Of a DNA stretch of 64,000 nucleotides, positions 1 through 64,000 are shown piece after piece. The position numbers and the translations under genes were made by a program. Position 1 is the first letter of the stretch. Each line of letters starts with the position of its first letter. Under the pieces are notes generated by a model that saw only the letters and a list, made by a program, of their open reading frames with translations, had not been told where the DNA came from and did no database searches. This DNA comes from Burkholderiaceae bacterium (GTDB lineage Bacteria; Pseudomonadota; Gammaproteobacteria; Burkholderiales; Burkholderiaceae_E): assembly GCA_019635275.1 (NCBI GenBank), contig JAHBZV010000003.1, forward strand, positions 118,449-182,448, given 5' to 3'.

Positions 1-521
1 CGCAGCGGCTCGACGTCGTCGTCGAACGACGCGAACACCAGGCCGTTCAGCGTCTCGACGCGCAGGCGATTCAGGCCATGGTCTTCGAGGCGGAAGTCGG
101 GCGGCATCCCGCCCTGGACGCGCGCCTTGCCGTCCTCGACCGTCTTCACGCCGCGCCGGAACGGCACCCCGACCAGGTTGCCCTTCAGGTCGTAGTTCCA
201 CTGATGATACGGGCAGACGAAGTCGCGGGCGTTGCCGTGCGACGCGCGGCAAAAGCGCACGCCGCGGTGCGCGCAGTGGTTCTCGACGACGTTGATCGTG
301 CCGTCGTGGTCGCGCACCATGATCACCGAGCGCTCGCCGATCCAGGTCGTGCGGTAGTCGCCCGGGTTCGGGATCTCGCAGGCCAGGCCGGCGTAGTTCC
401 AGTGCCCGCGATAGAACAGACGCTCGAGCTCGCGGCGGTACAGGCCGGGATCGGTATAGGCGCGGTAGGGCACGCGCGAAACGTCTGCTACGGCCCAATC
501 GAGAACGGTCGGCGCGAGCAT
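1..521 (-). CDS. Rieske aromatic ring-hydroxylating oxygenase alpha subunit (3' end outside window)
   Basis: The N-terminal ~173 residues of a Rieske non-haem iron oxygenase large subunit. The [2Fe-2S] ligands are visible as C-x-H (CAHRG) and, after 17 residues, C-x2-H (CPYHQW), the spacing typical of ring-hydroxylating dioxygenase alpha subunits. The mononuclear-iron catalytic domain lies beyond position 1, so the substrate cannot be inferred. The ATG at 521 follows a strong GGGAGGGA ribosome-binding site, which fixes the start. The gene starts 3 bp after the stop of the upstream nucleotidyltransferase gene, so the two are probably co-transcribed. The family accepts electrons from a reductase and hydroxylates or demethylates aromatic or quaternary-ammonium substrates; no reductase is seen in the window. 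Confidence 0.9.
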   Translation of the reverse strand, partial: MLAPTVLDWAVADVSRVPYRAYTDPGLYRRELERLFYRGHWNYAGLACEIPNPGDYRTTWIGERSVIMVRDHDGTINVVENHCAHRGVRFCRASHGNARDFVCPYHQWNYDLKGNLVGVPFRRGVKTVEDGKARVQGGMPPDFRLEDHGLNRLRVETLNGLVFASFDDDVEPL

Positions 522-524
522 GGC

Positions 525-1178
525 TCATCCCTCCCTGGAGATCGCGGCACGCAGGCCGCGTCCGGCCAGCTGCGCGAGGTCGTCGACGGTGTCGATGTCG
601 ACGACGAAATGGTCGTTGGGCGCCTCGACACGGCGCACCAGCGCCGGGTGAGCAGCGAGGTAGCCGCGCGCGCCGACGCCCGGGCCTGACTCGAGGATCG
701 GCGCGCGCATCGCGGCGTCGACGATCACCGGGTTGCCGCGCCGGCCCTCGAAGACCGGCACCAGCGCGCAGCCGCGCGGCAGCGCGCGCCATTGCTCCAC
801 GAGCCAGCGCAGGTCGGCGGCATCGAGCAGCGGCTGGTCGGACAGCATGACGAGGATCGCATCCAGGTCCGCAGGCAGCGCCCGCAGCCCCGCATCGACC
901 GAGACCTGGTGGTCGGCCGACTCCGGCGCGCTGCAGGCCTGCCAGCCGGCCAGGCCGGCCAGCGCCTGCCTGACCGCGCCGGCTGCCGGGCCGAGCACGA
1001 CGACGATCGGGGCAAGCGGCACCGCCTGCAGCGTGCGCAGCGCGCGCCGCACCATCGGTTCGCCGTCGATGTCGACGAGCAGCTTGTCCGGGCCGCCCAT
1101 CCGCGACGAGCGCCCGGCAGCCAGCAGCAGCGCGCCGACGCGCGCAGGCGGCCCCCCCGCTGGCACAATGGACTCCAT
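525..1178 (-). CDS. MobA/MocA-like nucleotidyltransferase
   Basis: A 217-residue GT-A-fold NTP transferase. The N-terminal LLAAGRSSRMGGPDK matches the nucleotide-binding LxAGxSxRMGxxK signature of the MobA/MocA family, and LSDQPLL further in is the metal-binding D-x-P region. Family members transfer CMP or GMP to molybdenum cofactor; others act in CoxI/XdhC-type maturation or have unknown substrates. The ATG at 1178 was chosen because the signature starts about 15 residues later, whereas an upstream in-frame extension is Arg/Ala-rich and unlike the family. It lies 3 bp upstream of the Rieske oxygenase gene on the same strand. A role in molybdopterin cytosine dinucleotide synthesis is inference, since no molybdoenzyme is nearby. 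Confidence 0.8.
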   Translation of the reverse strand: MESIVPAGGPPARVGALLLAAGRSSRMGGPDKLLVDIDGEPMVRRALRTLQAVPLAPIVVVLGPAAGAVRQALAGLAGWQACSAPESADHQVSVDAGLRALPADLDAILVMLSDQPLLDAADLRWLVEQWRALPRGCALVPVFEGRRGNPVIVDAAMRAPILESGPGVGARGYLAAHPALVRRVEAPNDHFVVDIDTVDDLAQLAGRGLRAAISREG

Positions 1179-1219
1179 GCGAACCAGTGTACCAAGCGCC
1201 CAGGGCGGCGAGACTCGCC

Positions 1220-1858
1220 ATGCCTGACTTCGCGGCGCTGTTCGCAGCGCTCGTCGGCCAGCTGCCCGAGCCGCTGATGCGCCACCTGCCCGATCTGGCG
1301 CTGGCCGGCGCGCTCGCCTGGGGCGCCGGGCTGCGGCTCTACCTGGTGGTGTTCCTGTTCGGCCTGCTCGCGCGGCTCGGCTGGTGGGAGCTACCCGAGC
1401 ACCTGACACTGCTCGCGCACCCGCTGGTGCTCGGCGCCTCGGGGTTCATGGCGATCGTCGAGCTGTTCGCCGACAAGCTGCCCTGGCTCGACACGCTGTG
1501 GGATGGATTGAACACGTTCGTGCGGATCCCCGCCGGGGCGGCGCTCGCGGCCGCGGTGTTCGGCGACTCGGGCGCCGCAGCGGCGCTCGCGGCCGGCCTG
1601 CTGGGCGGCACGCTCACCGCCACGACCCACTTCGCGAAATCGGGCACCCGGGCGGTGGTCAATACGTCGCCGGAGCCGCTCTCGAACCTCGCGGTCTCGA
1701 TGGGCGAGGACGTGCTGGTGCTGGGCGGCACCTGGCTGGCCGTCCAGCACCCGCTGCTGTTCCTGATCGCGCTGCTGCTGTTCGTGATCGGCGCTGCGCT
1801 GCTGATCAGGCTCGTCGTGCGGGGGCTGCGCCGGCTGTTCGGGACGAAGCCAGCCTGA
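1220..1858 (+). CDS. DUF4126 family membrane protein
   Basis: A 212-residue integral membrane protein with about five hydrophobic segments. It has features I recognise from DUF4126: an early GLRLYLVVFLFGLL segment, the conserved WLDTLWDGLNTFVRIPAGA stretch, TTHFAKSGTRAVVNTSPEP, and a C-terminal hydrophobic helix followed by a basic tail. The family is widespread and its function is unknown. The ATG at 1220 was chosen over an upstream in-frame ATG because it starts directly before the conserved amphipathic N-terminus. It is transcribed divergently from the nucleotidyltransferase gene (41-bp gap) and convergently with the PII gene, with a hairpin between the two stops. Confidence 0.8.
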   Translation: MPDFAALFAALVGQLPEPLMRHLPDLALAGALAWGAGLRLYLVVFLFGLLARLGWWELPEHLTLLAHPLVLGASGFMAIVELFADKLPWLDTLWDGLNTFVRIPAGAALAAAVFGDSGAAAALAAGLLGGTLTATTHFAKSGTRAVVNTSPEPLSNLAVSMGEDVLVLGGTWLAVQHPLLFLIALLLFVIGAALLIRLVVRGLRRLFGTKPA

Positions 1859-1873
1859 CCGACCCGTGCTGAC

Positions 1874-1894
1874 GGGGCGCGCCCGAAGCGCCCC
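1874..1894. terminator. Hairpin between convergent DUF4126 and PII genes
   Basis: GGGGCGC at 1874-1880 pairs with GCGCCCC at 1888-1894 around a 7-nt loop, in the 57-bp gap between two convergent stop codons. There is no clear T-tract on either side, so it is only a candidate bidirectional terminator. Confidence 0.4.
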
Positions 1895-1915
1895 GGCGGG
1901 CAGGTTCGCGCCCGT

Positions 1916-2326
<411 letters not shown>

Positions 2327-2384
2327 TCACGCCGGGGCGCGCGGGCGGTCGGCCACAGCCGCGGCGCGCTGCGTCGCCCCGCGC

Positions 2385-3998
<1,614 letters not shown>

Positions 3999-4012
3999 CG
4001 GAGGGAAGCTCT

Positions 4013-5263
4013 TTGTCGCTCGGTCGGGTGGGTGTCGATTATCGCACGCAGGTTCTCGAGGATCTCTCGGGCGTCGGCGCGGCCGACTGGAACGCGCTGG
4101 TCGCGGCCGGCGCCGGCCGCGCGCGCCCTCAGCCGTTCCTGCGCCACGAGTTCCTGCGCGCGCTCGAGCTGGCCGGCTGCGTCGGCGAAGCCGCCGGCTG
4201 GATCCCGCGCCACCTGCTGTTGCGCGACACCGCCGGGGCGCCGGCCGCAGCCGTGCCCGCCTACCTGAAGCTGCATTCGTATGGCGAGTATGTGTTCGAC
4301 TGGGCCTGGGCGGACGCCTACCGGCGCCACGGCCTGCGCTACTACCCGAAACTGCTGTCGGCCATTCCTTTCACGCCCGTGCCCGGCACCCGGCTGGGCG
4401 CACGCGATGCGCCGGCCCGCAGCGCGGCGGCTCGCGCACTGCTCGAGGTCGCCCGATCGCTGCAGTTGTCGTCGCTTCACGTGCTGTTCCCGCGCCCGGA
4501 CGAGGCGCAGGCCCTGCGCGAGGCCGGCCTGATGCTGCGCCACGGCGTCCAGTTCCACTGGCGCAACGCCGGCTACGCCGACTTCGACGCGTTCCTCACG
4601 ACGCTCGCGCAGCCCAAGCGCAAGAAGATCCGCGCGGAGCGCCGCAAGGTCGCCGAAGCGGGCGTGCGATTGCGCCGCCTGCGCGGGCGCGAGATCGGCA
4701 GCGCGGACTGGGCGTTCTTCAACCGGTGCTACGAGTCGACCTACGCCGCGCACCAGTCCACGCCGTACCTGAACCTGGAATTCTTCGAGCGCATCGGCGA
4801 GGCGATGCCCGAGCACCTCGTGCTCGTGATGGCCGAGCGCGACGGCCGCCCGGTCGCCTCCAGCCTGCTGGTGCACGACGACGAGCGGCTGTACGGCCGC
4901 TACTGGGGCGCGATCGAGCCGGTGCCTTGCCTGCACTTCGAGGCCTGCTACTACCAGGCGATCGAGACCGCGATCGAGGCCGGCCTGCGCGTCGTCGAAG
5001 GTGGTGCGCAGGGCGAACACAAGATGTCGCGCGGCTTCGACCCGGTGCCGACCGTGTCGGCGCACTGGTTGGCCGAACCCGCGTTCGCGCAGGCCGTTGA
5101 CCGCTTCCTGCAGCGCGAGGACGCGATGGTCGGTGCGTATCTCGACGAGCTGCGCGAGCGGTCGCCCTACCGTGCGGTGCCCGCCGGCGCGGACACAGCA
5201 CCCGCCGACGCAGTGCCCGGCGCGGACGCTGCGGCCGGCGACGACGCCTCGGCGTCGGACTGA
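4013..5263 (+). CDS. FemAB-like GNAT-fold protein (DUF482 type)
   Basis: A 416-residue protein resembling the DUF482/FemAB-like family, often labelled peptidoglycan biosynthesis protein, with two tandem acetyltransferase-type folds. Typical stretches are YGEYVFDWAWADAYRRHGL, QPKRKKIRAERRKV and GAQGEHKMSRGF. The proposed role is transfer of an aminoacyl or acyl group; no substrate is established. The start is TTG at 4013, supported by GGAGGGA about 6 bp upstream; there is no ATG in a suitable position. The last ~30 residues are Ala/Asp/Pro-rich and overlap the 3' end of the convergent efflux outer-membrane gene by 97 bp. Confidence 0.85.
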   Translation: MSLGRVGVDYRTQVLEDLSGVGAADWNALVAAGAGRARPQPFLRHEFLRALELAGCVGEAAGWIPRHLLLRDTAGAPAAAVPAYLKLHSYGEYVFDWAWADAYRRHGLRYYPKLLSAIPFTPVPGTRLGARDAPARSAAARALLEVARSLQLSSLHVLFPRPDEAQALREAGLMLRHGVQFHWRNAGYADFDAFLTTLAQPKRKKIRAERRKVAEAGVRLRRLRGREIGSADWAFFNRCYESTYAAHQSTPYLNLEFFERIGEAMPEHLVLVMAERDGRPVASSLLVHDDERLYGRYWGAIEPVPCLHFEACYYQAIETAIEAGLRVVEGGAQGEHKMSRGFDPVPTVSAHWLAEPAFAQAVDRFLQREDAMVGAYLDELRERSPYRAVPAGADTAPADAVPGADAAAGDDASASD

Positions 5264-6744
5264 CGCCAGCCGCCGCCCAGCGACTTCATCAGGTCGACGC
5301 TGTAGCCGAGCCGCGCCTGGCGGTTGCGGATCAGCGCCAGCTCGGCGTCGTTCTGCGTGCGCAGCGCGTCGAGCAGCTCGAGGTAGCCCGAATAACCGGA
5401 CTCGTAGCGTGCGCGTGCGAGCCGCGTGCTGTTGCGCGCCGCGTCGAGCCGCGCCTGCAGGTCGCCTTCGGCCGCCGCGCTGCGCTCGTTGTTGGTCAGC
5501 GCGTCGCCGACTTCGCGGAAGGCCGTCTCGATCGACTTCTGGTAGCCGGCCAGCGCCTGCCGCTGCCGCGCCTCGGCCTGCTCGGCGCGCGCCTGCAAGC
5601 GTCCGGCGTCGAAGATCGGTAGCGCGAGCCCGAAGCCCAGCGACCAGATCCGCGCGCCGCTGCGCAGCAGGTCGGAGAGCTCGGCGCTCTGCCCGCCGAA
5701 CGAGCCGGTCAGCGAGATCGTCGGCAGCATCGCCGCGCGCGCGACGCCGATGCGCGCATTGGCAGCCTGCAGTGCCGCCTCGGCCTGGCGGATGTCGGGG
5801 CGACGGTCGAGCAGCGTCGACGGCAGGCCGGCCGGCGGCAACGGCGGCACCGGCATCGCGCGCAGGTCGCCCGCGGGCACGCGCAGGCCGGGTTGGCCCG
5901 TGAGCGCGCCGAGTTGTCGCTCGACCGCGGCACGCTGGCGCTGCAACTCGATCAGCTGCAGCGCCGCTTCGGCCCGCGCCGCCTCGGCCTGGTTGACGTC
6001 GAGGTCCGACACGACGCCGCCGCGCGCCCGGGCGCGCACCACTTCGAGGCTCTCGGTGCGAGTCTGCACGCTCTCGCGGGTGACCGCGATCTGGGCGTCG
6101 AGCGAGCGCAGCGCGAACCACGACTGCGCGGTCGTTCCGGCCAGGCTCAGCGCGACGACGTCGCGGGCGTAGCGGCTCGCCGCCAGCTGCGCGTCGACCG
6201 CCTCGGCGCCGCGCCGCAGCTTGCCCCACAGATCGAGTTCGAACGCGGTGGACAGCGCGATGCGCTGGTCGGATCGCGCCAGCGGCACGCTCGGCGGCAC
6301 CGGCGTCGCCCCCAGCGACGTGATCCGCGAGCGCGTGCTGGACGCGCCGAGGTCGACTTGCGGCACGAGCACCGCGTACGCCTCGCGCAGCGCCGCCTCG
6401 GCCTCCTCGACCTGCGCGATCGCGAGGCGCACGTCGGGATTGCGCGCCAGTGCAGCGTCGACCAGCGCGTCGAGCGCCGGGTCGCGATACAGCGTCCACC
6501 AGTCCACGGGCAGCGCGGCGCCGGGCGCGCCCGCCACGGCAGCGTCCGACGGCATCACGTCGACGAAGCGCTCCGGCAGCGCCTGCTCCGGGCGCCGGTA
6601 GTCGGGCCCGACCACCGTGCAGCCCGCGAGCGCGAGCGCGGCGAGGCAGGCTGCGGCAGCGCGACGCCACCGCGCCGAAGCGTCGGGCAGGCCCGTCGCG
6701 CGAGCGCCCGACGGGCGCACCGTTGCTGCAGTCGCGGCGCTCAT
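5167..6744 (-). CDS. RND efflux outer-membrane factor, lipoprotein (OprM/NodT family)
   Basis: A 525-residue TolC-like channel of a tripartite efflux pump. The signal peptide ends in the lipobox LALAGC (Cys42), followed by the family motif TVVGPDYRRP. Two OEP repeats follow, with LFDAGRLQARAEQAEAR and the periodic coiled-coil helices of the periplasmic barrel. It is the third gene of the operon; its ATG overlaps the pump gene's stop by 4 bp (ATGA), indicating translational coupling. The C-terminal ~35 residues are low-complexity Ala/Ser/Pro and overlap the convergent FemAB-like gene by 97 bp. Confidence 0.95.
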   Translation of the reverse strand: MSAATAATVRPSGARATGLPDASARWRRAAAACLAALALAGCTVVGPDYRRPEQALPERFVDVMPSDAAVAGAPGAALPVDWWTLYRDPALDALVDAALARNPDVRLAIAQVEEAEAALREAYAVLVPQVDLGASSTRSRITSLGATPVPPSVPLARSDQRIALSTAFELDLWGKLRRGAEAVDAQLAASRYARDVVALSLAGTTAQSWFALRSLDAQIAVTRESVQTRTESLEVVRARARGGVVSDLDVNQAEAARAEAALQLIELQRQRAAVERQLGALTGQPGLRVPAGDLRAMPVPPLPPAGLPSTLLDRRPDIRQAEAALQAANARIGVARAAMLPTISLTGSFGGQSAELSDLLRSGARIWSLGFGLALPIFDAGRLQARAEQAEARQRQALAGYQKSIETAFREVGDALTNNERSAAAEGDLQARLDAARNSTRLARARYESGYSGYLELLDALRTQNDAELALIRNRQARLGYSVDLMKSLGGGWRQSDAEASSPAAASAPGTASAGAVSAPAGTAR

Positions 6745-9700
6745 CGGGCGTCTCCCCCGGCCTCGCCGGCGGTCGGCGCGTCGCGCTCGCGACGGCGCCG
6801 GGCAGTCACCGTGAAGAACAGCGGCACGAAGATCGTCGCGACGAAGGTGGCCACGATCATGCCGCCGAACACGCCGGTGCCCATCGAGCGGCGCGCGGCA
6901 GCGCCGGCTCCCGAAGCCAGCACCAGGGGCACCACCCCGAGCACGAACGCCAACGACGTCATCACGATCGGGCGGAACCGCAGGCGCGCGGCCTGCAGCG
7001 CCGATTCGATCGGTGTCTTGCCGGCGAGGAACGCCTGCTGCGCGAACTCGACGATCAGGATCGCGTTCTTCGCCGCCAGCCCGATCAGCACGACCAGCCC
7101 GATCTGGAAGTAGATGTCGTTTTCGAGCCCGCGCAGGAACACGAACCCGAGTGCCCCGGTGATCGCGAACGGCACCGCGAGCAGCACCGCCACCGGCAGG
7201 CCCCAGCGCTCGTAGAGCGCGGCGAGGATCAGGTAGACCATCACGATCGCAAAGCCGAATGCGAAGACCGACGCGCTGCCGGCGCGCTTCTCCTGGAACG
7301 CCTGGCCCGTCCAGGCGATCTGGTAGCCCGCCGGCAACGTGCGCGCGGCAACCTCCTCGACCGCCCGGATCGCGTCACCGGAGCTCACTCCCGGCTTGCC
7401 GGCGCCGAGCACTTTCGCCGCGACGAAGCCATTGAATCGTTCGAGCTGCTCCGGCCCGACCACGCTTCGCGTCGTGATCAGCGCCTTGAGCGGAATCATC
7501 TCGCCGCTGGCGGTCGAGCGAACGAACACGTTGCCCAGGTCGTCGGGCTTGGCGCGGTAAGGCGCATCCGCCTGAAGCTGAACCCGGTAGGTGCGGCCGA
7601 ACTTGTTGAAGTCGTTCACGTACAGCGTGCCCATCGTGCTCTGAAGCGTGTCGAACACGTCCTGCACCGGCACGCCGAGCGACAGCGCCTTCTCGCGGTC
7701 GACCTCGACCTGCAGCTGCGGCACCGTCGGCCGGAAGAACGTGTTGATGCCCTGCAGCCTGCGGTCCGCCGACAGTTCGGCGATGAACGCCTGCACCACT
7801 TGCTGCAGGCGCATCGGGTCCGGGTCCGCGCGCCCCTGCACGTAGACCTCGAAGCCGCCAGCGGTCCCCAGGCCGCGGATCGCCGGCGGATTGAACGCCA
7901 GCGCCATGCCGTCGGTCAGTGCCATGCCGCGCATGAAGATCTCGCCGGCGACCTGCGGCGCGCTTTGCGTGCGCTGCGACCAGTCCTTCAGCGGCACGAA
8001 GATCGTCGCAGCGTTGGTCTTGTTGCCGCCGCCGATCAGGTCGAAGCCATTGACGACGAACATGTGCTCGATCGCGGGATGGTCGGCGAACATCTGCTGC
8101 AGCTTCGCGCCCGACTTGCCGGTGCGCTCCAGCGTCGCTCCATCGGGCAGGATCACCGCGCCGATCACGTAGCCCTGGTCTTCGGGCGGCACGAAGCTGC
8201 CCGGAATGCGGGTAAACAGCAGCGCGAGCAGCCCGAGCATGCCCAGGAACGCCAGCAGCGACAGCAGCCGCCGGCGCAGCGCCAGGTTCACCGAGCCGAG
8301 GAACACCCGGGTAACCGCGTTGAACCCGACGTTGAACGGGTGGAACAGCTTCGACTCGTGGTCGCCGGCCTTGAGCATCAGTGCGCACAGCGCCGGCGTG
8401 AGCGTGAGCGCCACGAACCCCGACAGCACCACCGCGATCGCGACGGTCACCGCGAACTGCTTGTAGAGCTGGCCTGCAATGCCGCCGAGGAAGGCGACCG
8501 GCACGAACACGGCGCACAGCACCAGCACGATCGCGACGATCGCGCCCGAGACCTCGCGCATCGCCTCGACCGCCGCATCGTAGGCCGACATCTTCTGCTC
8601 GCGCATCAGACGCTCGACGTTCTCGAGCACGACGATCGCGTCGTCGACGACGATGCCGATCGCCAGCACCATCGCGAACAGCGTCAGCGTGTTGATCGAG
8701 AAGCCGAACAGCCACAGCCCCGCGAAGGTGCCGATCAGCGACACCGGCACCGCGATCATCGGGATGAAGGTGGCGCGCGCGGTCTGCAGGAAGATGAACA
8801 CCACCAGGATGACGAGCACGGCCGCTTCGAGGATCGTTTTCGTGACCTCGTGGATCGAGGACTGCACGAAGCGGGTGGTGTCGAACGGGATGATGAAGTC
8901 GAGCCCCTCCGGGAAGTTCTTCTTCAGCTCGGCCATCTTCGCCTTGACCGAGCGCGCGACGTCCAGCGCGTTGGCGCCCGACTGCAGGAACACTGCGGTG
9001 CCGATCGTCGGCTTGCCGTCGAGCGTGTTGAACGCGTCGTAGTTGAGCGCGCCCAACTCGATGCGCGCCACGTCCTTCAGGCGCAACACGCCCGAGGGAC
9101 CCCCCGCGCGTACCACGATCTCGCCGAACTGCTCCGGCTCGACCAGCCTGCCCTGAGCGGTCACCGTGTAGACCAGGCTCTGCCCCGGCAATGCCGGCTC
9201 GGCGCCGATCTTGCCCGCCGCGTACTGTGCGTTCTGCGCGCGCACGGCCGCCGCGATCTCGGAGGCGGTGACACCGAGCTGCGCCATCCGGTCGGGCTTG
9301 AGCCAGATGCGCATCGAGTAGTCGCGAGCGCCGAAGATCGTCACGTCGGCGACGCCCGGGAGGCGCTTGAGCTCGTCGACCACGTTCAGCGACGAATAGT
9401 TCGACAGGTACAGCGTGTCGAAGCGCCCGTCGGGCGAACTGAGCGCGACCACCAGCAGGATGTCGTTCGATCGCTTCTGGACGGTCACGCCGTTGCGGCG
9501 CACCTCGTCGGGCAGTCGCGGCAGCGCGAGCTGCACGCGGTTGTTCATGTTGAACGTGGCCTGGTCGACGTTGGTGCCGACCTCGAAGGTGGCGGTGATC
9601 GTCACTGTGCCGTTCGACGACGAGCTCGAGTTGAAGTAGAGCAACCCCTCGACGCCGGAGAGCTGCTCCTCGATCGGCGCGGCCACCGTCTTCGCCAGCG

Positions 9701-9866
9701 TCTCGGCGCTCGCGCCCGGATAGCTGGTCGTGATCGTCACCGTCGGCGGCGCGATCTCGGGGTATTGCGCGACCGGCAGCACCTGCGAAGCCACCAACCC
9801 CGCGAGCACGATCACGATCGACAGGACGGCAGCGAAGATCGGGCGATCGATGAAGAAGCGCGACAT
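6741..9866 (-). CDS. RND (HAE1) multidrug efflux pump, inner-membrane subunit
   Basis: A 1041-residue AcrB/MexB-type proton-driven exporter, full family length. Starting MSRFFIDRPIFAAVLSIVI, it has twelve membrane helices and two large periplasmic loops. The TM4 proton-relay aspartates are in GIVVDDAIVVLENVERLM near residue 405 and the relay Lys is in GLAAKNAILIVEF near residue 935. The porter-domain sequence QYPEIAPPTVTITTSYPGAS is characteristic of the HAE1 family. It sits between the adaptor gene (14-bp gap) and the outer-membrane gene (4-bp overlap). Substrates cannot be read from the sequence; hydrophobic and amphiphilic drugs are typical of the family. Confidence 0.96.
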   Translation of the reverse strand: MSRFFIDRPIFAAVLSIVIVLAGLVASQVLPVAQYPEIAPPTVTITTSYPGASAETLAKTVAAPIEEQLSGVEGLLYFNSSSSSNGTVTITATFEVGTNVDQATFNMNNRVQLALPRLPDEVRRNGVTVQKRSNDILLVVALSSPDGRFDTLYLSNYSSLNVVDELKRLPGVADVTIFGARDYSMRIWLKPDRMAQLGVTASEIAAAVRAQNAQYAAGKIGAEPALPGQSLVYTVTAQGRLVEPEQFGEIVVRAGGPSGVLRLKDVARIELGALNYDAFNTLDGKPTIGTAVFLQSGANALDVARSVKAKMAELKKNFPEGLDFIIPFDTTRFVQSSIHEVTKTILEAAVLVILVVFIFLQTARATFIPMIAVPVSLIGTFAGLWLFGFSINTLTLFAMVLAIGIVVDDAIVVLENVERLMREQKMSAYDAAVEAMREVSGAIVAIVLVLCAVFVPVAFLGGIAGQLYKQFAVTVAIAVVLSGFVALTLTPALCALMLKAGDHESKLFHPFNVGFNAVTRVFLGSVNLALRRRLLSLLAFLGMLGLLALLFTRIPGSFVPPEDQGYVIGAVILPDGATLERTGKSGAKLQQMFADHPAIEHMFVVNGFDLIGGGNKTNAATIFVPLKDWSQRTQSAPQVAGEIFMRGMALTDGMALAFNPPAIRGLGTAGGFEVYVQGRADPDPMRLQQVVQAFIAELSADRRLQGINTFFRPTVPQLQVEVDREKALSLGVPVQDVFDTLQSTMGTLYVNDFNKFGRTYRVQLQADAPYRAKPDDLGNVFVRSTASGEMIPLKALITTRSVVGPEQLERFNGFVAAKVLGAGKPGVSSGDAIRAVEEVAARTLPAGYQIAWTGQAFQEKRAGSASVFAFGFAIVMVYLILAALYERWGLPVAVLLAVPFAITGALGFVFLRGLENDIYFQIGLVVLIGLAAKNAILIVEFAQQAFLAGKTPIESALQAARLRFRPIVMTSLAFVLGVVPLVLASGAGAAARRSMGTGVFGGMIVATFVATIFVPLFFTVTARRRRERDAPTAGEAGGDAR

Positions 9867-9880
9867 TCGGGCCCCGCGAC

Positions 9881-11116
9881 TCAGCGTGCGCCGCCGGCGG
9901 CGGGCCGGGACGCAGGGGCGGAAGCGGCCGGCGCCTGTCCGGCCGCCGCTGCGCCGCCCGGTGCGCCGCCCGGTGCGCCGCCCGCTGCGCCAGCCGGCGC
10001 GTCGCCCGGCGCCTTCGGCTGCACCGTCGCGCCGGGACGCAGCCGCAACAGGTTGTCGACCGCGACGCGCTCGCCCGGCTGCAGGCCCTTGCTCACGACC
10101 CAGTCGCGGCCCACCCAGCCGCCGGTCTCGACCGGTCGCGGCGCGACCTGGTTCGACGCGTCGACGACCCAGACGAAGCGCCCGCGATCGGTCTGCTGCA
10201 CGGCCGATTGCGGAACGACGAACGCCTCGCGCTCGCCGATCTCGACGCGCGCCTTCACGTACTGGCCCGGCAGCAGCGCGAGCGACGGATTGGCGAACTC
10301 GGCGCGCAACTGCACGGTGCCGAGCCTCGGATCGACGGTCGAGCCGGTGAAGTTCAGGCGCCCGGTCCGGTCATAGGTGCTGCCGTCGGGCAGCGTCAGG
10401 CTGACCCTGGCAGCTCGCTCGTCGACCCCGCGCAGCTGGCCGTACTCGGACTCCGACAGCGAGAAGCGCACCCAGATGGGGTCGGTGCGCGTCAGCGTGG
10501 TGAGCAGGCTGCTGTCCGCGCCCGGCGTCACGAGGCTGCCTTCGGAGCGCAGCGCCCGGCCCGCGATGCCCGAGATCGGCGCGTCCACCGCCGTGTAGGA
10601 CAGGTTCAGCTGCGCTTCGCGCACGCGCGCCTGCGCCGCGAGCAGCGACGCCTGGGTCTGCTGCCGCGACGACTGCGCGTCGTCGTACTCGCGCTGGCTG
10701 ATCGCTCGATCGCCCAGAAGCTTCTGCAGCCGCGTGGCCTCGATCTGCGCGCGCTCGGCGCGGGCCTGCGCCTCGGCCAGCGCGGCGCGCGCCTGCGACA
10801 GCGCGATCTCGAACGGCGCGCGCTCGATCCGGTACATCGGCGCGCCCGCCCTGATCGGCTCGCCCTCGCGGAACACCTGCTTCTCCAGGATACCGCTGAC
10901 CCGCGCGCGCACTTCCACCTCGCGCGATCCCTCGGTGCGCGCAACGGCCTCGAGCAGGACCGGCACCTTGCGTGGCTGCATCTCGAGCACGGTGACCGGC
11001 GTGGGCGGCGGCGCGCCGGCGCCGGGCCCCTGGGCCGGACCCTGTGCGCCGCGGTCGCATCCGGCAACGAGCAGTGCGGCGGCCACGAGCGACGACGCGA
11101 GCAGGGGCAGGCGCAT
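9881..11116 (-). CDS. RND efflux periplasmic adaptor (membrane-fusion lipoprotein)
   Basis: A 411-residue AcrA/MexA-type adaptor linking pump and channel. The chosen start (MRLPLLASS) gives a compact lipoprotein signal with lipobox LVAGC at Cys20; in-frame ATGs at 11137 and 11143 would lengthen the n-region, and no start has an obvious ribosome-binding site. A lipoyl-like half-domain (VRARVSGILEKQVFREGEPI), a long coiled-coil hairpin and beta-barrel domains follow. The C-terminus ends in a Gly/Ala/Pro tail encoded by about four copies of a 12-bp repeat near 9950-9995, a likely length-variable tract. It is the first gene of the operon, divergent from the TetR gene. Confidence 0.93.
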   Translation of the reverse strand: MRLPLLASSLVAAALLVAGCDRGAQGPAQGPGAGAPPPTPVTVLEMQPRKVPVLLEAVARTEGSREVEVRARVSGILEKQVFREGEPIRAGAPMYRIERAPFEIALSQARAALAEAQARAERAQIEATRLQKLLGDRAISQREYDDAQSSRQQTQASLLAAQARVREAQLNLSYTAVDAPISGIAGRALRSEGSLVTPGADSSLLTTLTRTDPIWVRFSLSESEYGQLRGVDERAARVSLTLPDGSTYDRTGRLNFTGSTVDPRLGTVQLRAEFANPSLALLPGQYVKARVEIGEREAFVVPQSAVQQTDRGRFVWVVDASNQVAPRPVETGGWVGRDWVVSKGLQPGERVAVDNLLRLRPGATVQPKAPGDAPAGAAGGAPGGAPGGAAAAGQAPAASAPASRPAAGGAR

Positions 11117-11180
11117 GGGAGACGGGATGTCGGTCATGGGCATGGACGGCGGCGGCTGGTTGGACAGGAAAGCGGAAAGT

Positions 11181-11210
11181 ATATACATTCTCGTATGTAT
11201 GTAAATACGA
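11181..11210. promoter_or_regulatory. Candidate TetR/AcrR operator between repressor and efflux operon
   Basis: An A/T-rich island in GC-rich DNA with two overlapping inverted repeats: TACAT (11184-11188) with ATGTA (11195-11199), and CGTAT (11192-11196) with ATACG (11205-11209). Size and position just upstream of both divergent genes fit operators bound by AcrR/TtgR-type repressors. Binding would block the efflux promoter and autorepress the regulator. Confidence 0.65.
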
Positions 11211-11214
11211 AACG

Positions 11215-11832
11215 ATGGCACGTCGCACGAAGGAAGAGTCCGCCCAGACGCGCGCCCGCCTGATCGAGGCCGCGCGCTCGCAGTTCGAGCGGCACGGCTA
11301 CGCGAACACCACGCTCGAGCAGATCGCGCGCGCGGCGGGCCTCACGCGCGGGGCCGTCTACTTCCACTTCGCCGACAAGGCGGCGCTCTTTCGCGCGATG
11401 CGCGACCAGGTCGAGTTGCCGCTGATCGACCGCATCGGCCCCGGGCTGCTGTCCGAGCACGACGGCGACCCGCTCGCCGCGATCGAGCGCTACATGCTGG
11501 CGGTCATCGCCACGATCGGCGGCTGCGAGACGACGCGCCGCACGTTCGAGATCCTGTCGTTCGGCTGCGAGTACGTCGACGGCCTCGCGCCCGAGCTCGA
11601 GCGGCAGCGGCACCGCCACGCCGAGTTGCGCGACCAGCTTCGCGACGCGTACCGGCGCGCCCGCGCGCAGGGGCTGCTGCGCGCCGGCCTCGACCCCGAC
11701 CTGGCGGCGCTGGAGACGACGGTGTTCCTGTCGGGCCTGGTGCGCGTCTGGCTGCTCGATCGCGGCCAGCGATTGATCGGCCCCGATCCCGGTCCGCTGG
11801 TACGCGCGCACGTGGCGTCGCGGCGCCGCTGA
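11215..11832 (+). CDS. TetR/AcrR-family repressor of the RND operon
   Basis: A 205-residue TetR-family regulator. It begins MARRTKEESAQTRARLIEAA, the hallmark start of AcrR/TtgR/BpeR-type efflux repressors, with the helix-turn-helix in TTLEQIARAAGLTRGAVYFHF (about residues 33-52) and a variable helical ligand-binding domain to the C-terminus. The ATG at 11215 was chosen because it is the family N-terminus; upstream in-frame codons would run through the operator. It is divergent from the efflux operon. Inferred role: release from the operator on drug binding, inducing the pump. Confidence 0.93.
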   Translation: MARRTKEESAQTRARLIEAARSQFERHGYANTTLEQIARAAGLTRGAVYFHFADKAALFRAMRDQVELPLIDRIGPGLLSEHDGDPLAAIERYMLAVIATIGGCETTRRTFEILSFGCEYVDGLAPELERQRHRHAELRDQLRDAYRRARAQGLLRAGLDPDLAALETTVFLSGLVRVWLLDRGQRLIGPDPGPLVRAHVASRRR

Positions 11833-11855
11833 GCGCGCACGCACGCCGCGCACGC

Positions 11856-12404
11856 TCAGAACTTCGGCTTCTCGGCCGCCGCCTCGTAGCGCGCGAGGCC
11901 CGACACGATCTCCTGCGTCGCCTCGGCGACGTCGCCCCAGCCCAGCACCTTGACCCACTTGCCCGGCTCGAGATCCTTGTAGTGCTCGAAGAAGTGCTGG
12001 ACCGTCGCCAGCCGCTCGGGCGCGATGTCGGTCGCCTTTTTCCAGTGCTTGTAGATCGGCAGGATGCGGTCGATCGGCACCGCCAGCAGCTTCGCGTCGC
12101 CGCCCGCCTCGTCTTCCATCTTCAGCATGCCCAGCGCGCGGCACGGCACGACTGCGCCGACGGCGACCGGAAACGGCGTGATGACCAGCACGTCGACCGG
12201 GTCGCCGTCGCCGGCGATCGTGTGCGGGACGTAGCCGTAGTTGCACGGGTAGTGCATCGCGGTCGTCATGAACCGGTCGACGAACAGTGCGCCGGTCTCC
12301 TTGTCGACCTCGTACTTGATGGGATCGGCATTCATCGGGATTTCGATGATGACGTTGAACTCGCCCGGCAGGCGGCTGCCGGGACCGACACGGTCGAGGT
12401 TCAT
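11856..12404 (-). CDS. ppa: Inorganic pyrophosphatase (family I)
   Basis: A 182-residue soluble pyrophosphatase that hydrolyses PPi to two phosphates and so pulls biosynthetic reactions forward. The signature GDGDPVDVLV carries the metal-binding aspartates (near residues 66-71); YEVDKETGALFVDRF and NYGYVPHT are also typical. Length fits bacterial family I. Start at 12404 (MNLDRVGPG) was chosen over a 28-residue Arg/Ala-rich in-frame extension. It is convergent with the TetR gene (23 bp) and divergent from the aldehyde dehydrogenase gene. Confidence 0.96.
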   Translation of the reverse strand: MNLDRVGPGSRLPGEFNVIIEIPMNADPIKYEVDKETGALFVDRFMTTAMHYPCNYGYVPHTIAGDGDPVDVLVITPFPVAVGAVVPCRALGMLKMEDEAGGDAKLLAVPIDRILPIYKHWKKATDIAPERLATVQHFFEHYKDLEPGKWVKVLGWGDVAEATQEIVSGLARYEAAAEKPKF

Positions 12405-12565
12405 GGCGGGTGCACAGGCGGGGCGCGGCCGCGTTGCCGCGAGACGCGCAAGTTTATCGGACTTCGCGAACCGGCGCGGCGCCGGCAACGCAGCGCGGAT
12501 AATGTCGGCCTGTGCCCGGCCGCCGAGCGAGGCGCGCCACCGCCCACGACCCGAAGAGGTGCCGC

Positions 12566-14041
12566 ATGCTCGAGGTTTCCGATCGCTACGCGCTGTTCAT
12601 CGACAACGAGCCGGTCGCGCCATCCTCCGGCGAGAGCCTGCCGGTGATCGACCCGTCCGACGGGCGCGCATACGCGCAGATCGCCCGTGGCGCGGCCGCC
12701 GACGTCGACCGTGCGGTGCGCGCCGCGCGCAAGGCCTACGACGGCACCGGCACCGAACCGGCCACGGGGCCCTGGGGAGGTACCGACGCGGCCGAGCGCG
12801 GCCGGTTGCTGCGCCGCTGGGCCGACCTGGTCGAGTCGCACCGCGACGCACTGGCCGCGATCGAATCGCGCGACACCGGCAAGCCGCTCAGCCAGGCGCG
12901 CGCCGATGCGCAGGCGTTGGCGCGCTATTTCGAGTTCTACGCCGGGGCGGCCGACAAGCTGCACGGCCAGACGATCCCGTACCGGCACGGCTACACGGTG
13001 CTCACGCTGCGCGAGCCGCACGGCGTCACGGGCCACATCATCCCGTGGAACTACCCGATGCAGATCTTCGGCCGCTCGGTCGGGGCGGCGCTCGCCGCCG
13101 GCAACGCCTGCGTCGTCAAGCCGGCCGAAGACGCGTGCCTGTCGCTGCTGCGCGTCGCGCAACTCGGCGCCGAGGCGGGCCTGCCGCCCGGCGCGCTGAA
13201 CATCGTGACCGGGCTGGGAGCCGAGGCCGGGCAGGCGCTCGCCGAACATCGCGGGATCGATCACGTCTCGTTCACCGGCTCGCCCGACACCGGCCGGCGC
13301 GTCGCGCAGGCCGCGGCCGCGCACCACTGCCCTGTCACGCTCGAGCTGGGCGGCAAGTCGCCGCAGCTGGTCTTCGCCGATGCCGACATCGACGCGGCGC
13401 TGCCGGTGCTGGTCAACGCGATCGTGCAGAACGCCGGCCAGACCTGCTCGGCGGGCAGCCGCGTGCTGATCGAGTCGTCGATCTACCACCAGGTGGTGGG
13501 CATGCTGGCCGACCGTTTCAACGCGCTGCGCGCCGGCCCGGCGCACGACGACCTCGACCTCGGGCCGCTGGTGTCGCGCCGGCAGCAGCAGCGCGTCTGG
13601 GATTTCCTCTCGGAGGCGCAGACCAGCGGCCTCGACTTTGCGGCGCAGGGGGTCGTCGTCGACGACGCGCCGCCCGACGGCTTCTACCAGGCGCCCGTGC
13701 TGCTCGCCGACGTTCCGCCGGCGCACCGCCTCGCCCAGGAGGAGATCTTCGGCCCGGTGCTGGCGGCCACGCGCTTCGACGACGAGGCGCAAGCGGTGGC
13801 CATCGCCAACGGCACGCCGTACGGCCTCGTGGCGGGGCTCTGGACACGCGACGGCGCGCGCCAGCTGCGCGTGGCGCGCCAGCTTCGCGCGGGACAGGTG
13901 TTCGTGAACAACTACGGCGCGGGCGGCGGCGTAGAGCTGCCGTTCGGCGGCGTGGGCCGAAGCGGCTACGGCCGCGAGAAGGGCTTCGAGGCGCTGTACG
14001 CGTTCACGACGTTGAAGACCATCGCGCTGCGCCACGGATAG
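12566..14041 (+). CDS. NAD(P)+-dependent aldehyde dehydrogenase
   Basis: A 491-residue ALDH-superfamily enzyme oxidising an aldehyde to the acid with NAD(P)+. Visible motifs: GHIIPWNYPMQIFG (cofactor pocket), FTGSPDTGRRV (Rossmann loop), the general-base Glu in LELGGKSPQLVF near residue 258, and the nucleophilic Cys in NAGQTCSAGSR near residue 294, followed by the C-terminal PFGGVGRSGYGREKG. The ATG at 12566 follows an AGAGGT site. The substrate is not determinable; betaine-aldehyde/medium-chain-type ALDHs are the closest in appearance. It is inserted between ppa and the haem block with no obvious partner. Confidence 0.92.
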   Translation: MLEVSDRYALFIDNEPVAPSSGESLPVIDPSDGRAYAQIARGAAADVDRAVRAARKAYDGTGTEPATGPWGGTDAAERGRLLRRWADLVESHRDALAAIESRDTGKPLSQARADAQALARYFEFYAGAADKLHGQTIPYRHGYTVLTLREPHGVTGHIIPWNYPMQIFGRSVGAALAAGNACVVKPAEDACLSLLRVAQLGAEAGLPPGALNIVTGLGAEAGQALAEHRGIDHVSFTGSPDTGRRVAQAAAAHHCPVTLELGGKSPQLVFADADIDAALPVLVNAIVQNAGQTCSAGSRVLIESSIYHQVVGMLADRFNALRAGPAHDDLDLGPLVSRRQQQRVWDFLSEAQTSGLDFAAQGVVVDDAPPDGFYQAPVLLADVPPAHRLAQEEIFGPVLAATRFDDEAQAVAIANGTPYGLVAGLWTRDGARQLRVARQLRAGQVFVNNYGAGGGVELPFGGVGRSGYGREKGFEALYAFTTLKTIALRHG

Positions 14042-14067
14042 GTGCGCGCCGCGCCGGCGCAGCGCCC

Positions 14068-15285
14068 TCAGGTCGCGTCGGGCACGACGGTCGCAGCCGG
14101 CGCAAGCGCCGTCGCCTCGGGGCCGGCGAGCGCGGCCAGGCGGTAGTGCTGGTGAGCCTCGCCGGCACGCCCGAGCCGCTCGTAGAGCTGAGCCAGCAAC
14201 AGGTGTGTCTCCCGATCGGGCGCCATGCCCGCGGCCAGCACCAGGAACTCTTCGGCCTTGCCCCACAGCCCCTGCGCCGCGCACAGGCGGCCAAGCGCCC
14301 TGAGCAGCACCGGATCGTCGCCGTAGCGCCCGCGCCAGGCCTCGGCCCTGCGCAGCCGCTCGCGCGCCGGGACCGCCTCGAGCTGCGCGTAGAGCGACAC
14401 CAGCGGCACGACGAGACGCAATTCGAGCGCCTGCTCGACGATGCGTGCGGCCTGCTCCGGTCGCCCTGCCGCAGCGAAGGCCTGCGCGGCAGCCTCGATG
14501 ATCTCGTCGACGTCGCGGTCGGCGGGCGCGAGCGACGCATACAGCTGCTGCACCGCGCCCGGATCGTCGCGACGCGCGGCGAACAGCGCCCGGTAGGCAC
14601 GAATCTTCAGCCCGCGGACTGCCGCGGGATGCAGCGCGCTGCGCTTCTCGATCTGCCGCAGCGCGTGGATCGCCGCCTGCCAGTCGCCCGACTGCTCGTA
14701 CGCGCGCAGGGCGATGCGCAGTGCGTGAATGTGGCGCGGACCAGCGGCCTGCAGCGTCTCGATCGCCGCGATCGCGTCGCCCGCGCGGTGATCCTCGACG
14801 GCGAGTTCCGCCGCCGTCATGAGCTGCGCGTTCGCGGCGCCGGGTTCTTCGCGCGCCGAGTCGAGCCAGCGGTCGCGGCGCTCGCTCTCGCGCATCCGGT
14901 GCGCGGCGCGGGCGGCCACCAGCGACGCAGCGCCGGCCAGCGAGCGATCGCCGAGCGCCGACTGCGCGAGCCGCTCGGCCCGCCCGAAGCGCCCTTCGAA
15001 GAGCGCGAGCAGGCTGTCGCGCAGCCCGGCCAGCGCGGTCTCGCGGCGCCGCCGCTCGCGATACTCGCGCACTCGCGCAGGCAGGTTCAGCGCGTTCGAC
15101 AGCGCGACGAGCAGCAGATGGACGATCACGAAGGCGACCACCAGCATCAGCACCGCGAAGTTCACCGACACGTCGACGCGGTACGGCGGCCAGAGGACGG
15201 CCACGTTGCCATGATTGAAGCGCATCAGCATCGCCAGCCCGACGGCGGCCGACACGATCAGCATGCTCCAGATGACGCGCCGCAT
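14068..15285 (-). CDS. hemY: HemY-like tetratricopeptide membrane protein
   Basis: A 405-residue proteobacterial HemY (not protoporphyrinogen oxidase). Two N-terminal membrane helices (MRRVIWSMLIVSAAVGLAML and VNFAVLMLVVAFVIVHLLLVAL) are followed by a cytoplasmic TPR-like helical array to the C-terminus, including AEEFLVLAAGMAPDRETHLL. Its exact role in haem synthesis is unsettled; it is consistently linked to hemD and hemX. Start at 15285 is the first ATG before the first helix; the longer frame upstream is antisense-like. It is the last gene of hemC-hemD-hemX-hemY, 22 bp after hemX. Confidence 0.88.
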   Translation of the reverse strand: MRRVIWSMLIVSAAVGLAMLMRFNHGNVAVLWPPYRVDVSVNFAVLMLVVAFVIVHLLLVALSNALNLPARVREYRERRRRETALAGLRDSLLALFEGRFGRAERLAQSALGDRSLAGAASLVAARAAHRMRESERRDRWLDSAREEPGAANAQLMTAAELAVEDHRAGDAIAAIETLQAAGPRHIHALRIALRAYEQSGDWQAAIHALRQIEKRSALHPAAVRGLKIRAYRALFAARRDDPGAVQQLYASLAPADRDVDEIIEAAAQAFAAAGRPEQAARIVEQALELRLVVPLVSLYAQLEAVPARERLRRAEAWRGRYGDDPVLLRALGRLCAAQGLWGKAEEFLVLAAGMAPDRETHLLLAQLYERLGRAGEAHQHYRLAALAGPEATALAPAATVVPDAT

Positions 15286-15307
15286 CTTCGTCGCCCCCGG
15301 CGCCGCG

Positions 15308-16453
15308 CTAGCGTCCGGCCTCGCGCGCGGCGCGCGCGGCGCGCACCGCAGCGAGGCTCTCGGCGAGCGTCGGCGGCTCGAGCGCGATGCGCGCGCCGAG
15401 CAGCTGGCGCAGTTGCGCCGTCGCACTGCTCACGCCGCGGTTGTCGGGATCGTAGTAGCTTCGCAGCCAACCGACCGCCCGCTCGACGTCGCTGCGGAAC
15501 AGCGACTCGTTGCGCGAGAGCAGCGCGAGCCGCGCATTGAGCAGCAGCAGGCGCAGGTTCTGGCGGAGGAAGTAGGCCTGCTCGGGTGCGACCAGCGCCG
15601 CGTCGGGCGTATCGACCCGCCGCACGCGGAAGAGTTGCTGCAACTCGTCGCGCAGCGCGCTCAGCCCGGCGGCGGCCGCGTCGGTCGCCCGGCTCGTGGC
15701 CTCGCCGACCGATGCGGGACGGCGCACGTCGGCATCGGACGAACCGCCGCGCGCCGCGGAGCGCCCCGCCGGTCCCGCTTCGGGCGCCTGTGCGCCCGGC
15801 ATGCGCACCGAAGCGATCAGCGGGTACTGGTCGATGGAGGCGAGCAGCCCGTCGAGTCGCATCGCGAGCGACACGATGTCGGCCGCCGGATAGGCCTTCA
15901 GGCGATCGATGTCCCGCTGCAGGGCGCGCCGCACAGCCCCCAGCGACGGGTCGTCCTGCCGGCGCAACCGAGCCTCGATCTCCTGCAGCGCGCCGAGCGC
16001 CGCCTGCGGGTTGCTGCCGAGCGCGAGTTGCTGGCTCGCGAGCGCGAGCGCAGACTCGATCTCGGCGAGCAGCACGTCGGTCGAGTCGTTGGCGAGGCTC
16101 CGATACAGCTTCTCGAGCTGCGCCTGCAGGCCGGCGGTCTCGAGGACCTTGCTCTCGAGCACCGCGGTTCGGCTGAGCGCGTCGCGCAGTTGCGCCTGTG
16201 CATGGCCGAGCGAGGCCTCGAGCTGCGCGATGCGCTGGTCGCCGGCCTGCAGCCGGCGCGTGGCCTCGGACTCGAGCAGCCCCAGGCGCGAGCCGGTCCA
16301 GAGTGCCGACGCGATGGCGAGCGCCAGCGCCGCCCATGCGACCCAGCCGCCCCATCCCGCGGCGCGTGCCAGCGCGGGACGATGCGTCGGTTCGGGAAGC
16401 GGCGCGGCGGAGCGCGGCGCTCCTTCGGGTACGACCTTGTCCGGCTCAGACAC
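15308..16453 (-). CDS. hemX: HemX-like inner-membrane protein
   Basis: A 381-residue protein with a Pro/Ala-rich cytoplasmic N-terminus, one membrane helix (GWVAWAALALAIASALWTG, about residues 34-54), a coiled coil (EATRRLQAGDQRIAQLEASL) and a large periplasmic HemX domain with DIDRLKAYPAADIVSLAMRL. HemX proteins are often misnamed uroporphyrinogen-III methyltransferase; no SAM-binding motif is visible. The start overlaps the hemD stop by 8 bp, implying coupled translation. Confidence 0.85.
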   Translation of the reverse strand: MSEPDKVVPEGAPRSAAPLPEPTHRPALARAAGWGGWVAWAALALAIASALWTGSRLGLLESEATRRLQAGDQRIAQLEASLGHAQAQLRDALSRTAVLESKVLETAGLQAQLEKLYRSLANDSTDVLLAEIESALALASQQLALGSNPQAALGALQEIEARLRRQDDPSLGAVRRALQRDIDRLKAYPAADIVSLAMRLDGLLASIDQYPLIASVRMPGAQAPEAGPAGRSAARGGSSDADVRRPASVGEATSRATDAAAAGLSALRDELQQLFRVRRVDTPDAALVAPEQAYFLRQNLRLLLLNARLALLSRNESLFRSDVERAVGWLRSYYDPDNRGVSSATAQLRQLLGARIALEPPTLAESLAAVRAARAAREAGR

Positions 16454-17234
16454 AGTGGCTGCTCGGGGAATCCGGGGGCAATTCTAGCGCGGCCGCGAGG
16501 GCCCGATCGCCGGGCTCGATCGCCCGCACGTCGATCCACCCGCGCGCCCGCAGTGCGTCGGCAATGCGCGCGTGGATCGCCAGCGCCAGCGACGCGTGCG
16601 CGCGTCCGGCCAGCGACGCGCGCTCGAGCGTGCCCTCGAGCCGGTCCACGGCCTCGCGCTGCGTGAAGACGAACACCGGCGCCGGACCGCGCTCGAGCAG
16701 CGCCCGCAGCGCGGCCAGTGTCGCGGCGGAAGGCTCCAGCGGTTCACGGCGGTAGACCTCGCAGGTCTCGACCCGTGCGCCGGCGGCGCGCAGCCTTTCG
16801 ATCCAGCCCTCGCTGCCGCCCTCGCCGCGCAGGACCAGGATGCGCAGGCCCTGCGGTGCGCACAACGGCGGCGTGTCGACCAGTGCGTCGGCGTCGAACG
16901 TCGGTCCCGCCGGACGCAGCACCCGGTCGGGGTCGACCGCCATCCCGCTGTCGGCGATCGCCTGCAGGCTGCCCGGGCCGACCACCGCGACGCCGGTCGC
17001 CGCAGGCCATCGCCCGGCCGCCATCCGCGCGGCAGCGGCGACCGCCGCGGGGCTGACCAGCACCACCCAGTCGAACTGCGCCAGGCGCGCGGCGACGCCG
17101 ACGACGCGCGGGTCGGCGGCCAGTTCGACGATGCGAGACAGCGGCACGGCCAGCGGCTCGTGGCCGAGCGCGCGCAGCCGTTGCTCGACGCCGCGCACCC
17201 GCGGCCAGGGCTGCGTCAGGACGACCCGAGCCAT
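16446..17234 (-). CDS. hemD: Uroporphyrinogen-III synthase
   Basis: A 262-residue cytoplasmic enzyme closing hydroxymethylbilane into uroporphyrinogen III with inversion of ring D. The sequence is poorly conserved in this family, but [20 protein letters not shown] at the start, [16 protein letters not shown] and [14 protein letters not shown] are recognisable, as is the two-lobed length. Start at 17234 (MARVVLTQP) overlaps the hemC stop by 19 bp. The position between hemC and hemX makes the call firm. Confidence 0.9.
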
Positions 17235-18160
17235 CGGGCGGCGCCCTGCTCGCGCAGCGAGCGCGCCGCGTCCTCGCCGATCCGCCCCGCCGCCTCGCGG
17301 TCGGCCCCGGCGCATTCGGCCACCGCCTCGACCATTGCCGAGCCGTCTTCAGCGGCCACGCGCGAGACCAGCTTCAGGCCGCCCTGCGGCGTCGTGACGC
17401 ACCAGGCGGCCAGCGGAACCCGGCAGCTGCCGCCGAGCAACCGCGAAACGGTGCGCTCGGCGTGGACCTCGACTGCGGTACGCGCGTCGTCGAGCGGGGC
17501 GAGCCACGCGCGCAGGTCGTCGCGCGTGGCGAGCGTCTCGATGCCCAGCGCTCCCTGCCCCGCCGCCGGCAGGCACAGCGACGGCGGCACGATCGCGCGG
17601 ATCCGCTCGGCCAGCCCCAGCCGCTTGAGCCCGGCCGCGGCAAGCACGATCGCGTCGTAGCGCCCCTCGTCGAGCCGCGCCAGGCGGGTGTTGACGTTGC
17701 CGCGCAGCGGCAGCACGTCGAGCTTGGGGAAGGCGCGCCGGATCTGCGCCGCGCGGCGCAGGCTCGACGTGCCCACGCGCGCCCCGTCGGGCAGCGACTC
17801 GAGCGACGCGTGCTTCGCCGACACGAACGCGTCGCGCGGATCCTCGCGTGCCATGATCGCCGCCAACGCAAACGGCTCGGACACCTCCATCGGGACATCC
17901 TTGAGCGAGTGCACCGCCAGGTCGGCGCGCCGCTCCAGCAGCGCGACCTCGAGCTCCTTGATGAACAGGCCCTTGCCGCCGATCTCGTTGAGCGCGCGAT
18001 CGAGCACGCGGTCGCCCTCGGTGGTCATGCCGAGGATCTCGACCTCGCACCGCGGATAGAGCTCGCGCAGGCGCGCCTGCACGTGCTCGGCCTGCCACAT
18101 CGCCAAGCGGCTCTGTCGCGACGCGATGACGAGCCGCGCGGGCGCCTCGACGCCGCCCAC
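17216..18160 (-). CDS. hemC: Hydroxymethylbilane synthase (porphobilinogen deaminase)
   Basis: A 314-residue enzyme polymerising four porphobilinogens to hydroxymethylbilane. Family blocks include [38 protein letters not shown] and [15 protein letters not shown], with the dipyrromethane-cofactor Cys in [13 protein letters not shown] near residue 240. The start is uncertain: no ATG fits. GTG at 18160 gives the usual short N-terminus and follows the upstream algR-like stop; GTG at 18193 would add 11 residues and overlap that gene by 31 bp. First gene of the haem cluster, probably co-transcribed with the two-component genes. Confidence 0.94.
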
Positions 18161-18162
18161 GT

Positions 18163-18963
18163 TCAGCTGACCAGGTTCTTGACCGTCGACCACTGCCGCC
18201 GGCTCACCGGGAGCCGCTCGTTGACGTCGCGCAGCACCACCTGCCAGTACGGATCGCCGCCGTCGGCCTCGCCCTGCGGCATCACCCGCTCGAAGCCGGC
18301 GATCGACGGGCGCGCCACCAGCGCGTTGCGGTGGATGCGCACGAAGCGGTCGCTGAACTCCTCTTCGAGCGACGTGAGCGACTCCTCGATCAGGAACTCG
18401 CGCTCCTTGGTGCGCACGGTGATGTACTTCAGCTCGGCCTTCAGGTAGACCACCTGCTCGAGCGGCACCAGGATGACGCGGCCGCGCTCGTGCACCGACA
18501 GGTGGCGGCGCCGCGTGTTGGTCGCGCGCGCGAGCTGGTCGATCGCCTGGGCGTGCTCCTGGGGCATCCGCGTGAGCGCGCGCTGCAGCGCCTGCTTCAG
18601 GCGCTCGGCGCGCACCGGCTTGAGCAGGTAGTCGATCGCCCTCACCTCGAACGCGTCGACCGCGAACTCGTCGAACGCGGTGACGAAGATGATCAGCGGC
18701 ATCGGCCGTGGCGTGTCGCCCGACTGCGCGCGCGCGGAGATGTGGCGGGCCAGCTCGATGCCGGTCATGCCGGGCATCTGGATGTCGAGCAGCACGATCT
18801 GCGGCTGCGCGACCTCGATTTGCGACAGCGCCTCGGGCGCATTCGGCGCCTCGCCGACGATGCGGTGAGGAAACTCCGGGGCGAGATCGGCCAGCAGCTC
18901 GCGAAGGCGCGAGCGCGCGACCGGTTCGTCGTCAACGATCAGGATCGAAGGGGCGTCTGGCAT
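18163..18963 (-). CDS. algR: AlgR-like LytTR response regulator
   Basis: A 266-residue response regulator. Receiver domain (~1-130): acidic pocket in [14 protein letters not shown], phosphorylated Asp in [13 protein letters not shown] near residue 59, Lys in [13 protein letters not shown]-terminal LytTR DNA-binding domain (~160-262): [20 protein letters not shown] and [15 protein letters not shown]. AlgR-type regulators control extracellular polysaccharide and surface traits in Pseudomonas; the beta-proteobacterial regulon is not evident here. Overlaps the kinase gene by 32 bp. Confidence 0.9.
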
Positions 18964-20065
18964 TTCGGCGTCTTCTCTCTTTGCGGTAGGGAAACTGGAC
19001 GATCACGCGGAACTGCCCGTCCGCGCTCGAGGTCTCGAGCTGGCCTTCGACGTCGAAGGTGAGGTCGAGGCGCTCGCGCACGTTCGACAATGCCATGTGA
19101 TTGCCAGGGCGGGTGGGCGGCGCATCGGGCAGCGGATTGGCGATCTCGACGCGCACTCGATCGCCGGACTTGACGATGCTCACGCGGATCTCGCCGGGCG
19201 CCTGGTTGGGCTCGATGCCGTGGTGGACGGCGTTCTCGACCAGCGGCTGCAGCAGCAGCGAAGGCAGCAGCGCGTCGCCGGGCATCCCGTCGAGCTCCCA
19301 GCGCACGCCGAGCCGGTCGGCCAGGCGCAACTTCTCGATCGTGAGGTACTCCTTGCACAGCAGCACCTCGTCGTCGAGCGGCACCAGTTCGCGGCTGTCC
19401 TTCATGAACACGCGGAACAGGTCGGCCAGGTTCTCGAGCGTGCGCTCGGCCTTGCGCGGGTCGCTGCGCATCAGGCCGAGCACGGTGTTCAGGCTGTTGA
19501 ACAGGAAGTGCGGACGGATGCGCGCCTGCAGCGCCTGCAGCCGCCCCTCGGCCTGCGACGGCTGCAGCGAGAGCTGGCGCAGGCGAAGGTACTCGATCAG
19601 CGCCCAGGCGACGCCGGCCGCGAGCAGCACGCGCGGCATCAGCCAGGTGGCGAAGACGGCCATGCCCGGCGCCGGCGGCTGGGCGCTGGCCACCGCGACG
19701 ACGACGGTGAACGCCGACGGCACGCCGAGCCCGACGACCCACTGCGCCCAGCGCGGCGCGCCGTTGACCGAACGCCGCAACGGGCACAGCGTGAGCAGCG
19801 AGGCGGCCGCGACGGCGTCGACCCGCAGCGCCGTCTCGAGCATCGGCCAGTAGTCGACGCCGGCCGCCGGCAGCAGCCAGCCCAGCAGCACCACGCCGAG
19901 GTTGAGCGGCAGCAGGACGCGCACCATGGTGCCGAGATTGCAGCAGTCGGGCAGGACCGGGAGGTCTGCGCCGTCGGTGAGGCGTCGCCGCGGCGGTCCG
20001 GACGCCTGCGCGGACGCGCCTGCGGACATCCCCTCGGCCGAGACGACCGACCCCGGATCGCTCAT
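18932..20065 (-). CDS. algZ: AlgZ-like (LytS-type) sensor histidine kinase
   Basis: A 377-residue membrane kinase of the His_kinase family (PF06580). About four N-terminal membrane helices follow [20 protein letters not shown], a start typical of AlgZ. The phosphoacceptor His is in [20 protein letters not shown] near residue 187, and the ATPase domain has [17 protein letters not shown] and [12 protein letters not shown]. Neither a classical HisKA box nor a periplasmic sensor domain is present. It pairs with the overlapping response regulator and is divergent from argH across a 101-bp gap. Confidence 0.9.
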
Positions 20066-20124
20066 CGATGGTTCCCTTGCTGCGCCGGATCGTCTGCCCC
20101 GGCCGATGCCGTCGGGGCGATCCG

Positions 20125-20130
20125 TATAAT
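20125..20130 (+). promoter_or_regulatory. Candidate -10 box (TATAAT) for argH
   Basis: A perfect TATAAT 37 bp upstream of the argH ATG, in the divergent algZ-argH gap. No consensus -35 is visible 17 bp upstream. The reverse strand reads ATTATA, so the element could also serve algZ. Confidence 0.4.
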
Positions 20131-20166
20131 TCGGCTCTCGAGGTCCTTCCTCTGCCGCGGACGATT

Positions 20167-21591
20167 ATGACAGATCAGCTTGCCAAGAAATCCGAAGCGT
20201 GGTCTGCCCGCTTCTCGGAGCCCGTCAGCGAGTTGGTCAAACGCTACACGGCTTCCGTCTCGTTCGACCACCGGCTCGCCCGGGCCGACATCGAGGGGTC
20301 GCTCGCGCACGCCGCGATGCTGCATGCCGCCGGCCTGATCGGCGACGACGATCACGCGGCGATCAGCCAGGGAATGGCAACGATCCTCGCCGAGATCGAG
20401 CGCGGGCAGTTCGCCTGGTCGGTCGACCTCGAAGACGTGCACCTGAACATCGAGAAACGGCTGACCGAGCTGGCCGGCGACGCCGGCAAGCGCCTGCACA
20501 CCGCGCGTTCGCGCAACGACCAGGTCGCCACCGACATCCGCCTATGGCTGCGCGGCACGATCGACGAGCTGCGCGCGCAGCTCGCGGTCTTCCAGCGCGC
20601 GCTGGTCGACCTGGCCGAGGGCCACGCCGACACGATCATGCCTGGCTTCACGCACCTGCAGGTCGCGCAGCCGGTGACGTTCGGCCACCACCTGCTGGCC
20701 TACGTCGAGATGTTCGCACGCGACGCCGATCGGCTCGCCGACTGCCGGCGCCGCGTCAACCGACTCCCGCTGGGCGCTGCGGCGCTTGCGGGCACCTCGT
20801 ACCCGATCGACCGCGAGCGCGTTGCGCGCACGCTCGGCTTCGACGGCGTCTGCGAGAACTCGCTCGACGCGGTCTCCGATCGCGACTTCGCGATCGAGTT
20901 CTGCGCGGCGGCGAGCCTCGCCATGGTCCACGTGTCGCGCCTGTCCGAGGAGCTCATCCTCTGGATGTCGCCGCGAGTGGGCTTCATCGACCTCGCCGAC
21001 CGCTTCTGTACCGGCTCGTCGATCATGCCGCAGAAGAAGAACCCCGACGTCCCCGAGCTCGCGCGCGGCAAGTCTGGCCGTGTCTTCGGCCACCTGGTGG
21101 CACTGCTCACGCTGATGAAGGGGCAGCCGCTCGCGTACAACAAGGACAACCAGGAAGACAAGGAGCCGCTGTTCGACACGGCCGACACGCTGCTCGAGAC
21201 GCTGCGGATCTTCACCGACCTGGTGGGCGGCATCCAGGTGCGCCCGGCGCGGATGCGCCAGGCGGCCGCCGAGGGGTTCTCCACCGCCACCGATCTCGCC
21301 GACTACCTCGTCCGCAAGGGACTGGCATTTCGCGATGCGCACGAGGCGGTCGCGCGCGCCGTGCGCACCGCCGCGGAGCGTGGCGTCGACCTCGCCGAGC
21401 TCGGCCTGGACGAGCTGCGCGAGTTCAGCCCGCTCATCGACGCCGACGTCGGCGCGGTGCTCACGCCGGAAGGCTCGGTCGCCTCGCGCGATCACGTCGG
21501 CGGCACGGCTCCGAGGCAGGTGCGCGCCGCGATCGCGCGGCACCGGCTGCGGCTGTCCGGCGAGCCCGGCGGCCCGGGCGAGTCCGGCTAG
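20167..21591 (+). CDS. argH: Argininosuccinate lyase
   Basis: A 474-residue enzyme of the fumarase/aspartase superfamily, cleaving argininosuccinate to arginine and fumarate in the last step of arginine synthesis. Visible signatures: [33 protein letters not shown], and [12 protein letters not shown] (about residues 282-293), whose first Ser is the catalytic base region. Length is standard. ATG at 20167 ([19 protein letters not shown]) is the family N-terminus although no strong ribosome-binding site precedes it. Convergent with the TRAP permease gene, with a hairpin between. Confidence 0.96.
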
Positions 21592-21597
21592 GACCCC

Positions 21598-21616
21598 GGG
21601 CGGCGCAACGCCGCCC
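21598..21616. terminator. Hairpin between argH and TRAP permease
   Basis: GGGCGGCG (21598-21605) pairs with CGCCGCCC (21609-21616) around a CAA loop, in the 31-bp gap between convergent stops. There is no T-tract; candidate bidirectional terminator. Confidence 0.45.
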
Positions 21617-21622
21617 CGCCTC

Positions 21623-23620
21623 CTAGGCCCGGCTCACGGCGCCGGGGCCGGCCGCGCCTTTCGCACCGCGGCTGCGCACCCACTGCGAGACGAGCGCCGC
21701 GGCGAGCAACGCCAGTCCGATCCCGTCGGCCATCGGGTGCGGATACACCAGCAGAAGGCCCGCGGCAATCATCGCCAGCCGCTCCCACAGCAGGCAGCGC
21801 ACCAGCACCCAGTTCTGCGCGCCGCCGGCCAGTGCGGCGATACCGGCGGTGGCGGTCAGCACGATCCACGTGACCTGCCACCAGGCGACGTCCTTCGGCG
21901 CCATCAGCAGCAGCCCCGCGCCGGCCGGCTCGAGCACGAACACGAACGGCAGCAGGAACGCGGGCAGCGTGTACTTCCACGACTGCAGCGTCGTCCTGTA
22001 CGGGTCGCCGTCGGTGATCGCAGCCGCGGCGAACGGCGACAACGCGGTCGGCGGCGACACCTCGGAGAGCACCGCGTAGTAGAAGATGAACATGTGCGCC
22101 GCGTAGTCCGGCACGCCCAGCTTGGTGAGCGCGGGCGCCGCGATCACCGCGCAGATGATGTAGCTCGCGGTGACGGGCACGGCCAGCCCGATGATCCAGA
22201 CGATCAGCGACGTGTAGATGGCCGTGAGCAGCAGGTTGCCGCCGGCGTACGCGATGACGATCGAGCTGAACTTCAGGCCCAGGCCGGTCTTGCCGACCAC
22301 GCCGACGATGATGCCGGCGGCCGCACAGGTGGCGGCGACGTTGAGCGCCTGCCGAGAGCCGTCGGCGAGCGCCGCGATCAGCTTCTTCGGCCACATCGCG
22401 GTCTCGCGCGCGAAGAAGCTCACCACGAACGCGGTGACCGTCGCCCAGAACACCGACATCAGCGGCGAGAAGCCGTAGACCATGAAGCCGATGATCGCGA
22501 CCAGCGACAGGAAGTGGAACCAGAAGCGACGCGCCAGTTGTCCCGCGGTGGCGGTCAGGCGCACCTCGGCGGCAGCCGAGTGGAACTTGCGCGCGTCGAT
22601 CTCGACCATCAGGAACAGCGACAGGTAATACAGGCAGGTCGGGATGACCGCCATCTTCAGCACGTCGAGGTACGAGATCTTCAGGAACTCGGCAATCAGG
22701 AACGCCGCCGCGCCCAGCACCGGCGGCGAGATGATCGCGCCCAGTCCGCCGGCCGCCAGCAGGCCGCCCGCCGCGTTGCGGTCGTAGCCGGCCCGCTCGA
22801 GCATCGGCCAGGCGACGGTGCCGATCGTGACGGTGGTCGCGACCCCGGACCCCGACGGCCCGCCCAGCAGGAACGACGACAGGACGACGGTGCGCCCTGC
22901 CCCCGAGCGCCGCCCGCCCATCAGCGCGAAGCTGAAGTCGAGGAAGAACTTGCCCGCGCCCGAGTGCTGCAGGAACGCACCGAAGATCGTGAACATGATG
23001 ATCAGCGTCGCTGACACGTCGATCGCGGTGCCGAAGATCCCCTCGAGCGACATGTACATCACGCCGATCATGCTCTCGACGTCGTAGCCGCGATGCGCCC
23101 AGTGCCCGGGCAGCCAGGGCCCGAGGAACGCGTAGGCGGCGAAGAGCAACACCACCGCAGGCATGATCCAGCCGGTGGAGCGCCGCGCCGCCTCGAGCAC
23201 GAGCACCACGAAGACGATGCCGTACACCAGGTCGGCGCGGTCCGGCATCGTGCTGCGGTCCCAGAAGTCGTCGCTGCCCATCAGGATGTGCACGATCGTC
23301 GCCACGCCGACCAGCGCGAGCACGACGTCGTACCACATCAGCCGGTTGCGAAGCCGCGGCGTTGCCGGGTAGATGAGGAACACCAGCAGCAGCATGAATC
23401 CCACGTGCACCGGCCGCAGCGTCAGCGTCGGCACGATCGAGACCGCGGCGTACAGGTGGAACAGCGACATGATCACCAGCAGCGCGGTGATCAGCGTCTC
23501 GAGCGCGCCGCCGAAGCGGCTGACGGCGCCCTCTTCTTCCTCGACGAAGCGCTCGGCGGCGCGCAGCCGCTCGTCGCTGACCGCCCCGGGCCCGCCGGGC
23601 GTTTCGTGGCTGGAGGTCAT
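21623..23620 (-). CDS. TAXI-TRAP transporter fused permease (DctQM)
   Basis: A 665-residue integral membrane protein combining the small (4-helix) and large (~12-helix) TRAP permease subunits in one chain, the arrangement typical of TAXI-TRAP systems. The large-subunit core is recognisable in LGGPSGSGVATTVTIGTVAWPML, LAAGGLGAIISPPVLGAAAFLIAEFL and EVSPPTALSPFAAAAITDGDP. It uses a sodium or proton gradient to import the ligand delivered by the TAXI binding protein encoded 42 bp upstream. Confidence 0.93.
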   Translation of the reverse strand: MTSSHETPGGPGAVSDERLRAAERFVEEEEGAVSRFGGALETLITALLVIMSLFHLYAAVSIVPTLTLRPVHVGFMLLLVFLIYPATPRLRNRLMWYDVVLALVGVATIVHILMGSDDFWDRSTMPDRADLVYGIVFVVLVLEAARRSTGWIMPAVVLLFAAYAFLGPWLPGHWAHRGYDVESMIGVMYMSLEGIFGTAIDVSATLIIMFTIFGAFLQHSGAGKFFLDFSFALMGGRRSGAGRTVVLSSFLLGGPSGSGVATTVTIGTVAWPMLERAGYDRNAAGGLLAAGGLGAIISPPVLGAAAFLIAEFLKISYLDVLKMAVIPTCLYYLSLFLMVEIDARKFHSAAAEVRLTATAGQLARRFWFHFLSLVAIIGFMVYGFSPLMSVFWATVTAFVVSFFARETAMWPKKLIAALADGSRQALNVAATCAAAGIIVGVVGKTGLGLKFSSIVIAYAGGNLLLTAIYTSLIVWIIGLAVPVTASYIICAVIAAPALTKLGVPDYAAHMFIFYYAVLSEVSPPTALSPFAAAAITDGDPYRTTLQSWKYTLPAFLLPFVFVLEPAGAGLLLMAPKDVAWWQVTWIVLTATAGIAALAGGAQNWVLVRCLLWERLAMIAAGLLLVYPHPMADGIGLALLAAALVSQWVRSRGAKGAAGPGAVSRA

Positions 23621-23662
23621 CGATCGCTCCGGTCGGGCGGCGGGGGGCAGGTTGCGCGGCGA

Positions 23663-24622
23663 TCAGTGGGCGAACTTCACTCCGCGCTCCTCGAAGTACT
23701 TGCGCGCGCCCGGGTGGAACGGGATGGGCGAGGCGGCTGCCTGTGCGTCGAGCGTGATGTTCTTCGCCTCGCGGTGCACGGCAACGAGTTCGTCCTTCTT
23801 CTCGATCAGCGTCTTGACGATCGTGTACGCCTGCTGGTCGCTCATCTTCTTGTCGGCCACCAGCAGGTTCCAGACGTCGAGGTTGCCGACGTCGGCCGTC
23901 TGGCCCTTGTAGGTATTGGCCGGGATCGTGCCCTTCACGTACAGCGGGCCCCACTTCTTGTTCATCGCGTCGGCGTACTGCGCGTGGTCGATCAGCTTCA
24001 GCGTGATGCCGGGCGTCGTCGCAAGATCGGTGATCGCCGCAGTGGGCAGGCCACCGACCCAGATCAGCGCGTCGATCTTGCGGTCCTTGATCGCGTTGAC
24101 CCCCTCGGCGACCGACAGGCGTTCGCGCTGCACGTCCTTGTCGATGCCGGCCGCCTCGAGCAGCCGCATCGCCATCACCTCGGTACCGCTGTTGGGTTCG
24201 CCGGTGGAGATGCGCTTGCCCTTGAGGTCGGCGAGCGTCTTGATGCCGCTCGCCTCGGTGGTGACGACGTGCATCTTGTTCGGGTAGAGCACCATCAGCG
24301 TGCGCGCCTCGACCTTCTTGTCCTTGAACTTGGCGAGGCCGCTGACCGCGTCAAAGGCGGCGTCGGCCATCGTGAAGCCGAAGTCCTGCTTGCCCTGCCC
24401 GATCAGCTGCAGGTTGGCGACCGACGCGCCGGTGACTTCGGCCGTCGCTTCCCAGCCCGGCACGTACTTCGACAGGATCGCGGCCATGCCGCCCCCCATC
24501 GGGTAATAGACGCCCCCGGTGCCGCCGGTGCCGATCGACAGGCGCGTGCTCTGCGCCGAGGCCAGCGCGGCGACGCCGAGCGCGGCCGCGACCAGGATGC
24601 CCTTCACGATGCCCTTCATCAT
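23663..24622 (-). CDS. TAXI-family TRAP solute-binding protein
   Basis: A 319-residue periplasmic binding protein. A signal peptide (KGILVAAALGVAALASAQS) is followed by the TAXI signature RLSIGTGGTGGVYYPMGGGM and by domain-2 blocks RISTGEPNSGTEVMAMRLLE and DALIWVGGLP. TAXI proteins bind ligands such as glutamate or 2-oxoglutarate in the few cases studied; the ligand here is unknown. Two adjacent ATGs occur at 24622 and 24619; AGGAG lies about 9 bp upstream. The gene precedes the fused permease and is divergent from the CorC-like gene. Confidence 0.92.
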   Translation of the reverse strand: MMKGIVKGILVAAALGVAALASAQSTRLSIGTGGTGGVYYPMGGGMAAILSKYVPGWEATAEVTGASVANLQLIGQGKQDFGFTMADAAFDAVSGLAKFKDKKVEARTLMVLYPNKMHVVTTEASGIKTLADLKGKRISTGEPNSGTEVMAMRLLEAAGIDKDVQRERLSVAEGVNAIKDRKIDALIWVGGLPTAAITDLATTPGITLKLIDHAQYADAMNKKWGPLYVKGTIPANTYKGQTADVGNLDVWNLLVADKKMSDQQAYTIVKTLIEKKDELVAVHREAKNITLDAQAAASPIPFHPGARKYFEERGVKFAH

Positions 24623-24718
24623 CTTCTCGCTCCTCGAGTCGGTAACCTGCGGATGATACGGCCCGCCCCGCAGCACCGCGCTCAGGGAATCCCCCGAGCC
24701 GCGGGAAGGGTCGATCGG

Positions 24719-24724
24719 TATAAT
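24719..24724 (+). promoter_or_regulatory. Candidate -10 box (TATAAT) for the CorC-like gene
   Basis: A perfect TATAAT about 150 bp upstream of the CorC-like ATG, in the 251-bp divergent gap. No good -35 is visible. The context resembles the argH -10 (GTATAATNCGG). Confidence 0.35.
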
Positions 24725-24873
24725 CCGGGCGTCCACAGCCTTCTCCGGTCCGGCGGCCTCCCCTCGCGGCAGCCCGCCAGGACCGACCGAATGTACGCAC
24801 CCGTGCCGCGATCGCGTCGTCGCGACGCCCTGCCGCCTCGGCGGCCCTGCCCGCTTCCAGCGCGGATCGCCTG

Positions 24874-26199
24874 ATGGAAATCGCGATCCTCCTGGCGCTG
24901 ATCGTGCTCAACGGCCTGCTCGCGATGGCCGAGATCGCGCTGGTCACCGCCCGCAAGGCGCGCCTGCAAAAGCAGGTCGACGATGGCGACCGGTTGGCCG
25001 CAGCCGCGCTCGCGCTCGGCTCGGACCCGAACCGTTTCCTGTCGACGATCCAGATCGGGATCACGTCGATCGGCATCCTGAACGGCATCTTCGGCGAAGC
25101 CGCGCTCGCTGCGCCGTTCGCCGAATGGCTCGAGAGCCTGGGCGTTCGCCCGCCCTGGGCGGGCTACGCGGCCACTGCGCTGGTGGTCGTCGTCGTCACC
25201 TACGTGTCGATCGTCGTCGGCGAGCTCGTGCCCAAGCGGCTCGGCCAGATCAACCCGGAGGGCATCGCGCGGATGGTCGCGCATCCGATGACGCTGCTGG
25301 CCACCGTGTCCAAGCCGTTCGTGCGCCTGCTCTCGGTCTCGACGGAGGTGGTGCTGCGCGCGCTCGGCGCGCGCAGCGACCGCGTGCCGTCGGTCACCGA
25401 GGAGGAGATCCACGCGCTGCTCGCCGAGGGCTCGGACGCCGGCGTCATCGAGCAGACCGAGCACGCAATGGTGCGCAACGTGTTCCGCCTCGACGATCGC
25501 CAGATCTCGTCGCTGATGATCCCGCGCGCCGACATCGTCTGGCTCGACGTGGCCGACCCGGTGCCGGTCAACCTCGCGAAGGTCGCCGAGACCGCGCACT
25601 CGCGGTTCCCGGTCTGTCGCGACGGGATCGACGAGATCCTCGGGTTCATCCACACCAAGCAGCTGCTCGCCCAGTCGCTGCGCGGCGTGCCGATCGACCT
25701 CACGCAGGGCCTGCACGAGATGCTGTACGTGCCCGAGACGCTGACCGGCATGGAGCTGCTCGAGAACTTCCGATCGTCGAACACCCAGATCGCGCTGGTG
25801 ATCGACGAGTACGGCGAGGTGCAGGGCCTGATCACGCTGCAGGACCTGATGGAAGCGATCACCGGCGAGTTCGCCACCGGCGACGAGGCCGACAGCTGGG
25901 CGCACCAGCGCGAGGACGGCTCGTGGCTGCTCGACGGCCTGATCCCGATCCCCGAGCTGAAGGACCGCCTCGGGCTGCGCGCGCTGCCCGAGGAAGAGCG
26001 CGAGCGCTACCAGGCGCTCAGCGGCATGCTGATGCTGATGCTCGGGCGCATGCCGCAGACCGGCGACACCGTCACCTGGGAGAACTGGCGCTTCGAGGTC
26101 GTCGACATGGACGGCAAGCGGGTCGACAAGGTGATGGCCACGCAGATCCCTCTCGCGCCGACGCCCGACGACGGTCCCGCCCAATCCGATCCGTCGTGA
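24874..26199 (+). CDS. Hemolysin-C/CorC-like CNNM-type membrane protein
   Basis: A 441-residue protein of the YfjD/YtfL/PaeA class. N-terminal DUF21 membrane domain (~1-195, starting MEIAILLALIVLNGLLAMAEIAL), paired CBS domains (~215-335, with DIVWLDVADPVP and FPVCRDGIDEILGFIH), then a CorC_HlyC domain (~350-430, QREDGSWLLDGLIPIPELKD and WENWRFEVVDMDGKRVDKV). Family members export cations such as Mg2+/Co2+ or polyamines (cadaverine/putrescine for PaeA); the name hemolysin is historical. A 98-residue membrane protein gene follows after 13 bp. Confidence 0.9.
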   Translation: MEIAILLALIVLNGLLAMAEIALVTARKARLQKQVDDGDRLAAAALALGSDPNRFLSTIQIGITSIGILNGIFGEAALAAPFAEWLESLGVRPPWAGYAATALVVVVVTYVSIVVGELVPKRLGQINPEGIARMVAHPMTLLATVSKPFVRLLSVSTEVVLRALGARSDRVPSVTEEEIHALLAEGSDAGVIEQTEHAMVRNVFRLDDRQISSLMIPRADIVWLDVADPVPVNLAKVAETAHSRFPVCRDGIDEILGFIHTKQLLAQSLRGVPIDLTQGLHEMLYVPETLTGMELLENFRSSNTQIALVIDEYGEVQGLITLQDLMEAITGEFATGDEADSWAHQREDGSWLLDGLIPIPELKDRLGLRALPEEERERYQALSGMLMLMLGRMPQTGDTVTWENWRFEVVDMDGKRVDKVMATQIPLAPTPDDGPAQSDPS

Positions 26200-26212
26200 A
26201 GGAGTCGCGCCG

Positions 26213-26509
26213 ATGATCGACTTCCTGCGCACGCTGCTGCGTCGCATCGCGGCCGTCACCGCACTGCTGTTCGGCGTGCTGCTGGCCGCCCTCTTCGCGG
26301 CGCTCACGCTGGCGGCCGCGCTCGCAATCGGCGCGGCGCTCTGGCTCGGCAGTCGCTTCGGCCTGCGCGCCGCACGGCGCGCGCCGCAGGGCCCCGAAGC
26401 GCCGCGCGGCAACGACGTGATCGACGTCGAGATGCGCGAGGTCGATCCCGGATCGCCGCCGCAGAGCCCGTCGCCCCCGCCGGCGGACGATCGCCGCCCG
26501 CCAACCTGA
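26213..26509 (+). CDS. Small hypothetical membrane protein
   Basis: A 98-residue protein not assigned to a family. One long hydrophobic segment (about residues 10-48) is followed by a basic patch and a Pro/Ser-rich acidic tail. GAAGGAG about 12 bp before the ATG and the 13-bp gap to the CorC-like gene argue that it is translated in the same operon. It could be an accessory subunit of that protein, but this rests only on position. It is convergent with the TRAP large-permease gene (5-bp gap). Confidence 0.6.
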   Translation: MIDFLRTLLRRIAAVTALLFGVLLAALFAALTLAAALAIGAALWLGSRFGLRAARRAPQGPEAPRGNDVIDVEMREVDPGSPPQSPSPPPADDRRPPT

Positions 26510-26514
26510 CCCGG

Positions 26515-27909
26515 TCAGTTGCCGAACACGACCCGCGGCAGCCAGGTCGCCAGCTCGGTGAATTCCATCAGCACGGCCAGCGCGATCACCTGCAACGCAA
26601 CGAACGGGATGACGCCGCGATAGATCTGCCCGGTCGTCACGGTCGGCGGTGCGACCCCGCGCAGGTAGAACAGGGAGAAGCCGAACGGCGGTGTCATGAA
26701 GCTGGTCTGCAGGTTCACGCCGACCATCACGCCGAGCCACAGCGGGTCGACGCCCATGTGCAGCAGGATCGGCGCGGTGATCGGGATCACGATGAAGATG
26801 ATCTCGAAGGTGTCGAGGATGAAGCCGAGCACGAACATCACGGCCATCACGACGATCAGCGCCCCGATCGCGCCGCCCGGCAGGTTGCCGAGGAACTCGT
26901 GCACCAGCGCGTCGCCGCCCATCATCCGGAACACGATCGAGAACACCGCGGCGCCGAGCAGGATCACGAACACCATCGAGGTCACCGTCGCCGTCGCGAC
27001 CGTGACCTCGCGCAGGATCCCGAAGCTGAAACGGCGCTTGGCCGCGGTGAGCACCATCGCGCCGATCGCGCCGACCGACGCCGATTCGGTAGGGGTCGCG
27101 ATCCCCGCCATGATCGAGCCCAGCACCGCGATGATCAGCAACAGCGGCGGAAAGAGCGCGGTCAGGACGTCGCGGCCCAGCGTCTTGCGCTCCTCGGCGG
27201 TCGCGGGCGTGGCAGGGCAGCTCTTCGGATCGAAGATCGCCTTGCCGATCACGTAGAGCAGGTACAGCCCGATCAGCACCGCGCTGGGCAACACCGCTCC
27301 GATGAAGAGGTCGCCTACCGAGACCGGCGACGGCGCGAAGTTGCCCTTGGCCATCTGCACCTGCGCGTTGATCCCGGCGAGCATGTCGCCCATGAAGATC
27401 AGGATCGTCGACGGCGGCACGATCTGCCCCAGGGTACCCGATGCGCAGATCACGCCGGTGGCGAGCTTCGGGTCGTAGCCGGCGCGCAGCATCGCCGGAA
27501 GGCTGATCAGCCCCATCGTGACCACCGTCGCGCCGACGACGCCGGTCGAGGCCGCCAGCATCGCGCCGACCACCACCACCGACAGGCCCAGGCCGCCGGG
27601 CAGGCGCCCGAACACCTTGCCCATCGTCGTGAGCAGCTCCTCGGCGATCTTCGAGCGCTCGAGCATCACCCCCATGAAGATGAACAGCGGCACCGCGACC
27701 AGCACCTCGTTGGTCATGAAGCCGACGTAGCGCGACGCGAGCGCGCCGAAATTGGTCGGGTCGAAGGCGCCGAACAGCCAGCCCACCAGCGCGAACACCA
27801 GCGAGGTGCCAGCCAGTGAGAACGCCACCGGGAAGCCGAGCAGCAGCGTCCCGATGACACCCAGGAACATCAGGCAAGCGAGGATCTCGCCGATCAGTTG
27901 CGTCGCCAT
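26515..27909 (-). CDS. dctM: TRAP transporter large permease (DctM)
   Basis: A 464-residue protein with about 12 membrane helices. DctM blocks: VPLFIFMGVMLERSKIAEEL, AASTGVVGATVVTMGLISLP, ICASGTLGQIVPPSTILIFM and VNLQTSFMTPPFGFSLFYLR. The extended central loop after KSCPATPATAEERKTLG is typical of the mannitol/chloroaromatic-type (2-oxoacid) subgroup. Imports the ligand bound by the SBP encoded upstream. Lies 6 bp after the small-permease gene. Confidence 0.93.
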   Translation of the reverse strand: MATQLIGEILACLMFLGVIGTLLLGFPVAFSLAGTSLVFALVGWLFGAFDPTNFGALASRYVGFMTNEVLVAVPLFIFMGVMLERSKIAEELLTTMGKVFGRLPGGLGLSVVVVGAMLAASTGVVGATVVTMGLISLPAMLRAGYDPKLATGVICASGTLGQIVPPSTILIFMGDMLAGINAQVQMAKGNFAPSPVSVGDLFIGAVLPSAVLIGLYLLYVIGKAIFDPKSCPATPATAEERKTLGRDVLTALFPPLLLIIAVLGSIMAGIATPTESASVGAIGAMVLTAAKRRFSFGILREVTVATATVTSMVFVILLGAAVFSIVFRMMGGDALVHEFLGNLPGGAIGALIVVMAVMFVLGFILDTFEIIFIVIPITAPILLHMGVDPLWLGVMVGVNLQTSFMTPPFGFSLFYLRGVAPPTVTTGQIYRGVIPFVALQVIALAVLMEFTELATWLPRVVFGN

Positions 27910-27915
27910 GCTTGC

Positions 27916-28461
27916 CTACTCCGGCCGGTAGCGGAACTGCACCGGCAGCTCGTTCTCGCCGCCGCCGAGCACCAGCAGGCTGCGCGCGAGCATCGCGAGC
28001 CCCTGCAGGCCGACCAGCACGACGAACACCATGATGAAGCCCTTGAGGATGAACAGCCCGGGCATGCCGCCCGGATTCTCCGAGGCCTCGCGCAGCGACC
28101 ACGACTGCTCGACGTAGGGCAGGCCCCAGATCGCGACCACCGTGCAGAACGGCAACAGGAACACCAGCACGCCGACGATGTCGCAGATCGCCTTGGCGCG
28201 CAGGCTCGCCGGCCGGTACAGGATGTCGACGCGCACGTGGCCGTCGATCAGCAGCGTGTAGCCGGCGACGGCCATGAACATCGCGCCGTTGAGCCACACG
28301 TACAGGTCCTGCATCCAGAGGTGCGTCGTCGCGAAGACGTAGCGCTGCACCACGACGACGAAGCACAGGACGAGCGAAGCGAAGGCCAGCCACGAGAACA
28401 ACTGGCCGACCCAGGTGTTCAGGCGGCCGACCGCGGTGACGAAGATGGCTAGCGCGCGCAT
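27916..28461 (-). CDS. dctQ: TRAP transporter small permease (DctQ)
   Basis: A 181-residue protein with four predicted helices, matching DctQ: WLAFASLVLCFVVVVQRYVF, QDLYVWLNGAMFMAVAGYTL and the amphipathic GHVRVDILYRPASLRAKA. It supports the large subunit in the membrane. It lies between the solute-binding-protein gene (169-bp gap) and dctM. Confidence 0.9.
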   Translation of the reverse strand: MRALAIFVTAVGRLNTWVGQLFSWLAFASLVLCFVVVVQRYVFATTHLWMQDLYVWLNGAMFMAVAGYTLLIDGHVRVDILYRPASLRAKAICDIVGVLVFLLPFCTVVAIWGLPYVEQSWSLREASENPGGMPGLFILKGFIMVFVVLVGLQGLAMLARSLLVLGGGENELPVQFRYRPE

Positions 28462-28630
28462 GGTCGGTGTCCGGCTGACAGGCCGGAAGCCGGACCGGTC
28501 GCCCGTGCCCGCTGCCGTGTCGCGCCATCACGCGGCGGCGGCGCGGGACATGCCCGCGCCGCGGCAACGGCACCGGGAGAGGCGCCGGGCCTTCGCGGCC
28601 CTCCCCCCGCGCCCGATCGGCGAACTGCGA

Positions 28631-29728
28631 TTACTTCAGGTGGAAATACTTCTCGCGTGCCCGCAGGAACGGCGTGTCGGTCCCCTCGGTGCGCTTGCGC
28701 AACAGGTTCAGCGCCGACACGAAGCTCTCGGCGGTCTTCTTCGCCAGCGCGTTGTCGCTGCTGCGCACCCCCTCGAGCACCTCGACCGAGGCCTTGGCGC
28801 CGGCCTGGAGGATCGCGTCGGGGAACTGCAGCACCTTGACGCCGTGCTTGGACACCAGCGTCTCGAGCGCGCGCGGGTCGTTGGCATAGAAGTCGGACGC
28901 GACCTGGTCGTACTCGGCCTGGCACGCGGTGCGGACGATCTCCTGCAGATCCTTCGGCAGCGCCGAGAACTTCGACTTGTTGACGACCGCCTCGGTGGCC
29001 AGCCCCGGTTCGATGAAGCTCGGGAAGTAGTAGTTCTTGGCGATCTGGTAGAAGCCCAGCGCGAGGTCGTTGTACGGGCCGACGAACTCGGCCGCGTCGA
29101 GCGTGCCGGTCTGCAGTGCCTGGAAGATCTGGCCGGCGGCGAGGTTGGTCACCGAAGCGCCGAGCTTCTGCCAGACCTGGCCCCCCAGGCCCGGTGTGCG
29201 GAAGCGCAGGCCCTTGATGTCGTCCAGCCCCTTGAGCTCCTTGCGGAACCAGCCGCCCGCCTGGGTGCCCGTGTCGCCCGACAGGAAGCCCTGCACGCCG
29301 AACTGGTCGTAGATCTCGTCCCAGATCTGCTGCCCACCGAGATAGCGCACCCATGCCGCGAGCTCGCGGGAAGTCATGCCGTACGGCACGCCGGTGAAGA
29401 ACGACAGGCCGGCGTTCTTGTTCTGCCAGTAGTAGGCCGCGCCGTGGCTCATCTCGGCGGTGCCGCCGATGACGGCATCGAGCGCCTGCAGGGGCGGTAC
29501 CAGCTCGCCCGCCGAGTAGACCTTCACCGTCAGCCGGCCGCCCGACATCGTGTTGATGCGGTTAGCCAGGTTCTCGGCGCCCACGCCCAGACCGGGGAAA
29601 TTCTTCGGCCACGTGGTGACCATCCGCCATTCGAGCTTGCCCTGCGAGATCGCCGGGGCGGAAAGCGTGGCAGCACCCGCGGCAGCGGTCGCGGTCAGGC
29701 CCTTCTTCAGAATCGAACGACGGTCCAT
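28631..29728 (-). CDS. dctP: TRAP solute-binding protein (DctP/TakP type) with Tat-like signal
   Basis: A 365-residue periplasmic protein. The N-terminus DRRSILKKGLTATAAAGAAT has a twin-arginine-like motif, unlike the Sec signals of most TRAP SBPs, and cleavage is likely near SAPAISQG. The DctP fold follows; the conserved ligand-carboxylate Arg is probably in IKGLRFRTPGLGG. Resemblance is to the TakP/lactate subgroup, which binds 2-oxo acids or lactate as calcium salts; that ligand is inference. First gene of the dctP-dctQ-dctM operon, 251 bp downstream of the pyruvate dehydrogenase operon. Confidence 0.9.
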   Translation of the reverse strand: MDRRSILKKGLTATAAAGAATLSAPAISQGKLEWRMVTTWPKNFPGLGVGAENLANRINTMSGGRLTVKVYSAGELVPPLQALDAVIGGTAEMSHGAAYYWQNKNAGLSFFTGVPYGMTSRELAAWVRYLGGQQIWDEIYDQFGVQGFLSGDTGTQAGGWFRKELKGLDDIKGLRFRTPGLGGQVWQKLGASVTNLAAGQIFQALQTGTLDAAEFVGPYNDLALGFYQIAKNYYFPSFIEPGLATEAVVNKSKFSALPKDLQEIVRTACQAEYDQVASDFYANDPRALETLVSKHGVKVLQFPDAILQAGAKASVEVLEGVRSSDNALAKKTAESFVSALNLLRKRTEGTDTPFLRAREKYFHLK

Positions 29729-29979
29729 CGATGAGCTCCTCTGGGTATGAAGGATCGGGATTCGCAGCAGGCTCGGCTTGGGCCGCTGCGCCGCGTGACG
29801 GCACGCGGAATGGTGGCGGATTGTAACCGCCGCCGGCGGCGATCGTAACCCGCCACCGGGCCCGCGGCGCGGACACTAGTGGAAAACGAGTATCAATCCT
29901 GTTGGATTCGCGGCGACCGGCGCCGCACGCCCGGAGGTTCGTCGCCGCGGCGACAATCGGCTCGTCCGCTCGCCCCGCA
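29729..29979. other. Intergenic stretch between lpdA and the TRAP operon
   Basis: No gene is seen here. It holds GC-rich inverted repeats, including the perfect 14-bp palindrome at 29941-29954 just downstream of the lpdA stop, but no T-tract. It must carry the promoter for the TRAP operon if that is transcribed separately. Confidence 0.5.
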
Positions 29980-31830
29980 TCAGCGCTTGCGCCGCGGCAG
30001 CAGGTCCGTGCAGGTTCCCTCGTAGACCTCGGCGGTCATGCCGATCGACTCGCCCAGCGTCGGGTGGGGATGGATGGTGCGGCCGAGATCCGTGGCGTCG
30101 GCGCCCATCTCGATCGCCAGCGCAATCTCGCCGATCATGTCGCCGGCGTGCGTGCCGACGATCGCGCCACCCACGATCCGGTGCGAGGCCTCGTCGAACA
30201 GCAGCTTGGTGAAGCCCTCGTCGCGGCCATTGGCGATGGCGCGCGCCGACGCCGACCACGGGAATACCGCCTTGCCGATCGCGAGCCCCTGCGCGCGCGC
30301 CTCGTCCTCGGTCAGACCCGCCCAGGCGATCTCGGGGTCGGTGTAGGCCACCGACGGGATCACGCGCGCGTCGAAGAAGCTCTTCTCGCCGGCGGCCGCC
30401 TCGGCCGCGACGTGCCCCTGGTGCACTGCCTTGTGCGCCAGCATCGGCTGGCCGACGATGTCGCCGATCGCGAACAGGTGCGGCACGTTGGTGCGCATCT
30501 GCCGGTCGACCGAGATGAACCCGCGCTCGTCGACCGCAATGCCGGCGCGCTCGGCGCCGATCTTGCGGCCGTTCGGCGCGCGCCCGACTGCGCTGAGCAC
30601 CAGGTCGTAGACCTGAGGCTCGGCCGGCGCACCCTCGCCTTCGAACCAGACGCGGATACCCTCGGCGGCCGCCTCCGCGCGGACCGTCTTCGTGCGCAGC
30701 ATCACGCGGTCGAAGCGCTTCTCGTTGTGCCGCTGCCAGACCTTCACCAGATCGCGATCGGCGCCTGCCATCAGCCCGTCGAGCATCTCGACCACGTCGA
30801 TGCGCGCGCCCAGCGTCGAGTAGACAGTGGCCATCTCGAGGCCGATGATGCCGCCGCCGATCACCAGCATGCGCTTCGGCAGCGCGGGAAGCTCGAGCGC
30901 GCCGGTGGAGTCGACGATGCGCGGGTCCTCGGGCAGGAACGGCAGCCGCACCGGCATCGACCCGGCCGCCACGATCGCCTGCTCGAAGCGCACGACCGCC
31001 TTCTCGCCGGTCTTGTCCTGGCCCTCGCCGGTAGTGAGCTCGACCTCGACGTGGTGGGCGTCGAGGAAATGGCCGTAGCCGCGCACGACGCGCACCTTGC
31101 GCGACTTCGCCATCCCGGCGAGCCCGCCGGTGAGCTTGCCCACCACCGCCGACTTGTGCGCGCGCAGCCGATCGAGGTCGATGCGCGGCGCGTCGAACTC
31201 GACGCCTGCCCGGGCGAAATGACGGGCCTCGTCGATCACCGACGCGACGTGCAGCAGCGCCTTCGACGGGATGCAGCCGACGTTCAGGCACACGCCGCCC
31301 AGCGTCGCGTAGCGCTCGACGAGCACCGTGTCGAGCCCGAGATCGGCGGCGCGGAACGCCGCCGAATAGCCGCCGGGGCCGCCGCCCAGCACGAGCACCC
31401 GGCATTCGAGGTCGGCCCGGATGCCGGCGGCGCCGCGTTGCGGCGCGGGCCCGGGAGAGCCAGCGGTCTCGGACGCGCCGCCTGCGACCGGCGCAGGTGG
31501 CGCGCTCGCGACCGGTGCGGCTGCGGCTGCGGCTGCGGCTGTGGCAGCCACGGCCGGGGCGACCGCAGCCGGCGACTCGTCCTGCCCGGCCTCGACGTCG
31601 AGTTCGATCACCACCGATCCCTGCGACACCTTGTCGCCGACCTTCACTCTCAGTGCCTTCACGACGCCGGCCGCCGACGAAGGGATCTCCATCGACGCCT
31701 TGTCGGACTCGACGGTGATCAGCGACTGCTCGACCTTCACCGGATCGCCCGCCTTCACGAGCACCTCGATGACCTCGACGTCCTTGAAATCGCCGATGTC
31801 GGGCACCTTCACTTCGATCGTCTGGCTCAT
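29980..31830 (-). CDS. lpdA: Dihydrolipoyl dehydrogenase with N-terminal lipoyl domain (PDH E3)
   Basis: A 616-residue flavoprotein reoxidising dihydrolipoamide with NAD+. An extra lipoyl domain (~1-80, lipoylated Lys in TVESDKASM) is joined by an Ala-rich linker (~85-135) to the E3 core. The core shows the FAD-binding [20 protein letters not shown], the redox disulfide [13 protein letters not shown] near residue 180, the NAD-binding [12 protein letters not shown] and the C-terminal HPHPTLGES. Lipoyl-fused E3 is common in beta-proteobacterial PDH operons. It lies 24 bp after aceF. Its lipoyl domain is nearly identical to that of aceF. Confidence 0.96.
31612..31830 (-). repeat. Lipoyl-domain duplication, lpdA copy
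   Basis: The first ~73 codons of lpdA are highly similar in DNA and protein to the first ~73 codons of aceF (about 33025-33243). In one ~50-bp stretch (31692-31743 versus 33106-33157) I count only three mismatches, all C/G changes. The two copies lie in the same orientation ~1.4 kb apart. Confidence 0.75.
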
Positions 31831-31854
31831 GGGCGGCTCGTTGCGGTGTCTGGG

Positions 31855-33243
31855 CTACAGCATCGCACGCCGGAAATCGGCGAGCAGCTGCGACAGGTAG
31901 ACGTTGAACCGCGCGGCGGCGGCGCCGTCGATCACGCGGTGGTCGTAGGACAGCGACAACGGCAGCATCAGCCGCGGCTGGAACGCGGCTCCGTCCCACA
32001 CCGGCCGCATCGCCGAGCGACACACGCCGAGGATCGCGACCTCGGGCGCGTTGATGATCGGCGTGAAGTAGGTGCCGCCGATGCCGCCGAGGCTGGTGAT
32101 CGTGAACGTGCCGCCCTGCATCTCGGACGGCATGAGCTTGCCCTCGCGCGCCTTCGACGCCAGCTCTGCGCTCTCGCGCGCCAGCTCGAGCACGCCCTTG
32201 CGGTCGGCGTCGCGGATCACGGGCACGACCAGTCCGTTGGGCGTGTCGGCGGCGAACCCCACGTGATAGTAGTGCTTGAGCACCAGCGACTCGCCGTCGA
32301 GCGACGCGTTGAACTCGGGGAACTTCTTCAGCGCCGACACGCAGGCCTTGACGAGGAACGCGAGCATCGTCACCTTCGTGCCCTGCTTCTCGTGCTCGCG
32401 GTTCAGCTGCACCCGGAACGCCTCGAGCCCGGTGATGTCGGCGTCCTCGTGGTTGGTGACGTGCGGGATCATCACCCAGTTGCGGTGCAGGTTCGCCGCC
32501 GAGATCCTGCGGATGCGCTGGATGGGCTTCGTCTCGATCGGCCCGTACTTCGCGAAATCGACCTTCGGCCACGGAAGCAGGCCGAGCGCTGCGCCGCCGT
32601 CGCCGGCCGGCGCGGCCGCCGCTGCCGGCGCGCCCGCCTGGCGGACCACGCCCTTGACCCAGTCGCGCACGTCGTCGTGCAGGATCCGCTGCTTCGGGCC
32701 CGAGCCGCGCACCAGCGACAGGTCGACGCCGAGCTCGCGCGCGAAGCGCCGCACCGACGGGGACGCATGCGGCTTGACCACTGCGTCGTGGCCGTTGCCC
32801 GCCAGGCTCGCCGCGGGGGGCGCAGGGCGCGCCAGAGCCGGCGCAGCCGTTGCGGGCGGCACGCTCGCCTCGTCAGCCGCGGGCGCGGGCGCGGGCGCGG
32901 CCGCGGGGGCCGCGGCCGCCGATGCAGGCGCTGCGGGCGGCGGCGCCTCGGTCCCTGCACGGCTCGTCGCAGCCTCGGCCGGCGAGGCCGCCTCGGCCGT
33001 TGCGCCGTCGGCCTCCAGCTCGAGGATCGCCGAGCCTTCGGAAACCTTGTCGCCGATCTTCAGCTTCAGCGCCTGCACGACCCCGGCCGACGACGACGGA
33101 ATCTCCATCGACGCCTTGTCGGACTCCACCGTGATCAGCGACTGCTCCACCTTCACCCGGTCGCCCGGCTTCACCAGCACCTCGATCACCTCGACTTCCT
33201 TGAAGTCGCCGATGTCGGGAACCTTCACTTCGATGATTGCCAT
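31855..33243 (-). CDS. aceF: Dihydrolipoyllysine acetyltransferase (PDH E2)
   Basis: A 462-residue E2 core of the pyruvate dehydrogenase complex, transferring the acetyl group from lipoamide to CoA. One N-terminal lipoyl domain (Lys in TVESDKASM), a long Ala/Pro linker (~80-150), a peripheral-subunit-binding domain ([20 protein letters not shown]), and the acyltransferase domain ending with the catalytic [10 protein letters not shown] motif (His near residue 435). E. coli E2 has three lipoyl domains; here there is one, with a second on E3. Lies between aceE (27-bp gap) and lpdA. Confidence 0.96.
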
Positions 33244-33270
33244 CTCGACATTGCCCCGTGAAGGCGCCCG

Positions 33271-35982
33271 TCAGGCGTGGTGCGGATTGGTCTTGGCCGG
33301 ATCGATCCCGTACTTGCGGATCGCCTCGGCGACTTTCTTCACCGGGATCGCGCCCTCCTCGGCCAGCGACTTCAGCGCGGCGACCACGACGAAGTGCCGG
33401 TCGACCTCGAAGTGCTCGCGCAGCCGGGCGCGGAAGTCCGAGCGGCCGAAGCCGTCGGTGCCCAGCACGTGGTAGGTGCGTCCCTTGGGCAGGAACGGCC
33501 GGATCTGCTCCGCGAACAGCTTCATGTAGTCGGTCGACGCGACCAGCGGCCCGTGCGTCTTCTCGAACAGCTTCGACACGTAGGGCTGCTTCGGCTTGTC
33601 GGCGGGGTGCAGCAGGTTCCAGCGCTCGCAGTCGAGGCCGTCGCGGCGCAACTCGGTGAAGCTGGTGATGCTCCAGACGTCGCCGGCGACGCCCCAGTCG
33701 TGCTCGAGCAGGTCCGCCGCGGCGATGACCTCGCGCAGGATCGTGCCCGAGCCCAGCAGCTGCACGCGGTGCTCGGCCTTCCTCGGCCCCGCACGCAGCA
33801 GGTAGCCGCCCTTGACGATGCCCTCCTCGTCGCCCTTGTGCAGTCCCGGATGAGCGTAGTTCTCGTTCATCACGGTCAGGTAGAAGTAGACGTTCTCCTG
33901 CTCCTGCACCATGCGCTTCAGGCCGTGGTGGATGATGACCGCCACCTCGTGCGCGAAGGTCGGGTCGTAGGACACGCAGTTCGGGATCGTCGACGACAGG
34001 ATGTGGCTGTGCCCGTCCTCGTGCTGAAGGCCCTCGCCATTGAGCGTCGTGCGCCCCGCGGTGCCGCCCAGCAGGAAGCCACGCGCCTGCATGTCGCCGG
34101 CCGCCCACGCCAGGTCGCCGACGCGCTGGAACCCGAACATCGAGTAGTAGATGTAGAACGGGATCATGATGCGGTCGTTCGTCGAATACGACGTCGCCGC
34201 GGCGAGCCACGAGCAGAATGCCCCGGCCTCGTTGATGCCCTCCTGCAGGATCTGGCCGGCCGCGTCCTCGCGGTAGTACATCACCTGGTCCTTGTCGACC
34301 GGCGTGTACTTCTGCCCCTCGGGCGCGTAGATGCCGAGCTGCCGGAACATGCCCTCCAGGCCGAAGGTGCGCGCCTCGTCGGGGACGATCGGCACCACCC
34401 GCGGCCCGAGCGTCTTGTCGCGCGTGAGCGCGGTGAGCACGCGCACGAAGGCCTGCGTGGTCGAGATCTCGCGGCCCTCGGCGGTCGGCTCGAGCACGGC
34501 CTGGAACGCCTCCAGCCCAGGCACCGCGAGCGACTCGCTCGAGCGGCGCCGCCGCTGCGGGAGCGACCCGCCCAGCGCGTGGCGTCGCTCCATCATGTAC
34601 TTCATCTCCGGCGAGTCCGCAGGCGGCTTGTAGAAGGGGATCTCCTCGAGCCGGTCGTCCGGGATCGGAATCGCGAAGCGGTCGCGAAACTCGCGGATCG
34701 AGCTCGCGTCGAGCTTCTTCAGCTGGTGCGTCGGGTTCTTCGCCTCGCCGGCCCGGCCCAACCCGTAGCCCTTGACCGTCTTGGCCAGGATCACGGTGGG
34801 CTGGCCGCGATGGTGATAGGCCGCGTGGAACGCCGCGTAGACCTTGTGCGGATCGTGCCCGCCGCGATTCAGGCGCCAGATGTCCTCGTCGGTCATCCGC
34901 GACACCATCTCGAGCAGCTTCGGATGCTTGCCGAAGAAGTACTTGCGCACGAACGCGCCGTCGTTGGCCTTGTATGCCTGGTACTCGCCGTCGACGGTCT
35001 CCTCCATGACCCGCTGCAGGATGCCGTCCTTGTCGCGCGCGAGCAGCGGATCCCAGTACGAGCCCCAGATCAGCTTGATCACGTTCCAGCCCGAGCCGCG
35101 GAAATCGCCCTCGAGCTCCTGGATGATCTTGCCGTTGCCGCGCACCGGGCCGTCCAGCCGCTGCAGGTTGCAGTTGACAACGAAGATCAGGTTGTCGAGC
35201 TTCTCGCGCGAGGCGAGGCTGATTGCGCCCAGCGACTCGGGCTCGTCCATCTCGCCGTCGCCGCAGAACACCCAGACCTTGCGGTTGCTGGTGTCGGCGA
35301 TCCCGCGCGCGTGCAGGTACTTGAGGAAGCGCGCCTGGTAGATCGACATCAGCGGCCCGAGGCCCATCGAGACCGTCGGGAACTGCCAGAAGTCGGGCAT
35401 CAGGTTCGGATGCGGGTACGACGACAGTCCCTTGCCGCCCACCTCCTGGCGGAAGTTGGCCAGCTGCTCCTCGGTGAGGCGACCTTCGAGGAACGCGCGC
35501 CCGTACAGCCCCGGCGCCGAGTGCCCCTGGAAGTAGACGAGGTCGCCGCCGTGGCCCTCGTGCGGCGCGTGCCAGAAGTGATTCATCCCCGCGCCGATCA
35601 TCGTCGCCAGCGACGCGAACGACGCGAGATGCCCGCCGAGGTCGCCGCCGTCGGGCGGGTTGTGCTTGTTCGCGCGCACCACCATCGCCATCGCGTTCCA
35701 GCGGATGAACGAACGGATGCGCTCCTCGTACTCGGCGTTGCCCGGCGAGTGCGTTTCGAGGTGCGCGGGGATCGTGTTGACGTAGGCGGTGTTGGCCGAG
35801 AACGGGATGAAGGCTCCCGACCGGCGCGCCTTCTCGATCATCCGCTCGAGCAGGAAGTGCGCGCGCTCCGGCCCCTCGCGGTCGATGACCGTCTCGAGGG
35901 CGTCGAGCCACTCGCGCGTCTCGACGACATCGGGGTCGGTCGGATCGTCGGCGGCAGGCAGCCGGGTCGGAAGCGCTGACAT
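33271..35982 (-). CDS. aceE: Pyruvate dehydrogenase E1 component, homodimeric
   Basis: A 903-residue thiamine-diphosphate enzyme decarboxylating pyruvate and acetylating E2. The ThDP/Mg motif is visible as VFCGDGEMDEPESLGA near residue 240, followed by NCNLQRLDGP; HNPPDGGDLGGHLAS and TAGRTTLNGEGLQHEDGHSH are also typical of AceE. The ATG at 35982 sits behind a near-perfect GGAGGAG ribosome-binding site; an in-frame extension upstream runs through the promoter. First gene of aceE-aceF-lpdA. Confidence 0.97.
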   Translation of the reverse strand: MSALPTRLPAADDPTDPDVVETREWLDALETVIDREGPERAHFLLERMIEKARRSGAFIPFSANTAYVNTIPAHLETHSPGNAEYEERIRSFIRWNAMAMVVRANKHNPPDGGDLGGHLASFASLATMIGAGMNHFWHAPHEGHGGDLVYFQGHSAPGLYGRAFLEGRLTEEQLANFRQEVGGKGLSSYPHPNLMPDFWQFPTVSMGLGPLMSIYQARFLKYLHARGIADTSNRKVWVFCGDGEMDEPESLGAISLASREKLDNLIFVVNCNLQRLDGPVRGNGKIIQELEGDFRGSGWNVIKLIWGSYWDPLLARDKDGILQRVMEETVDGEYQAYKANDGAFVRKYFFGKHPKLLEMVSRMTDEDIWRLNRGGHDPHKVYAAFHAAYHHRGQPTVILAKTVKGYGLGRAGEAKNPTHQLKKLDASSIREFRDRFAIPIPDDRLEEIPFYKPPADSPEMKYMMERRHALGGSLPQRRRRSSESLAVPGLEAFQAVLEPTAEGREISTTQAFVRVLTALTRDKTLGPRVVPIVPDEARTFGLEGMFRQLGIYAPEGQKYTPVDKDQVMYYREDAAGQILQEGINEAGAFCSWLAAATSYSTNDRIMIPFYIYYSMFGFQRVGDLAWAAGDMQARGFLLGGTAGRTTLNGEGLQHEDGHSHILSSTIPNCVSYDPTFAHEVAVIIHHGLKRMVQEQENVYFYLTVMNENYAHPGLHKGDEEGIVKGGYLLRAGPRKAEHRVQLLGSGTILREVIAAADLLEHDWGVAGDVWSITSFTELRRDGLDCERWNLLHPADKPKQPYVSKLFEKTHGPLVASTDYMKLFAEQIRPFLPKGRTYHVLGTDGFGRSDFRARLREHFEVDRHFVVVAALKSLAEEGAIPVKKVAEAIRKYGIDPAKTNPHHA

Positions 35983-36020
35983 GGGATCTCCTCCTTCCGT
36001 TGATGGTTCGTTTCCGGCCG

Positions 36021-36049
36021 ATTCTAGGAAGCCACCCCTCAAATGACAA
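36021..36049 (-). promoter_or_regulatory. Sigma-70-type promoter of the aceEF-lpdA operon
   Basis: Read on the minus strand: TTGTCA (36049-36044), exactly 17 bp, then TAGAAT (36026-36021), each box 5/6 to consensus. Transcription would begin near 36014, about 30 nt before the aceE start. A/T-rich sequence at 36050-36100 immediately upstream could act as an UP element or regulator site. Confidence 0.7.
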
Positions 36050-36172
36050 GGAAAATTTTTGTATTGAGGAATTTCATCCCATATTGTGGTATTTCGTCGA
36101 CGCCGTAGGGTCGATGCGCATGGACCCTGCACGGGCGTGCTGCCTACACTCGGTACACTGCCTCATCGCGCC

Positions 36173-38959
36173 ATGAAAAACCGCAACGACCCTTCGACCC
36201 GACGTACCGAGATGCGCGCCATCCGCTGGCTGTCGCTGTCGCACGCGTTCGGGATCGGCCTGTTCGTGCTGCTGATGGGCGCGTTCCTCTGGTATCTGCG
36301 CGCGGTCGAGATCGACCAGCAGAAGCAGGCGCTGTATCGCGACGTCGCCAGCGCGCAGACCGCGCTGCGCCGCGAACTGCGCGACGACCAGGACGAGATC
36401 GGCCTCGTGGCCGAAGAGTGGTCGACGCGCGCGCGCCGCAGCCCGATCGCAGCCGACAAGGCCATCGAGGACTTCCTCGCGCGCCGAAGCTCGGCCGTCT
36501 ACGTCGCGCTGATCGACGCCGACGGCCGGGTCACGCACACGCTGCACGCGCGCGGCGTCGTGCCGATCGCGCTGCGAGCGCGTGGCGCGACGGTCTCCGA
36601 CGCGGCGGGCCGCGAAGCCTTCGACGAGATCCGTCGCCGCCAGCGCGCGGTGTTCACCCGCCCGTTCTCGGCCGCCGCGAGCGACGTGCTGGTCGAACTG
36701 CACGCACCCGTCTACGACGACACCGGCTTCACCGGCGCCGTCATCGTCGGCTACTCGCTGAACCGCGTGCTCGGCGGGTCGCTGCTGCAGACGATCCGCG
36801 ACCGCTACCAGCTGTCGATCGTCGATCGGGACGGCAACAGCCTGGTCAGCTCGTCGCTGTTCGAGATCGACCTCGCCCACCTGAGCTACGAGTTACCGCT
36901 CGACCCGCCGGGCCACGGCGTGCGGCTTCGCGCCTTCGCCTACGACATGCAGCCGCACCTGATCGACCGGTCGCTGGTGGCGGCGGTGGTGGGCCTGTCG
37001 CTGGCGATCCTCGTCACGCTGGTCATGCTGTGGCGCCACGCGCGTCGGCGCCTGTTTGCCGAATACGAGCGCGACCGCCTGTTCACGCTGTCGCCCGACC
37101 CGCTGTGCGTGTTCGAGACCGACGGCACGCTGGTGCGCGGCAATCCCGCCTTCGAGACCGTGCTGGGCGCCGGCGAGCGGCGACGCCGCATCGACCGCTG
37201 GGTCCACCCGGACGATCGCGACCAGGTCGCGACGGCGCTGGCGCAGATCGGCCAGCCGGGCGCCTCGTCGGCGAGCTTCGAGGCGCGCTTTCGCGCGCTC
37301 GACCCCGCGCAGGCAGCGAACGCGGCGCCCACTGCCGGATCGCAGACTGCCGGCTCGCCGACGCCGTGGCGCTGGCTGCACTGGTCGCTGCGTCGCGACG
37401 CGGACGCCGACGCGCCTCGCCCGCTGCTGTACGCGGTTGCGCGCGACGTTACCGAGCGCCGCAACGCCGAACTGGCGCTGGCCGCCGAGACCGCGTTCCG
37501 GCAGGCGATGGAAGACTCGATGCTCACCGGCATGCGCGCCTTCGACATGGACGGGCGCATCAGCTACGTCAATCGCGCGTTCTGCCAGATGGTCGGCTTC
37601 GACGCCAGCGAACTGGTCGGCGCGCTGCCGCCCTACCCTTACTGGCCCGCCGGCAGTTCCGAGGCGAACCGCGAGAACCTGTCGCGCGTGCTGCGCGGCG
37701 ACACGCCCACCAGCGGGTTCGAGGTCAAGGTCAGGCGCAAGGACGGGTCGCTGTTCGACGCCCGGATGTACGTCTCGCCGCTGATCGACCGGCACGGACA
37801 CCAGACCGGCTGGATGACATCGATGACCGACGTCACCGAGCCCAAGCGCATCCGCGAGCAACTGGCCGCCGCCCACGAGCGCTTCACCACGGTGCTCGAC
37901 GAGCTCGATGCGGCGGTGTCGGTCGTGGCGCGCCCGCCCGACGGCTCGGTGGACCACGCCGAGCTGCTGTTTGCCAACCGCATGTACCGCAGCCTGTTCG
38001 GTGCAGACAGTCGCCGCCATGAATCGCTGCTCGCCGCGCGCGACGTCGGGTTGGCCGACAGCCCGAGCGAGATCTTCGACGCGACGCTCGGGCGCTGGTT
38101 CGAGGTGCGCAGCCGGCAGATCCGCTGGGTCGACGGCAGCGCGGTCGAGATGCTGGTCGCGACCGACGTCACGCGCCGGCACGAGATCGAGGAGCAACAG
38201 CGCGAGCAGGACCGCAAGCTGCAGCGCACCTCGCGCCTGGTGACGATGGGCGAAATGGCGTCGTCGCTCGCGCACGAGCTGAACCAGCCGCTGACCGCGA
38301 TCGCCAACTACTGCATGGGGCTGTCCGCGCGCATCCGCGCCCGCGCCGGCGCGGGCCAGCCCATGGAAGCCGACGAGTTGCTCGAGCCGCTCGCCAAGAC
38401 CGCCGCGCAAGCCGCACGCGCCGGCGAAGTCATCCGCCGCATTCGCAATTTCGTCAAACGCAGCGAACCCGAACGCCGCCGCTGCGAGGTGGTCGCGATC
38501 GTCGCCGATGCGGTCGGGCTGGCCGAGATCGACGCGCGGCGCCTGGGCATCCAGGTCGTCACCGAGCTCGCGCCCGAGTTGCCGCCGCTCTACGTCGACC
38601 CGATCCTGATCGAGCAGGTGCTCCTGAACCTGCTGAAGAACGGCATCGAGGCGATGCGCGACGTGCCCCCCGATCGCCCGCGCGAAGTGCGCCTCGCCGT
38701 CGAGCTCGCCGACGGGCACGCGGAGTTCCGGGTGACCGACCACGGCAACGGGCTGGCGCGCGACGCGCAGCAGCGCCTGTTCGAGCCGTTCTTCACGACG
38801 AAGGCCGAGGGCATGGGCATCGGCCTGAACATCTGCCGCTCGATCGTCGAGTCGCACAAGGGCCGCCTGTGGGCCGAGACCACCGCAGGCGGCGGATGCA
38901 GTTTCCGATTCACCCTGCCGGTGGTCGCCGAGGTCGCCGCCGTCGCCGACACCGCATGA
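36173..38959 (+). CDS. PAS-domain sensor histidine kinase, divergent from aceE
   Basis: A 928-residue membrane kinase. TM1 ~20-43 and TM2 ~267-287 flank a ~220-residue periplasmic sensor domain. Three PAS-like regions follow (~303-420, ~441-560, ~569-680), then HisKA with MGEMASSLAHELNQP (His near residue 700) and HATPase_c with LLNLLKNGIEAM and EGMGIGLNICRSIVESH. The architecture resembles DctB/FixL-like kinases. ATG at 36173 was chosen because the upstream extension is Arg-rich and crosses the promoter region. Its stop overlaps the start of the response regulator gene (ATGA). Control of pyruvate dehydrogenase is plausible from position but unproven. Confidence 0.9.
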   Translation: MKNRNDPSTRRTEMRAIRWLSLSHAFGIGLFVLLMGAFLWYLRAVEIDQQKQALYRDVASAQTALRRELRDDQDEIGLVAEEWSTRARRSPIAADKAIEDFLARRSSAVYVALIDADGRVTHTLHARGVVPIALRARGATVSDAAGREAFDEIRRRQRAVFTRPFSAAASDVLVELHAPVYDDTGFTGAVIVGYSLNRVLGGSLLQTIRDRYQLSIVDRDGNSLVSSSLFEIDLAHLSYELPLDPPGHGVRLRAFAYDMQPHLIDRSLVAAVVGLSLAILVTLVMLWRHARRRLFAEYERDRLFTLSPDPLCVFETDGTLVRGNPAFETVLGAGERRRRIDRWVHPDDRDQVATALAQIGQPGASSASFEARFRALDPAQAANAAPTAGSQTAGSPTPWRWLHWSLRRDADADAPRPLLYAVARDVTERRNAELALAAETAFRQAMEDSMLTGMRAFDMDGRISYVNRAFCQMVGFDASELVGALPPYPYWPAGSSEANRENLSRVLRGDTPTSGFEVKVRRKDGSLFDARMYVSPLIDRHGHQTGWMTSMTDVTEPKRIREQLAAAHERFTTVLDELDAAVSVVARPPDGSVDHAELLFANRMYRSLFGADSRRHESLLAARDVGLADSPSEIFDATLGRWFEVRSRQIRWVDGSAVEMLVATDVTRRHEIEEQQREQDRKLQRTSRLVTMGEMASSLAHELNQPLTAIANYCMGLSARIRARAGAGQPMEADELLEPLAKTAAQAARAGEVIRRIRNFVKRSEPERRRCEVVAIVADAVGLAEIDARRLGIQVVTELAPELPPLYVDPILIEQVLLNLLKNGIEAMRDVPPDRPREVRLAVELADGHAEFRVTDHGNGLARDAQQRLFEPFFTTKAEGMGIGLNICRSIVESHKGRLWAETTAGGGCSFRFTLPVVAEVAAVADTA

Positions 38960-39654
38960 CTCCGTTTCCGAACCTGCACCCGATGAGCACCCCTTCCACG
39001 CCCGATTCCAGGACCCCCGCCAACCCGCCGGCCGGCGCCGCAGGCCTCGTCTATGTCGTCGACGACGACGAGGCGGTGCGCGACTCGATGCGCTGGCTGC
39101 TCGAGGCCAACGGCTTCCAGGTGAGCAGCTTCGCCAGCGCCGAGGAGTTCCTCGCCCGCCTGCCCGACCCGGAACCGATTGCCTGCCTGCTGCTCGACGT
39201 GCGCATGCCGGGCATGTCCGGGCTCGAGCTTCACGAGGAACTGGTGCGACGCGGCTCGGCGCTGCCGCTGATCTTCATCACCGGACACGGCGACGTGCCG
39301 ATGGCCGTGTCGCGGATGAAGAAAGGCGCGCACGACTTCCTCGAGAAGCCGTTCAGTGACGCGCAGCTGCGGCAACTGGTCACCGAGTGCCTCGCCCGCG
39401 CCGAGGCCGCGCACCGCGAGTTGCGCGACGACCGCGAGGCCAGCGAGCGCATCGAACGGCTCACCGGCCGCGAGCGCCAGGTGCTTGACCTGATCGTCGC
39501 CGGGCGGCTGAACAAGCAGATCGCCGACGACCTCGGCATCAGCATCAAGACCGTCGAGGCGCACCGCGCGAACATCATGGACAAGCTCGGCGCTCGCACG
39601 ATGGCCGACCTGATGCGTATCGCGCTCAGGGCCGGCGCTTCGCGCGCGGAGTGA
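38956..39654 (+). CDS. FixJ/NarL-type response regulator
   Basis: A 232-residue regulator partnered with the preceding kinase. Receiver domain with VYVVDDDEAVRDSMRWLLEA, phosphorylated Asp in CLLLDVRMPGMSG near residue 81 and Lys in DFLEKPFSDAQL; LuxR-type helix-turn-helix in LTGRERQVLDLIVAGRLNKQ and the following IADDLGISIKTVEAHR. ATG at 38956 forms an ATGA overlap with the kinase stop; a second in-frame ATG at 38983 is possible. Its 3' end overlaps the convergent tup regulator by 29 bp. Confidence 0.92.
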   Translation: MTPFPNLHPMSTPSTPDSRTPANPPAGAAGLVYVVDDDEAVRDSMRWLLEANGFQVSSFASAEEFLARLPDPEPIACLLLDVRMPGMSGLELHEELVRRGSALPLIFITGHGDVPMAVSRMKKGAHDFLEKPFSDAQLRQLVTECLARAEAAHRELRDDREASERIERLTGRERQVLDLIVAGRLNKQIADDLGISIKTVEAHRANIMDKLGARTMADLMRIALRAGASRAE

Positions 39655-40639
39655 TCGGGCCGTAACCCGGGGTCGCGCGGGCCCTCGCGCGCAGCGCCCG
39701 GACCAGGCCCTTGACCGCCGCGGACGCGGCGAGCGGTCGCTGCCCGGCGAGGTAGTAGACCTCGGTGCCCACCGGCACGAAATCGAGCCCGAACTGCAGC
39801 GCGGCCGCGCGCAGGCCGAATCCTGCGTCGGCTGCGCCGGCGGCGACCGCCGCCGCCACCGCGAAGTGCGTGAACTCTTCCTGCTCGTAGCCGTGGATCT
39901 GGCCGGGCCGCAACCCGCGCTCGGCGATCAGGCGATCGAGCCAGGCGCGCGTGCCCGCGCCGCGCTGCCGGTTCACGAAGCGCAATCCGGTGCGTGCCAG
40001 GTCGGCGACGTCGCGCACGCGCAGCGGATTGCCGCGGGCCACGATCAGGCCCTGCTCGCGGCGCATCACCGGCTCGACGAACAGCCGCGCGTCGTGGAAC
40101 GGCGCCGGTCGCGCGCGCGGCGGCGCAAGCGGCTCGGGGAGATGGAAACCCGCGAGGTCGGCCTCGCCGCGCTCCAGCGCGGCCAGCGCGAGCTCCGAGC
40201 CGACGAAGCGGACGTTCACGCCCGACGCCTCGCCGGCCGACAAGGCCTCCTGGAGCAGCAAGTCGTGGCTCGCGGCGAGCCCGAGCGCGGCGGGCGCGGC
40301 GTCGCGCAGCGACTCGAGCGCCTCGGCGATCGATTCGGCCGGCGTCGCCAGGCGCCGGGCGGCCTCGCGCTCGAAACGTGCGCCGGCCCGCGCGACCGCC
40401 GTGCCGGCCGCGGTCGGCTGGGTGCCGTGCCCTTTCACCCGCTCGACCAGCGCGACGCCGAGCAGCCGCTCGGCGCGCACGAGCTTGCCCCAGGCGCTGC
40501 GGTAGGACATGCCCAGCGACTGCGCCGCCGCGCTCACGCGCGGGGCCGCCTCCAGCGCGGCAAGCAGCCGCGCCAGCTCGGACAGATCCAGCGTGTCGCC
40601 GCCGACCCGCAGCGCGATCCGGTGCGAAATCTCGAGCAC
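39626..40639 (-). CDS. ModE-like regulator with substrate-binding domain (tungstate/molybdate responsive)
   Basis: About 337 residues. N-terminal ModE/LysR-like winged helix (LSELARLLAALEAAPRVSAA, then MSYRSAWGKLVRAERLLG), then a periplasmic-binding-protein-like domain (PLRVRDVADLARTGLRFVNR, GAGTRAWLDRLI, YEQEEFTHFAVAAAVAAGAA) of the PF12727 type. This architecture is typical of one-component regulators beside molybdate or tungstate transporter genes. No ATG fits: GTG at 40639 was chosen, TTG at 40657 is the alternative. Divergent from tupB, so likely to control the transporter. Confidence 0.85.
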   Translation of the reverse strand: MLEISHRIALRVGGDTLDLSELARLLAALEAAPRVSAAAQSLGMSYRSAWGKLVRAERLLGVALVERVKGHGTQPTAAGTAVARAGARFEREAARRLATPAESIAEALESLRDAAPAALGLAASHDLLLQEALSAGEASGVNVRFVGSELALAALERGEADLAGFHLPEPLAPPRARPAPFHDARLFVEPVMRREQGLIVARGNPLRVRDVADLARTGLRFVNRQRGAGTRAWLDRLIAERGLRPGQIHGYEQEEFTHFAVAAAVAAGAADAGFGLRAAALQFGLDFVPVGTEVYYLAGQRPLAASAAVKGLVRALRARARATPGYGPITPRAKRRP

Positions 40640-40706
40640 GGCCCCACCAATATGCAAATGAATGCCTATTGAATCATACGCAAGACGACTTTTCTATACT
40701 CGCGCG
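40640..40706. promoter_or_regulatory. Divergent control region of the tup operon
   Basis: A 67-bp A/T-rich gap between regulator and tupB. It contains TTGAAT (40669-40674) and TATACT (40695-40700, 20-bp spacing), a -10 with a weak -35 for tupB, and imperfectly symmetric sequence around ATGCAAATGAATGC (40653-40666) that could be the regulator's operator. The -10 lies only 6 bp before the GTG start of tupB. Confidence 0.45.
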
Positions 40707-41408
40707 GTGTTCACCGAATCCCTCGTGCAGGCGGTCGGCCTGCTGCAGTCCTTCGAGAGCGACGTCGTCCAGATCGTCGCGCTGTCGCTGCGCGTGAGCT
40801 TGAGCGCCGTCGCCCTCGCGACCCTCATCGGCATGCCGCTCGGCGCACTGGTCGCGGTGTCGCGATTTCCCGGGCGCGGCGCCGCGGTCGTCCTGCTCAA
40901 CAGCTCGATGGGCCTGCCGGCCGTCATCGTCGGCGTCGTCGTCTACCTTCTGCTGTCGCGCAGCGGCCCGCTCGGGCCGCTCGGGCTGCTGTTCACGCCG
41001 TCGGCGATGATCGTCGCGCAGACCTGCCTCACGCTGCCGCTGATCGCGGCGCTCACGCGCCAGACGATCGAGGACGCGTGGCGCCAGCACGGCGAGACGC
41101 TGCGCTCGCTGCGCGTGCCGATGGTCTCGCGCGTGAAGATCCTGCTCTGGGACTGCCGCTTTTCGCTGGTCGCCGTCGTGCTGGCGGGGCTCGGCCGCGC
41201 GCTCTCGGAAGTGGGCGCCGTGATGATCGTCGGCGGCAACATCGACCGCGCGACCCGGGTGATGACCACCGCGATCGCGCTGGAGATCAGCAAGGGAGAC
41301 CTGGCGCTGTCGATCGCGCTGGGCATCGTGCTGATGGGCCTCGTGCTCGCGCTGAACCTGGTCGCCAGCGGCGTGCGCGCCGTGGCGATGCACCGGTATG
41401 GCCACTGA
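40707..41408 (+). CDS. tupB: Tungstate-type ABC transporter permease
   Basis: A 233-residue inner-membrane permease with about five helices. The EAA-loop region (RQTIEDAWRQHGETLRSLRV) and GRALSEVGAVMIVGGNIDRAT match the TupB/WtpB class of oxyanion permeases. GTG at 40707 was chosen because the candidate -10 lies just upstream; an ATG at 40662 would put the promoter inside the gene. Overlaps tupC by 11 bp. Confidence 0.9.
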   Translation: MFTESLVQAVGLLQSFESDVVQIVALSLRVSLSAVALATLIGMPLGALVAVSRFPGRGAAVVLLNSSMGLPAVIVGVVVYLLLSRSGPLGPLGLLFTPSAMIVAQTCLTLPLIAALTRQTIEDAWRQHGETLRSLRVPMVSRVKILLWDCRFSLVAVVLAGLGRALSEVGAVMIVGGNIDRATRVMTTAIALEISKGDLALSIALGIVLMGLVLALNLVASGVRAVAMHRYGH

Positions 41409-42144
41409 GCCGCTGCTGAGCCTGCGCGCGATCGGCTTCCGCCCGAACGGAAGGTCGGTGCTCGACTCGATCGACTTCGAATGGCGAGACGACGTGCGCA
41501 CCTGCGCGCTGATCGGCCCCAACGGCGCGGGGAAGTCGGTGATGCTGCGGACCATCCACGGCCTGCTCGAGCCCGACGCCGGCGACGTGCGCTTCGAAGG
41601 CCGCATGCCCCCCGGCAAGGGTTTCTCGTTCGAGGGACAGGCGCTGGTCTTCCAGCACCCGTCGCTCTTTCGCGGGTCGACGCTGGACAACCTGCTGCTC
41701 GTGCCCGACGGCGCCGGGCGCAGCCGGCGCGAGCGCCGCGAGCGCGCGCTGGCCATGCTCGAGCGCGTCGGCCTGCGTACGCTCGCAGCCGCGCCGGCGC
41801 TCAAGTTGTCCGGCGGCGAGCGCCAGCGACTGGCGCTCGCGCGCGCCTGGCTCACCGAGCCGCGGCTGCTGCTGCTCGACGAGCCGACCGCCAGCCTCGA
41901 CCCGTCGGCAACCGACCAGGTCGAGCAGCTGATCCGCGACATCCGCGCGAGCGGCTGCCGCGTGCTGCTGGTCTCGCACAACCTGGGCCAGGCGGCCCGC
42001 CTCGCCGACGAAATCGTGTTCATCCACCACGGCCGACTACTCGAACGGCAGCCGACCGCAGCGTTCTTCGATCACCCTCGCACCAGCGAGGCCCGCCAAT
42101 TCCTTCAGGGAGCCCTGCCATGGCAACTTTCCCACGCCGGATGA
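41398..42144 (+). CDS. tupC: Tungstate-type ABC transporter ATP-binding protein
   Basis: A 248-residue ABC ATPase energising uptake. Walker A GPNGAGKS (residues ~39-46), Q-loop in LVFQHPSLFRGS, signature LSGGERQRLALARAW, Walker B LLLLDEPTASLD, and switch His in LLVSHNLGQA. No extra C-terminal regulatory domain such as the MOP domain of ModC is present, which favours the Tup type. Overlaps tupB by 11 bp and tupA by 25 bp. Confidence 0.92.
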   Translation: MATEPLLSLRAIGFRPNGRSVLDSIDFEWRDDVRTCALIGPNGAGKSVMLRTIHGLLEPDAGDVRFEGRMPPGKGFSFEGQALVFQHPSLFRGSTLDNLLLVPDGAGRSRRERRERALAMLERVGLRTLAAAPALKLSGGERQRLALARAWLTEPRLLLLDEPTASLDPSATDQVEQLIRDIRASGCRVLLVSHNLGQAARLADEIVFIHHGRLLERQPTAAFFDHPRTSEARQFLQGALPWQLSHAG

Positions 42145-43016
42145 ATACTCGACCGAGGACCGATCCGCAAACCGGGCCGAGGAACCGTCTTCGGGCCGGC
42201 CTCGCCGCTTTCGCCGGCACGCTGCTCTTCGCTGCCGGCCTGGCCTCGACCGGCGTCGCGCAGGCGCAGACGTCGATCACCGTTGCGTCGACCACGTCGA
42301 CCGAGCAGTCGGGCCTGTTCCGCCACCTGCTGCCGGCGTTCGAGAAGAAGACCGGCATTCAGGTCCGGGTGGTCGCGGTCGGCACCGGGCAGGCGCTCGA
42401 CATCGGCCGCCGCGGCGATGCCGACGTGGTGTTCGTCCATGACGCGAAGGCCGAAGAGAAGTTCATCGCCGAAGGCGCGGGCGTCAAGCGCTTCGAGGTC
42501 ATGTACAACGACTTCGTGCTGATCGGCCCCAAGAGCGACCCGGCGAAGATCGGCGGCGGCAAGGACATCCTCGAGGCGCTGCGCAAGATCTCCGCTGCCG
42601 GCGCTCCGTTCGCGTCGCGCGCCGACCGCAGCGGCACGCATGCGGCCGAACTGCGCTACTGGGCCGCCGCCGGTGTCGACCTGGCACCGGGCAAGGGCAA
42701 GTGGTACAAGGAGACCGGCTCGGGCATGGGGCCGACGCTGAACACTGCGGCAGGCCTGAACGCCTACGTGCTCGCCGATCGCGGCACCTGGCTGTCGTTC
42801 AAGAACCGCGGCGACCTCGTCATCCTGGTCGAAGGCGACAAGCGCCTCTTCAACCAGTACGGCGTGATGCTCGTCAATCCGGCCAAGTACCCGCAGGTCA
42901 AGAAGGAAGCCGGCCAGAAGTTCATCGACTGGCTCATCTCCCCCGAGGGCCAGGCGACGATCGCGAGCTACAAGATCAACGGCGAGCAGCTGTTCTTCCC
43001 GAACGCGGCGCACTGA
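42120..43016 (+). CDS. tupA: Tungstate-type substrate-binding protein
   Basis: A 298-residue periplasmic protein. A signal peptide (LRAGLAAFAGTLLFAAGLAS, cleaved around AQAQ) precedes the oxyanion-binding start ITVASTTSTEQSG, the TupA motif with consecutive Thr/Ser ligands. Also typical are GTGQALDIGRRGDADVVFVH and SRADRSGTHAAELRYW. Selectivity for tungstate over molybdate is family knowledge, not visible. ATG at 42120 follows AGGGAG and overlaps tupC; an ATG at 42141 is possible. No molybdo- or tungstoenzyme is encoded nearby. Confidence 0.92.
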   Translation: MATFPRRMNTRPRTDPQTGPRNRLRAGLAAFAGTLLFAAGLASTGVAQAQTSITVASTTSTEQSGLFRHLLPAFEKKTGIQVRVVAVGTGQALDIGRRGDADVVFVHDAKAEEKFIAEGAGVKRFEVMYNDFVLIGPKSDPAKIGGGKDILEALRKISAAGAPFASRADRSGTHAAELRYWAAAGVDLAPGKGKWYKETGSGMGPTLNTAAGLNAYVLADRGTWLSFKNRGDLVILVEGDKRLFNQYGVMLVNPAKYPQVKKEAGQKFIDWLISPEGQATIASYKINGEQLFFPNAAH

Positions 43017-43097
43017 GCGCAGGCGCGCAGGAACCGCTGTGCGCAGGGCCTGCCGCGGGGCGGCCGCCCATGCACCCGAGCGGCTCCGGCACCGTGC

Positions 43098-43103
43098 TAT
43101 ACT
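43098..43103 (+). promoter_or_regulatory. Candidate -10 box (TATACT) for tRNA-Arg
   Basis: TATACT lies 10 bp before the 5' end of the tRNA, the expected distance. No clear -35 is visible. Confidence 0.4.
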
Positions 43104-43113
43104 GCGCGGCTTA

Positions 43114-43190
43114 GCGCCCGTAGCTCAGTTGGATAGAGTACCTGGCTACGAACCAGGGGGTCGTGGGTTCGAATCCTGCCGGGCGCGCCA
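43114..43190 (+). tRNA. tRNA-Arg(ACG)
   Basis: 77 nt with encoded CCA. The 7-bp acceptor stem pairs GCGCCCG with CGGGCGC, the D-arm includes AGCTCAGTTGGATAGAG, the anticodon stem-loop CTGGCTACGAACCAG has anticodon ACG (decoded as ICG), and the T-arm contains GGTTCGAATCC. It is the integration site of the downstream island: from the anticodon loop to past the 3' end it is identical to the attR copy, so the 3' part may be island-derived while function is kept. Confidence 0.97.
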
Positions 43191-43203
43191 GTCAGATCAA
43201 GGG
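43146..43203 (+). repeat. attL (58-bp direct repeat, tRNA side)
   Basis: Identical over 58 bp to 48990-49047, from the tRNA-Arg anticodon loop through CCA and into the 5' arm of the following hairpin. Identity starting at the anticodon loop points to crossover there rather than in the T-loop. Confidence 0.93.
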
Positions 43204-43224
43204 GTTAGCGAGAGCTGGCCCCTT
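43199..43224. terminator. Hairpin after tRNA-Arg (island copy, GAGA loop)
   Basis: An 11-bp stem (43199-43209 with 43214-43224, two G-U pairs) closed by a GAGA tetraloop, followed by GTCGTTT. It probably ends the tRNA transcript. On the minus strand it encodes the last residues and stop codon of the integrase gene. It is the counterpart of the hairpin at 49043-49068. Confidence 0.6.
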
Positions 43225-44284
43225 GTCGTTTCTGGCCCTGTGACAGATTTGTGCCATTGGCCGCCTCTATCACTTCGCCCGCCTCGTTTCCCACCACCCG
43301 CAAGGCGCACAGGCGATCCGCATAGGGCGCCAGGTGTTCCACGGACAGGTGCGCGTAGCGCCTGACCATCTCGGGACTTTCCCAGCCGCCCAACTCCTGC
43401 AGCGCATAGAGCGGCGTGCCGCCCTGCACGTGCCAGCTCGCCCAGGTGTGCCGAAGGTCGTGCCAGCGGAAGTCCTCGATCCCGGCGCGCTGCTGCGCCT
43501 GGTACCAGGCCTTCGTGCTGACCTGCCGGATCGGCCGTCCCCGAAAGCTGAACACATGGGTTGGATGCCGCCCGACCTGCTTGCGAATGAGCGTCACAGC
43601 CTCCGCATTGAGCGGCACCGCAATCGCCTTCCTCGCCTTGGCCTGGTCGGGATGAATCCAAGCCTGCCTGCGAACCAGATCCACTTGCGACCACTGCAGA
43701 CCGGTGACGTTGGCTCGCCGCAGCCCCGTGGCGAGTGAGAACGCCGCCATGTCCGCCAGATGCTCCGGCAACTCGGCCAGAAGCCGCTGGGCCTCGTCCC
43801 GATTCAGGAATCGAATCCGGCGCGTTGGCTCTCGCAACATCCGTACCCGGGGCGCCTTGTCGAGCCATTCCCATTCGTTGACGCATCGTCTGAGAATGGC
43901 CCGCAGGATCTCCAGGGTCCGATTCACCGTGGCATTACTGACCCCCTCGCGCAGTTTCGCGTCCGTGATCCGGTCGACGACTGCCCGGCTGATGAAGTCC
44001 AGATCCTTGCCGTCCAGGTACTTGTCGAGCCAGCGCAAGTGCGCCTTGTCCGACTCGATCGTTGCCTTGTGCGTGGACTCCTTCAGCCAGCGCACCACCG
44101 CATCGTTCCAGGTGTGGCGTGGGCGCTCGCCGAGCTTTGCGAGCCGCCACATCTGGGCCTTCAGCTGATCGTGATACTCCTGCGCTAGGGCCTTGTTGGC
44201 AGTCCCAGTAGAGCGGCGTACTCGCTCCCCGGTGGGAGCGACGACGTCGATCCAGTAGAGACCGCCTCGCTTGCGAAGTGACAT
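43205..44284 (-). CDS. int: Tyrosine recombinase / island integrase
   Basis: A 359-residue phage-type integrase. N-terminal arm-binding part (MSLRKRGGLYWIDVVAPTGE), SAM-like core-binding domain (~75-165), catalytic domain with Arg in ATGLRRANVTGL, HxLRH in WHDLRHTWASWH, GGWESPEMVRRY and the nucleophilic Tyr in RRYAHLSVEHL. ATG at 44284 follows a perfect AAGGAGGT; a 139-residue extension upstream is antisense to other genes. The stop lies one base beyond attL, inside the terminator stem, as expected for an integrase defining the tRNA-proximal end. Overlaps the excisionase-like gene by 100 bp. Confidence 0.95.
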   Translation of the reverse strand: MSLRKRGGLYWIDVVAPTGERVRRSTGTANKALAQEYHDQLKAQMWRLAKLGERPRHTWNDAVVRWLKESTHKATIESDKAHLRWLDKYLDGKDLDFISRAVVDRITDAKLREGVSNATVNRTLEILRAILRRCVNEWEWLDKAPRVRMLREPTRRIRFLNRDEAQRLLAELPEHLADMAAFSLATGLRRANVTGLQWSQVDLVRRQAWIHPDQAKARKAIAVPLNAEAVTLIRKQVGRHPTHVFSFRGRPIRQVSTKAWYQAQQRAGIEDFRWHDLRHTWASWHVQGGTPLYALQELGGWESPEMVRRYAHLSVEHLAPYADRLCALRVVGNEAGEVIEAANGTNLSQGQKRQGASSR

Positions 44285-44499
44285 GCAACCTCCTTGTCGA
44301 GTGTCACTTGCAGCGCTTGCCGAGGACGAGCATAGAGCGAGCGCAGATGCTCGACAAGGTCGTCCTCGAGGAACACCCAGGCGCGGCCCACCTTGGCGCC
44401 GGGTATCTGGCCGAGCTTTGCGCGGCGGCGCAGCTCCTCCGGATGGATCTTGAGGAACGCCGCCGCCTCCTGCAGGACAAGGGTTCGCATCGCATTCAT
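44185..44499 (-). CDS. Excisionase-like MerR-type helix-turn-helix protein
   Basis: A 104-residue protein with an excisionase-family helix-turn-helix: LVLQEAAAFLKIHPEELRRR, then KLGQIPGAKVGRAWVFLEDDLVEHL. Such AlpA/Xis-like proteins direct excision or activate int. ATG at 44499 overlaps the stop of the upstream gene (ATGA) behind GGGGAGG; ATG at 44490 is the alternative with better spacing. The C-terminal ~35 residues overlap the int start and are probably non-conserved. Confidence 0.8.
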   Translation of the reverse strand: MNAMRTLVLQEAAAFLKIHPEELRRRAKLGQIPGAKVGRAWVFLEDDLVEHLRSLYARPRQALQVTLDKEVACHFASEAVSTGSTSSLPPGSEYAALLGLPTRP

Positions 44500-45836
44500 G
44501 CCTCCCCGTCCCTGGCCCGGCGATAGTCCTGGGCGCCCTGTTGAACGCTTGCGCGATCCACGCCCAGCTCCCGGCGATTGTTGATGCGGCTGAACCGGGC
44601 TCCCTTGAGCCTGGCTCGCGCCTCGACGAAAGCGGTGGCGGTCGTCCCGATGGAGTCCGCGAGCTCTTCGAACTCGTCCAGGAAGGCGCTGATCCCCTCA
44701 TCTAGGTCGGTCATCCCGCGAGCCCCCATGTAGGAGGTCAGCAGGCCCAGCAGTTGCCTCGACTGGCGATCGAAGGCGCCAACACCATGCGAGCGCTGGC
44801 GCTTCAACACCAGCGGCGGCGAACCCCAATCGACGCCGGCCAACGCTGCCCAAGTAGACGCGACCGGCCAGCGCGAGCGGTTCGAATCCGCAGTCGGCAG
44901 GCGCAGCGAGAGCCAGTCCATCGCATAGGCCCAAAGCCCCGCCTGCTTCTCCAGCACGTCCAGAAGGGTCGGCGTACCCAGTTCCAGCAGCACCGGGCGA
45001 CGGAACTGGAACTCGAGGCGCCAGACCGGGTCCGCCCATTCGTAACCATTGGCCAGCCAAAGGTCGAACCAATGCGCCTTGTGGCTCTTGTCGAAGATCT
45101 CGCAGATCTTGTCGTACAACCGCGCGGAGAGATCGCCGCCCTGCCCGATCGACCATCCAGTCAGATCGCTGCGCTTGAGGTACGGCGTGATCCGCTCGGC
45201 CCGGGTCACCCACATCTCGGGCGGAAACAGCTGAAAGGGACGATCGGGCGTGAAGTCGACGCACAGATCGACCCGGCTAACGGCCTCGCGGTCCTGAATG
45301 GGGGCAAGCGACCGGACGACGTAGCGAACGTCCTCCAGAGCGTTCAAGGGTCCGACCGACGCGAGAAACTCGCTGCTGATCTGGACGCTTGCCAACGGGT
45401 AGCCCTGCCCCGATCCGACGTTGAGCGAGAAGTCGGGATGGTCGAGCGCGAACGGCACCCGCCCCCTGCCGTGGCCGAGAACCGAGAACACGCGACTACC
45501 GACCTCGAGCTGCGCCAGCGAGCGACGCGCCGGCTCCTTGTCCTGGGCGAGTTCTTTCAGATCCTTGAGGCGAGCGCGAGTTGCGGGGCCCAGCGAGCCC
45601 TTGAAACTCACGTACAGCGAGTCGATCGCAACGCGCAGGACGCGCCGCAGATCCGGCACGACAGCTGGGTATTTTTGGGGTGCTGTGTTACTGGGTGCAG
45701 CACCCGCCGCGTCCGCGCCAGCCGCTAGCGCGGCCGGCATCGGACGCAAGTCGGACGCGCTCCGATCCAGAGCGCTTGCGGAAATATCGTCGTCGAGAAA
45801 AGACCGAGCGTCGCTCGGTGCAGAGCTTGGGCACAT
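44496..45836 (-). CDS. Probable replication-initiation/MobT-like protein (Rep_trans type)
   Basis: A 446-residue protein resembling Rep_trans/RstA-type initiators of filamentous phages and integrative elements. Recognisable features: LRVAIDSLYVSFKG at the domain start (~70), the acidic motif SRVDLCVDFTPDRPF (~190), DLSARLYDKICEIFDKS and PVWRLEFQFRRPVLLELG. The first ~60 residues are Ala/Ser-rich and probably disordered. In this family the protein nicks DNA for rolling-circle replication or mobilisation (MobT relaxase). ATG at 45836 follows GAGGTTTG. The assignment rests on motif memory, so other roles are possible. First gene of rep-xis-int. Confidence 0.6.
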   Translation of the reverse strand: MCPSSAPSDARSFLDDDISASALDRSASDLRPMPAALAAGADAAGAAPSNTAPQKYPAVVPDLRRVLRVAIDSLYVSFKGSLGPATRARLKDLKELAQDKEPARRSLAQLEVGSRVFSVLGHGRGRVPFALDHPDFSLNVGSGQGYPLASVQISSEFLASVGPLNALEDVRYVVRSLAPIQDREAVSRVDLCVDFTPDRPFQLFPPEMWVTRAERITPYLKRSDLTGWSIGQGGDLSARLYDKICEIFDKSHKAHWFDLWLANGYEWADPVWRLEFQFRRPVLLELGTPTLLDVLEKQAGLWAYAMDWLSLRLPTADSNRSRWPVASTWAALAGVDWGSPPLVLKRQRSHGVGAFDRQSRQLLGLLTSYMGARGMTDLDEGISAFLDEFEELADSIGTTATAFVEARARLKGARFSRINNRRELGVDRASVQQGAQDYRRARDGEA

Positions 45837-46263
45837 GACCAAACCTCATGGCAATAGTTGCGATGAAGTCCGAAGCAGTCATGCGCCCTGTGCGTCCCAA
45901 TGAATGGCAGGCCTAAAGCCTGTTTTCGCTACCCCACCTGGGCATGAGCTAGATGGGCTACTTCCCGGGGGGATTGCCGGGCGATCAGATGTATTTTGTC
46001 TCTGCTTAAGACCCCCCTAAGATACCGTCTATCTGAGAACCAGGTCAACAACGACAGTAGGTCGGCAAGCCCGCAAGACGGCAATCCAAAACTATCAGTC
46101 GCCAATGCTCCCACGCCTTCGCCTTGCTCCAGATGGCCAAGAGCCTCGCTTTCGCGGCGCGGTCGAACAACTTGCGGTTGGGTGACGCGGCGCCCTCACA
46201 CGCGTCGACATACGGCAAACCCCCAAGTACTCCTAGAATCCACGGTATCTCAAGAGGCCAAGC
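45837..46263. other. Gene-free divergent control region of the island
   Basis: 427 bp without a convincing gene, separating the leftward rep-xis-int genes from the rightward ATPase gene. It contains a CAGGC/GCCTG hairpin followed by TTTT (45908-45926) and TAGAAT at 46234-46239, a possible -10 for the ATPase gene. A replication origin or oriT would be expected here, but no iterons or nick site could be recognised. Confidence 0.5.
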
Positions 46264-47529
46264 ATGCCCATTAGCGCCCTTCATATAGAAAATTTCAAGG
46301 GAATCGCGGACCCGGAGAGGATCCCCATTCGTCCGATCACTCTCTTCATTGGCCCAAATTCCTCTGGAAAAAGCAGCTGCATTCATGGGCTTGCAGCTCT
46401 CGCGCAAACGGTCAAGCTATCCGCACCGACTCGCGCCTTGGTTCTTGATGACCAATACGCTCAGGTTCACCTGGGCCGTTTCATTGAGGTCATCCACTCT
46501 AGAACATATAAGGACGCCATTCGCCTCGGCGTGGAGATCCCAGGGGTTCGCATCATGACCCTAAGGGCCAAGAACGCTGCGGCAGCGCCACCGGTCACAG
46601 TAGCCGCCGACTACGCTTTCAAGAGCACGCGCCGGACCCAGGAGCTATACCTTGAAAATGCCCTTATGACGGCTGGCACTCGAAGCATCGAGGTCAAGAG
46701 GACAAAGGAGGGTCACTATCGAACAATCGACAGCGCACACGCCCAAGAATTTAAGGCAAGGCGCGCAAACGGATTCCTGTGCACTATCAGTTTTGACTCC
46801 GCCTCTCGCTTCAAGGAAGAGTTTCTCGGTACGTGGTCGTCACTCGAAGCCATCCAATTAGAGGTCGCCAAGTCACTGAGTAAGACGCTCTACATGGGGC
46901 CGTTCCGACAACCGCCCCAACGGCCGTATCCCACCATGGGAGCCGCGCCGTCCGAAGTAGGGGCAATGGGAGAACATGCTGTCGCAATGCTCGCGAACGA
47001 GTACATTCAGAGCCACTCCCGCCCTCATCTTGAGCAGGTTAGCAGTTGGCTGAACCGTTTGGGCGTTTCCAAGAAGATAGAACTGCAGCGCGTTGGACGC
47101 TCGGATCAGTTCTATGTGAACATGACCCTGCGAGACGGCAGCTCGTTGCCGATCGCCGACCTCGGCTACGGCGTTTCACAGGTTCTGCCGGTCCTAGTCC
47201 AATGCAGTATTGCCCCTGCGGGTTCAACGCTCCTATTCGAGCAGCCTGAACTCCATCTGCACCATGGCGCAGCCAAGAAGTTGGGGCGCGTATTCCAAGA
47301 AGCGGTGAACGCAAAGGACATACACATCGTCGCCGAGACGCATTCCAAGGAGTTGTTTCACCAAGTGTTCGAGGAGATCAGAGGGGGGAGATTGTCGACT
47401 GATCAGGTCGCGGCATACGAGGTACGGCGGCAGGGCGGAAAGAGCGTTTTCGTTCCGATCGGAATCGAACTCGAGGACGGCCATCTTGAAGTGTCGCACC
47501 CGTGGGGAAGCGGCCTAGATGCAAACTGA
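46264..47529 (+). CDS. AAA family (OLD/DUF3696-like) ATPase, island cargo
   Basis: A 421-residue ABC-type ATPase. It begins ISALHIENFKGIADPERIPI, then Walker A FIGPNSSGKSS (~residues 28-38), signature region LGYGVSQVLPVL, Walker B LLFEQPELHLHHGAA and the His switch IVAETHSKEL. The layout matches stand-alone AAA_21/DUF3696 ATPases found in phage-defence loci (Septu, retron-associated and OLD-like). No nuclease (TOPRIM or HNH) domain or partner gene is visible, so the effector is unknown. Codon use and GC are clearly lower than in the backbone. AGAGG lies 8 bp before the ATG. Confidence 0.85.
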   Translation: MPISALHIENFKGIADPERIPIRPITLFIGPNSSGKSSCIHGLAALAQTVKLSAPTRALVLDDQYAQVHLGRFIEVIHSRTYKDAIRLGVEIPGVRIMTLRAKNAAAAPPVTVAADYAFKSTRRTQELYLENALMTAGTRSIEVKRTKEGHYRTIDSAHAQEFKARRANGFLCTISFDSASRFKEEFLGTWSSLEAIQLEVAKSLSKTLYMGPFRQPPQRPYPTMGAAPSEVGAMGEHAVAMLANEYIQSHSRPHLEQVSSWLNRLGVSKKIELQRVGRSDQFYVNMTLRDGSSLPIADLGYGVSQVLPVLVQCSIAPAGSTLLFEQPELHLHHGAAKKLGRVFQEAVNAKDIHIVAETHSKELFHQVFEEIRGGRLSTDQVAAYEVRRQGGKSVFVPIGIELEDGHLEVSHPWGSGLDAN

Positions 47530-47590
47530 GATCGGTCATTGGCTTCGTTGGTTGTGACACAGACGTGCGTTGAACAGACTGGGAACGGAT

Positions 47591-47608
47591 TTGGCAAGCA
47601 CTGCAAGT
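47591..47608 (+). repeat. 18-bp island-end repeat, internal copy
   Basis: TTGGCAAGCACTGCAAGT is repeated exactly at 48935-48952. In both places it precedes a tRNA-3'-like att sequence, as an element end would. Confidence 0.7.
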
Positions 47609-47680
47609 AATTGTTTGACAAAGATGTTTTAGGCATTCAGCGCCCCTTAACCAGTCCTACAATGGGACTCCGGTGCCCAT

Positions 47681-47733
47681 CAACCCAGGGAGCAGTGGGT
47701 ACAAACCCTGCCGGCCGCGCCGTCAAAATCAAG
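47681..47733 (+). repeat. Degenerate internal att site (tRNA-Arg 3' remnant)
   Basis: About 53 bp aligning to the 58-bp att repeat from the anticodon-stem 3' side through the acceptor and beyond, with roughly ten mismatches and two one-base indels; blocks such as CCTGCCGG and CGCGCC are preserved. It cannot form a functional tRNA. Best read as a decayed attR of an earlier integration. Confidence 0.7.
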
Positions 47734-47835
47734 TACTTTGGCCAGTTTCTCGAAACTGACCTTTCGCTTCTAGAGCCTTCGCGTCCGGCGCACGTCCGAA
47801 GAAGGTCACCTCCCGTCTGATAGCCTTGCCAGACA

Positions 47836-48273
47836 ATGGAGCCGGACGCGATCTATCTTCTTCAGCGCTTGCGCCTATCGGCCGAGTTAAATGCAGTCGA
47901 AGTAGGAAAGCTGATCCCCCGTTACTTCGGGGATCATCGCGACTTCTTTACGCTCGCGCGTTTGCTCGAAGGTGGCTACGTAGCCCGAAGTGCTACGCCC
48001 GAGAAGGTCCCACACCCATTTCGCGGCGTCGATGTTCGCGCCATCCTTCTGTACATGGACGCGCACGAATTGACTGAGTACCGCGGGGTCACAGCCAACC
48101 GGCACTCGGGGAAGGACGACAATCCGTTGTTCCTCACAGCTGCCGGCATGCTCGCGCTTGAGCAGTTTGAAACAAAGCGCGCGGATCGCCTCTGGTCGAC
48201 AGGAATCGCGGTAGCCGCGGCCATCCTTTCCGCGGTCGCGACGGCCTTCGCTGTGAACGTCTTGTTCCGCTAG
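47836..48273 (+). CDS. Hypothetical protein, cytoplasmic domain plus C-terminal membrane helix
   Basis: A 145-residue protein I cannot assign. Residues ~1-115 are soluble, with a winged-helix-like pattern (DFFTLARLLEGGYVAR and PLFLTAAGMLALEQFETKR); residues ~119-143 (IAVAAAILSAVATAFAVNVL) form a tail-anchor-like helix. It is followed after 6 bp by a second small membrane-protein gene, and the pair forms a tight two-gene cassette at the island's right end. GC is lower than the backbone. No strong ribosome-binding site is seen. Confidence 0.7.
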   Translation: MEPDAIYLLQRLRLSAELNAVEVGKLIPRYFGDHRDFFTLARLLEGGYVARSATPEKVPHPFRGVDVRAILLYMDAHELTEYRGVTANRHSGKDDNPLFLTAAGMLALEQFETKRADRLWSTGIAVAAAILSAVATAFAVNVLFR

Positions 48274-48279
48274 CACTCG

Positions 48280-48774
48280 ATGAACGCCTCAGAACTTGCG
48301 GCATGGATTGGCGCGACGACGGGAACGCTCGCCCTCGCTTGGGACGTAATCAAGTGGACGCGCAGCGGTGCGCGGATCTTCGTCAAGGCGCAAGCGGGAA
48401 TGGGAATGGTCATACCAGGCGAGAACATCGAGAAGAATCAGTCGTTCGTCACGGTGACTGCTGTCAACAGAGGCGACCGTCCCGCAACGATTACGCACGT
48501 CGTCGGGCAGTTCTATCGGTCGCCTGTTCATCGCCTGTTGCGTAGACGCCCCTCGCATCAGTTCCTGGCATTCTGTTCGCGCTTCGCCGGTCAGACTCCA
48601 CACATCCTTCCTCCGGGTGAGCGATGGATCGGCTGTTTCGAACAATCGAGCGACATCGAAGACATGATCCGCCGCGGTTGCCTGTACTGGGGCATCGTTC
48701 ACTCAGGATCCGCGAAGCCTGTTCTCAGTCGCCTGACCCTCCCTCCTCCAGAAACCGACGCGCCCAACGCATAG
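48280..48774 (+). CDS. Hypothetical island protein with N-terminal membrane segment
   Basis: A 164-residue protein. It starts with a short hydrophobic helix (ELAAWIGATTGTLALAWDVI) followed by KWTRSGARIFVKAQAGM and a beta-rich domain with VTVTAVNRGDRPATITHVVG and LPPGERWIGCFEQSSD. This pattern resembles a common but uncharacterised family of genomic-island proteins. The probable topology is one helix with a beta-sandwich domain. It is translated 6 bp after the preceding gene, so the two probably act together. Confidence 0.7.
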   Translation: MNASELAAWIGATTGTLALAWDVIKWTRSGARIFVKAQAGMGMVIPGENIEKNQSFVTVTAVNRGDRPATITHVVGQFYRSPVHRLLRRRPSHQFLAFCSRFAGQTPHILPPGERWIGCFEQSSDIEDMIRRGCLYWGIVHSGSAKPVLSRLTLPPPETDAPNA

Positions 48775-48929
48775 GCCAAACATTGATCGTCGGCGGCCCG
48801 ACGACCTGGCCCGGAACCCTCGAACCGTCCGTTCCGGGAAAACTGGAGCGATGCGCAAACGTCGGGAGCCGCGAACGTGCCTCCAGCCAGGTTGGGTGTG
48901 ACCGAATTGTGCCTTGAACTGCTTGGTAG

Positions 48930-48952
48930 AGTGCTTGGCAAGCACTGCAAGT
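48930..48952 (+). repeat. Island-end inverted repeat and 18-bp repeat copy
   Basis: AGTGCTT (48930-48936), GGC loop, AAGCACT (48940-48946) form a perfect 7-bp inverted repeat. The part at 48935-48952 is the second exact copy of the 18-bp sequence at 47591. A candidate integrase or excisionase arm-binding site. Confidence 0.55.
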
Positions 48953-48989
48953 CGTTGATATATAAAGCTATAAAGATTGCGCGCTGCGC

Positions 48990-49047
48990 CTACGAACCAG
49001 GGGGTCGTGGGTTCGAATCCTGCCGGGCGCGCCAGTCAGATCAAGGG
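48990..49047 (+). repeat. attR (58-bp direct repeat, distal end)
   Basis: Exact copy of 43146-43203: the 3' part of tRNA-Arg from the anticodon loop, without the 5' half, so no functional tRNA is formed here. It marks the distal boundary of the island. Confidence 0.93.
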
Positions 49048-49068
49048 CTTACCTTCGGGTAGGCCCTT
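49043..49068 (+). terminator. Hairpin after attR (chromosomal copy, TTCG loop)
   Basis: An 11-bp stem (49043-49053 with 49058-49068, one G-U pair) with a TTCG tetraloop, followed by GTCGCTT. It is presumably the original terminator of tRNA-Arg before integration, now separated from the gene by the island. Confidence 0.6.
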
Positions 49069-49103
49069 GTCGCTTGTGGCCGGGCCACGCAGCGCCGCTT
49101 CGA

Positions 49104-49718
49104 CTATCGTCGGCGACGCGACGCCGCCAGGCCTGCGAGGCCGATGCCGAGCAACGCGATCGCGCCAGGCTCGGGCGCGGCACCCGTGGGCGTGCCGCAG
49201 ACATTGCTGGTTCCAGGCCCGCAAGCCTGCAGGAACCCCCTGATCTCACCGCCGGGATAGACGGTGGTGTGGATGTTCAGATAGGCCCACCCTGCCGCGA
49301 GGCCGGCCGCCAGCGCCGCTTCGGCTCCCGCGGGCGCTCCGCCATGCGCCGTGACGAACGCGGGATTCCAGCTCGAAGCGTGCGTCAGGTCGAACAGCGG
49401 GCTGACGTAGGTGCCCGACGTGACGCCCAACGGGAACCCGATGAAGGACGGCACCTGCGTCGCGACCGTGGTGGTGCCGGGCGGCGCGATGCAGCAATGG
49501 ATATGGGCCGCCGTGGTCGGGCCGAGCAGTCCGGAGAACGTCACGTCGAGCCGAAGCGTGTGGGCGAGATCGTCGTACGTGGCCAGCGCATATCCGACGC
49601 CCGGCGACGAGACGCCACTCAGGTCGGCGTCATAGGTGATCACGGTCGCGTGCGCGGGTGCCGGGTTCGCCATCGCGAACAGGCCAGCCGCCGCCAAAGT
49701 GGCCAGTCTTCCGATCAT
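49104..49718 (-). CDS. CHRD-domain PEP-CTERM protein
   Basis: A 204-residue exported protein. Signal peptide (MIGRLATLAAAGLFAMANPA), a CHRD domain (TAAHIHCCIAPPGTTT; AYLNIHTTVYPGGEIRGFLQ), and a C-terminal PEP-CTERM tail (PEPGAIALLGIGLAGLAASR then Arg). Such tails are processed by exosortase and target proteins to the envelope or exopolysaccharide; no exosortase gene is in the window. ATG at 49718 follows GGAGAGG; the much longer open frame upstream belongs to no gene. A sigma-54-type promoter lies ~52 bp upstream. Confidence 0.9.
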   Translation of the reverse strand: MIGRLATLAAAGLFAMANPAPAHATVITYDADLSGVSSPGVGYALATYDDLAHTLRLDVTFSGLLGPTTAAHIHCCIAPPGTTTVATQVPSFIGFPLGVTSGTYVSPLFDLTHASSWNPAFVTAHGGAPAGAEAALAAGLAAGWAYLNIHTTVYPGGEIRGFLQACGPGTSNVCGTPTGAAPEPGAIALLGIGLAGLAASRRRR

Positions 49719-49769
49719 GGGCCTCTCCGTCGCTCGAAGTCGATACGTTTCGACGCCGACCCTTCGCCA

Positions 49770-49785
49770 TGCAAGAGTCGCACCA
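49770..49785 (-). promoter_or_regulatory. Sigma-54 (-24/-12) promoter of the CHRD PEP-CTERM gene
   Basis: On the minus strand the element reads TGGTGCGACTCTTGCA: GG and GC are exactly 12 bp apart and the -12 box TTGCA is perfect. Transcription would start near 49760, about 40 nt before the ATG. The other PEP-CTERM gene has a matching element. Confidence 0.65.
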
Positions 49786-49891
49786 TGCTCGTCGAAATGT
49801 TTATGAAACAAGCACCTGGCGCGCGCGAGGAGCGCCGGAGGCGCCGCTGTGTAAAGTCTGTCGACAGCGCGCGAGACCGCGAGGCCCGCGG

Positions 49892-50917
49892 CTAGCTGTC
49901 GGGCGCCGGTCGCGCCAGCATCACCGCAAACCACTCGCGCTCGTCGGTCCATCGCCGCTGCACCGCGAAGCCGGCGTGGGCGAGCAACGCAGCGAACTCG
50001 TCGATCCGGTACTTGTGCGAGTGCTCGGTGTGGATCCGCTCGCCGGCAGCAAAGCGGCGCTCGCCCCCGGGCCATCTCACGCACACGGCGCGCCGCGCCT
50101 CCAGGTGCATCTCGATGCGGCCGTGCGTCGCGTCGAAGAACGCGACGTGGCGCCAGTCGGCGAGCGCGAAGTCGGTGCCGGCGATCCGGTTGGCGTGGCG
50201 CAGCACGTTCAGGTTGAACGCCGCAGTCACGCCGAGCGGATCGTCGTAGGCAGCCTCGAGCGTCGCGACGTCCTTCGCGAGATCGATGCCGACGAGCAGC
50301 GCGCCGGTGTCGTCGAGGTGCGCGCGCAGCCCCTGCAGGAAACGGCGGGCTTCGTCCGGCAGCAGGTTGCCGATCGACGAACCCGGGTAGAAGAACAGTC
50401 GACCTTCGCGCGGCAGTCGCGCCGGCAATTCGAGCGGGCGGCCGAGGTCGGCGCCGACGCCGGTCATCGCGATGTGCGGGAAGCGCCGCTGCAGCGCTTC
50501 GAGCGAGCGCTGCAGGTACTCGACCGAGATGTCGATCGCGACGTACTCGCGCGGCCGCAACACGGGGAAGAGGCGCGCCGCCTTCTCGCCGTTGCCCGCG
50601 CCGAGGTCGATCAGCGTGCAGCCGGTGCGGCCGAACGCCGCCGCGATCTCGGCGTCGCGCGCGGAGAAGATCGCGCGCTCGGTGCGCGTGGGGTAGTACT
50701 CGTCGAGCTCGGTGATCGCGTCGAACAGCGCCGAGCCCAGCGTGTCGTAGAAGAACTTCGGCGCGATCGACGCGACAGGCGCGCACAGGCCCGACAGCAG
50801 CGCCGCACGGTCGGTGTCGACCGGCGACGCGGACGGCGATGTGGACGATGGGGCGAACGGCCGCGGCCGCCCGGAAGCCGCAACCGGTGCGAACGCCAGG
50901 GGGCGCGCTGACGGCAC
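49892..50917 (-). CDS. egtD: L-histidine N-alpha-methyltransferase (ergothioneine)
   Basis: A 341-residue SAM-dependent enzyme trimethylating histidine to hercynine, the first step of ergothioneine synthesis. Signatures: ITELDEYYPTRTERAIF, SAM loop LIDLGAGNGEKAARLF, FFYPGSSIGNL, FNLNVLRHANRIAGTDF and the C-terminal RIHTEHSHKYRIDEF. No ATG lies in a suitable place: GTG at 50917 directly follows the VOC stop and gives a normal length; ATG at 50989 would overlap the VOC gene by 55 bp. The first ~35 residues are variable. Confidence 0.93.
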   Translation of the reverse strand: MPSARPLAFAPVAASGRPRPFAPSSTSPSASPVDTDRAALLSGLCAPVASIAPKFFYDTLGSALFDAITELDEYYPTRTERAIFSARDAEIAAAFGRTGCTLIDLGAGNGEKAARLFPVLRPREYVAIDISVEYLQRSLEALQRRFPHIAMTGVGADLGRPLELPARLPREGRLFFYPGSSIGNLLPDEARRFLQGLRAHLDDTGALLVGIDLAKDVATLEAAYDDPLGVTAAFNLNVLRHANRIAGTDFALADWRHVAFFDATHGRIEMHLEARRAVCVRWPGGERRFAAGERIHTEHSHKYRIDEFAALLAHAGFAVQRRWTDEREWFAVMLARPAPDS

Positions 50918-50934
50918 TTGTCGACCCGGGCCGC

Positions 50935-51315
50935 TCAGGCGAGGTTCTCGTGGATGCAGAGGTAGTTGCCCTCGGTATCCTTGAACCACGCGGCCTTCTC
51001 GGAGCCGAGCACGCAGACGTGACCGACCGTCTTCAGCCCTGGCAGGTCGTAGTCCTCGAAGACGACGCCGCGCGCCTGCAGGTCGGCGATCTCGGCCGCG
51101 ATGTCCTTCACCTCGAAGCTGACGGCAGTGTGCTCCGCGCGGGTGCCCTCAGGCTTCGGGAACAGCGCCAGCGTGGCGTCGCCGCACGCGTACTTGAACT
51201 TGCCGTCGGGTGAACTTCCCAGCGGGCGCAGCCCGAGTCGTCCTTCGTAGAACCGGCGTGCCCGATCCAGGTCGATGACCGGGAGCATCGTCGTGACGGG
51301 AGCGTTTCCGAGCAT
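50935..51315 (-). CDS. VOC (glyoxalase/bleomycin-resistance) family protein
   Basis: A 126-residue single-domain VOC-superfamily protein with two beta-alpha-beta-beta-beta modules: TMLPVIDLDRARRFYEGRLG, and HTAVSFEVKDIAAEIADLQA ending in AAWFKDTEGNYLCIHENLA. The superfamily includes metal-dependent lyases, dioxygenases and binding proteins; the reaction here cannot be assigned. ATG at 51315 follows GGGAGGTGG. It lies immediately before egtD on the same strand, so a role linked to ergothioneine is possible but only positional. Confidence 0.88.
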   Translation of the reverse strand: MLGNAPVTTMLPVIDLDRARRFYEGRLGLRPLGSSPDGKFKYACGDATLALFPKPEGTRAEHTAVSFEVKDIAAEIADLQARGVVFEDYDLPGLKTVGHVCVLGSEKAAWFKDTEGNYLCIHENLA

Positions 51316-51429
51316 GTCCACCTCCCATGCCGTCAGGGCCAAGCGGGTCATTATTCCCCGTCGGCCTGCGGAAGGGAAGCCAATGAAGAACTCTCGGCGG
51401 CCGGCCCGACCGGCCGCCGCCGCCGCGCG

Positions 51430-51720
51430 CTATTTCACGCCCTCGGCGCAGCGGATGATCGCCTCGTTGGACTTCCGATCGAGGCAGTGCCTGAGGTCGG
51501 CTCCGGTGGCCCGCGCGGCGCGCGCGTGCCGCCGCGGCCCGGCCGCCTTCGGCTTGTCCCGGGCGGCGCTCGCACCCGCATCGGCAGGCTGGCCGGCCGG
51601 CTGCTGCGTCGCGGCCTGCGCGATCTTCGTTCCGGCGTCCGCCGCCGTCGTCGACGCCTGGGCGATCGCTGCGTGAGCGAGCACGCCCGAGAGAATCAGC
51701 ATCGTCGTGATGGTGCGCAT
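51430..51720 (-). CDS. Small secreted hypothetical protein
   Basis: A 96-residue protein: a signal peptide (MRTITTMLILSGVLAHAAIA), a low-complexity Ala/Gln/Pro linker, and a conserved-looking C-terminus ATGADLRHCLDRKSNEAIIR followed by a second Cys, which could form a disulfide. I recognise the CLxxxxNxAIIRCAE pattern as recurring in small beta-proteobacterial periplasmic proteins of unknown function. It lies between egtB (129-bp gap) and the VOC gene on the same strand. Confidence 0.7.
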   Translation of the reverse strand: MRTITTMLILSGVLAHAAIAQASTTAADAGTKIAQAATQQPAGQPADAGASAARDKPKAAGPRRHARAARATGADLRHCLDRKSNEAIIRCAEGVK

Positions 51721-51849
51721 GGAGACCCCCCGTTCGTCGTGACGCTAACCCTCGCGGCGCCGCCTGGACGCGTGCGGGCTGACGAGCGCGCGAAATCCGC
51801 ATACGAATGGCGCGGCCGGCATGGGCACCGGACGCCAACCCCGGCCGCC

Positions 51850-53133
51850 TCAACGGTCGCGCGCGAGCCTCACGCCCGAGAACTGCCAGCGCTGGTGCGG
51901 GTAGAAGAAGTTCCGATAGGTGGCGCGCAAATGCCCATCGGGCGTCGCGCACGACCCGCCGCGCAGCACGTACTGGCCGCACATGAACTTGCCGTTGTAC
52001 TCGCCGACGGCCCCTTCGGCGACGCGGAACCCGGGGTACGGCGCGAACGCGCTCGCGGTCCACTCCCAGACGTCGCCGTAGAGCTGGCGCAGCGGCGCCT
52101 GCGCGTCGTGCGAGGCGGCGCGCGGCCGGTAGCGCCCCGTCGAGGCGAAGTTGCCCGCGATCGGCTGCGCGCGGGCCGCGACCTCCCACTCGTGCTCGGT
52201 CGGAAGCCGGGCGCCGCGCCAGCGCGCGAACGCGTCGGCCTCGAAGTACGACACGTTCGAGACCGGCGCCTGCACGTCGAGCGCGCGCTCACCCGACAGC
52301 GTCATCTGCAGCCAGGCACCGTCGCGCCTGTCCCAGTAAAGCGGTGCCTGCCAGCCTTCGGCCTGCACCCTCGCCCAGCCGTCGGCGAGCCACAGCCGCG
52401 GCTCGCGGTAGCCACCGTCGGCGATGAACTCGCACCACTCGCCGATGGTCACCGGGCAGCTGGCCAGCGCATATGGCGCGAGCGCGACCCGATGGCGCGG
52501 CGTCTCGCAATCGAACGCGAAGCCCGGGCCGTCGTGCCCGACCTCCACCACGCCGCCGTCGTAGTCGATCCATGTCGCGGGTTCGGCGGCTGGAGGCGCG
52601 ACGGCCTCCTCTGCGCTGGCCGCTCGATAGACGGGCCGCAACGGATTCTGCGCGAACAGGTGCAGGAGGTCGGTCAGCAGCAGTTCCTGGTGTTGCTGCT
52701 CGTGCTGGATGCCGAGTTCGACCAGCTCGAGCGCCGGCCGCGGCGACTCACGGACCAGCAGCGTCGACAAGGCGTCGTCGATGTGCCGCCGATAGGCGAC
52801 GACCTCTTCGATCGACGGACGGGTCAGCAGGCCGCGCCTGGGGCGCGCATGGCGTGGCCCGACCGCCTCGTAGTACGAATTGAACAGGAAGCGATAGCGC
52901 GGGTCCGCCGGCCGGTAGCCCGACACGAACGGGCCGAGCACGAACTCCTCGAAGAACCAGGTCGTGTGCGCCAGGTGCCACTTCGCCGGGCTCGCGTCGT
53001 CCATCGACTGGACCGTGGCGTCGGCGTCGCTCAGTCCGTCGATCAGGTGCAGCGTCCGGGCGCGGCAGTCGAAGAGGCGCTGTCGCAACGCCTGCGCCGG
53101 CACGTCCGCGGCCGGCTCGATTCCGGTCTGCAT
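51850..53133 (-). CDS. egtB: Hercynylcysteine-sulfoxide synthase (EgtB type)
   Basis: A 427-residue non-haem iron enzyme forming the C-S bond between hercynine and gamma-glutamylcysteine or cysteine. N-terminal DinB-like domain with iron ligands in WHLAHTTWFFEEF and HEQQHQELLLTDLLHLF; C-terminal formylglycine-generating-type domain with RLPTEHEWEVAARA, LYGDVWEWTASAFAPYPGF and VLRGGSCATPDGHLRATYRN. Length fits EgtB. ATG at 53133. Upstream of the small-protein, VOC and egtD genes on the same strand. No egtE (C-S lyase), egtA or egtC is present, so the last steps must be encoded elsewhere. Confidence 0.94.
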   Translation of the reverse strand: MQTGIEPAADVPAQALRQRLFDCRARTLHLIDGLSDADATVQSMDDASPAKWHLAHTTWFFEEFVLGPFVSGYRPADPRYRFLFNSYYEAVGPRHARPRRGLLTRPSIEEVVAYRRHIDDALSTLLVRESPRPALELVELGIQHEQQHQELLLTDLLHLFAQNPLRPVYRAASAEEAVAPPAAEPATWIDYDGGVVEVGHDGPGFAFDCETPRHRVALAPYALASCPVTIGEWCEFIADGGYREPRLWLADGWARVQAEGWQAPLYWDRRDGAWLQMTLSGERALDVQAPVSNVSYFEADAFARWRGARLPTEHEWEVAARAQPIAGNFASTGRYRPRAASHDAQAPLRQLYGDVWEWTASAFAPYPGFRVAEGAVGEYNGKFMCGQYVLRGGSCATPDGHLRATYRNFFYPHQRWQFSGVRLARDR

Positions 53134-53280
53134 CGCGACTCCATCTCGTCTGCTGGCAAGCCATCATGCTACGCCGCAGCCGCCCCGGATTGAGAGCGAC
53201 GTGCGACGCCGGCCGGGGGCGCCGGGACGGAGCTAACATCTGCCCTTTCGGCGCCGTTCTGGCCCAAGGTGCGCGTCCCC

Positions 53281-54156
53281 GTGAAAAGGCTCGTTCTCGC
53301 GCTCGGGTTGATGGCCTGGCTGTCTCCAGCCTGGTCGCGAATGGTCGAGGAGCAGTTCGACCTGCCGGTGCGGGTCACCGATGCGTTCGGCAAGAAGATC
53401 ACCCACGACGTCCACGTCACGGTGTTCCGCGACGATGCCGCCGGCGCACCGCGCCCCGTCGCGGTCGTCGATCACGGGCGCTCTGCCGAAGCGCAGGAAC
53501 GCGTGACGATGGGCCGCGCCCGCTTTCCGGTGGCTGCAAGGTGGCTGGTGCAGATGGGATTCGTCGTCGCGGTGCCGACGCGCATCGGATACGGCGTGAC
53601 CGGTGGCGACGACGCGGAAGACACGCCCGGGCCCTGCGAGGCGCGCAATTTCGGCCCCGGGCTGACGGCCGCCGCAGAGCAGACGCTCGCAGTTCTGAAG
53701 GCAATGCGCGAACGCAGCGACGTGCGCAGCGACCGTGCGATCGTGATCGGGGTGTCGTTCGGCGGCGCAACCGCGGTGGCGGTGGCCGCGCTCGCCCCGC
53801 CCGGCGTCGACGCGGCGATCAACTTTGCGGGCGGCGCCGGGGGCAACCCGAGTTTGCGCCCCGGACGGCCGTGCTCCGCGCACATGATGGAGCGCCTGTT
53901 CGCCGAATATGGTCGTCGCGCGCGCATGCCGACACTGTGGATCTACGCGGAGAACGACCGATTCTTCGGGTCCGAACATCCGAAGACGTGGTTCGACGCC
54001 TTCCGCAAGGCGGGCGGCAACGGAGAGTTCGTACAGCTTCCGCCGGCCGGCGAAGACGGGCACCGGGTCTTCGTAGAGTTCCCGGCGCTCTGGCAACCGC
54101 TGGTCGCCGACTTCCTGCACAGGCAAGGCTATCGCGCAGCGGAGGCCGTCAGGTGA
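53281..54156 (+). CDS. Secreted dienelactone-hydrolase-like alpha/beta hydrolase
   Basis: A 291-residue alpha/beta hydrolase with a signal peptide (KRLVLALGLMAWLSPAWS). The nucleophile elbow is GVSFGG (Ser near residue 160), the acid is probably Asp in WIYAENDRFFG, and the His is in GEDGHRVFVEF. A disulfide may involve the Cys residues in GPCEARN and GRPCSAH. The substrate is not determinable. GTG at 53281 follows AAGGTG; GTG at 53269 is an alternative. Divergent from egtB, convergent with the solitary integrase (33-bp gap). Confidence 0.85.
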   Translation: MKRLVLALGLMAWLSPAWSRMVEEQFDLPVRVTDAFGKKITHDVHVTVFRDDAAGAPRPVAVVDHGRSAEAQERVTMGRARFPVAARWLVQMGFVVAVPTRIGYGVTGGDDAEDTPGPCEARNFGPGLTAAAEQTLAVLKAMRERSDVRSDRAIVIGVSFGGATAVAVAALAPPGVDAAINFAGGAGGNPSLRPGRPCSAHMMERLFAEYGRRARMPTLWIYAENDRFFGSEHPKTWFDAFRKAGGNGEFVQLPPAGEDGHRVFVEFPALWQPLVADFLHRQGYRAAEAVR

Positions 54157-54189
54157 CGGCTGCCGGCGCGCTGCACGTCGACACGCCAA

Positions 54190-55944
54190 TCACCGTGAGC
54201 CCGGCACCCCATTCCCCGGCCCCGGAACGCGCTGCGCCTCGTCCGCCGGGCGAGCCCGATCGAGCAGCGTGGCGTACGCCGCCGCGGCGCCGCGCACGCC
54301 AATGCCGGCGTACAGGTTCGCCGTGGTGCGAGGATCGCTGTGCCCGAGCAGGCTGCTGACCAGCCCGAGCTCACCGGGCCGCTCGCGCAGCACCAGCATG
54401 GCCGCGAGATGCCTGAACTGGCCCGGCGTCAGCGCGACACCGATCGCCCGCCGCGTCTGCGTCGCGATGCCGTACCGCAGCGCCGCGTCCGGCACCGGCT
54501 CGCCGTCGGGACGCACGAACAACCGGTGACGGGCACTCGGCGGCAGCCGGGCATGGCACCCGTCGAGGTAATCGTCGATGAGTGCCTTGGTGGGTCCAAC
54601 GATCGGACATGCGGTCGCGTGCGACGCGCCGCCGGCACCCCTGCCCGGCACGACGGACATGGACCCCTGTCGTCCCGACGGACGTAGCAGCCCGCGCCCG
54701 AGCTCGAGTCCGGCCAACTCCCGAAGCCGCAGTGGCACCGAGAGCAGTAGCGCAATCGCCACGCCGACCTGTGCCTGTCGCACGGCTCGCCCGTCCAGCG
54801 ACCGGCCACCCGAGGCCTGCGCGAACAACCTCTGCGGCAGCGCCAGCAGCGCGGCGAGCACCTTCGGATCGGCAAACGGCTCGATGGCCCGGCGGTTCCG
54901 ATCCGCGAACCCCGCCGGACGGCTGCCCAGCCGTCGCTTGAACTGGCCCAACTGGTCGAGTTGCGACGCGGGCGCCTTCACCCACTGGCGTGCGACCCCG
55001 AACAGCGTTCCCGCGAGACCCTGCACGAACGCGCTCGGGCGGCGTTCCGGCCCTGCCTCGAGGTACTCTGCGAGGACGAGCTTGAAATTGACCGGCTCGA
55101 CCAGCGTCGCGAGATTGATTACCCGGCGCGCGTAGCCGAGGCGACGGGCCAGCGCCGAAGCCGCGAGCCGGAGGTGCTCGCCGCGGAGTCGGACGGTGGC
55201 CGGCGAGAGGCTGCGCGGCGACCCATTGCGAGCCAGGCGCCCGGAATGGGCCGCCCACGCGAGGTAGCTGTCGAGATCGCGCCCGAACGAGATCGGAAAC
55301 GCCTCGACCGGCAACCGCCCCGGGCGCGCGGTCGGCGCTGGCGCCGCGAGCGTCGTCGACGGCCAACCCGCGACGGATCCGACGGCCTCGTTCCAGCAGG
55401 CGATCGCCTGCCTGCGAAAGGCCCGCCCCCTGGCCTCGCCCCGCGTCGCCGCAACGCGCGCAGCGATCGCTTCCACGAACGCCACGGTGACCCCTTCCGG
55501 CTCGACCCCGCTTGCCGATGCTTCGCGGATCAGTCGCGACAGCCCGTTGCGCAATCGGGGGATGTCGAGCCGCTCCCGCAGCGCGGCCCAGCGTGGCGTC
55601 AGGGCGGCGCCCCGGGTCGGCGCCGCGACGGCGTCGACGCCAAGCGCGATCGCGCGCTTGAGCCGCCAGCGGGCATTGGCCACCGTCTTGTCGGACCGGC
55701 CCCGTGCCGGCTTCGGCACGGCGGCGAGCCGGCGCTCGACGTCGGCCGCGTCGGCCGGGACAGACGCCGGCGGCGCGCCGAGGATCGAGCAGACCGTGCG
55801 GGCGGCGCCCCGGAAGGCTCGCCGGTCGCGCTCGGCGATCGCGGGCTCCGTCTCGATCCAGGCCAGCACGTCGGCCAGGCTGCGCCGGGTCGCGTCGGGG
55901 TCGTCGACGAGCGCGGGGGCATCCTGGTTCGCAGACGCGGGCAT
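54190..55944 (-). CDS. Divergent tyrosine-recombinase-like protein lacking the HxxR histidine
   Basis: A 584-residue protein with an integrase-type catalytic domain at ~370-570 after a long helical N-terminal half. Box I Arg is in LLLSVPLRLRELAGLEL. Box II reads LTPGQFRHLAAMLVLRE, so the His expected three residues before the Arg (PHQFRH in related proteins) is Gly. LLGHSDPRTTANLYAGIG supplies the later His and the Tyr. The substitution may reduce activity. No flanking repeats, tRNA or element partners are visible. ATG at 55944 chosen; an in-frame TTG at 56004 exists. High GC like the backbone, so it is not recently acquired. Confidence 0.8.
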   Translation of the reverse strand: MPASANQDAPALVDDPDATRRSLADVLAWIETEPAIAERDRRAFRGAARTVCSILGAPPASVPADAADVERRLAAVPKPARGRSDKTVANARWRLKRAIALGVDAVAAPTRGAALTPRWAALRERLDIPRLRNGLSRLIREASASGVEPEGVTVAFVEAIAARVAATRGEARGRAFRRQAIACWNEAVGSVAGWPSTTLAAPAPTARPGRLPVEAFPISFGRDLDSYLAWAAHSGRLARNGSPRSLSPATVRLRGEHLRLAASALARRLGYARRVINLATLVEPVNFKLVLAEYLEAGPERRPSAFVQGLAGTLFGVARQWVKAPASQLDQLGQFKRRLGSRPAGFADRNRRAIEPFADPKVLAALLALPQRLFAQASGGRSLDGRAVRQAQVGVAIALLLSVPLRLRELAGLELGRGLLRPSGRQGSMSVVPGRGAGGASHATACPIVGPTKALIDDYLDGCHARLPPSARHRLFVRPDGEPVPDAALRYGIATQTRRAIGVALTPGQFRHLAAMLVLRERPGELGLVSSLLGHSDPRTTANLYAGIGVRGAAAAYATLLDRARPADEAQRVPGPGNGVPGSR

Positions 55945-56215
55945 GACAGTCGCAGCGGCATCAGTGACGTTGGCGAGAATACTCCATGTGCATGGGTTGA
56001 ACAATTACGCGGTTTGTTTCCCATTAGTCGGCCAGGTCCAGCGGCGGACCTGCCCGAATGCGGCGCCTGCACGGCCTGCCGCAACCCTGGCGGCCTTGTC
56101 GGCAGGATTTACACCGTCCAGCGGGTCGGCCAGCCAAGTGATTGATTTCACGAATCGGCCCGCTTATTGCTTGACATCGAAGACTCGATTGCAACGAGCG
56201 GAAGGAGTTCCCCCG
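55945..56215. other. Intergenic region upstream of integrase-like and PEP-CTERM genes
   Basis: 271 bp, locally richer in A/T, containing the sigma-54-type promoter at 56156-56171. No gene is seen. Confidence 0.5.
56156..56171 (+). promoter_or_regulatory. Sigma-54 (-24/-12) promoter of the PEP-CTERM gene
   Basis: CGGCCCGCTTATTGCT: GG and GC exactly 12 bp apart, -12 box TTGCT, and GGCNCG in the -24 box. Predicted start near 56182, about 34 nt before the ATG. An overlapping TTGACA at 56171-56176 has no matching -10. Confidence 0.65.
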
Positions 56216-56920
56216 ATGTCCCTGGCCCGCACCTTGCGCCAACACGCCAGCCTGATCGCGCTGACGCTCGGCCTGTCTGTCAGTTCGTCAGCTTCAGCGG
56301 CAGTGCTGCTGTCGGAAACCTTCACCGGCGCGACGTTCTACGACGGCCTGACGATCAACCTGTCGAACGCCAGCACGGCCGACGACAACCTGAACAAGTG
56401 GATCAAGCTGGGCACCTGGTCGGTCCAGTCGGGCGGAATCTGTGCCGCGCCCTGCGACGGCAGCTTCGCCCAGCACGTGCCGCCCACCAGCGACAACACC
56501 AACCTGCTGTTCTACGGGTTGAGTGCAGGTTCGGTCGCCGCCGGCACGAACCTGACCCTGAGCTTCGACTACATCAGCTCCAACCGCATCGCGACCGTGT
56601 ACCTGGCCGGCATGACGGTCGGGTCGAACTCGCTCGATCCGTTCGCGCCGTGGTTCAACGTCGAGGCGCCCCCCACCGACGGCGTCCTGCTGTCGAGCGT
56701 GGCGCTCGGGCAGACCGCGACCTGGAACTCGGTATCGCTCGACGTCACGCTCGGACAGTCGTTCGACGCGCTGGTCATCGGCTTCGCGATGGGCGGCACC
56801 AGCGGCGCCCGCGGTGTCGACAACGTCGTGTTGCGGACGGTCCCCGAGCCGGGCCCGCTGGCGTTGCTCGGGCTCGGCGCAGCGGTGCTGGCGCTGGCCG
56901 CACGCCGCCGCAGGAAATAG
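56216..56920 (+). CDS. PEP-CTERM exported protein
   Basis: A 234-residue exported protein. Signal peptide (ASLIALTLGLSVSSSASA), a beta-rich, Asn/Thr/Ser-rich middle (ENLTLSFDYISS-like strands; NLTLSFDYISSNRIATVYLA), then a PEP-CTERM sorting tail (VPEPGPLALLGLGAAVLALA followed by AARRRRK). Two Cys (ICAAPCDG) could form a disulfide. Cleavage by an exosortase encoded elsewhere is expected. GGAAGGAG precedes the ATG. A strong hairpin follows the stop. Adhesion, biofilm or matrix roles are typical of the class but unproven. Confidence 0.88.
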   Translation: MSLARTLRQHASLIALTLGLSVSSSASAAVLLSETFTGATFYDGLTINLSNASTADDNLNKWIKLGTWSVQSGGICAAPCDGSFAQHVPPTSDNTNLLFYGLSAGSVAAGTNLTLSFDYISSNRIATVYLAGMTVGSNSLDPFAPWFNVEAPPTDGVLLSSVALGQTATWNSVSLDVTLGQSFDALVIGFAMGGTSGARGVDNVVLRTVPEPGPLALLGLGAAVLALAARRRRK

Positions 56921-56942
56921 CTCGCCTTCGGCCCGGATGAAC

Positions 56943-56971
56943 GAGCCCCGCCGCGGCGGGGCTCTTCGTTT
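56943..56971 (+). terminator. Rho-independent-type terminator after the PEP-CTERM gene
   Basis: A 10-bp GC-rich stem GAGCCCCGCC/GGCGGGGCTC (56943-56964, loop GC) followed by TTCGTTT, 22 bp after the stop codon. Confidence 0.8.
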
Positions 56972-57020
56972 CTGCGCCACCCCACCGCCCTGCTCCGCAG
57001 GACACTGGGGCCTGTCGACC

Positions 57021-58331
57021 CTACCCGCCCATCATCTGGTTCGGCAGCCAGGTCGCGATCTCGGGAAAGATCGCCAGCAGCACCATCGTCAGCAGCATGA
57101 TCGCGACGAACGGCATCGCGCCCAGCAGCACGGTCGTGAGCGGCACCTGCGGCGCCACGCCCTTGAGCACGTACAGGTTCAGCCCCACCGGCGGCGTGAT
57201 CAGCCCGACCTCCATGTTGATGGTGAGGATCACCGCGAACCAGATTAGGTCGAAGCCGCTGGCCTCGAGCACCGGCGTGAGGATCGGCATCACCATCACG
57301 ATGATCGCCACCGGCGGCAGGAAGCAGCCGGCAAGGAGCAGGAACGCGTTGATCGCCAGCATCAGCACCCAGCGGTTCAGGCCCAGGTCGACCAGCGCCT
57401 GCGCCGCGGTCTGCGTCACGTAGAGCAGCGACATCATGTACGAGAAGATCGCCGCGGCGCCGATGATCATCAGGATCATCGTCGACTCGCGCACGGTCTC
57501 TCTCATGATCCGCCACAGGTCGTCGGCCCGCCACGCGCGGTAGATCGCCACCACCAGCAGCAGCGCCAGCACCGCCGAGATCGCCGCCACTTCCGAGGGC
57601 GTCGCGAGCCCGCCGTACATCGCGTAGGCGATCGCGACGATGATCGCGATGAACGGCGACACGCGCCCCAACCCGTGCATCTTCTCGGCCAGCGTGTAGC
57701 CGCGCTCCTCGACCTCCAGCCCGCGCCTGGACACCAGCGTCGCGATCCAGGCGTAGAGCGAGAACAGCACGACCAGCAGGATGCCCGGCACGATACCCGC
57801 GAGGAACAACCGCCCGATCGACGTCTCGGTCGCCAACCCGTAGAGGATCATCGTGATCGACGGCGGGATCAGGATGCCGAGCGTGCCGCCGGCGCAGATC
57901 GAGCCGGTGGCCAGCGCGGGCGACACGCCCCGGCGCAGCATCTCGGGCACGCCCGCCTTGCCGATGGCAGCCGCGGTGGCGGGACTCGATCCGCAGATTG
58001 CCGAGAACACGCCGCACGCGAGGATGTTCGCGATGACGAGCCCGCCCGGCACACGTGCCAGCCAGCGATGCAGCGACTCGTAGATGTCGCGGCCGGCGGC
58101 CGACGAGCCGATCGCCGCGCCGAGCAGCACGAACAACGGGATCGTCAGCAGCGCGAACGAGGAGAGCTCGTCCATCATCACGATCGGCACGTTGGCGATG
58201 CTGGCGAACCCCTGGAACACGATCAGGAAGCCCACCGACACCAGCGTCAGGCCCCAGGCGATCGGCAGGCCGGAGAACAGCACGAACAGCGTGACGACCA
58301 GGATCAGCAGGCCGACCTGCATCTCACTCAT
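57021..58331 (-). CDS. dctM: TRAP transporter large permease (DctM)
   Basis: A 436-residue, ~12-helix permease of standard DctM length. Typical blocks: ALLTIPLFVLLGAAIGSSAA, ICGSSPATAAAIGKAGVPEM, ICAGGTLGILIPPSITMILY and VGLITPPVGLNLYVLKGVAP. Imports the ligand of the adjacent binding protein using an ion gradient. Its start overlaps the dctQ stop by 8 bp. It lacks the long central loop of the other DctM at 26515-27909, so the two systems belong to different subgroups. Confidence 0.94.
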   Translation of the reverse strand: MSEMQVGLLILVVTLFVLFSGLPIAWGLTLVSVGFLIVFQGFASIANVPIVMMDELSSFALLTIPLFVLLGAAIGSSAAGRDIYESLHRWLARVPGGLVIANILACGVFSAICGSSPATAAAIGKAGVPEMLRRGVSPALATGSICAGGTLGILIPPSITMILYGLATETSIGRLFLAGIVPGILLVVLFSLYAWIATLVSRRGLEVEERGYTLAEKMHGLGRVSPFIAIIVAIAYAMYGGLATPSEVAAISAVLALLLVVAIYRAWRADDLWRIMRETVRESTMILMIIGAAAIFSYMMSLLYVTQTAAQALVDLGLNRWVLMLAINAFLLLAGCFLPPVAIIVMVMPILTPVLEASGFDLIWFAVILTINMEVGLITPPVGLNLYVLKGVAPQVPLTTVLLGAMPFVAIMLLTMVLLAIFPEIATWLPNQMMGG

Positions 58332-58818
58332 GCGCGAGGCTCTCGGGTTCGGGCGAGCGCACCAGCTCGGCCAGGTACTGCACCGCGGTCAGGCCCAGCC
58401 CGAGCGGCATCATCAGGAACAGCGGCCACTTGTACGGCGCCCACGTGCTCTCGGTGCGCTCTCCGCGCAGCATCGATTCCCAGGTGAGTTCGCCGCCGAG
58501 CACGGCCAGGTACAGGCAGACCAGCAGGCCGACGATCGCCACGACGATCGCCAGCCTCGTGCGCCAGCGCTGGGGCAGGTAGTGCGACAGCAGGTCGACG
58601 CCGACGTGGCCGCTGGTCTTCAGCGTGTACGGCGATGCGAGGAACAGCGACGCCACCATCATGTAGACCGAGAATTCGATCTCCCAGAAGGTGGAGTTGC
58701 CCAGCGCCCGGTAGACGACGCTCCAGGTGATGACGATCGACGCGGCGATCAGCAGCACCGCGGCGACGACCGCCAGCGCGTCGCTGAGGCGGTCGACCGC
58801 CCGGACGAAGGGGCGCAT
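58324..58818 (-). CDS. dctQ: TRAP transporter small permease (DctQ)
   Basis: A 164-residue protein with four predicted helices. The family pattern EIEFSVYMMVASLFLASPYT and the amphipathic SGHVGVDLLSHYLPQRWRTR are visible. Encoded 7 bp after dctP and overlapping dctM by 8 bp. Confidence 0.92.
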   Translation of the reverse strand: MRPFVRAVDRLSDALAVVAAVLLIAASIVITWSVVYRALGNSTFWEIEFSVYMMVASLFLASPYTLKTSGHVGVDLLSHYLPQRWRTRLAIVVAIVGLLVCLYLAVLGGELTWESMLRGERTESTWAPYKWPLFLMMPLGLGLTAVQYLAELVRSPEPESLAHE

Positions 58819-58825
58819 GCGCCGC

Positions 58826-59830
58826 TTACTTGACTTGCAGCAGCGCGTCCATCAGGTCCTTCGCCTCGGGAGAGATCGCGGCGAACTCCTTCCACGAGGT
58901 GTCCTTGGCCAGCGCCAGCCACTGGTCGAACTCGGCCTTGGTCATCTGATGAACCTTGCCGCCGGCCTTGCGATACGCCTCGGCCATCTTCTCGCCCGCC
59001 TCGCGCTGCAGCTTCAGGAAGTACTCGTCGGACTTGTTCGCCGCGTCCTCGAAGATCTTCTGCTGCGCCGGCGTGAGCTTGTCCCAGTGCTGCTTCGACA
59101 TCACCAGCGGCTGCATCAGCATCCACAGCGTGTAGTCGCCCGGCACCGTCGCGTGCTTCGTCTGCTCGTACAGGCGCATGCTGACGAAGGTCTCGGCCGA
59201 GGTCAGCGTCGCGTTGAGCACGCCGGACTGCAGCGCCGGATAGAGCTCGCTGGAGGCCATGCTGACCACCGAGGCGCCTGCGGTCTTCAGCATCGACTCG
59301 AAGGTCGGGTCGGCCGCGCGCATCTTCAGGCCCGCCACCGACTTCGGATCGGTGATGTCGCGGTCCTTCGCCGCGAAGCCGCCGGGCGTCCACCACCACG
59401 TCACGATGTGAACGCCGTTCCTGTGCGCCAGCGCCTGCAGCTTCTGCTGGTACGGCGAGTTCTTCAGCTTCATCGCGAAGTCGAGGTTCGGGATCGTGCC
59501 CGGCAGGATGACCGCCGAGAACTCCTTCGCCTTGCCCACCGCGTACGACATCGGGAAGACCGCCATCTCGAGCGTGCCGTTCTGCAGCGCGTCGAACTGC
59601 GCGACCGGCTTGATGCCCAGCGAGCTCGACGGGAAGATGCGGAACTTGATGCTCTTGTCGTGCTTGGTCACCTCGTCGACGAACACCCGTGTGGCGAGGT
59701 CGCGGCCGTCGGCGTTGGCCTTGAACTGGTGCGAGATCTTGATTTCCTGCGCGTTGACGCCGACGTTCGCGCCGAACGCGAACGCCAGTGCCGCCACCAG
59801 GGCGGCGCCCATCCTGACCGTCTTTGCCAT
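58826..59830 (-). CDS. dctP: TRAP solute-binding protein (DctP)
   Basis: A 334-residue periplasmic binding protein with a Sec signal (VRMGAALVAALAFAFGANVG, cleavage near VNAQ). DctP features: EIKISHQFKANADGRDLATR at the mature start, the carboxylate-binding Arg in VAGLKMRAADPTF, and SSELYPALQSGVLNATLTSA. The ligand is probably an organic acid; identity unknown. ATG at 59830 follows GGGAGA; upstream in-frame codons are not credible. First gene of dctPQM, 133 bp downstream of the co-directional iclR-type gene. Confidence 0.93.
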   Translation of the reverse strand: MAKTVRMGAALVAALAFAFGANVGVNAQEIKISHQFKANADGRDLATRVFVDEVTKHDKSIKFRIFPSSSLGIKPVAQFDALQNGTLEMAVFPMSYAVGKAKEFSAVILPGTIPNLDFAMKLKNSPYQQKLQALAHRNGVHIVTWWWTPGGFAAKDRDITDPKSVAGLKMRAADPTFESMLKTAGASVVSMASSELYPALQSGVLNATLTSAETFVSMRLYEQTKHATVPGDYTLWMLMQPLVMSKQHWDKLTPAQQKIFEDAANKSDEYFLKLQREAGEKMAEAYRKAGGKVHQMTKAEFDQWLALAKDTSWKEFAAISPEAKDLMDALLQVK

Positions 59831-59852
59831 GCTGTCTCCCCTGTCGTGAGCA

Positions 59853-59869
59853 CGCCCCGTTGCGGGGCG
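59853..59869. other. GC-rich hairpin between iclR-type gene and dctP
   Basis: CGCCCCG (59853-59859) pairs with CGGGGCG (59863-59869) around a 3-nt loop, 23 bp before the dctP start on the minus strand. No T-tract; it may attenuate read-through from the regulator gene or sit in the dctP leader. Confidence 0.4.
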
Positions 59870-59963
59870 CGTGCCGTCTTCTACTTGTGACCGATTCTCA
59901 ATATGCGTGGCGCCCCGGCGGCCTGTCAACTGAGGGGAAATGCCGGGTGATCGACCGCTCGGG

Positions 59964-60722
59964 CTAGGCGAGCGTCGCGCGAATCGCGTCGGCGGCCTCG
60001 CGCAGACGCGGCACCTGCCCCAGCAGATCCTCGAGCGTCATGCGCCCTTCGGGCGCCTGGACGGCTACCGCCGCGCAAGCCCGCTGCCGATCGAGCATCA
60101 CCGGAACGGCGATCGCATTGAGGCCGCGCAGGTGCTCCGAGCGATTGATGCCGATGCGCCGCCGGCGCGTCTCGACCAGCTCGCGCTCGAGCACCTCGCG
60201 ATCGACGATGGTGGCACCCGTGTAGCCGCGTAGCGACAGCTGTGCGATCAGTCGCTCGCGCTGCGCCTTCGGCAGCAGGCTCAACAGCAGCTTGCCGCTC
60301 GAGGTGGCGTGCAGCGGCACGTGCGAGCCGGGCGCGAGCATCATCCGCAGCGGCCAGGAGGTCTCGACCCGATCGAGGTAGACGACGTCGGTGCCGGCGA
60401 GCGCGGTGAGGTTGCAGGTCTCGCCGATCGTGTCGACCAGTCGCTGCAGGATCGCCCTGCGCTCCTGGCGCGCGGGCCCGTTCATCATTGCGTCGAGCGC
60501 CATCCGCTCGACGCGCACGCCGAGTTGCAGCCGCCGCCCCGTCGGCTCGCGCATCAGCAGGCCGGCCTGCTGCAGCTGGCCGACCAGCCGGTGCACGGTC
60601 TGCTTCGGCAGCGCGATCGCCTCGACGATCTCGGCCAGCGTGCAGCCGTCCACGCGCGCGGCCACGACCTCGAGCACGCGGAACGCCCGCACTGCCGCCG
60701 CGTTCGCCTGGTTGCTCTGCAT
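59964..60722 (-). CDS. IclR-family transcriptional regulator
   Basis: A 252-residue regulator. Winged helix (RVDGCTLAEIVEAIALPKQT then VHRLVGQLQQAGLL) in the first ~70 residues, followed by the IclR effector domain with RMMLAPGSHVPLHATSSGKL and LRGLNAIAVPVMLDRQRACA. IclR proteins bind small organic acids and repress or activate nearby catabolic or transport genes. ATG at 60722 follows GGGGGAGG; the long upstream extension is not credible. Divergent from the tctCBA-type operon and co-directional with dctPQM, so it may control either. Confidence 0.92.
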   Translation of the reverse strand: MQSNQANAAAVRAFRVLEVVAARVDGCTLAEIVEAIALPKQTVHRLVGQLQQAGLLMREPTGRRLQLGVRVERMALDAMMNGPARQERRAILQRLVDTIGETCNLTALAGTDVVYLDRVETSWPLRMMLAPGSHVPLHATSSGKLLLSLLPKAQRERLIAQLSLRGYTGATIVDREVLERELVETRRRRIGINRSEHLRGLNAIAVPVMLDRQRACAAVAVQAPEGRMTLEDLLGQVPRLREAADAIRATLA

Positions 60723-60909
60723 CGGTCGCCTCCCCCTGCCGTTGCACCTTCGCGTTGCATCTGAAAATACACTAATCGGGACGCCACTGCACCGCGTTCG
60801 GCCATAACATGATGCGAATCCCGTGTCGGCCAAGGGCCCAATGAGCCGTGCAAGAGGCCTGCCGCCCGGGACATCCGACCGCGACGGTCGCCCCGACGAG
60901 GAGACAACG

Positions 60910-61893
60910 ATGCCTGCGCAACAGCCAACCACCCCTTCCCGCGAACCGAACTCCACGCGCCGCACGCTGCTTGGCGCAGCCGGCGCCCTTGCGCTTGCGC
61001 CGGCGCTGGCGCGGGCCCAGGACAAGTTCCCTTCGCGACCGATCGAGTTCGTCGTGCCGTGGGGGGCCGGCGGCGGCGCCGATCAGCTGGCGCGTCGCAC
61101 CGGCAAGCTGCTCGAGGCCGAGCTCAAGGTGTCATTGCCGGTGCTGAACATCGCCGGCGCCACCGGCAACACCGGGACCGCCAAGATGCTGTCGGCGCCG
61201 GCCGACGGCTACACGATCTGCGTGTTCATCGGCGACACGCTGGCCTCGCTGGCCGGCGGCAAGGGCCGATGGAAGCTCTCGGACATCACGCCGCTGGGCA
61301 TCATGATCCGCCAGCCGAGCGGCCTGTTCGTCAAGGCCGACGCGAAGTGGAAGAATTTCGCCGAACTGCTCGCCGACGCGCGCAACCACGAGCTGAAAGT
61401 CGGCGTCACCGGCTTCGGCAGCGTCGACGAGATCCTGGTCAACCAGATGAATGCGAAGGGCTACAAGTTCCGCGTCGTACCGTTTGCGGCGCCGGGCGAG
61501 CGCTACACGTCGGTGCTCGGCGGCCATGCCGACATCGTGATCGAGCAGGCCGGCGACGTGCGCTCGTTCCTCGCGAACAAGCAGATGCGACCGGTCACGT
61601 TCTTCGCCGACCAGCCGCAGACGGGTTACGCGGACATTCCGCTGGCGAAGGACTCGGGCTTCCCGATCGTCATCAGCCAGTTCCGCGCGATCGTCGTCCG
61701 CGCGGGCACCGACCCGAAGCACGTCGCGACGCTGGCCGCCGCGATCGAGAAGGTCGCGCGCAGCGACGACTTCAAGCAGTACCTGACCGACGAACTGGCC
61801 TTCGCCGACAGCTACATCCCCGCGGACAAGGCCGCCGCGTTCCTGAAGGGCGAGCTCGACCGGATCGAGGCCAACATGCCGGCGAAGTCCTGA
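60910..61893 (+). CDS. tctC: Tripartite tricarboxylate transporter binding protein (Bug/TctC family)
   Basis: A 327-residue periplasmic binding protein. The N-terminus STRRTLLGAAGALALAPALA has a twin-arginine motif, suggesting Tat export. The Bug fold begins FPSRPIEFVVPWGAGGGADQ and includes NIAGATGNTGTAKMLSAPAD. Bug proteins bind organic acids or amino acids; the ligand cannot be predicted. Preceded by GAGGAG. Followed by tctB and tctA, so it belongs to a complete TTT system rather than being one of the many orphan Bug proteins of Burkholderiales. Confidence 0.92.
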   Translation: MPAQQPTTPSREPNSTRRTLLGAAGALALAPALARAQDKFPSRPIEFVVPWGAGGGADQLARRTGKLLEAELKVSLPVLNIAGATGNTGTAKMLSAPADGYTICVFIGDTLASLAGGKGRWKLSDITPLGIMIRQPSGLFVKADAKWKNFAELLADARNHELKVGVTGFGSVDEILVNQMNAKGYKFRVVPFAAPGERYTSVLGGHADIVIEQAGDVRSFLANKQMRPVTFFADQPQTGYADIPLAKDSGFPIVISQFRAIVVRAGTDPKHVATLAAAIEKVARSDDFKQYLTDELAFADSYIPADKAAAFLKGELDRIEANMPAKS

Positions 61894-61920
61894 GGCCGGC
61901 GGGCGCACGGAGCCGCTGCG

Positions 61921-62508
61921 ATGACCCACCGCATGAGGCGGGTGCTGCCGCACCTGGTGATGCTGCTGGTTTCGGTGCTGCTGTACTGGGCGGCGCTGCA
62001 GATCGACACGCGTGGCGCCGAGGGCGGTCGGCGCATCGGCCCGGAGTTCTGGCCGAAGGCGATCATCGTCATCATGGGCGCGTTGTGTGTCTACGAGGTC
62101 GTCAAGCGCCTGCTCGTGAAGACGACGTTCACCGCCGAGGGGCTCACGGGCGACGTCGACCACAACCCGGCCGAGCCGGCGCCGGCCGAGCCGGCGCCGG
62201 AGGCCGAGGTGGCGCCGCCGGCGCAGCGCGAGCACCCGGGACGCTTGCTGGCCGGGATCGTCCTCATCGCAGCGTTCGCGCTCGGCGTCGACTGGCTCGG
62301 CTTCTTCGTGGCCACGGCGGTGTTCCTGGTGGCGTTCATGCTGATCGGGGGGTTCAGGCGCCCGCTGCTGGCAGCGGGCATCGGCGTCGCGGGCAGCTTC
62401 CTGCTGATCGTGATCTTCATGCGCGTGGCCTACATCTCGCTGCCGCTGGGTGCGGGGCCCTTTCGCGAGTTGTCGCTGGCGCTGCTGCGCCTGCTGGGCG
62501 TGAGCTGA
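61921..62508 (+). CDS. tctB: TctB-family small membrane subunit
   Basis: A 195-residue protein with four predicted helices in two pairs, split by an acidic Pro/Ala/Glu loop (~85-105) encoded by a GCCGAGCCGGC-type short repeat. GPEFWPKAIIVIMGALCVYE and DWLGFFVATAVFLVAFMLIG match TctB. It is the small permease subunit of the tripartite tricarboxylate transporter. It lies 27 bp after tctC and 13 bp before tctA. Confidence 0.88.
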   Translation: MTHRMRRVLPHLVMLLVSVLLYWAALQIDTRGAEGGRRIGPEFWPKAIIVIMGALCVYEVVKRLLVKTTFTAEGLTGDVDHNPAEPAPAEPAPEAEVAPPAQREHPGRLLAGIVLIAAFALGVDWLGFFVATAVFLVAFMLIGGFRRPLLAAGIGVAGSFLLIVIFMRVAYISLPLGAGPFRELSLALLRLLGVS

Positions 62509-62521
62509 GGAGGCGACCGCG

Positions 62522-64000
62522 ATGGACGTGTTGACGCACCTGTTCGGCGGCATCCTCACGGTGCTCTCGCCGGTTCACTTCCTCGTGCTGCTGATCGGGC
62601 TGGTGCTGGGCATGCTGGTGGCGGTGCTGCCCGGGCTGACGCTGGTGATGGGCGTCGTCCTCGCGCTGCCGTTCACCTACAAGATGGGGGTGGGTCCCGG
62701 GCTGATCCTCCTCACGGCGATGTACGCGTCGGGCACGTACGCCGGCGCGATCACGTCGATCCTGTTCCGGATCCCCGGCGAGCCGATGGACGTTCCGCTG
62801 CTGTGGGACGGCTACGAGATGACGCGCAAGGGGCAGGCTGCCAAGGCGCTCGGGTGGTCGCTGATGGCCTCGTTCATCGGCGGGATCGCCTCGGCGGTGA
62901 TGATGGTGGCGATGGCCGAGCCGGTGGCGCACATGGCGCTGAGCTTCTCGTCGCCGGAGTTCTTCGCGATCGTGTTCTTCGGCCTGATCAGCGTGGTCGC
63001 GCTGTCGGGCGACTCGGTGGTGAACTCGCTGATCAGCCTGTGCATGGGGCTGCTGATCGCGACGGTCGGCGTCGACTCGATCTACGGCGCCGAGCGCTTT
63101 GCGTTCGGCCAGCCGTTCCTGCTCGACGGCATCGAGTTCCTGCTGGTGATGGTGGGCGCCTACGGGATCGGCGAGGTGCTCACGCGGCTGCGCGCGGGCT
63201 TCGCCGCCGAGCCCGGCGAGGCCGGCGACGGGCAGGCGCGCTTTCGCACGGCGCTGCCGCGATGGGCCGAGATCGTGCGGATGAAGTACACGCTGCTGCG
63301 CGGCACGCTCACCGGCGTGGTGGTCGGCATCGTGCCCGGCGCCGGGGCGACGGTCTCCGCGTTCGTCGCCTACGGGCTGGAGAGCCAGTACGGCAAGAAC
63401 CGCAAGCAGCTCGGCACCGGCGCGCCCGAGGGCATCGTCGTCGCCAAGTCGGCGGCCACCGCGTCGGTCGGCGGCGCGCTCGTGCCGCTGCTGGCGATGG
63501 GCATCCCGGGCAGCGGCGCCACCGCGATCATCCTGGCGGCGTTCCTGCTGCACGGCATCCAGCCCGGGCCTCAGGTGTTCGTGAGCAGCACCGACCTGGT
63601 CTACACCGTGTTCGCGGCGGTGTTCCTGTCGGTCATCGGCATGTGCGTGCTGGGCTACTTCGCGATCAAGCCGCTGTGCAAGGTGCTCGATGCGCCCGAA
63701 GCCATCGTCTCGGCGTTCGTGGTCGTGTTCTGCTTCGTCGGCGCGTTCGCCGCGCGCAACAGCCTGTCCGACCTGTACGTGATCTCCGCCTTCGGGCTCG
63801 TCGGCTACCTGTTCGAGCGCTTCAGGTTTCCGATCGCGCCGCTGGTGCTGGGCACCATCCTCGGTCCGCTGGCCGAGACCAACTTCATGACGCTGATGGT
63901 CAGCTTCGACAACGACTGGACCATCCTGTTCCGCCGCCCGATCAGCGGCGTGGTGATGGTCCTGGCGCTCATCGGCCTGTTCTGGCCGATCGTGCGCGCG
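62522..64000 (+). CDS. tctA: TctA-family large permease (3' end outside window)
   Basis: 493 codons, open to the window edge; TctA is usually ~500 residues, so only a short C-terminal part is missing. The start MDVLTHLFGGILTVLSPVHF is typical, as are LPGLTLVMGVVLALPFTYKM, the glycine-rich GIVPGAGATVSAFVAYGLES, and LVPLLAMGIPGSGATAIILA. About 11 helices are predicted. It drives solute import with tctB and tctC. GAGGAGG precedes the ATG. Confidence 0.93.
   Translation, partial: MDVLTHLFGGILTVLSPVHFLVLLIGLVLGMLVAVLPGLTLVMGVVLALPFTYKMGVGPGLILLTAMYASGTYAGAITSILFRIPGEPMDVPLLWDGYEMTRKGQAAKALGWSLMASFIGGIASAVMMVAMAEPVAHMALSFSSPEFFAIVFFGLISVVALSGDSVVNSLISLCMGLLIATVGVDSIYGAERFAFGQPFLLDGIEFLLVMVGAYGIGEVLTRLRAGFAAEPGEAGDGQARFRTALPRWAEIVRMKYTLLRGTLTGVVVGIVPGAGATVSAFVAYGLESQYGKNRKQLGTGAPEGIVVAKSAATASVGGALVPLLAMGIPGSGATAIILAAFLLHGIQPGPQVFVSSTDLVYTVFAAVFLSVIGMCVLGYFAIKPLCKVLDAPEAIVSAFVVVFCFVGAFAARNSLSDLYVISAFGLVGYLFERFRFPIAPLVLGTILGPLAETNFMTLMVSFDNDWTILFRRPISGVVMVLALIGLFWPIVRA

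Follow-up and report, generated by a model that had tools for sequence, protein, structure and literature searches.

The island at the tRNA-Arg(ACG) gene of this Burkholderiaceae bacterium raises the question of whether it arrived as a single element or was put together from two. It measures ~5.8 kb between tRNA-Arg(ACG) and attR, within a window of 64,000 nucleotides (the whole stretch of DNA analysed here), and holds a decayed att site. The best explanation is that the island is probably a composite, which would have arisen by site-specific accretion of an autonomous element and an integrase-less module, followed by decay of the junction between the two. The original prediction of two accreted modules separated by a decayed att site is supported by three features of the internal site: a right arm of the element family, a tRNA-Arg 3' end and a flank of the type found in congeners. 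Both the window and its closest relative, locus L074 (JAKOVB010000022.1), are from draft genomes of uncultured bacteria. Other loci used for comparison are also given by L numbers.

Island frame and genes

The outer boundaries and the genes of the island are as follows.

43114 to 43190, + strand: tRNA-Arg(ACG), the integration target (ARAGORN)
43146 to 43203, + strand: attL core, starting at the anticodon loop, same 58 bp as the attR core
43205 to 44284, - strand: tyrosine integrase, 359 aa (PF00589, E 3.5e-31)
44185 to 44499, - strand: Xis/AlpA-like HTH protein, 104 aa (PF12728, E 9e-10; PHROG excisionase)
44496 to 45842, - strand: replication initiator-like protein (Rep), 448 aa, predicted fold like Rep_trans rolling-circle initiators
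46264 to 47529, + strand: AAA ATPase, 421 aa, defence-like cargo of module 1 (PF13175; PADLOC models NsnB, HEC-03B and PDC-M55A)
47836 to 48273, + strand: orf145, cargo of module 2, without a family match
48280 to 48774, + strand: orf164, cargo of module 2, with a remnant directly after tRNA-Arg in the congener L241
48892 to 48998, + strand: right arm of the whole island (arm model E 1e-20)
48990 to 49047, + strand: attR core, same 58 bp as the attL core

The predicted perfect 58-bp attL/attR pair was found to be identical at 58/58 positions (43146-43203 vs 48990-49047), and as a looser repeat it extends to 92 nt at 88% identity. The GC content is 65% from int to rep, 56% in the ATPase, 59.5% in module 2 and 70% in the flanks. 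The tRNA terminator in attL (43200-43237) resembles the left flank of L074, and that in attR (49044-49080) resembles the native flanks of L242 and L244; the island element appears to bring its own tRNA terminator. ARAGORN also called an odd tRNA with a two-base anticodon at 42025-42119 (-), which overlaps an ABC transporter coding sequence and is probably spurious.

Module 1 encodes its own integration and excision set, with integrase and Xis-like genes and att sites. Reaching from 43.2 to 47.64 kb, it would be an autonomous integrative element with the integrase by attL, the AlpA-like excisionase, Rep, the ATPase and a right arm. The ATPase (46264-47529) matched the PADLOC model NsnB at E 6e-46 and also HEC-03B and PDC-M55A, and no partner gene was recognised beside it with the PADLOC models. 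Module 2 (47.69-49.05 kb) holds orf145 and orf164 only, without an integrase or transfer genes of its own, and is probably an integrase-less remnant in which the two small genes stand between a left end that has decayed and a right arm of its own. Neither orf145 nor orf164 matched Pfam, PHROG or PADLOC at E 0.1, and the one NCBIfam match of orf164 was below the cut-off. In the sample of 300 genomes, orf145 was found in the window's own genome and not elsewhere. Two orf164 homologues exist outside the genus, neither of them near a right arm.

Small cargo pieces between copies of a recombination site are also the form taken by integron cassettes. The island shares with them the small pieces separated by recombination-site copies, but its att cores have a double-stranded arm by a tRNA end, and 57 of 64 loci of the arm family (see below) have one arm only. 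The integrase scored 33.5 bits against the NCBIfam integron-integrase model (cut-off 265 bits), and judged by this sequence comparison the island is not an integron cassette array.

Internal att site

Between the ATPase gene and orf145 lie a second right arm and a second core.

47548 to 47644, + strand: internal right arm, end of module 1 (arm model E 2.2e-14; nhmmer profile E 2.5e-12)
47685 to 47733, + strand: decayed internal att core, tRNA-Arg 3' end plus flank (alignment and shuffles)

The 18-mer TTGGCAAGCACTGCAAGT occurs exactly at 47591-47608 and at 48935-48952, as had been claimed, and a third copy, beyond the original prediction, lies inverted at 44306-44323 with 2 mismatches. Allowing up to 3 mismatches, there are 3 matches in the window vs 0.02 expected. 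The 18-mer sits within a longer repeat (47547-47623 and 48891-48967, 71% identity), and no further copy of its first 17 bases was found with up to 2 mismatches in the organism's own genome (3.69 Mb, 162 contigs, 86.8% complete). The internal arm scored 66, the maximum of 2000 dinucleotide shuffles being 37. It shares 70% identity with the island's own attR arm, and 63-74% with the ten other arms compared, except for 51% with L141.

A degenerate copy of the tRNA-Arg 3' end had been placed at 47681-47733. Such a copy is present, with a later start than proposed, as the supported core begins at 47685. Its alignment with the 58-mer (47685-47733, 50 columns) has 40 identities, 8 mismatches and 2 gap columns. 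It scored 54, while 2000 dinucleotide shuffles reached no more than 32, and outside the att copies the best remaining match to the 58-mer in the whole window scored 36. The spacing from arm to core is ~32 nt longer than in attR. The region with the extra nucleotides (47609-47684) contains a 5-bp stem, AGTCC/GGACT.

It is extremely improbable that the internal copy represents a degenerate tRNA pseudogene or matches by chance. Such an origin would be in keeping with the unremarkable single-strand fold (z -0.81) and with the lack of a tRNA call by ARAGORN, but no 5' tRNA half was detectable at the site (292 and 731 of 2000 shuffles as good), a full right arm lies directly upstream, and the comparison with chance that had been proposed for the copy placed it above all 2000 shuffles. 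A full decayed tRNA (GCGCCC start) and two nested cores were also tried at this position and rejected, the 5' part being no better than shuffles. Rfam gave 3 matches in 47400-49200, all far under the gathering scores and none to a tRNA family.

Right flank of the internal site

The sequence past the internal core contains two further features, listed here with the left arm of the island.

47740 to 47761, + strand: decayed tRNA terminator hairpin of the type of L241, L243, L247 and L248
47782 to 47798, + strand: candidate left arm of module 2, CGTCCG twice at an 11-bp period
43239 to 43255, + strand: left arm of the island, near-repeat TGTGAC/TGTGCC at an 11-bp period

The stretch 47722-47836 was compared with the post-tRNA-Arg stretch of 12 congener loci, and also with both att flanks (attL and attR) of the window, of L074 and of L013. 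It scored 54 against L243 and 46 against L241, with 0/1000 shuffles as good in both cases, 34 against L246 (1/1000) and 29 against L245 (15/1000). All other flanks were at chance level, including the island's own attL flank (950/1000 shuffles as good) and attR flank (776/1000). In addition, BLAST matched 47685-47764 to L247 at 78% and to L248 at 76%. The flank common to the internal site and the congeners is a terminator hairpin with changed pairs between the copies. A duplication of the island's own right end, with later decay of the inner copy, would explain why arm and core stand in the same order at both places, but the inner arm is no nearer to the attR arm than are the arms of other genomes. 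Moreover, since the internal flank is like the tRNA-Arg flanks of congeners and unlike those of the island's own attL and attR, a local duplication is very improbable. Judged by its sequence, the internal site joins an old attR to the attL of another element.

Left ends beside an integrase of the window type have a 6-bp repeat at an 11-bp period, 44-73 nt past the tRNA. A pair with this period and 5 or 6 of 6 matches was present in 14/16 int-adjacent left ends vs 1.5 expected, other periods from 8 to 14 were each present in 1-3/16, and the 11-bp pair was absent from all six flanks without a visible element end. L142 was left out of this count, its tRNA lying 7.5 kb from int. An exact CGTCCG/CGTCCG pair as at the internal site was obtained in 25/5000 shuffles, for an interval chosen after the data had been seen.

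Right-arm family and tandem arms

A pattern made of the core of the 18-mer followed by a tRNA T-arm at 43-73 nt was searched in 84,980 species genomes and gave 74 matches in 73 stretches. The gap from arm to T-arm was 57 or 58 in 61/74 matches, out of 31 possible values, and the pattern had no match in viral contigs. Matches with gaps of 56-60 (9/74 were left out) provided 65 arms from 64 loci for the arm profile. The arm model was built from 46 non-redundant arms of other genomes without the window sequence; it includes the second arms of multi-arm loci, and is independent of the window and not of those loci. In the alignment of the 46 arms, the 5' part of the consensus is TGTGCC-N5-TGTGCC, then ~23 nt, GGCAAGCRNNGCAAG and TGATTGATT. 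After TGATTGATT come ~28 nt and then at least 7 different anticodon-loop sequences, and one arm type thus serves many tRNAs. In the order-wide sample, the arm occurred in 28/300 genomes (45 matches, some near the threshold), and in the taxonomic family of the host in 4/74 genomes.

The inverted copy of the arm sequence within the island is also recognised by the model.

44304 to 44328, - strand: inverted arm-type site in the 3' part of xis, just upstream of the int start (arm model E 3.9e-4)

By profile, this site was found in 7/9 loci with an Xis match (the window, L074, L048, L133, L134, L141 and, weakly at E 0.084, L142) and not in L131 and L138. Going by its sequence, it may have a role in autoregulation by Int or Xis, or its conservation may simply be that of a coding sequence.

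Of the 64 pattern-selected loci, which were viewed over up to 8 kb and had been chosen for at least 1 intact site, 57 carry a single arm, and two or more arms are present in the other 7. An integrase of the window type starts less than 300 bp downstream of an arm, i.e., as a second complete element, in 6/64 loci. Among the 28 arm-bearing genomes of the order-wide sample, arms stand in tandem within 10 kb in two, the window and G065 (L193). The damaged core is on the inside in L047, L074, L077 and the window and on the outside in L052 and L060, and both cores are intact in L078 and L105. A PemK/MazF-like toxin gene (L078 442-882, +; PF02452, E 3e-24) lies between the two intact att sites of L078, which are ~1 kb apart, and the only further ORF of 80 aa or more in the piece continues into the second arm. 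The two tandem arms of L077 (2296-3878) are followed by cores like those of different tRNAs, first with a TTGTAAA and then with a TGAAAATC loop, and an element of one tRNA specificity would thus lie within the boundary of another.

Relatives at tRNA-Arg

Parts of the island also occur separately in relatives. L018 has tRNA-Arg without a second core and without an arm; the sequence ahead of its right flank is ~0.8 kb longer than in the window, and this site is apparently empty of the island. L191 has 3.6 kb between the tRNA and an att core and ends in the right arm and core; it is without a window-type integrase and tblastn gave no match to window proteins. Its last gene before the arm is similar to the HNH protein of the last L074 module (72% over 110 aa). 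In L241, a remnant of orf164, spread over two frames and with 74% DNA identity over 131 columns, lies no more than ~120 bp from the end of the tRNA, and no arm was found at this tRNA-Arg locus. L013 (= L083), from another genus of the family, has a 1.7-kb element at tRNA-Arg with the same arm. This att-bounded remnant (L013 4385-6146) holds a truncated integrase 3' end and one gene, the product of which we take to end like a PEP-CTERM protein. Only L191 among the 12 congener tRNA-Arg loci fetched has the family arm, from which it follows that other integrases also use the tRNA-Arg site.

A search for partial islands at tRNA-Arg(ACG) had been proposed as a check. Its outcome was partly positive, with the orf164 remnant of L241 and the arm module of L191, and no partial island was seen to end at 47.7 kb. 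None of the genomes searched contained the proposed unit of rep-xis-int plus ATPase with a boundary of its own at that position, and the ten loci fetched for their ATPase homologues (L148-L157) have no arm and no other island gene.

L074 matches window positions 42678-46013 (int-xis-rep) at 93% and 48840-49080 at 90%, and between 46013 and 48840 the two have nothing similar except arm sequence. L074 has three right arms in tandem, at 5320, 6033 and 6782 in the orientation used. An intact T-arm follows the last arm only, and the other two arms have damaged cores. The core after the first of them is marginal (2/2000 shuffles) and that after the second consists of CTACGAACCAGG only. The cargo comprises a different AAA ATPase, in the position of 46264-47529 of the window, with a 145-aa protein, then a 169-aa protein and then an HNH protein. 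The outermost arm is 95% identical to that of the window, and the cargo preceding it is different. Because the outer arm and int-xis-rep are shared, the frame is common to the two islands and the middle has been exchanged. On sequence evidence, the comparison supports modularity and shows pieces that are not strictly tied to their arms.

These data bear on a cassette-like exchange, in which integrase-less pieces with a right arm would be added or swapped at a resident attR by its integrase. Integrase-less pieces do lie between tandem arms in L074, L078, L105 and L047, an HNH piece is common to L074 and L191, and CTACGAACCAGG is preserved in both internal arms of L074, which diverge after it. 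However, the flank of the window's internal site is that of a left end, with a tRNA terminator and a candidate left arm, and this is what an element that was once complete should leave behind. Nor do the borders of the cargo exchanged between L074 and the window coincide with an arm, and no free circle was seen. An exchange of this kind is hence an improbable origin for the window's island, with the accretion of two elements remaining the preferred account.

Rep and nature of the element

Rep homologues occur in 12/300 genomes of the order. In the Rep loci fetched, an integrase homologue is present in 13/13, an Xis homologue in 6/13, a tRNA directly beside int in 10/13 and the family arm in view in 5/13. 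The Rep sequence gave no useful match in the PDB (a weak line to 4cij, E 0.76), and 11 Rep homologues gave no match to Pfam Rep_trans, the best E being 0.026 for an unrelated model. The AlphaFold model of Rep (5 sequences, mean pLDDT 67) has a low-confidence N-terminus and tail. Foldseek placed 4cij, 4cwe and 4cwc first (E 1.3e-9 to 3.9e-7, TM 0.47-0.52 on target length), and the only six matches at E <=0.001 are all rolling-circle initiators. The predicted fold is like that of the Rep_trans/MobT initiators (4cij, 4cwe, 4cwc), but Rep is longer and without a Pfam match, and it is described here as having a Rep_trans-like fold only, with no assignment to the Rep_trans family. R241, Y243, K245 and E248 are invariant in the 11 homologues and presumably form a putative nicking motif. 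On the model, we infer that the excised circle may replicate by rolling circle and perhaps transfer with Rep as relaxase.

The size of ~5.8 kb and the combination of integrase, AlpA-like and replication genes with a defence-like ATPase could also suggest a phage satellite, for example of a filamentous phage with a similar initiator, and the accretion would then have taken place among satellites. Rep homologues are found in three IMG/VR contigs, with the integrase adjacent in L252 and L253, the two of these contigs for which neighbouring ORFs on the integrase side were listed. This is nevertheless unlikely, as no packaging or coat gene was recognised among the six island ORFs scanned and no Rep homologue among 50,697 phage records. 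A distant Rep homologue is instead the one large gene of a 1.7-kb plasmid, the 1,724-bp pTHEBA.01 of Mesotoga prima, which was the only plasmid match.

Order of assembly

The original prediction also made the inner junction the older one and the outer junction the younger; this age order was not established. Since an incoming element normally uses the intact tRNA, the integrase-bearing half probably came second and the inner cargo half first. Most likely, module 2 was at the tRNA when module 1 integrated there beside it, and this event would have produced the hybrid internal site. The site would then have decayed to its present state, with a core of ~80% of the tRNA sequence and ~32 nt extra between arm and core. 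Because of this decay, the integrase is now probably restricted to the outer pair, and would move both modules as one. Assembly of the composite in place would make the internal core the same age as attL. The internal core is at ~80% and the outer attR is perfect, for which the simplest account would be that the joint decayed earlier and the whole was then integrated afresh. Alternatively, the perfect attR may be due to gene conversion instead of a later move of the whole composite.

Comparison with known systems

The accretion of att-bounded modules is already known, as far as the available portions of two accounts go (PMC5704250; PMC3146451). In IME-CIME accretion in Streptococcus, as given in part of PMC5704250, an element decays to a cis-mobilizable element (CIME), and an incoming integrative and mobilizable element (IME) then integrates at the site containing the gene end. 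The island resembles this system in its tandem elements at the 3' end of one gene, in the decayed, integrase-less state of one element with att sites, and in that such composites may move together (PMC5704250, in part). By the features of a CIME, module 2 has an intact attR and a left site that is recognisable but decayed. The two systems differ, within the same part of PMC5704250, in that the internal site is here itself decayed and the relaxase or mobilization part is putative; the examples given there are mostly from Firmicutes, whereas the element family of the window is in Proteobacteria. The ssrA islands of Dehalococcoides are also tandem and bounded by direct repeats of one RNA gene, and 15 of them, without an integration module, have been suggested to be cis-mobilizable (available text of PMC3146451). 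As described there, they have a serine recombinase and a tmRNA target, whereas the present family has a tyrosine integrase, a tRNA target and a conserved right arm.

In the open-access literature, to which the search was confined with subscription papers outside its scope, no paper was recognised as describing the element family of the window, which seems to be common and little described. Tentatively, and with more doubt than confidence, it may be regarded as a widespread family of Proteobacteria that combines an integrase, an AlpA-like factor, a Rep_trans-fold initiator and a modular right arm. The arm would then support a shared pool of integrase-less cargo at tRNA hot spots, which is added, exchanged and locked in by decay of the inner core. 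Whether decay of an inner att site fixes composites is now testable, as is the question of whether such elements of Proteobacteria replicate or transfer by means of a Rep_trans-fold initiator. In less than 6 kb, the island preserves a complete record of how a composite forms, as the left and right ends of both parts are present together with the dead joint. The conserved right arm provides a gene-free search handle, and finds integrase-less pieces that gene-based island finders would miss.
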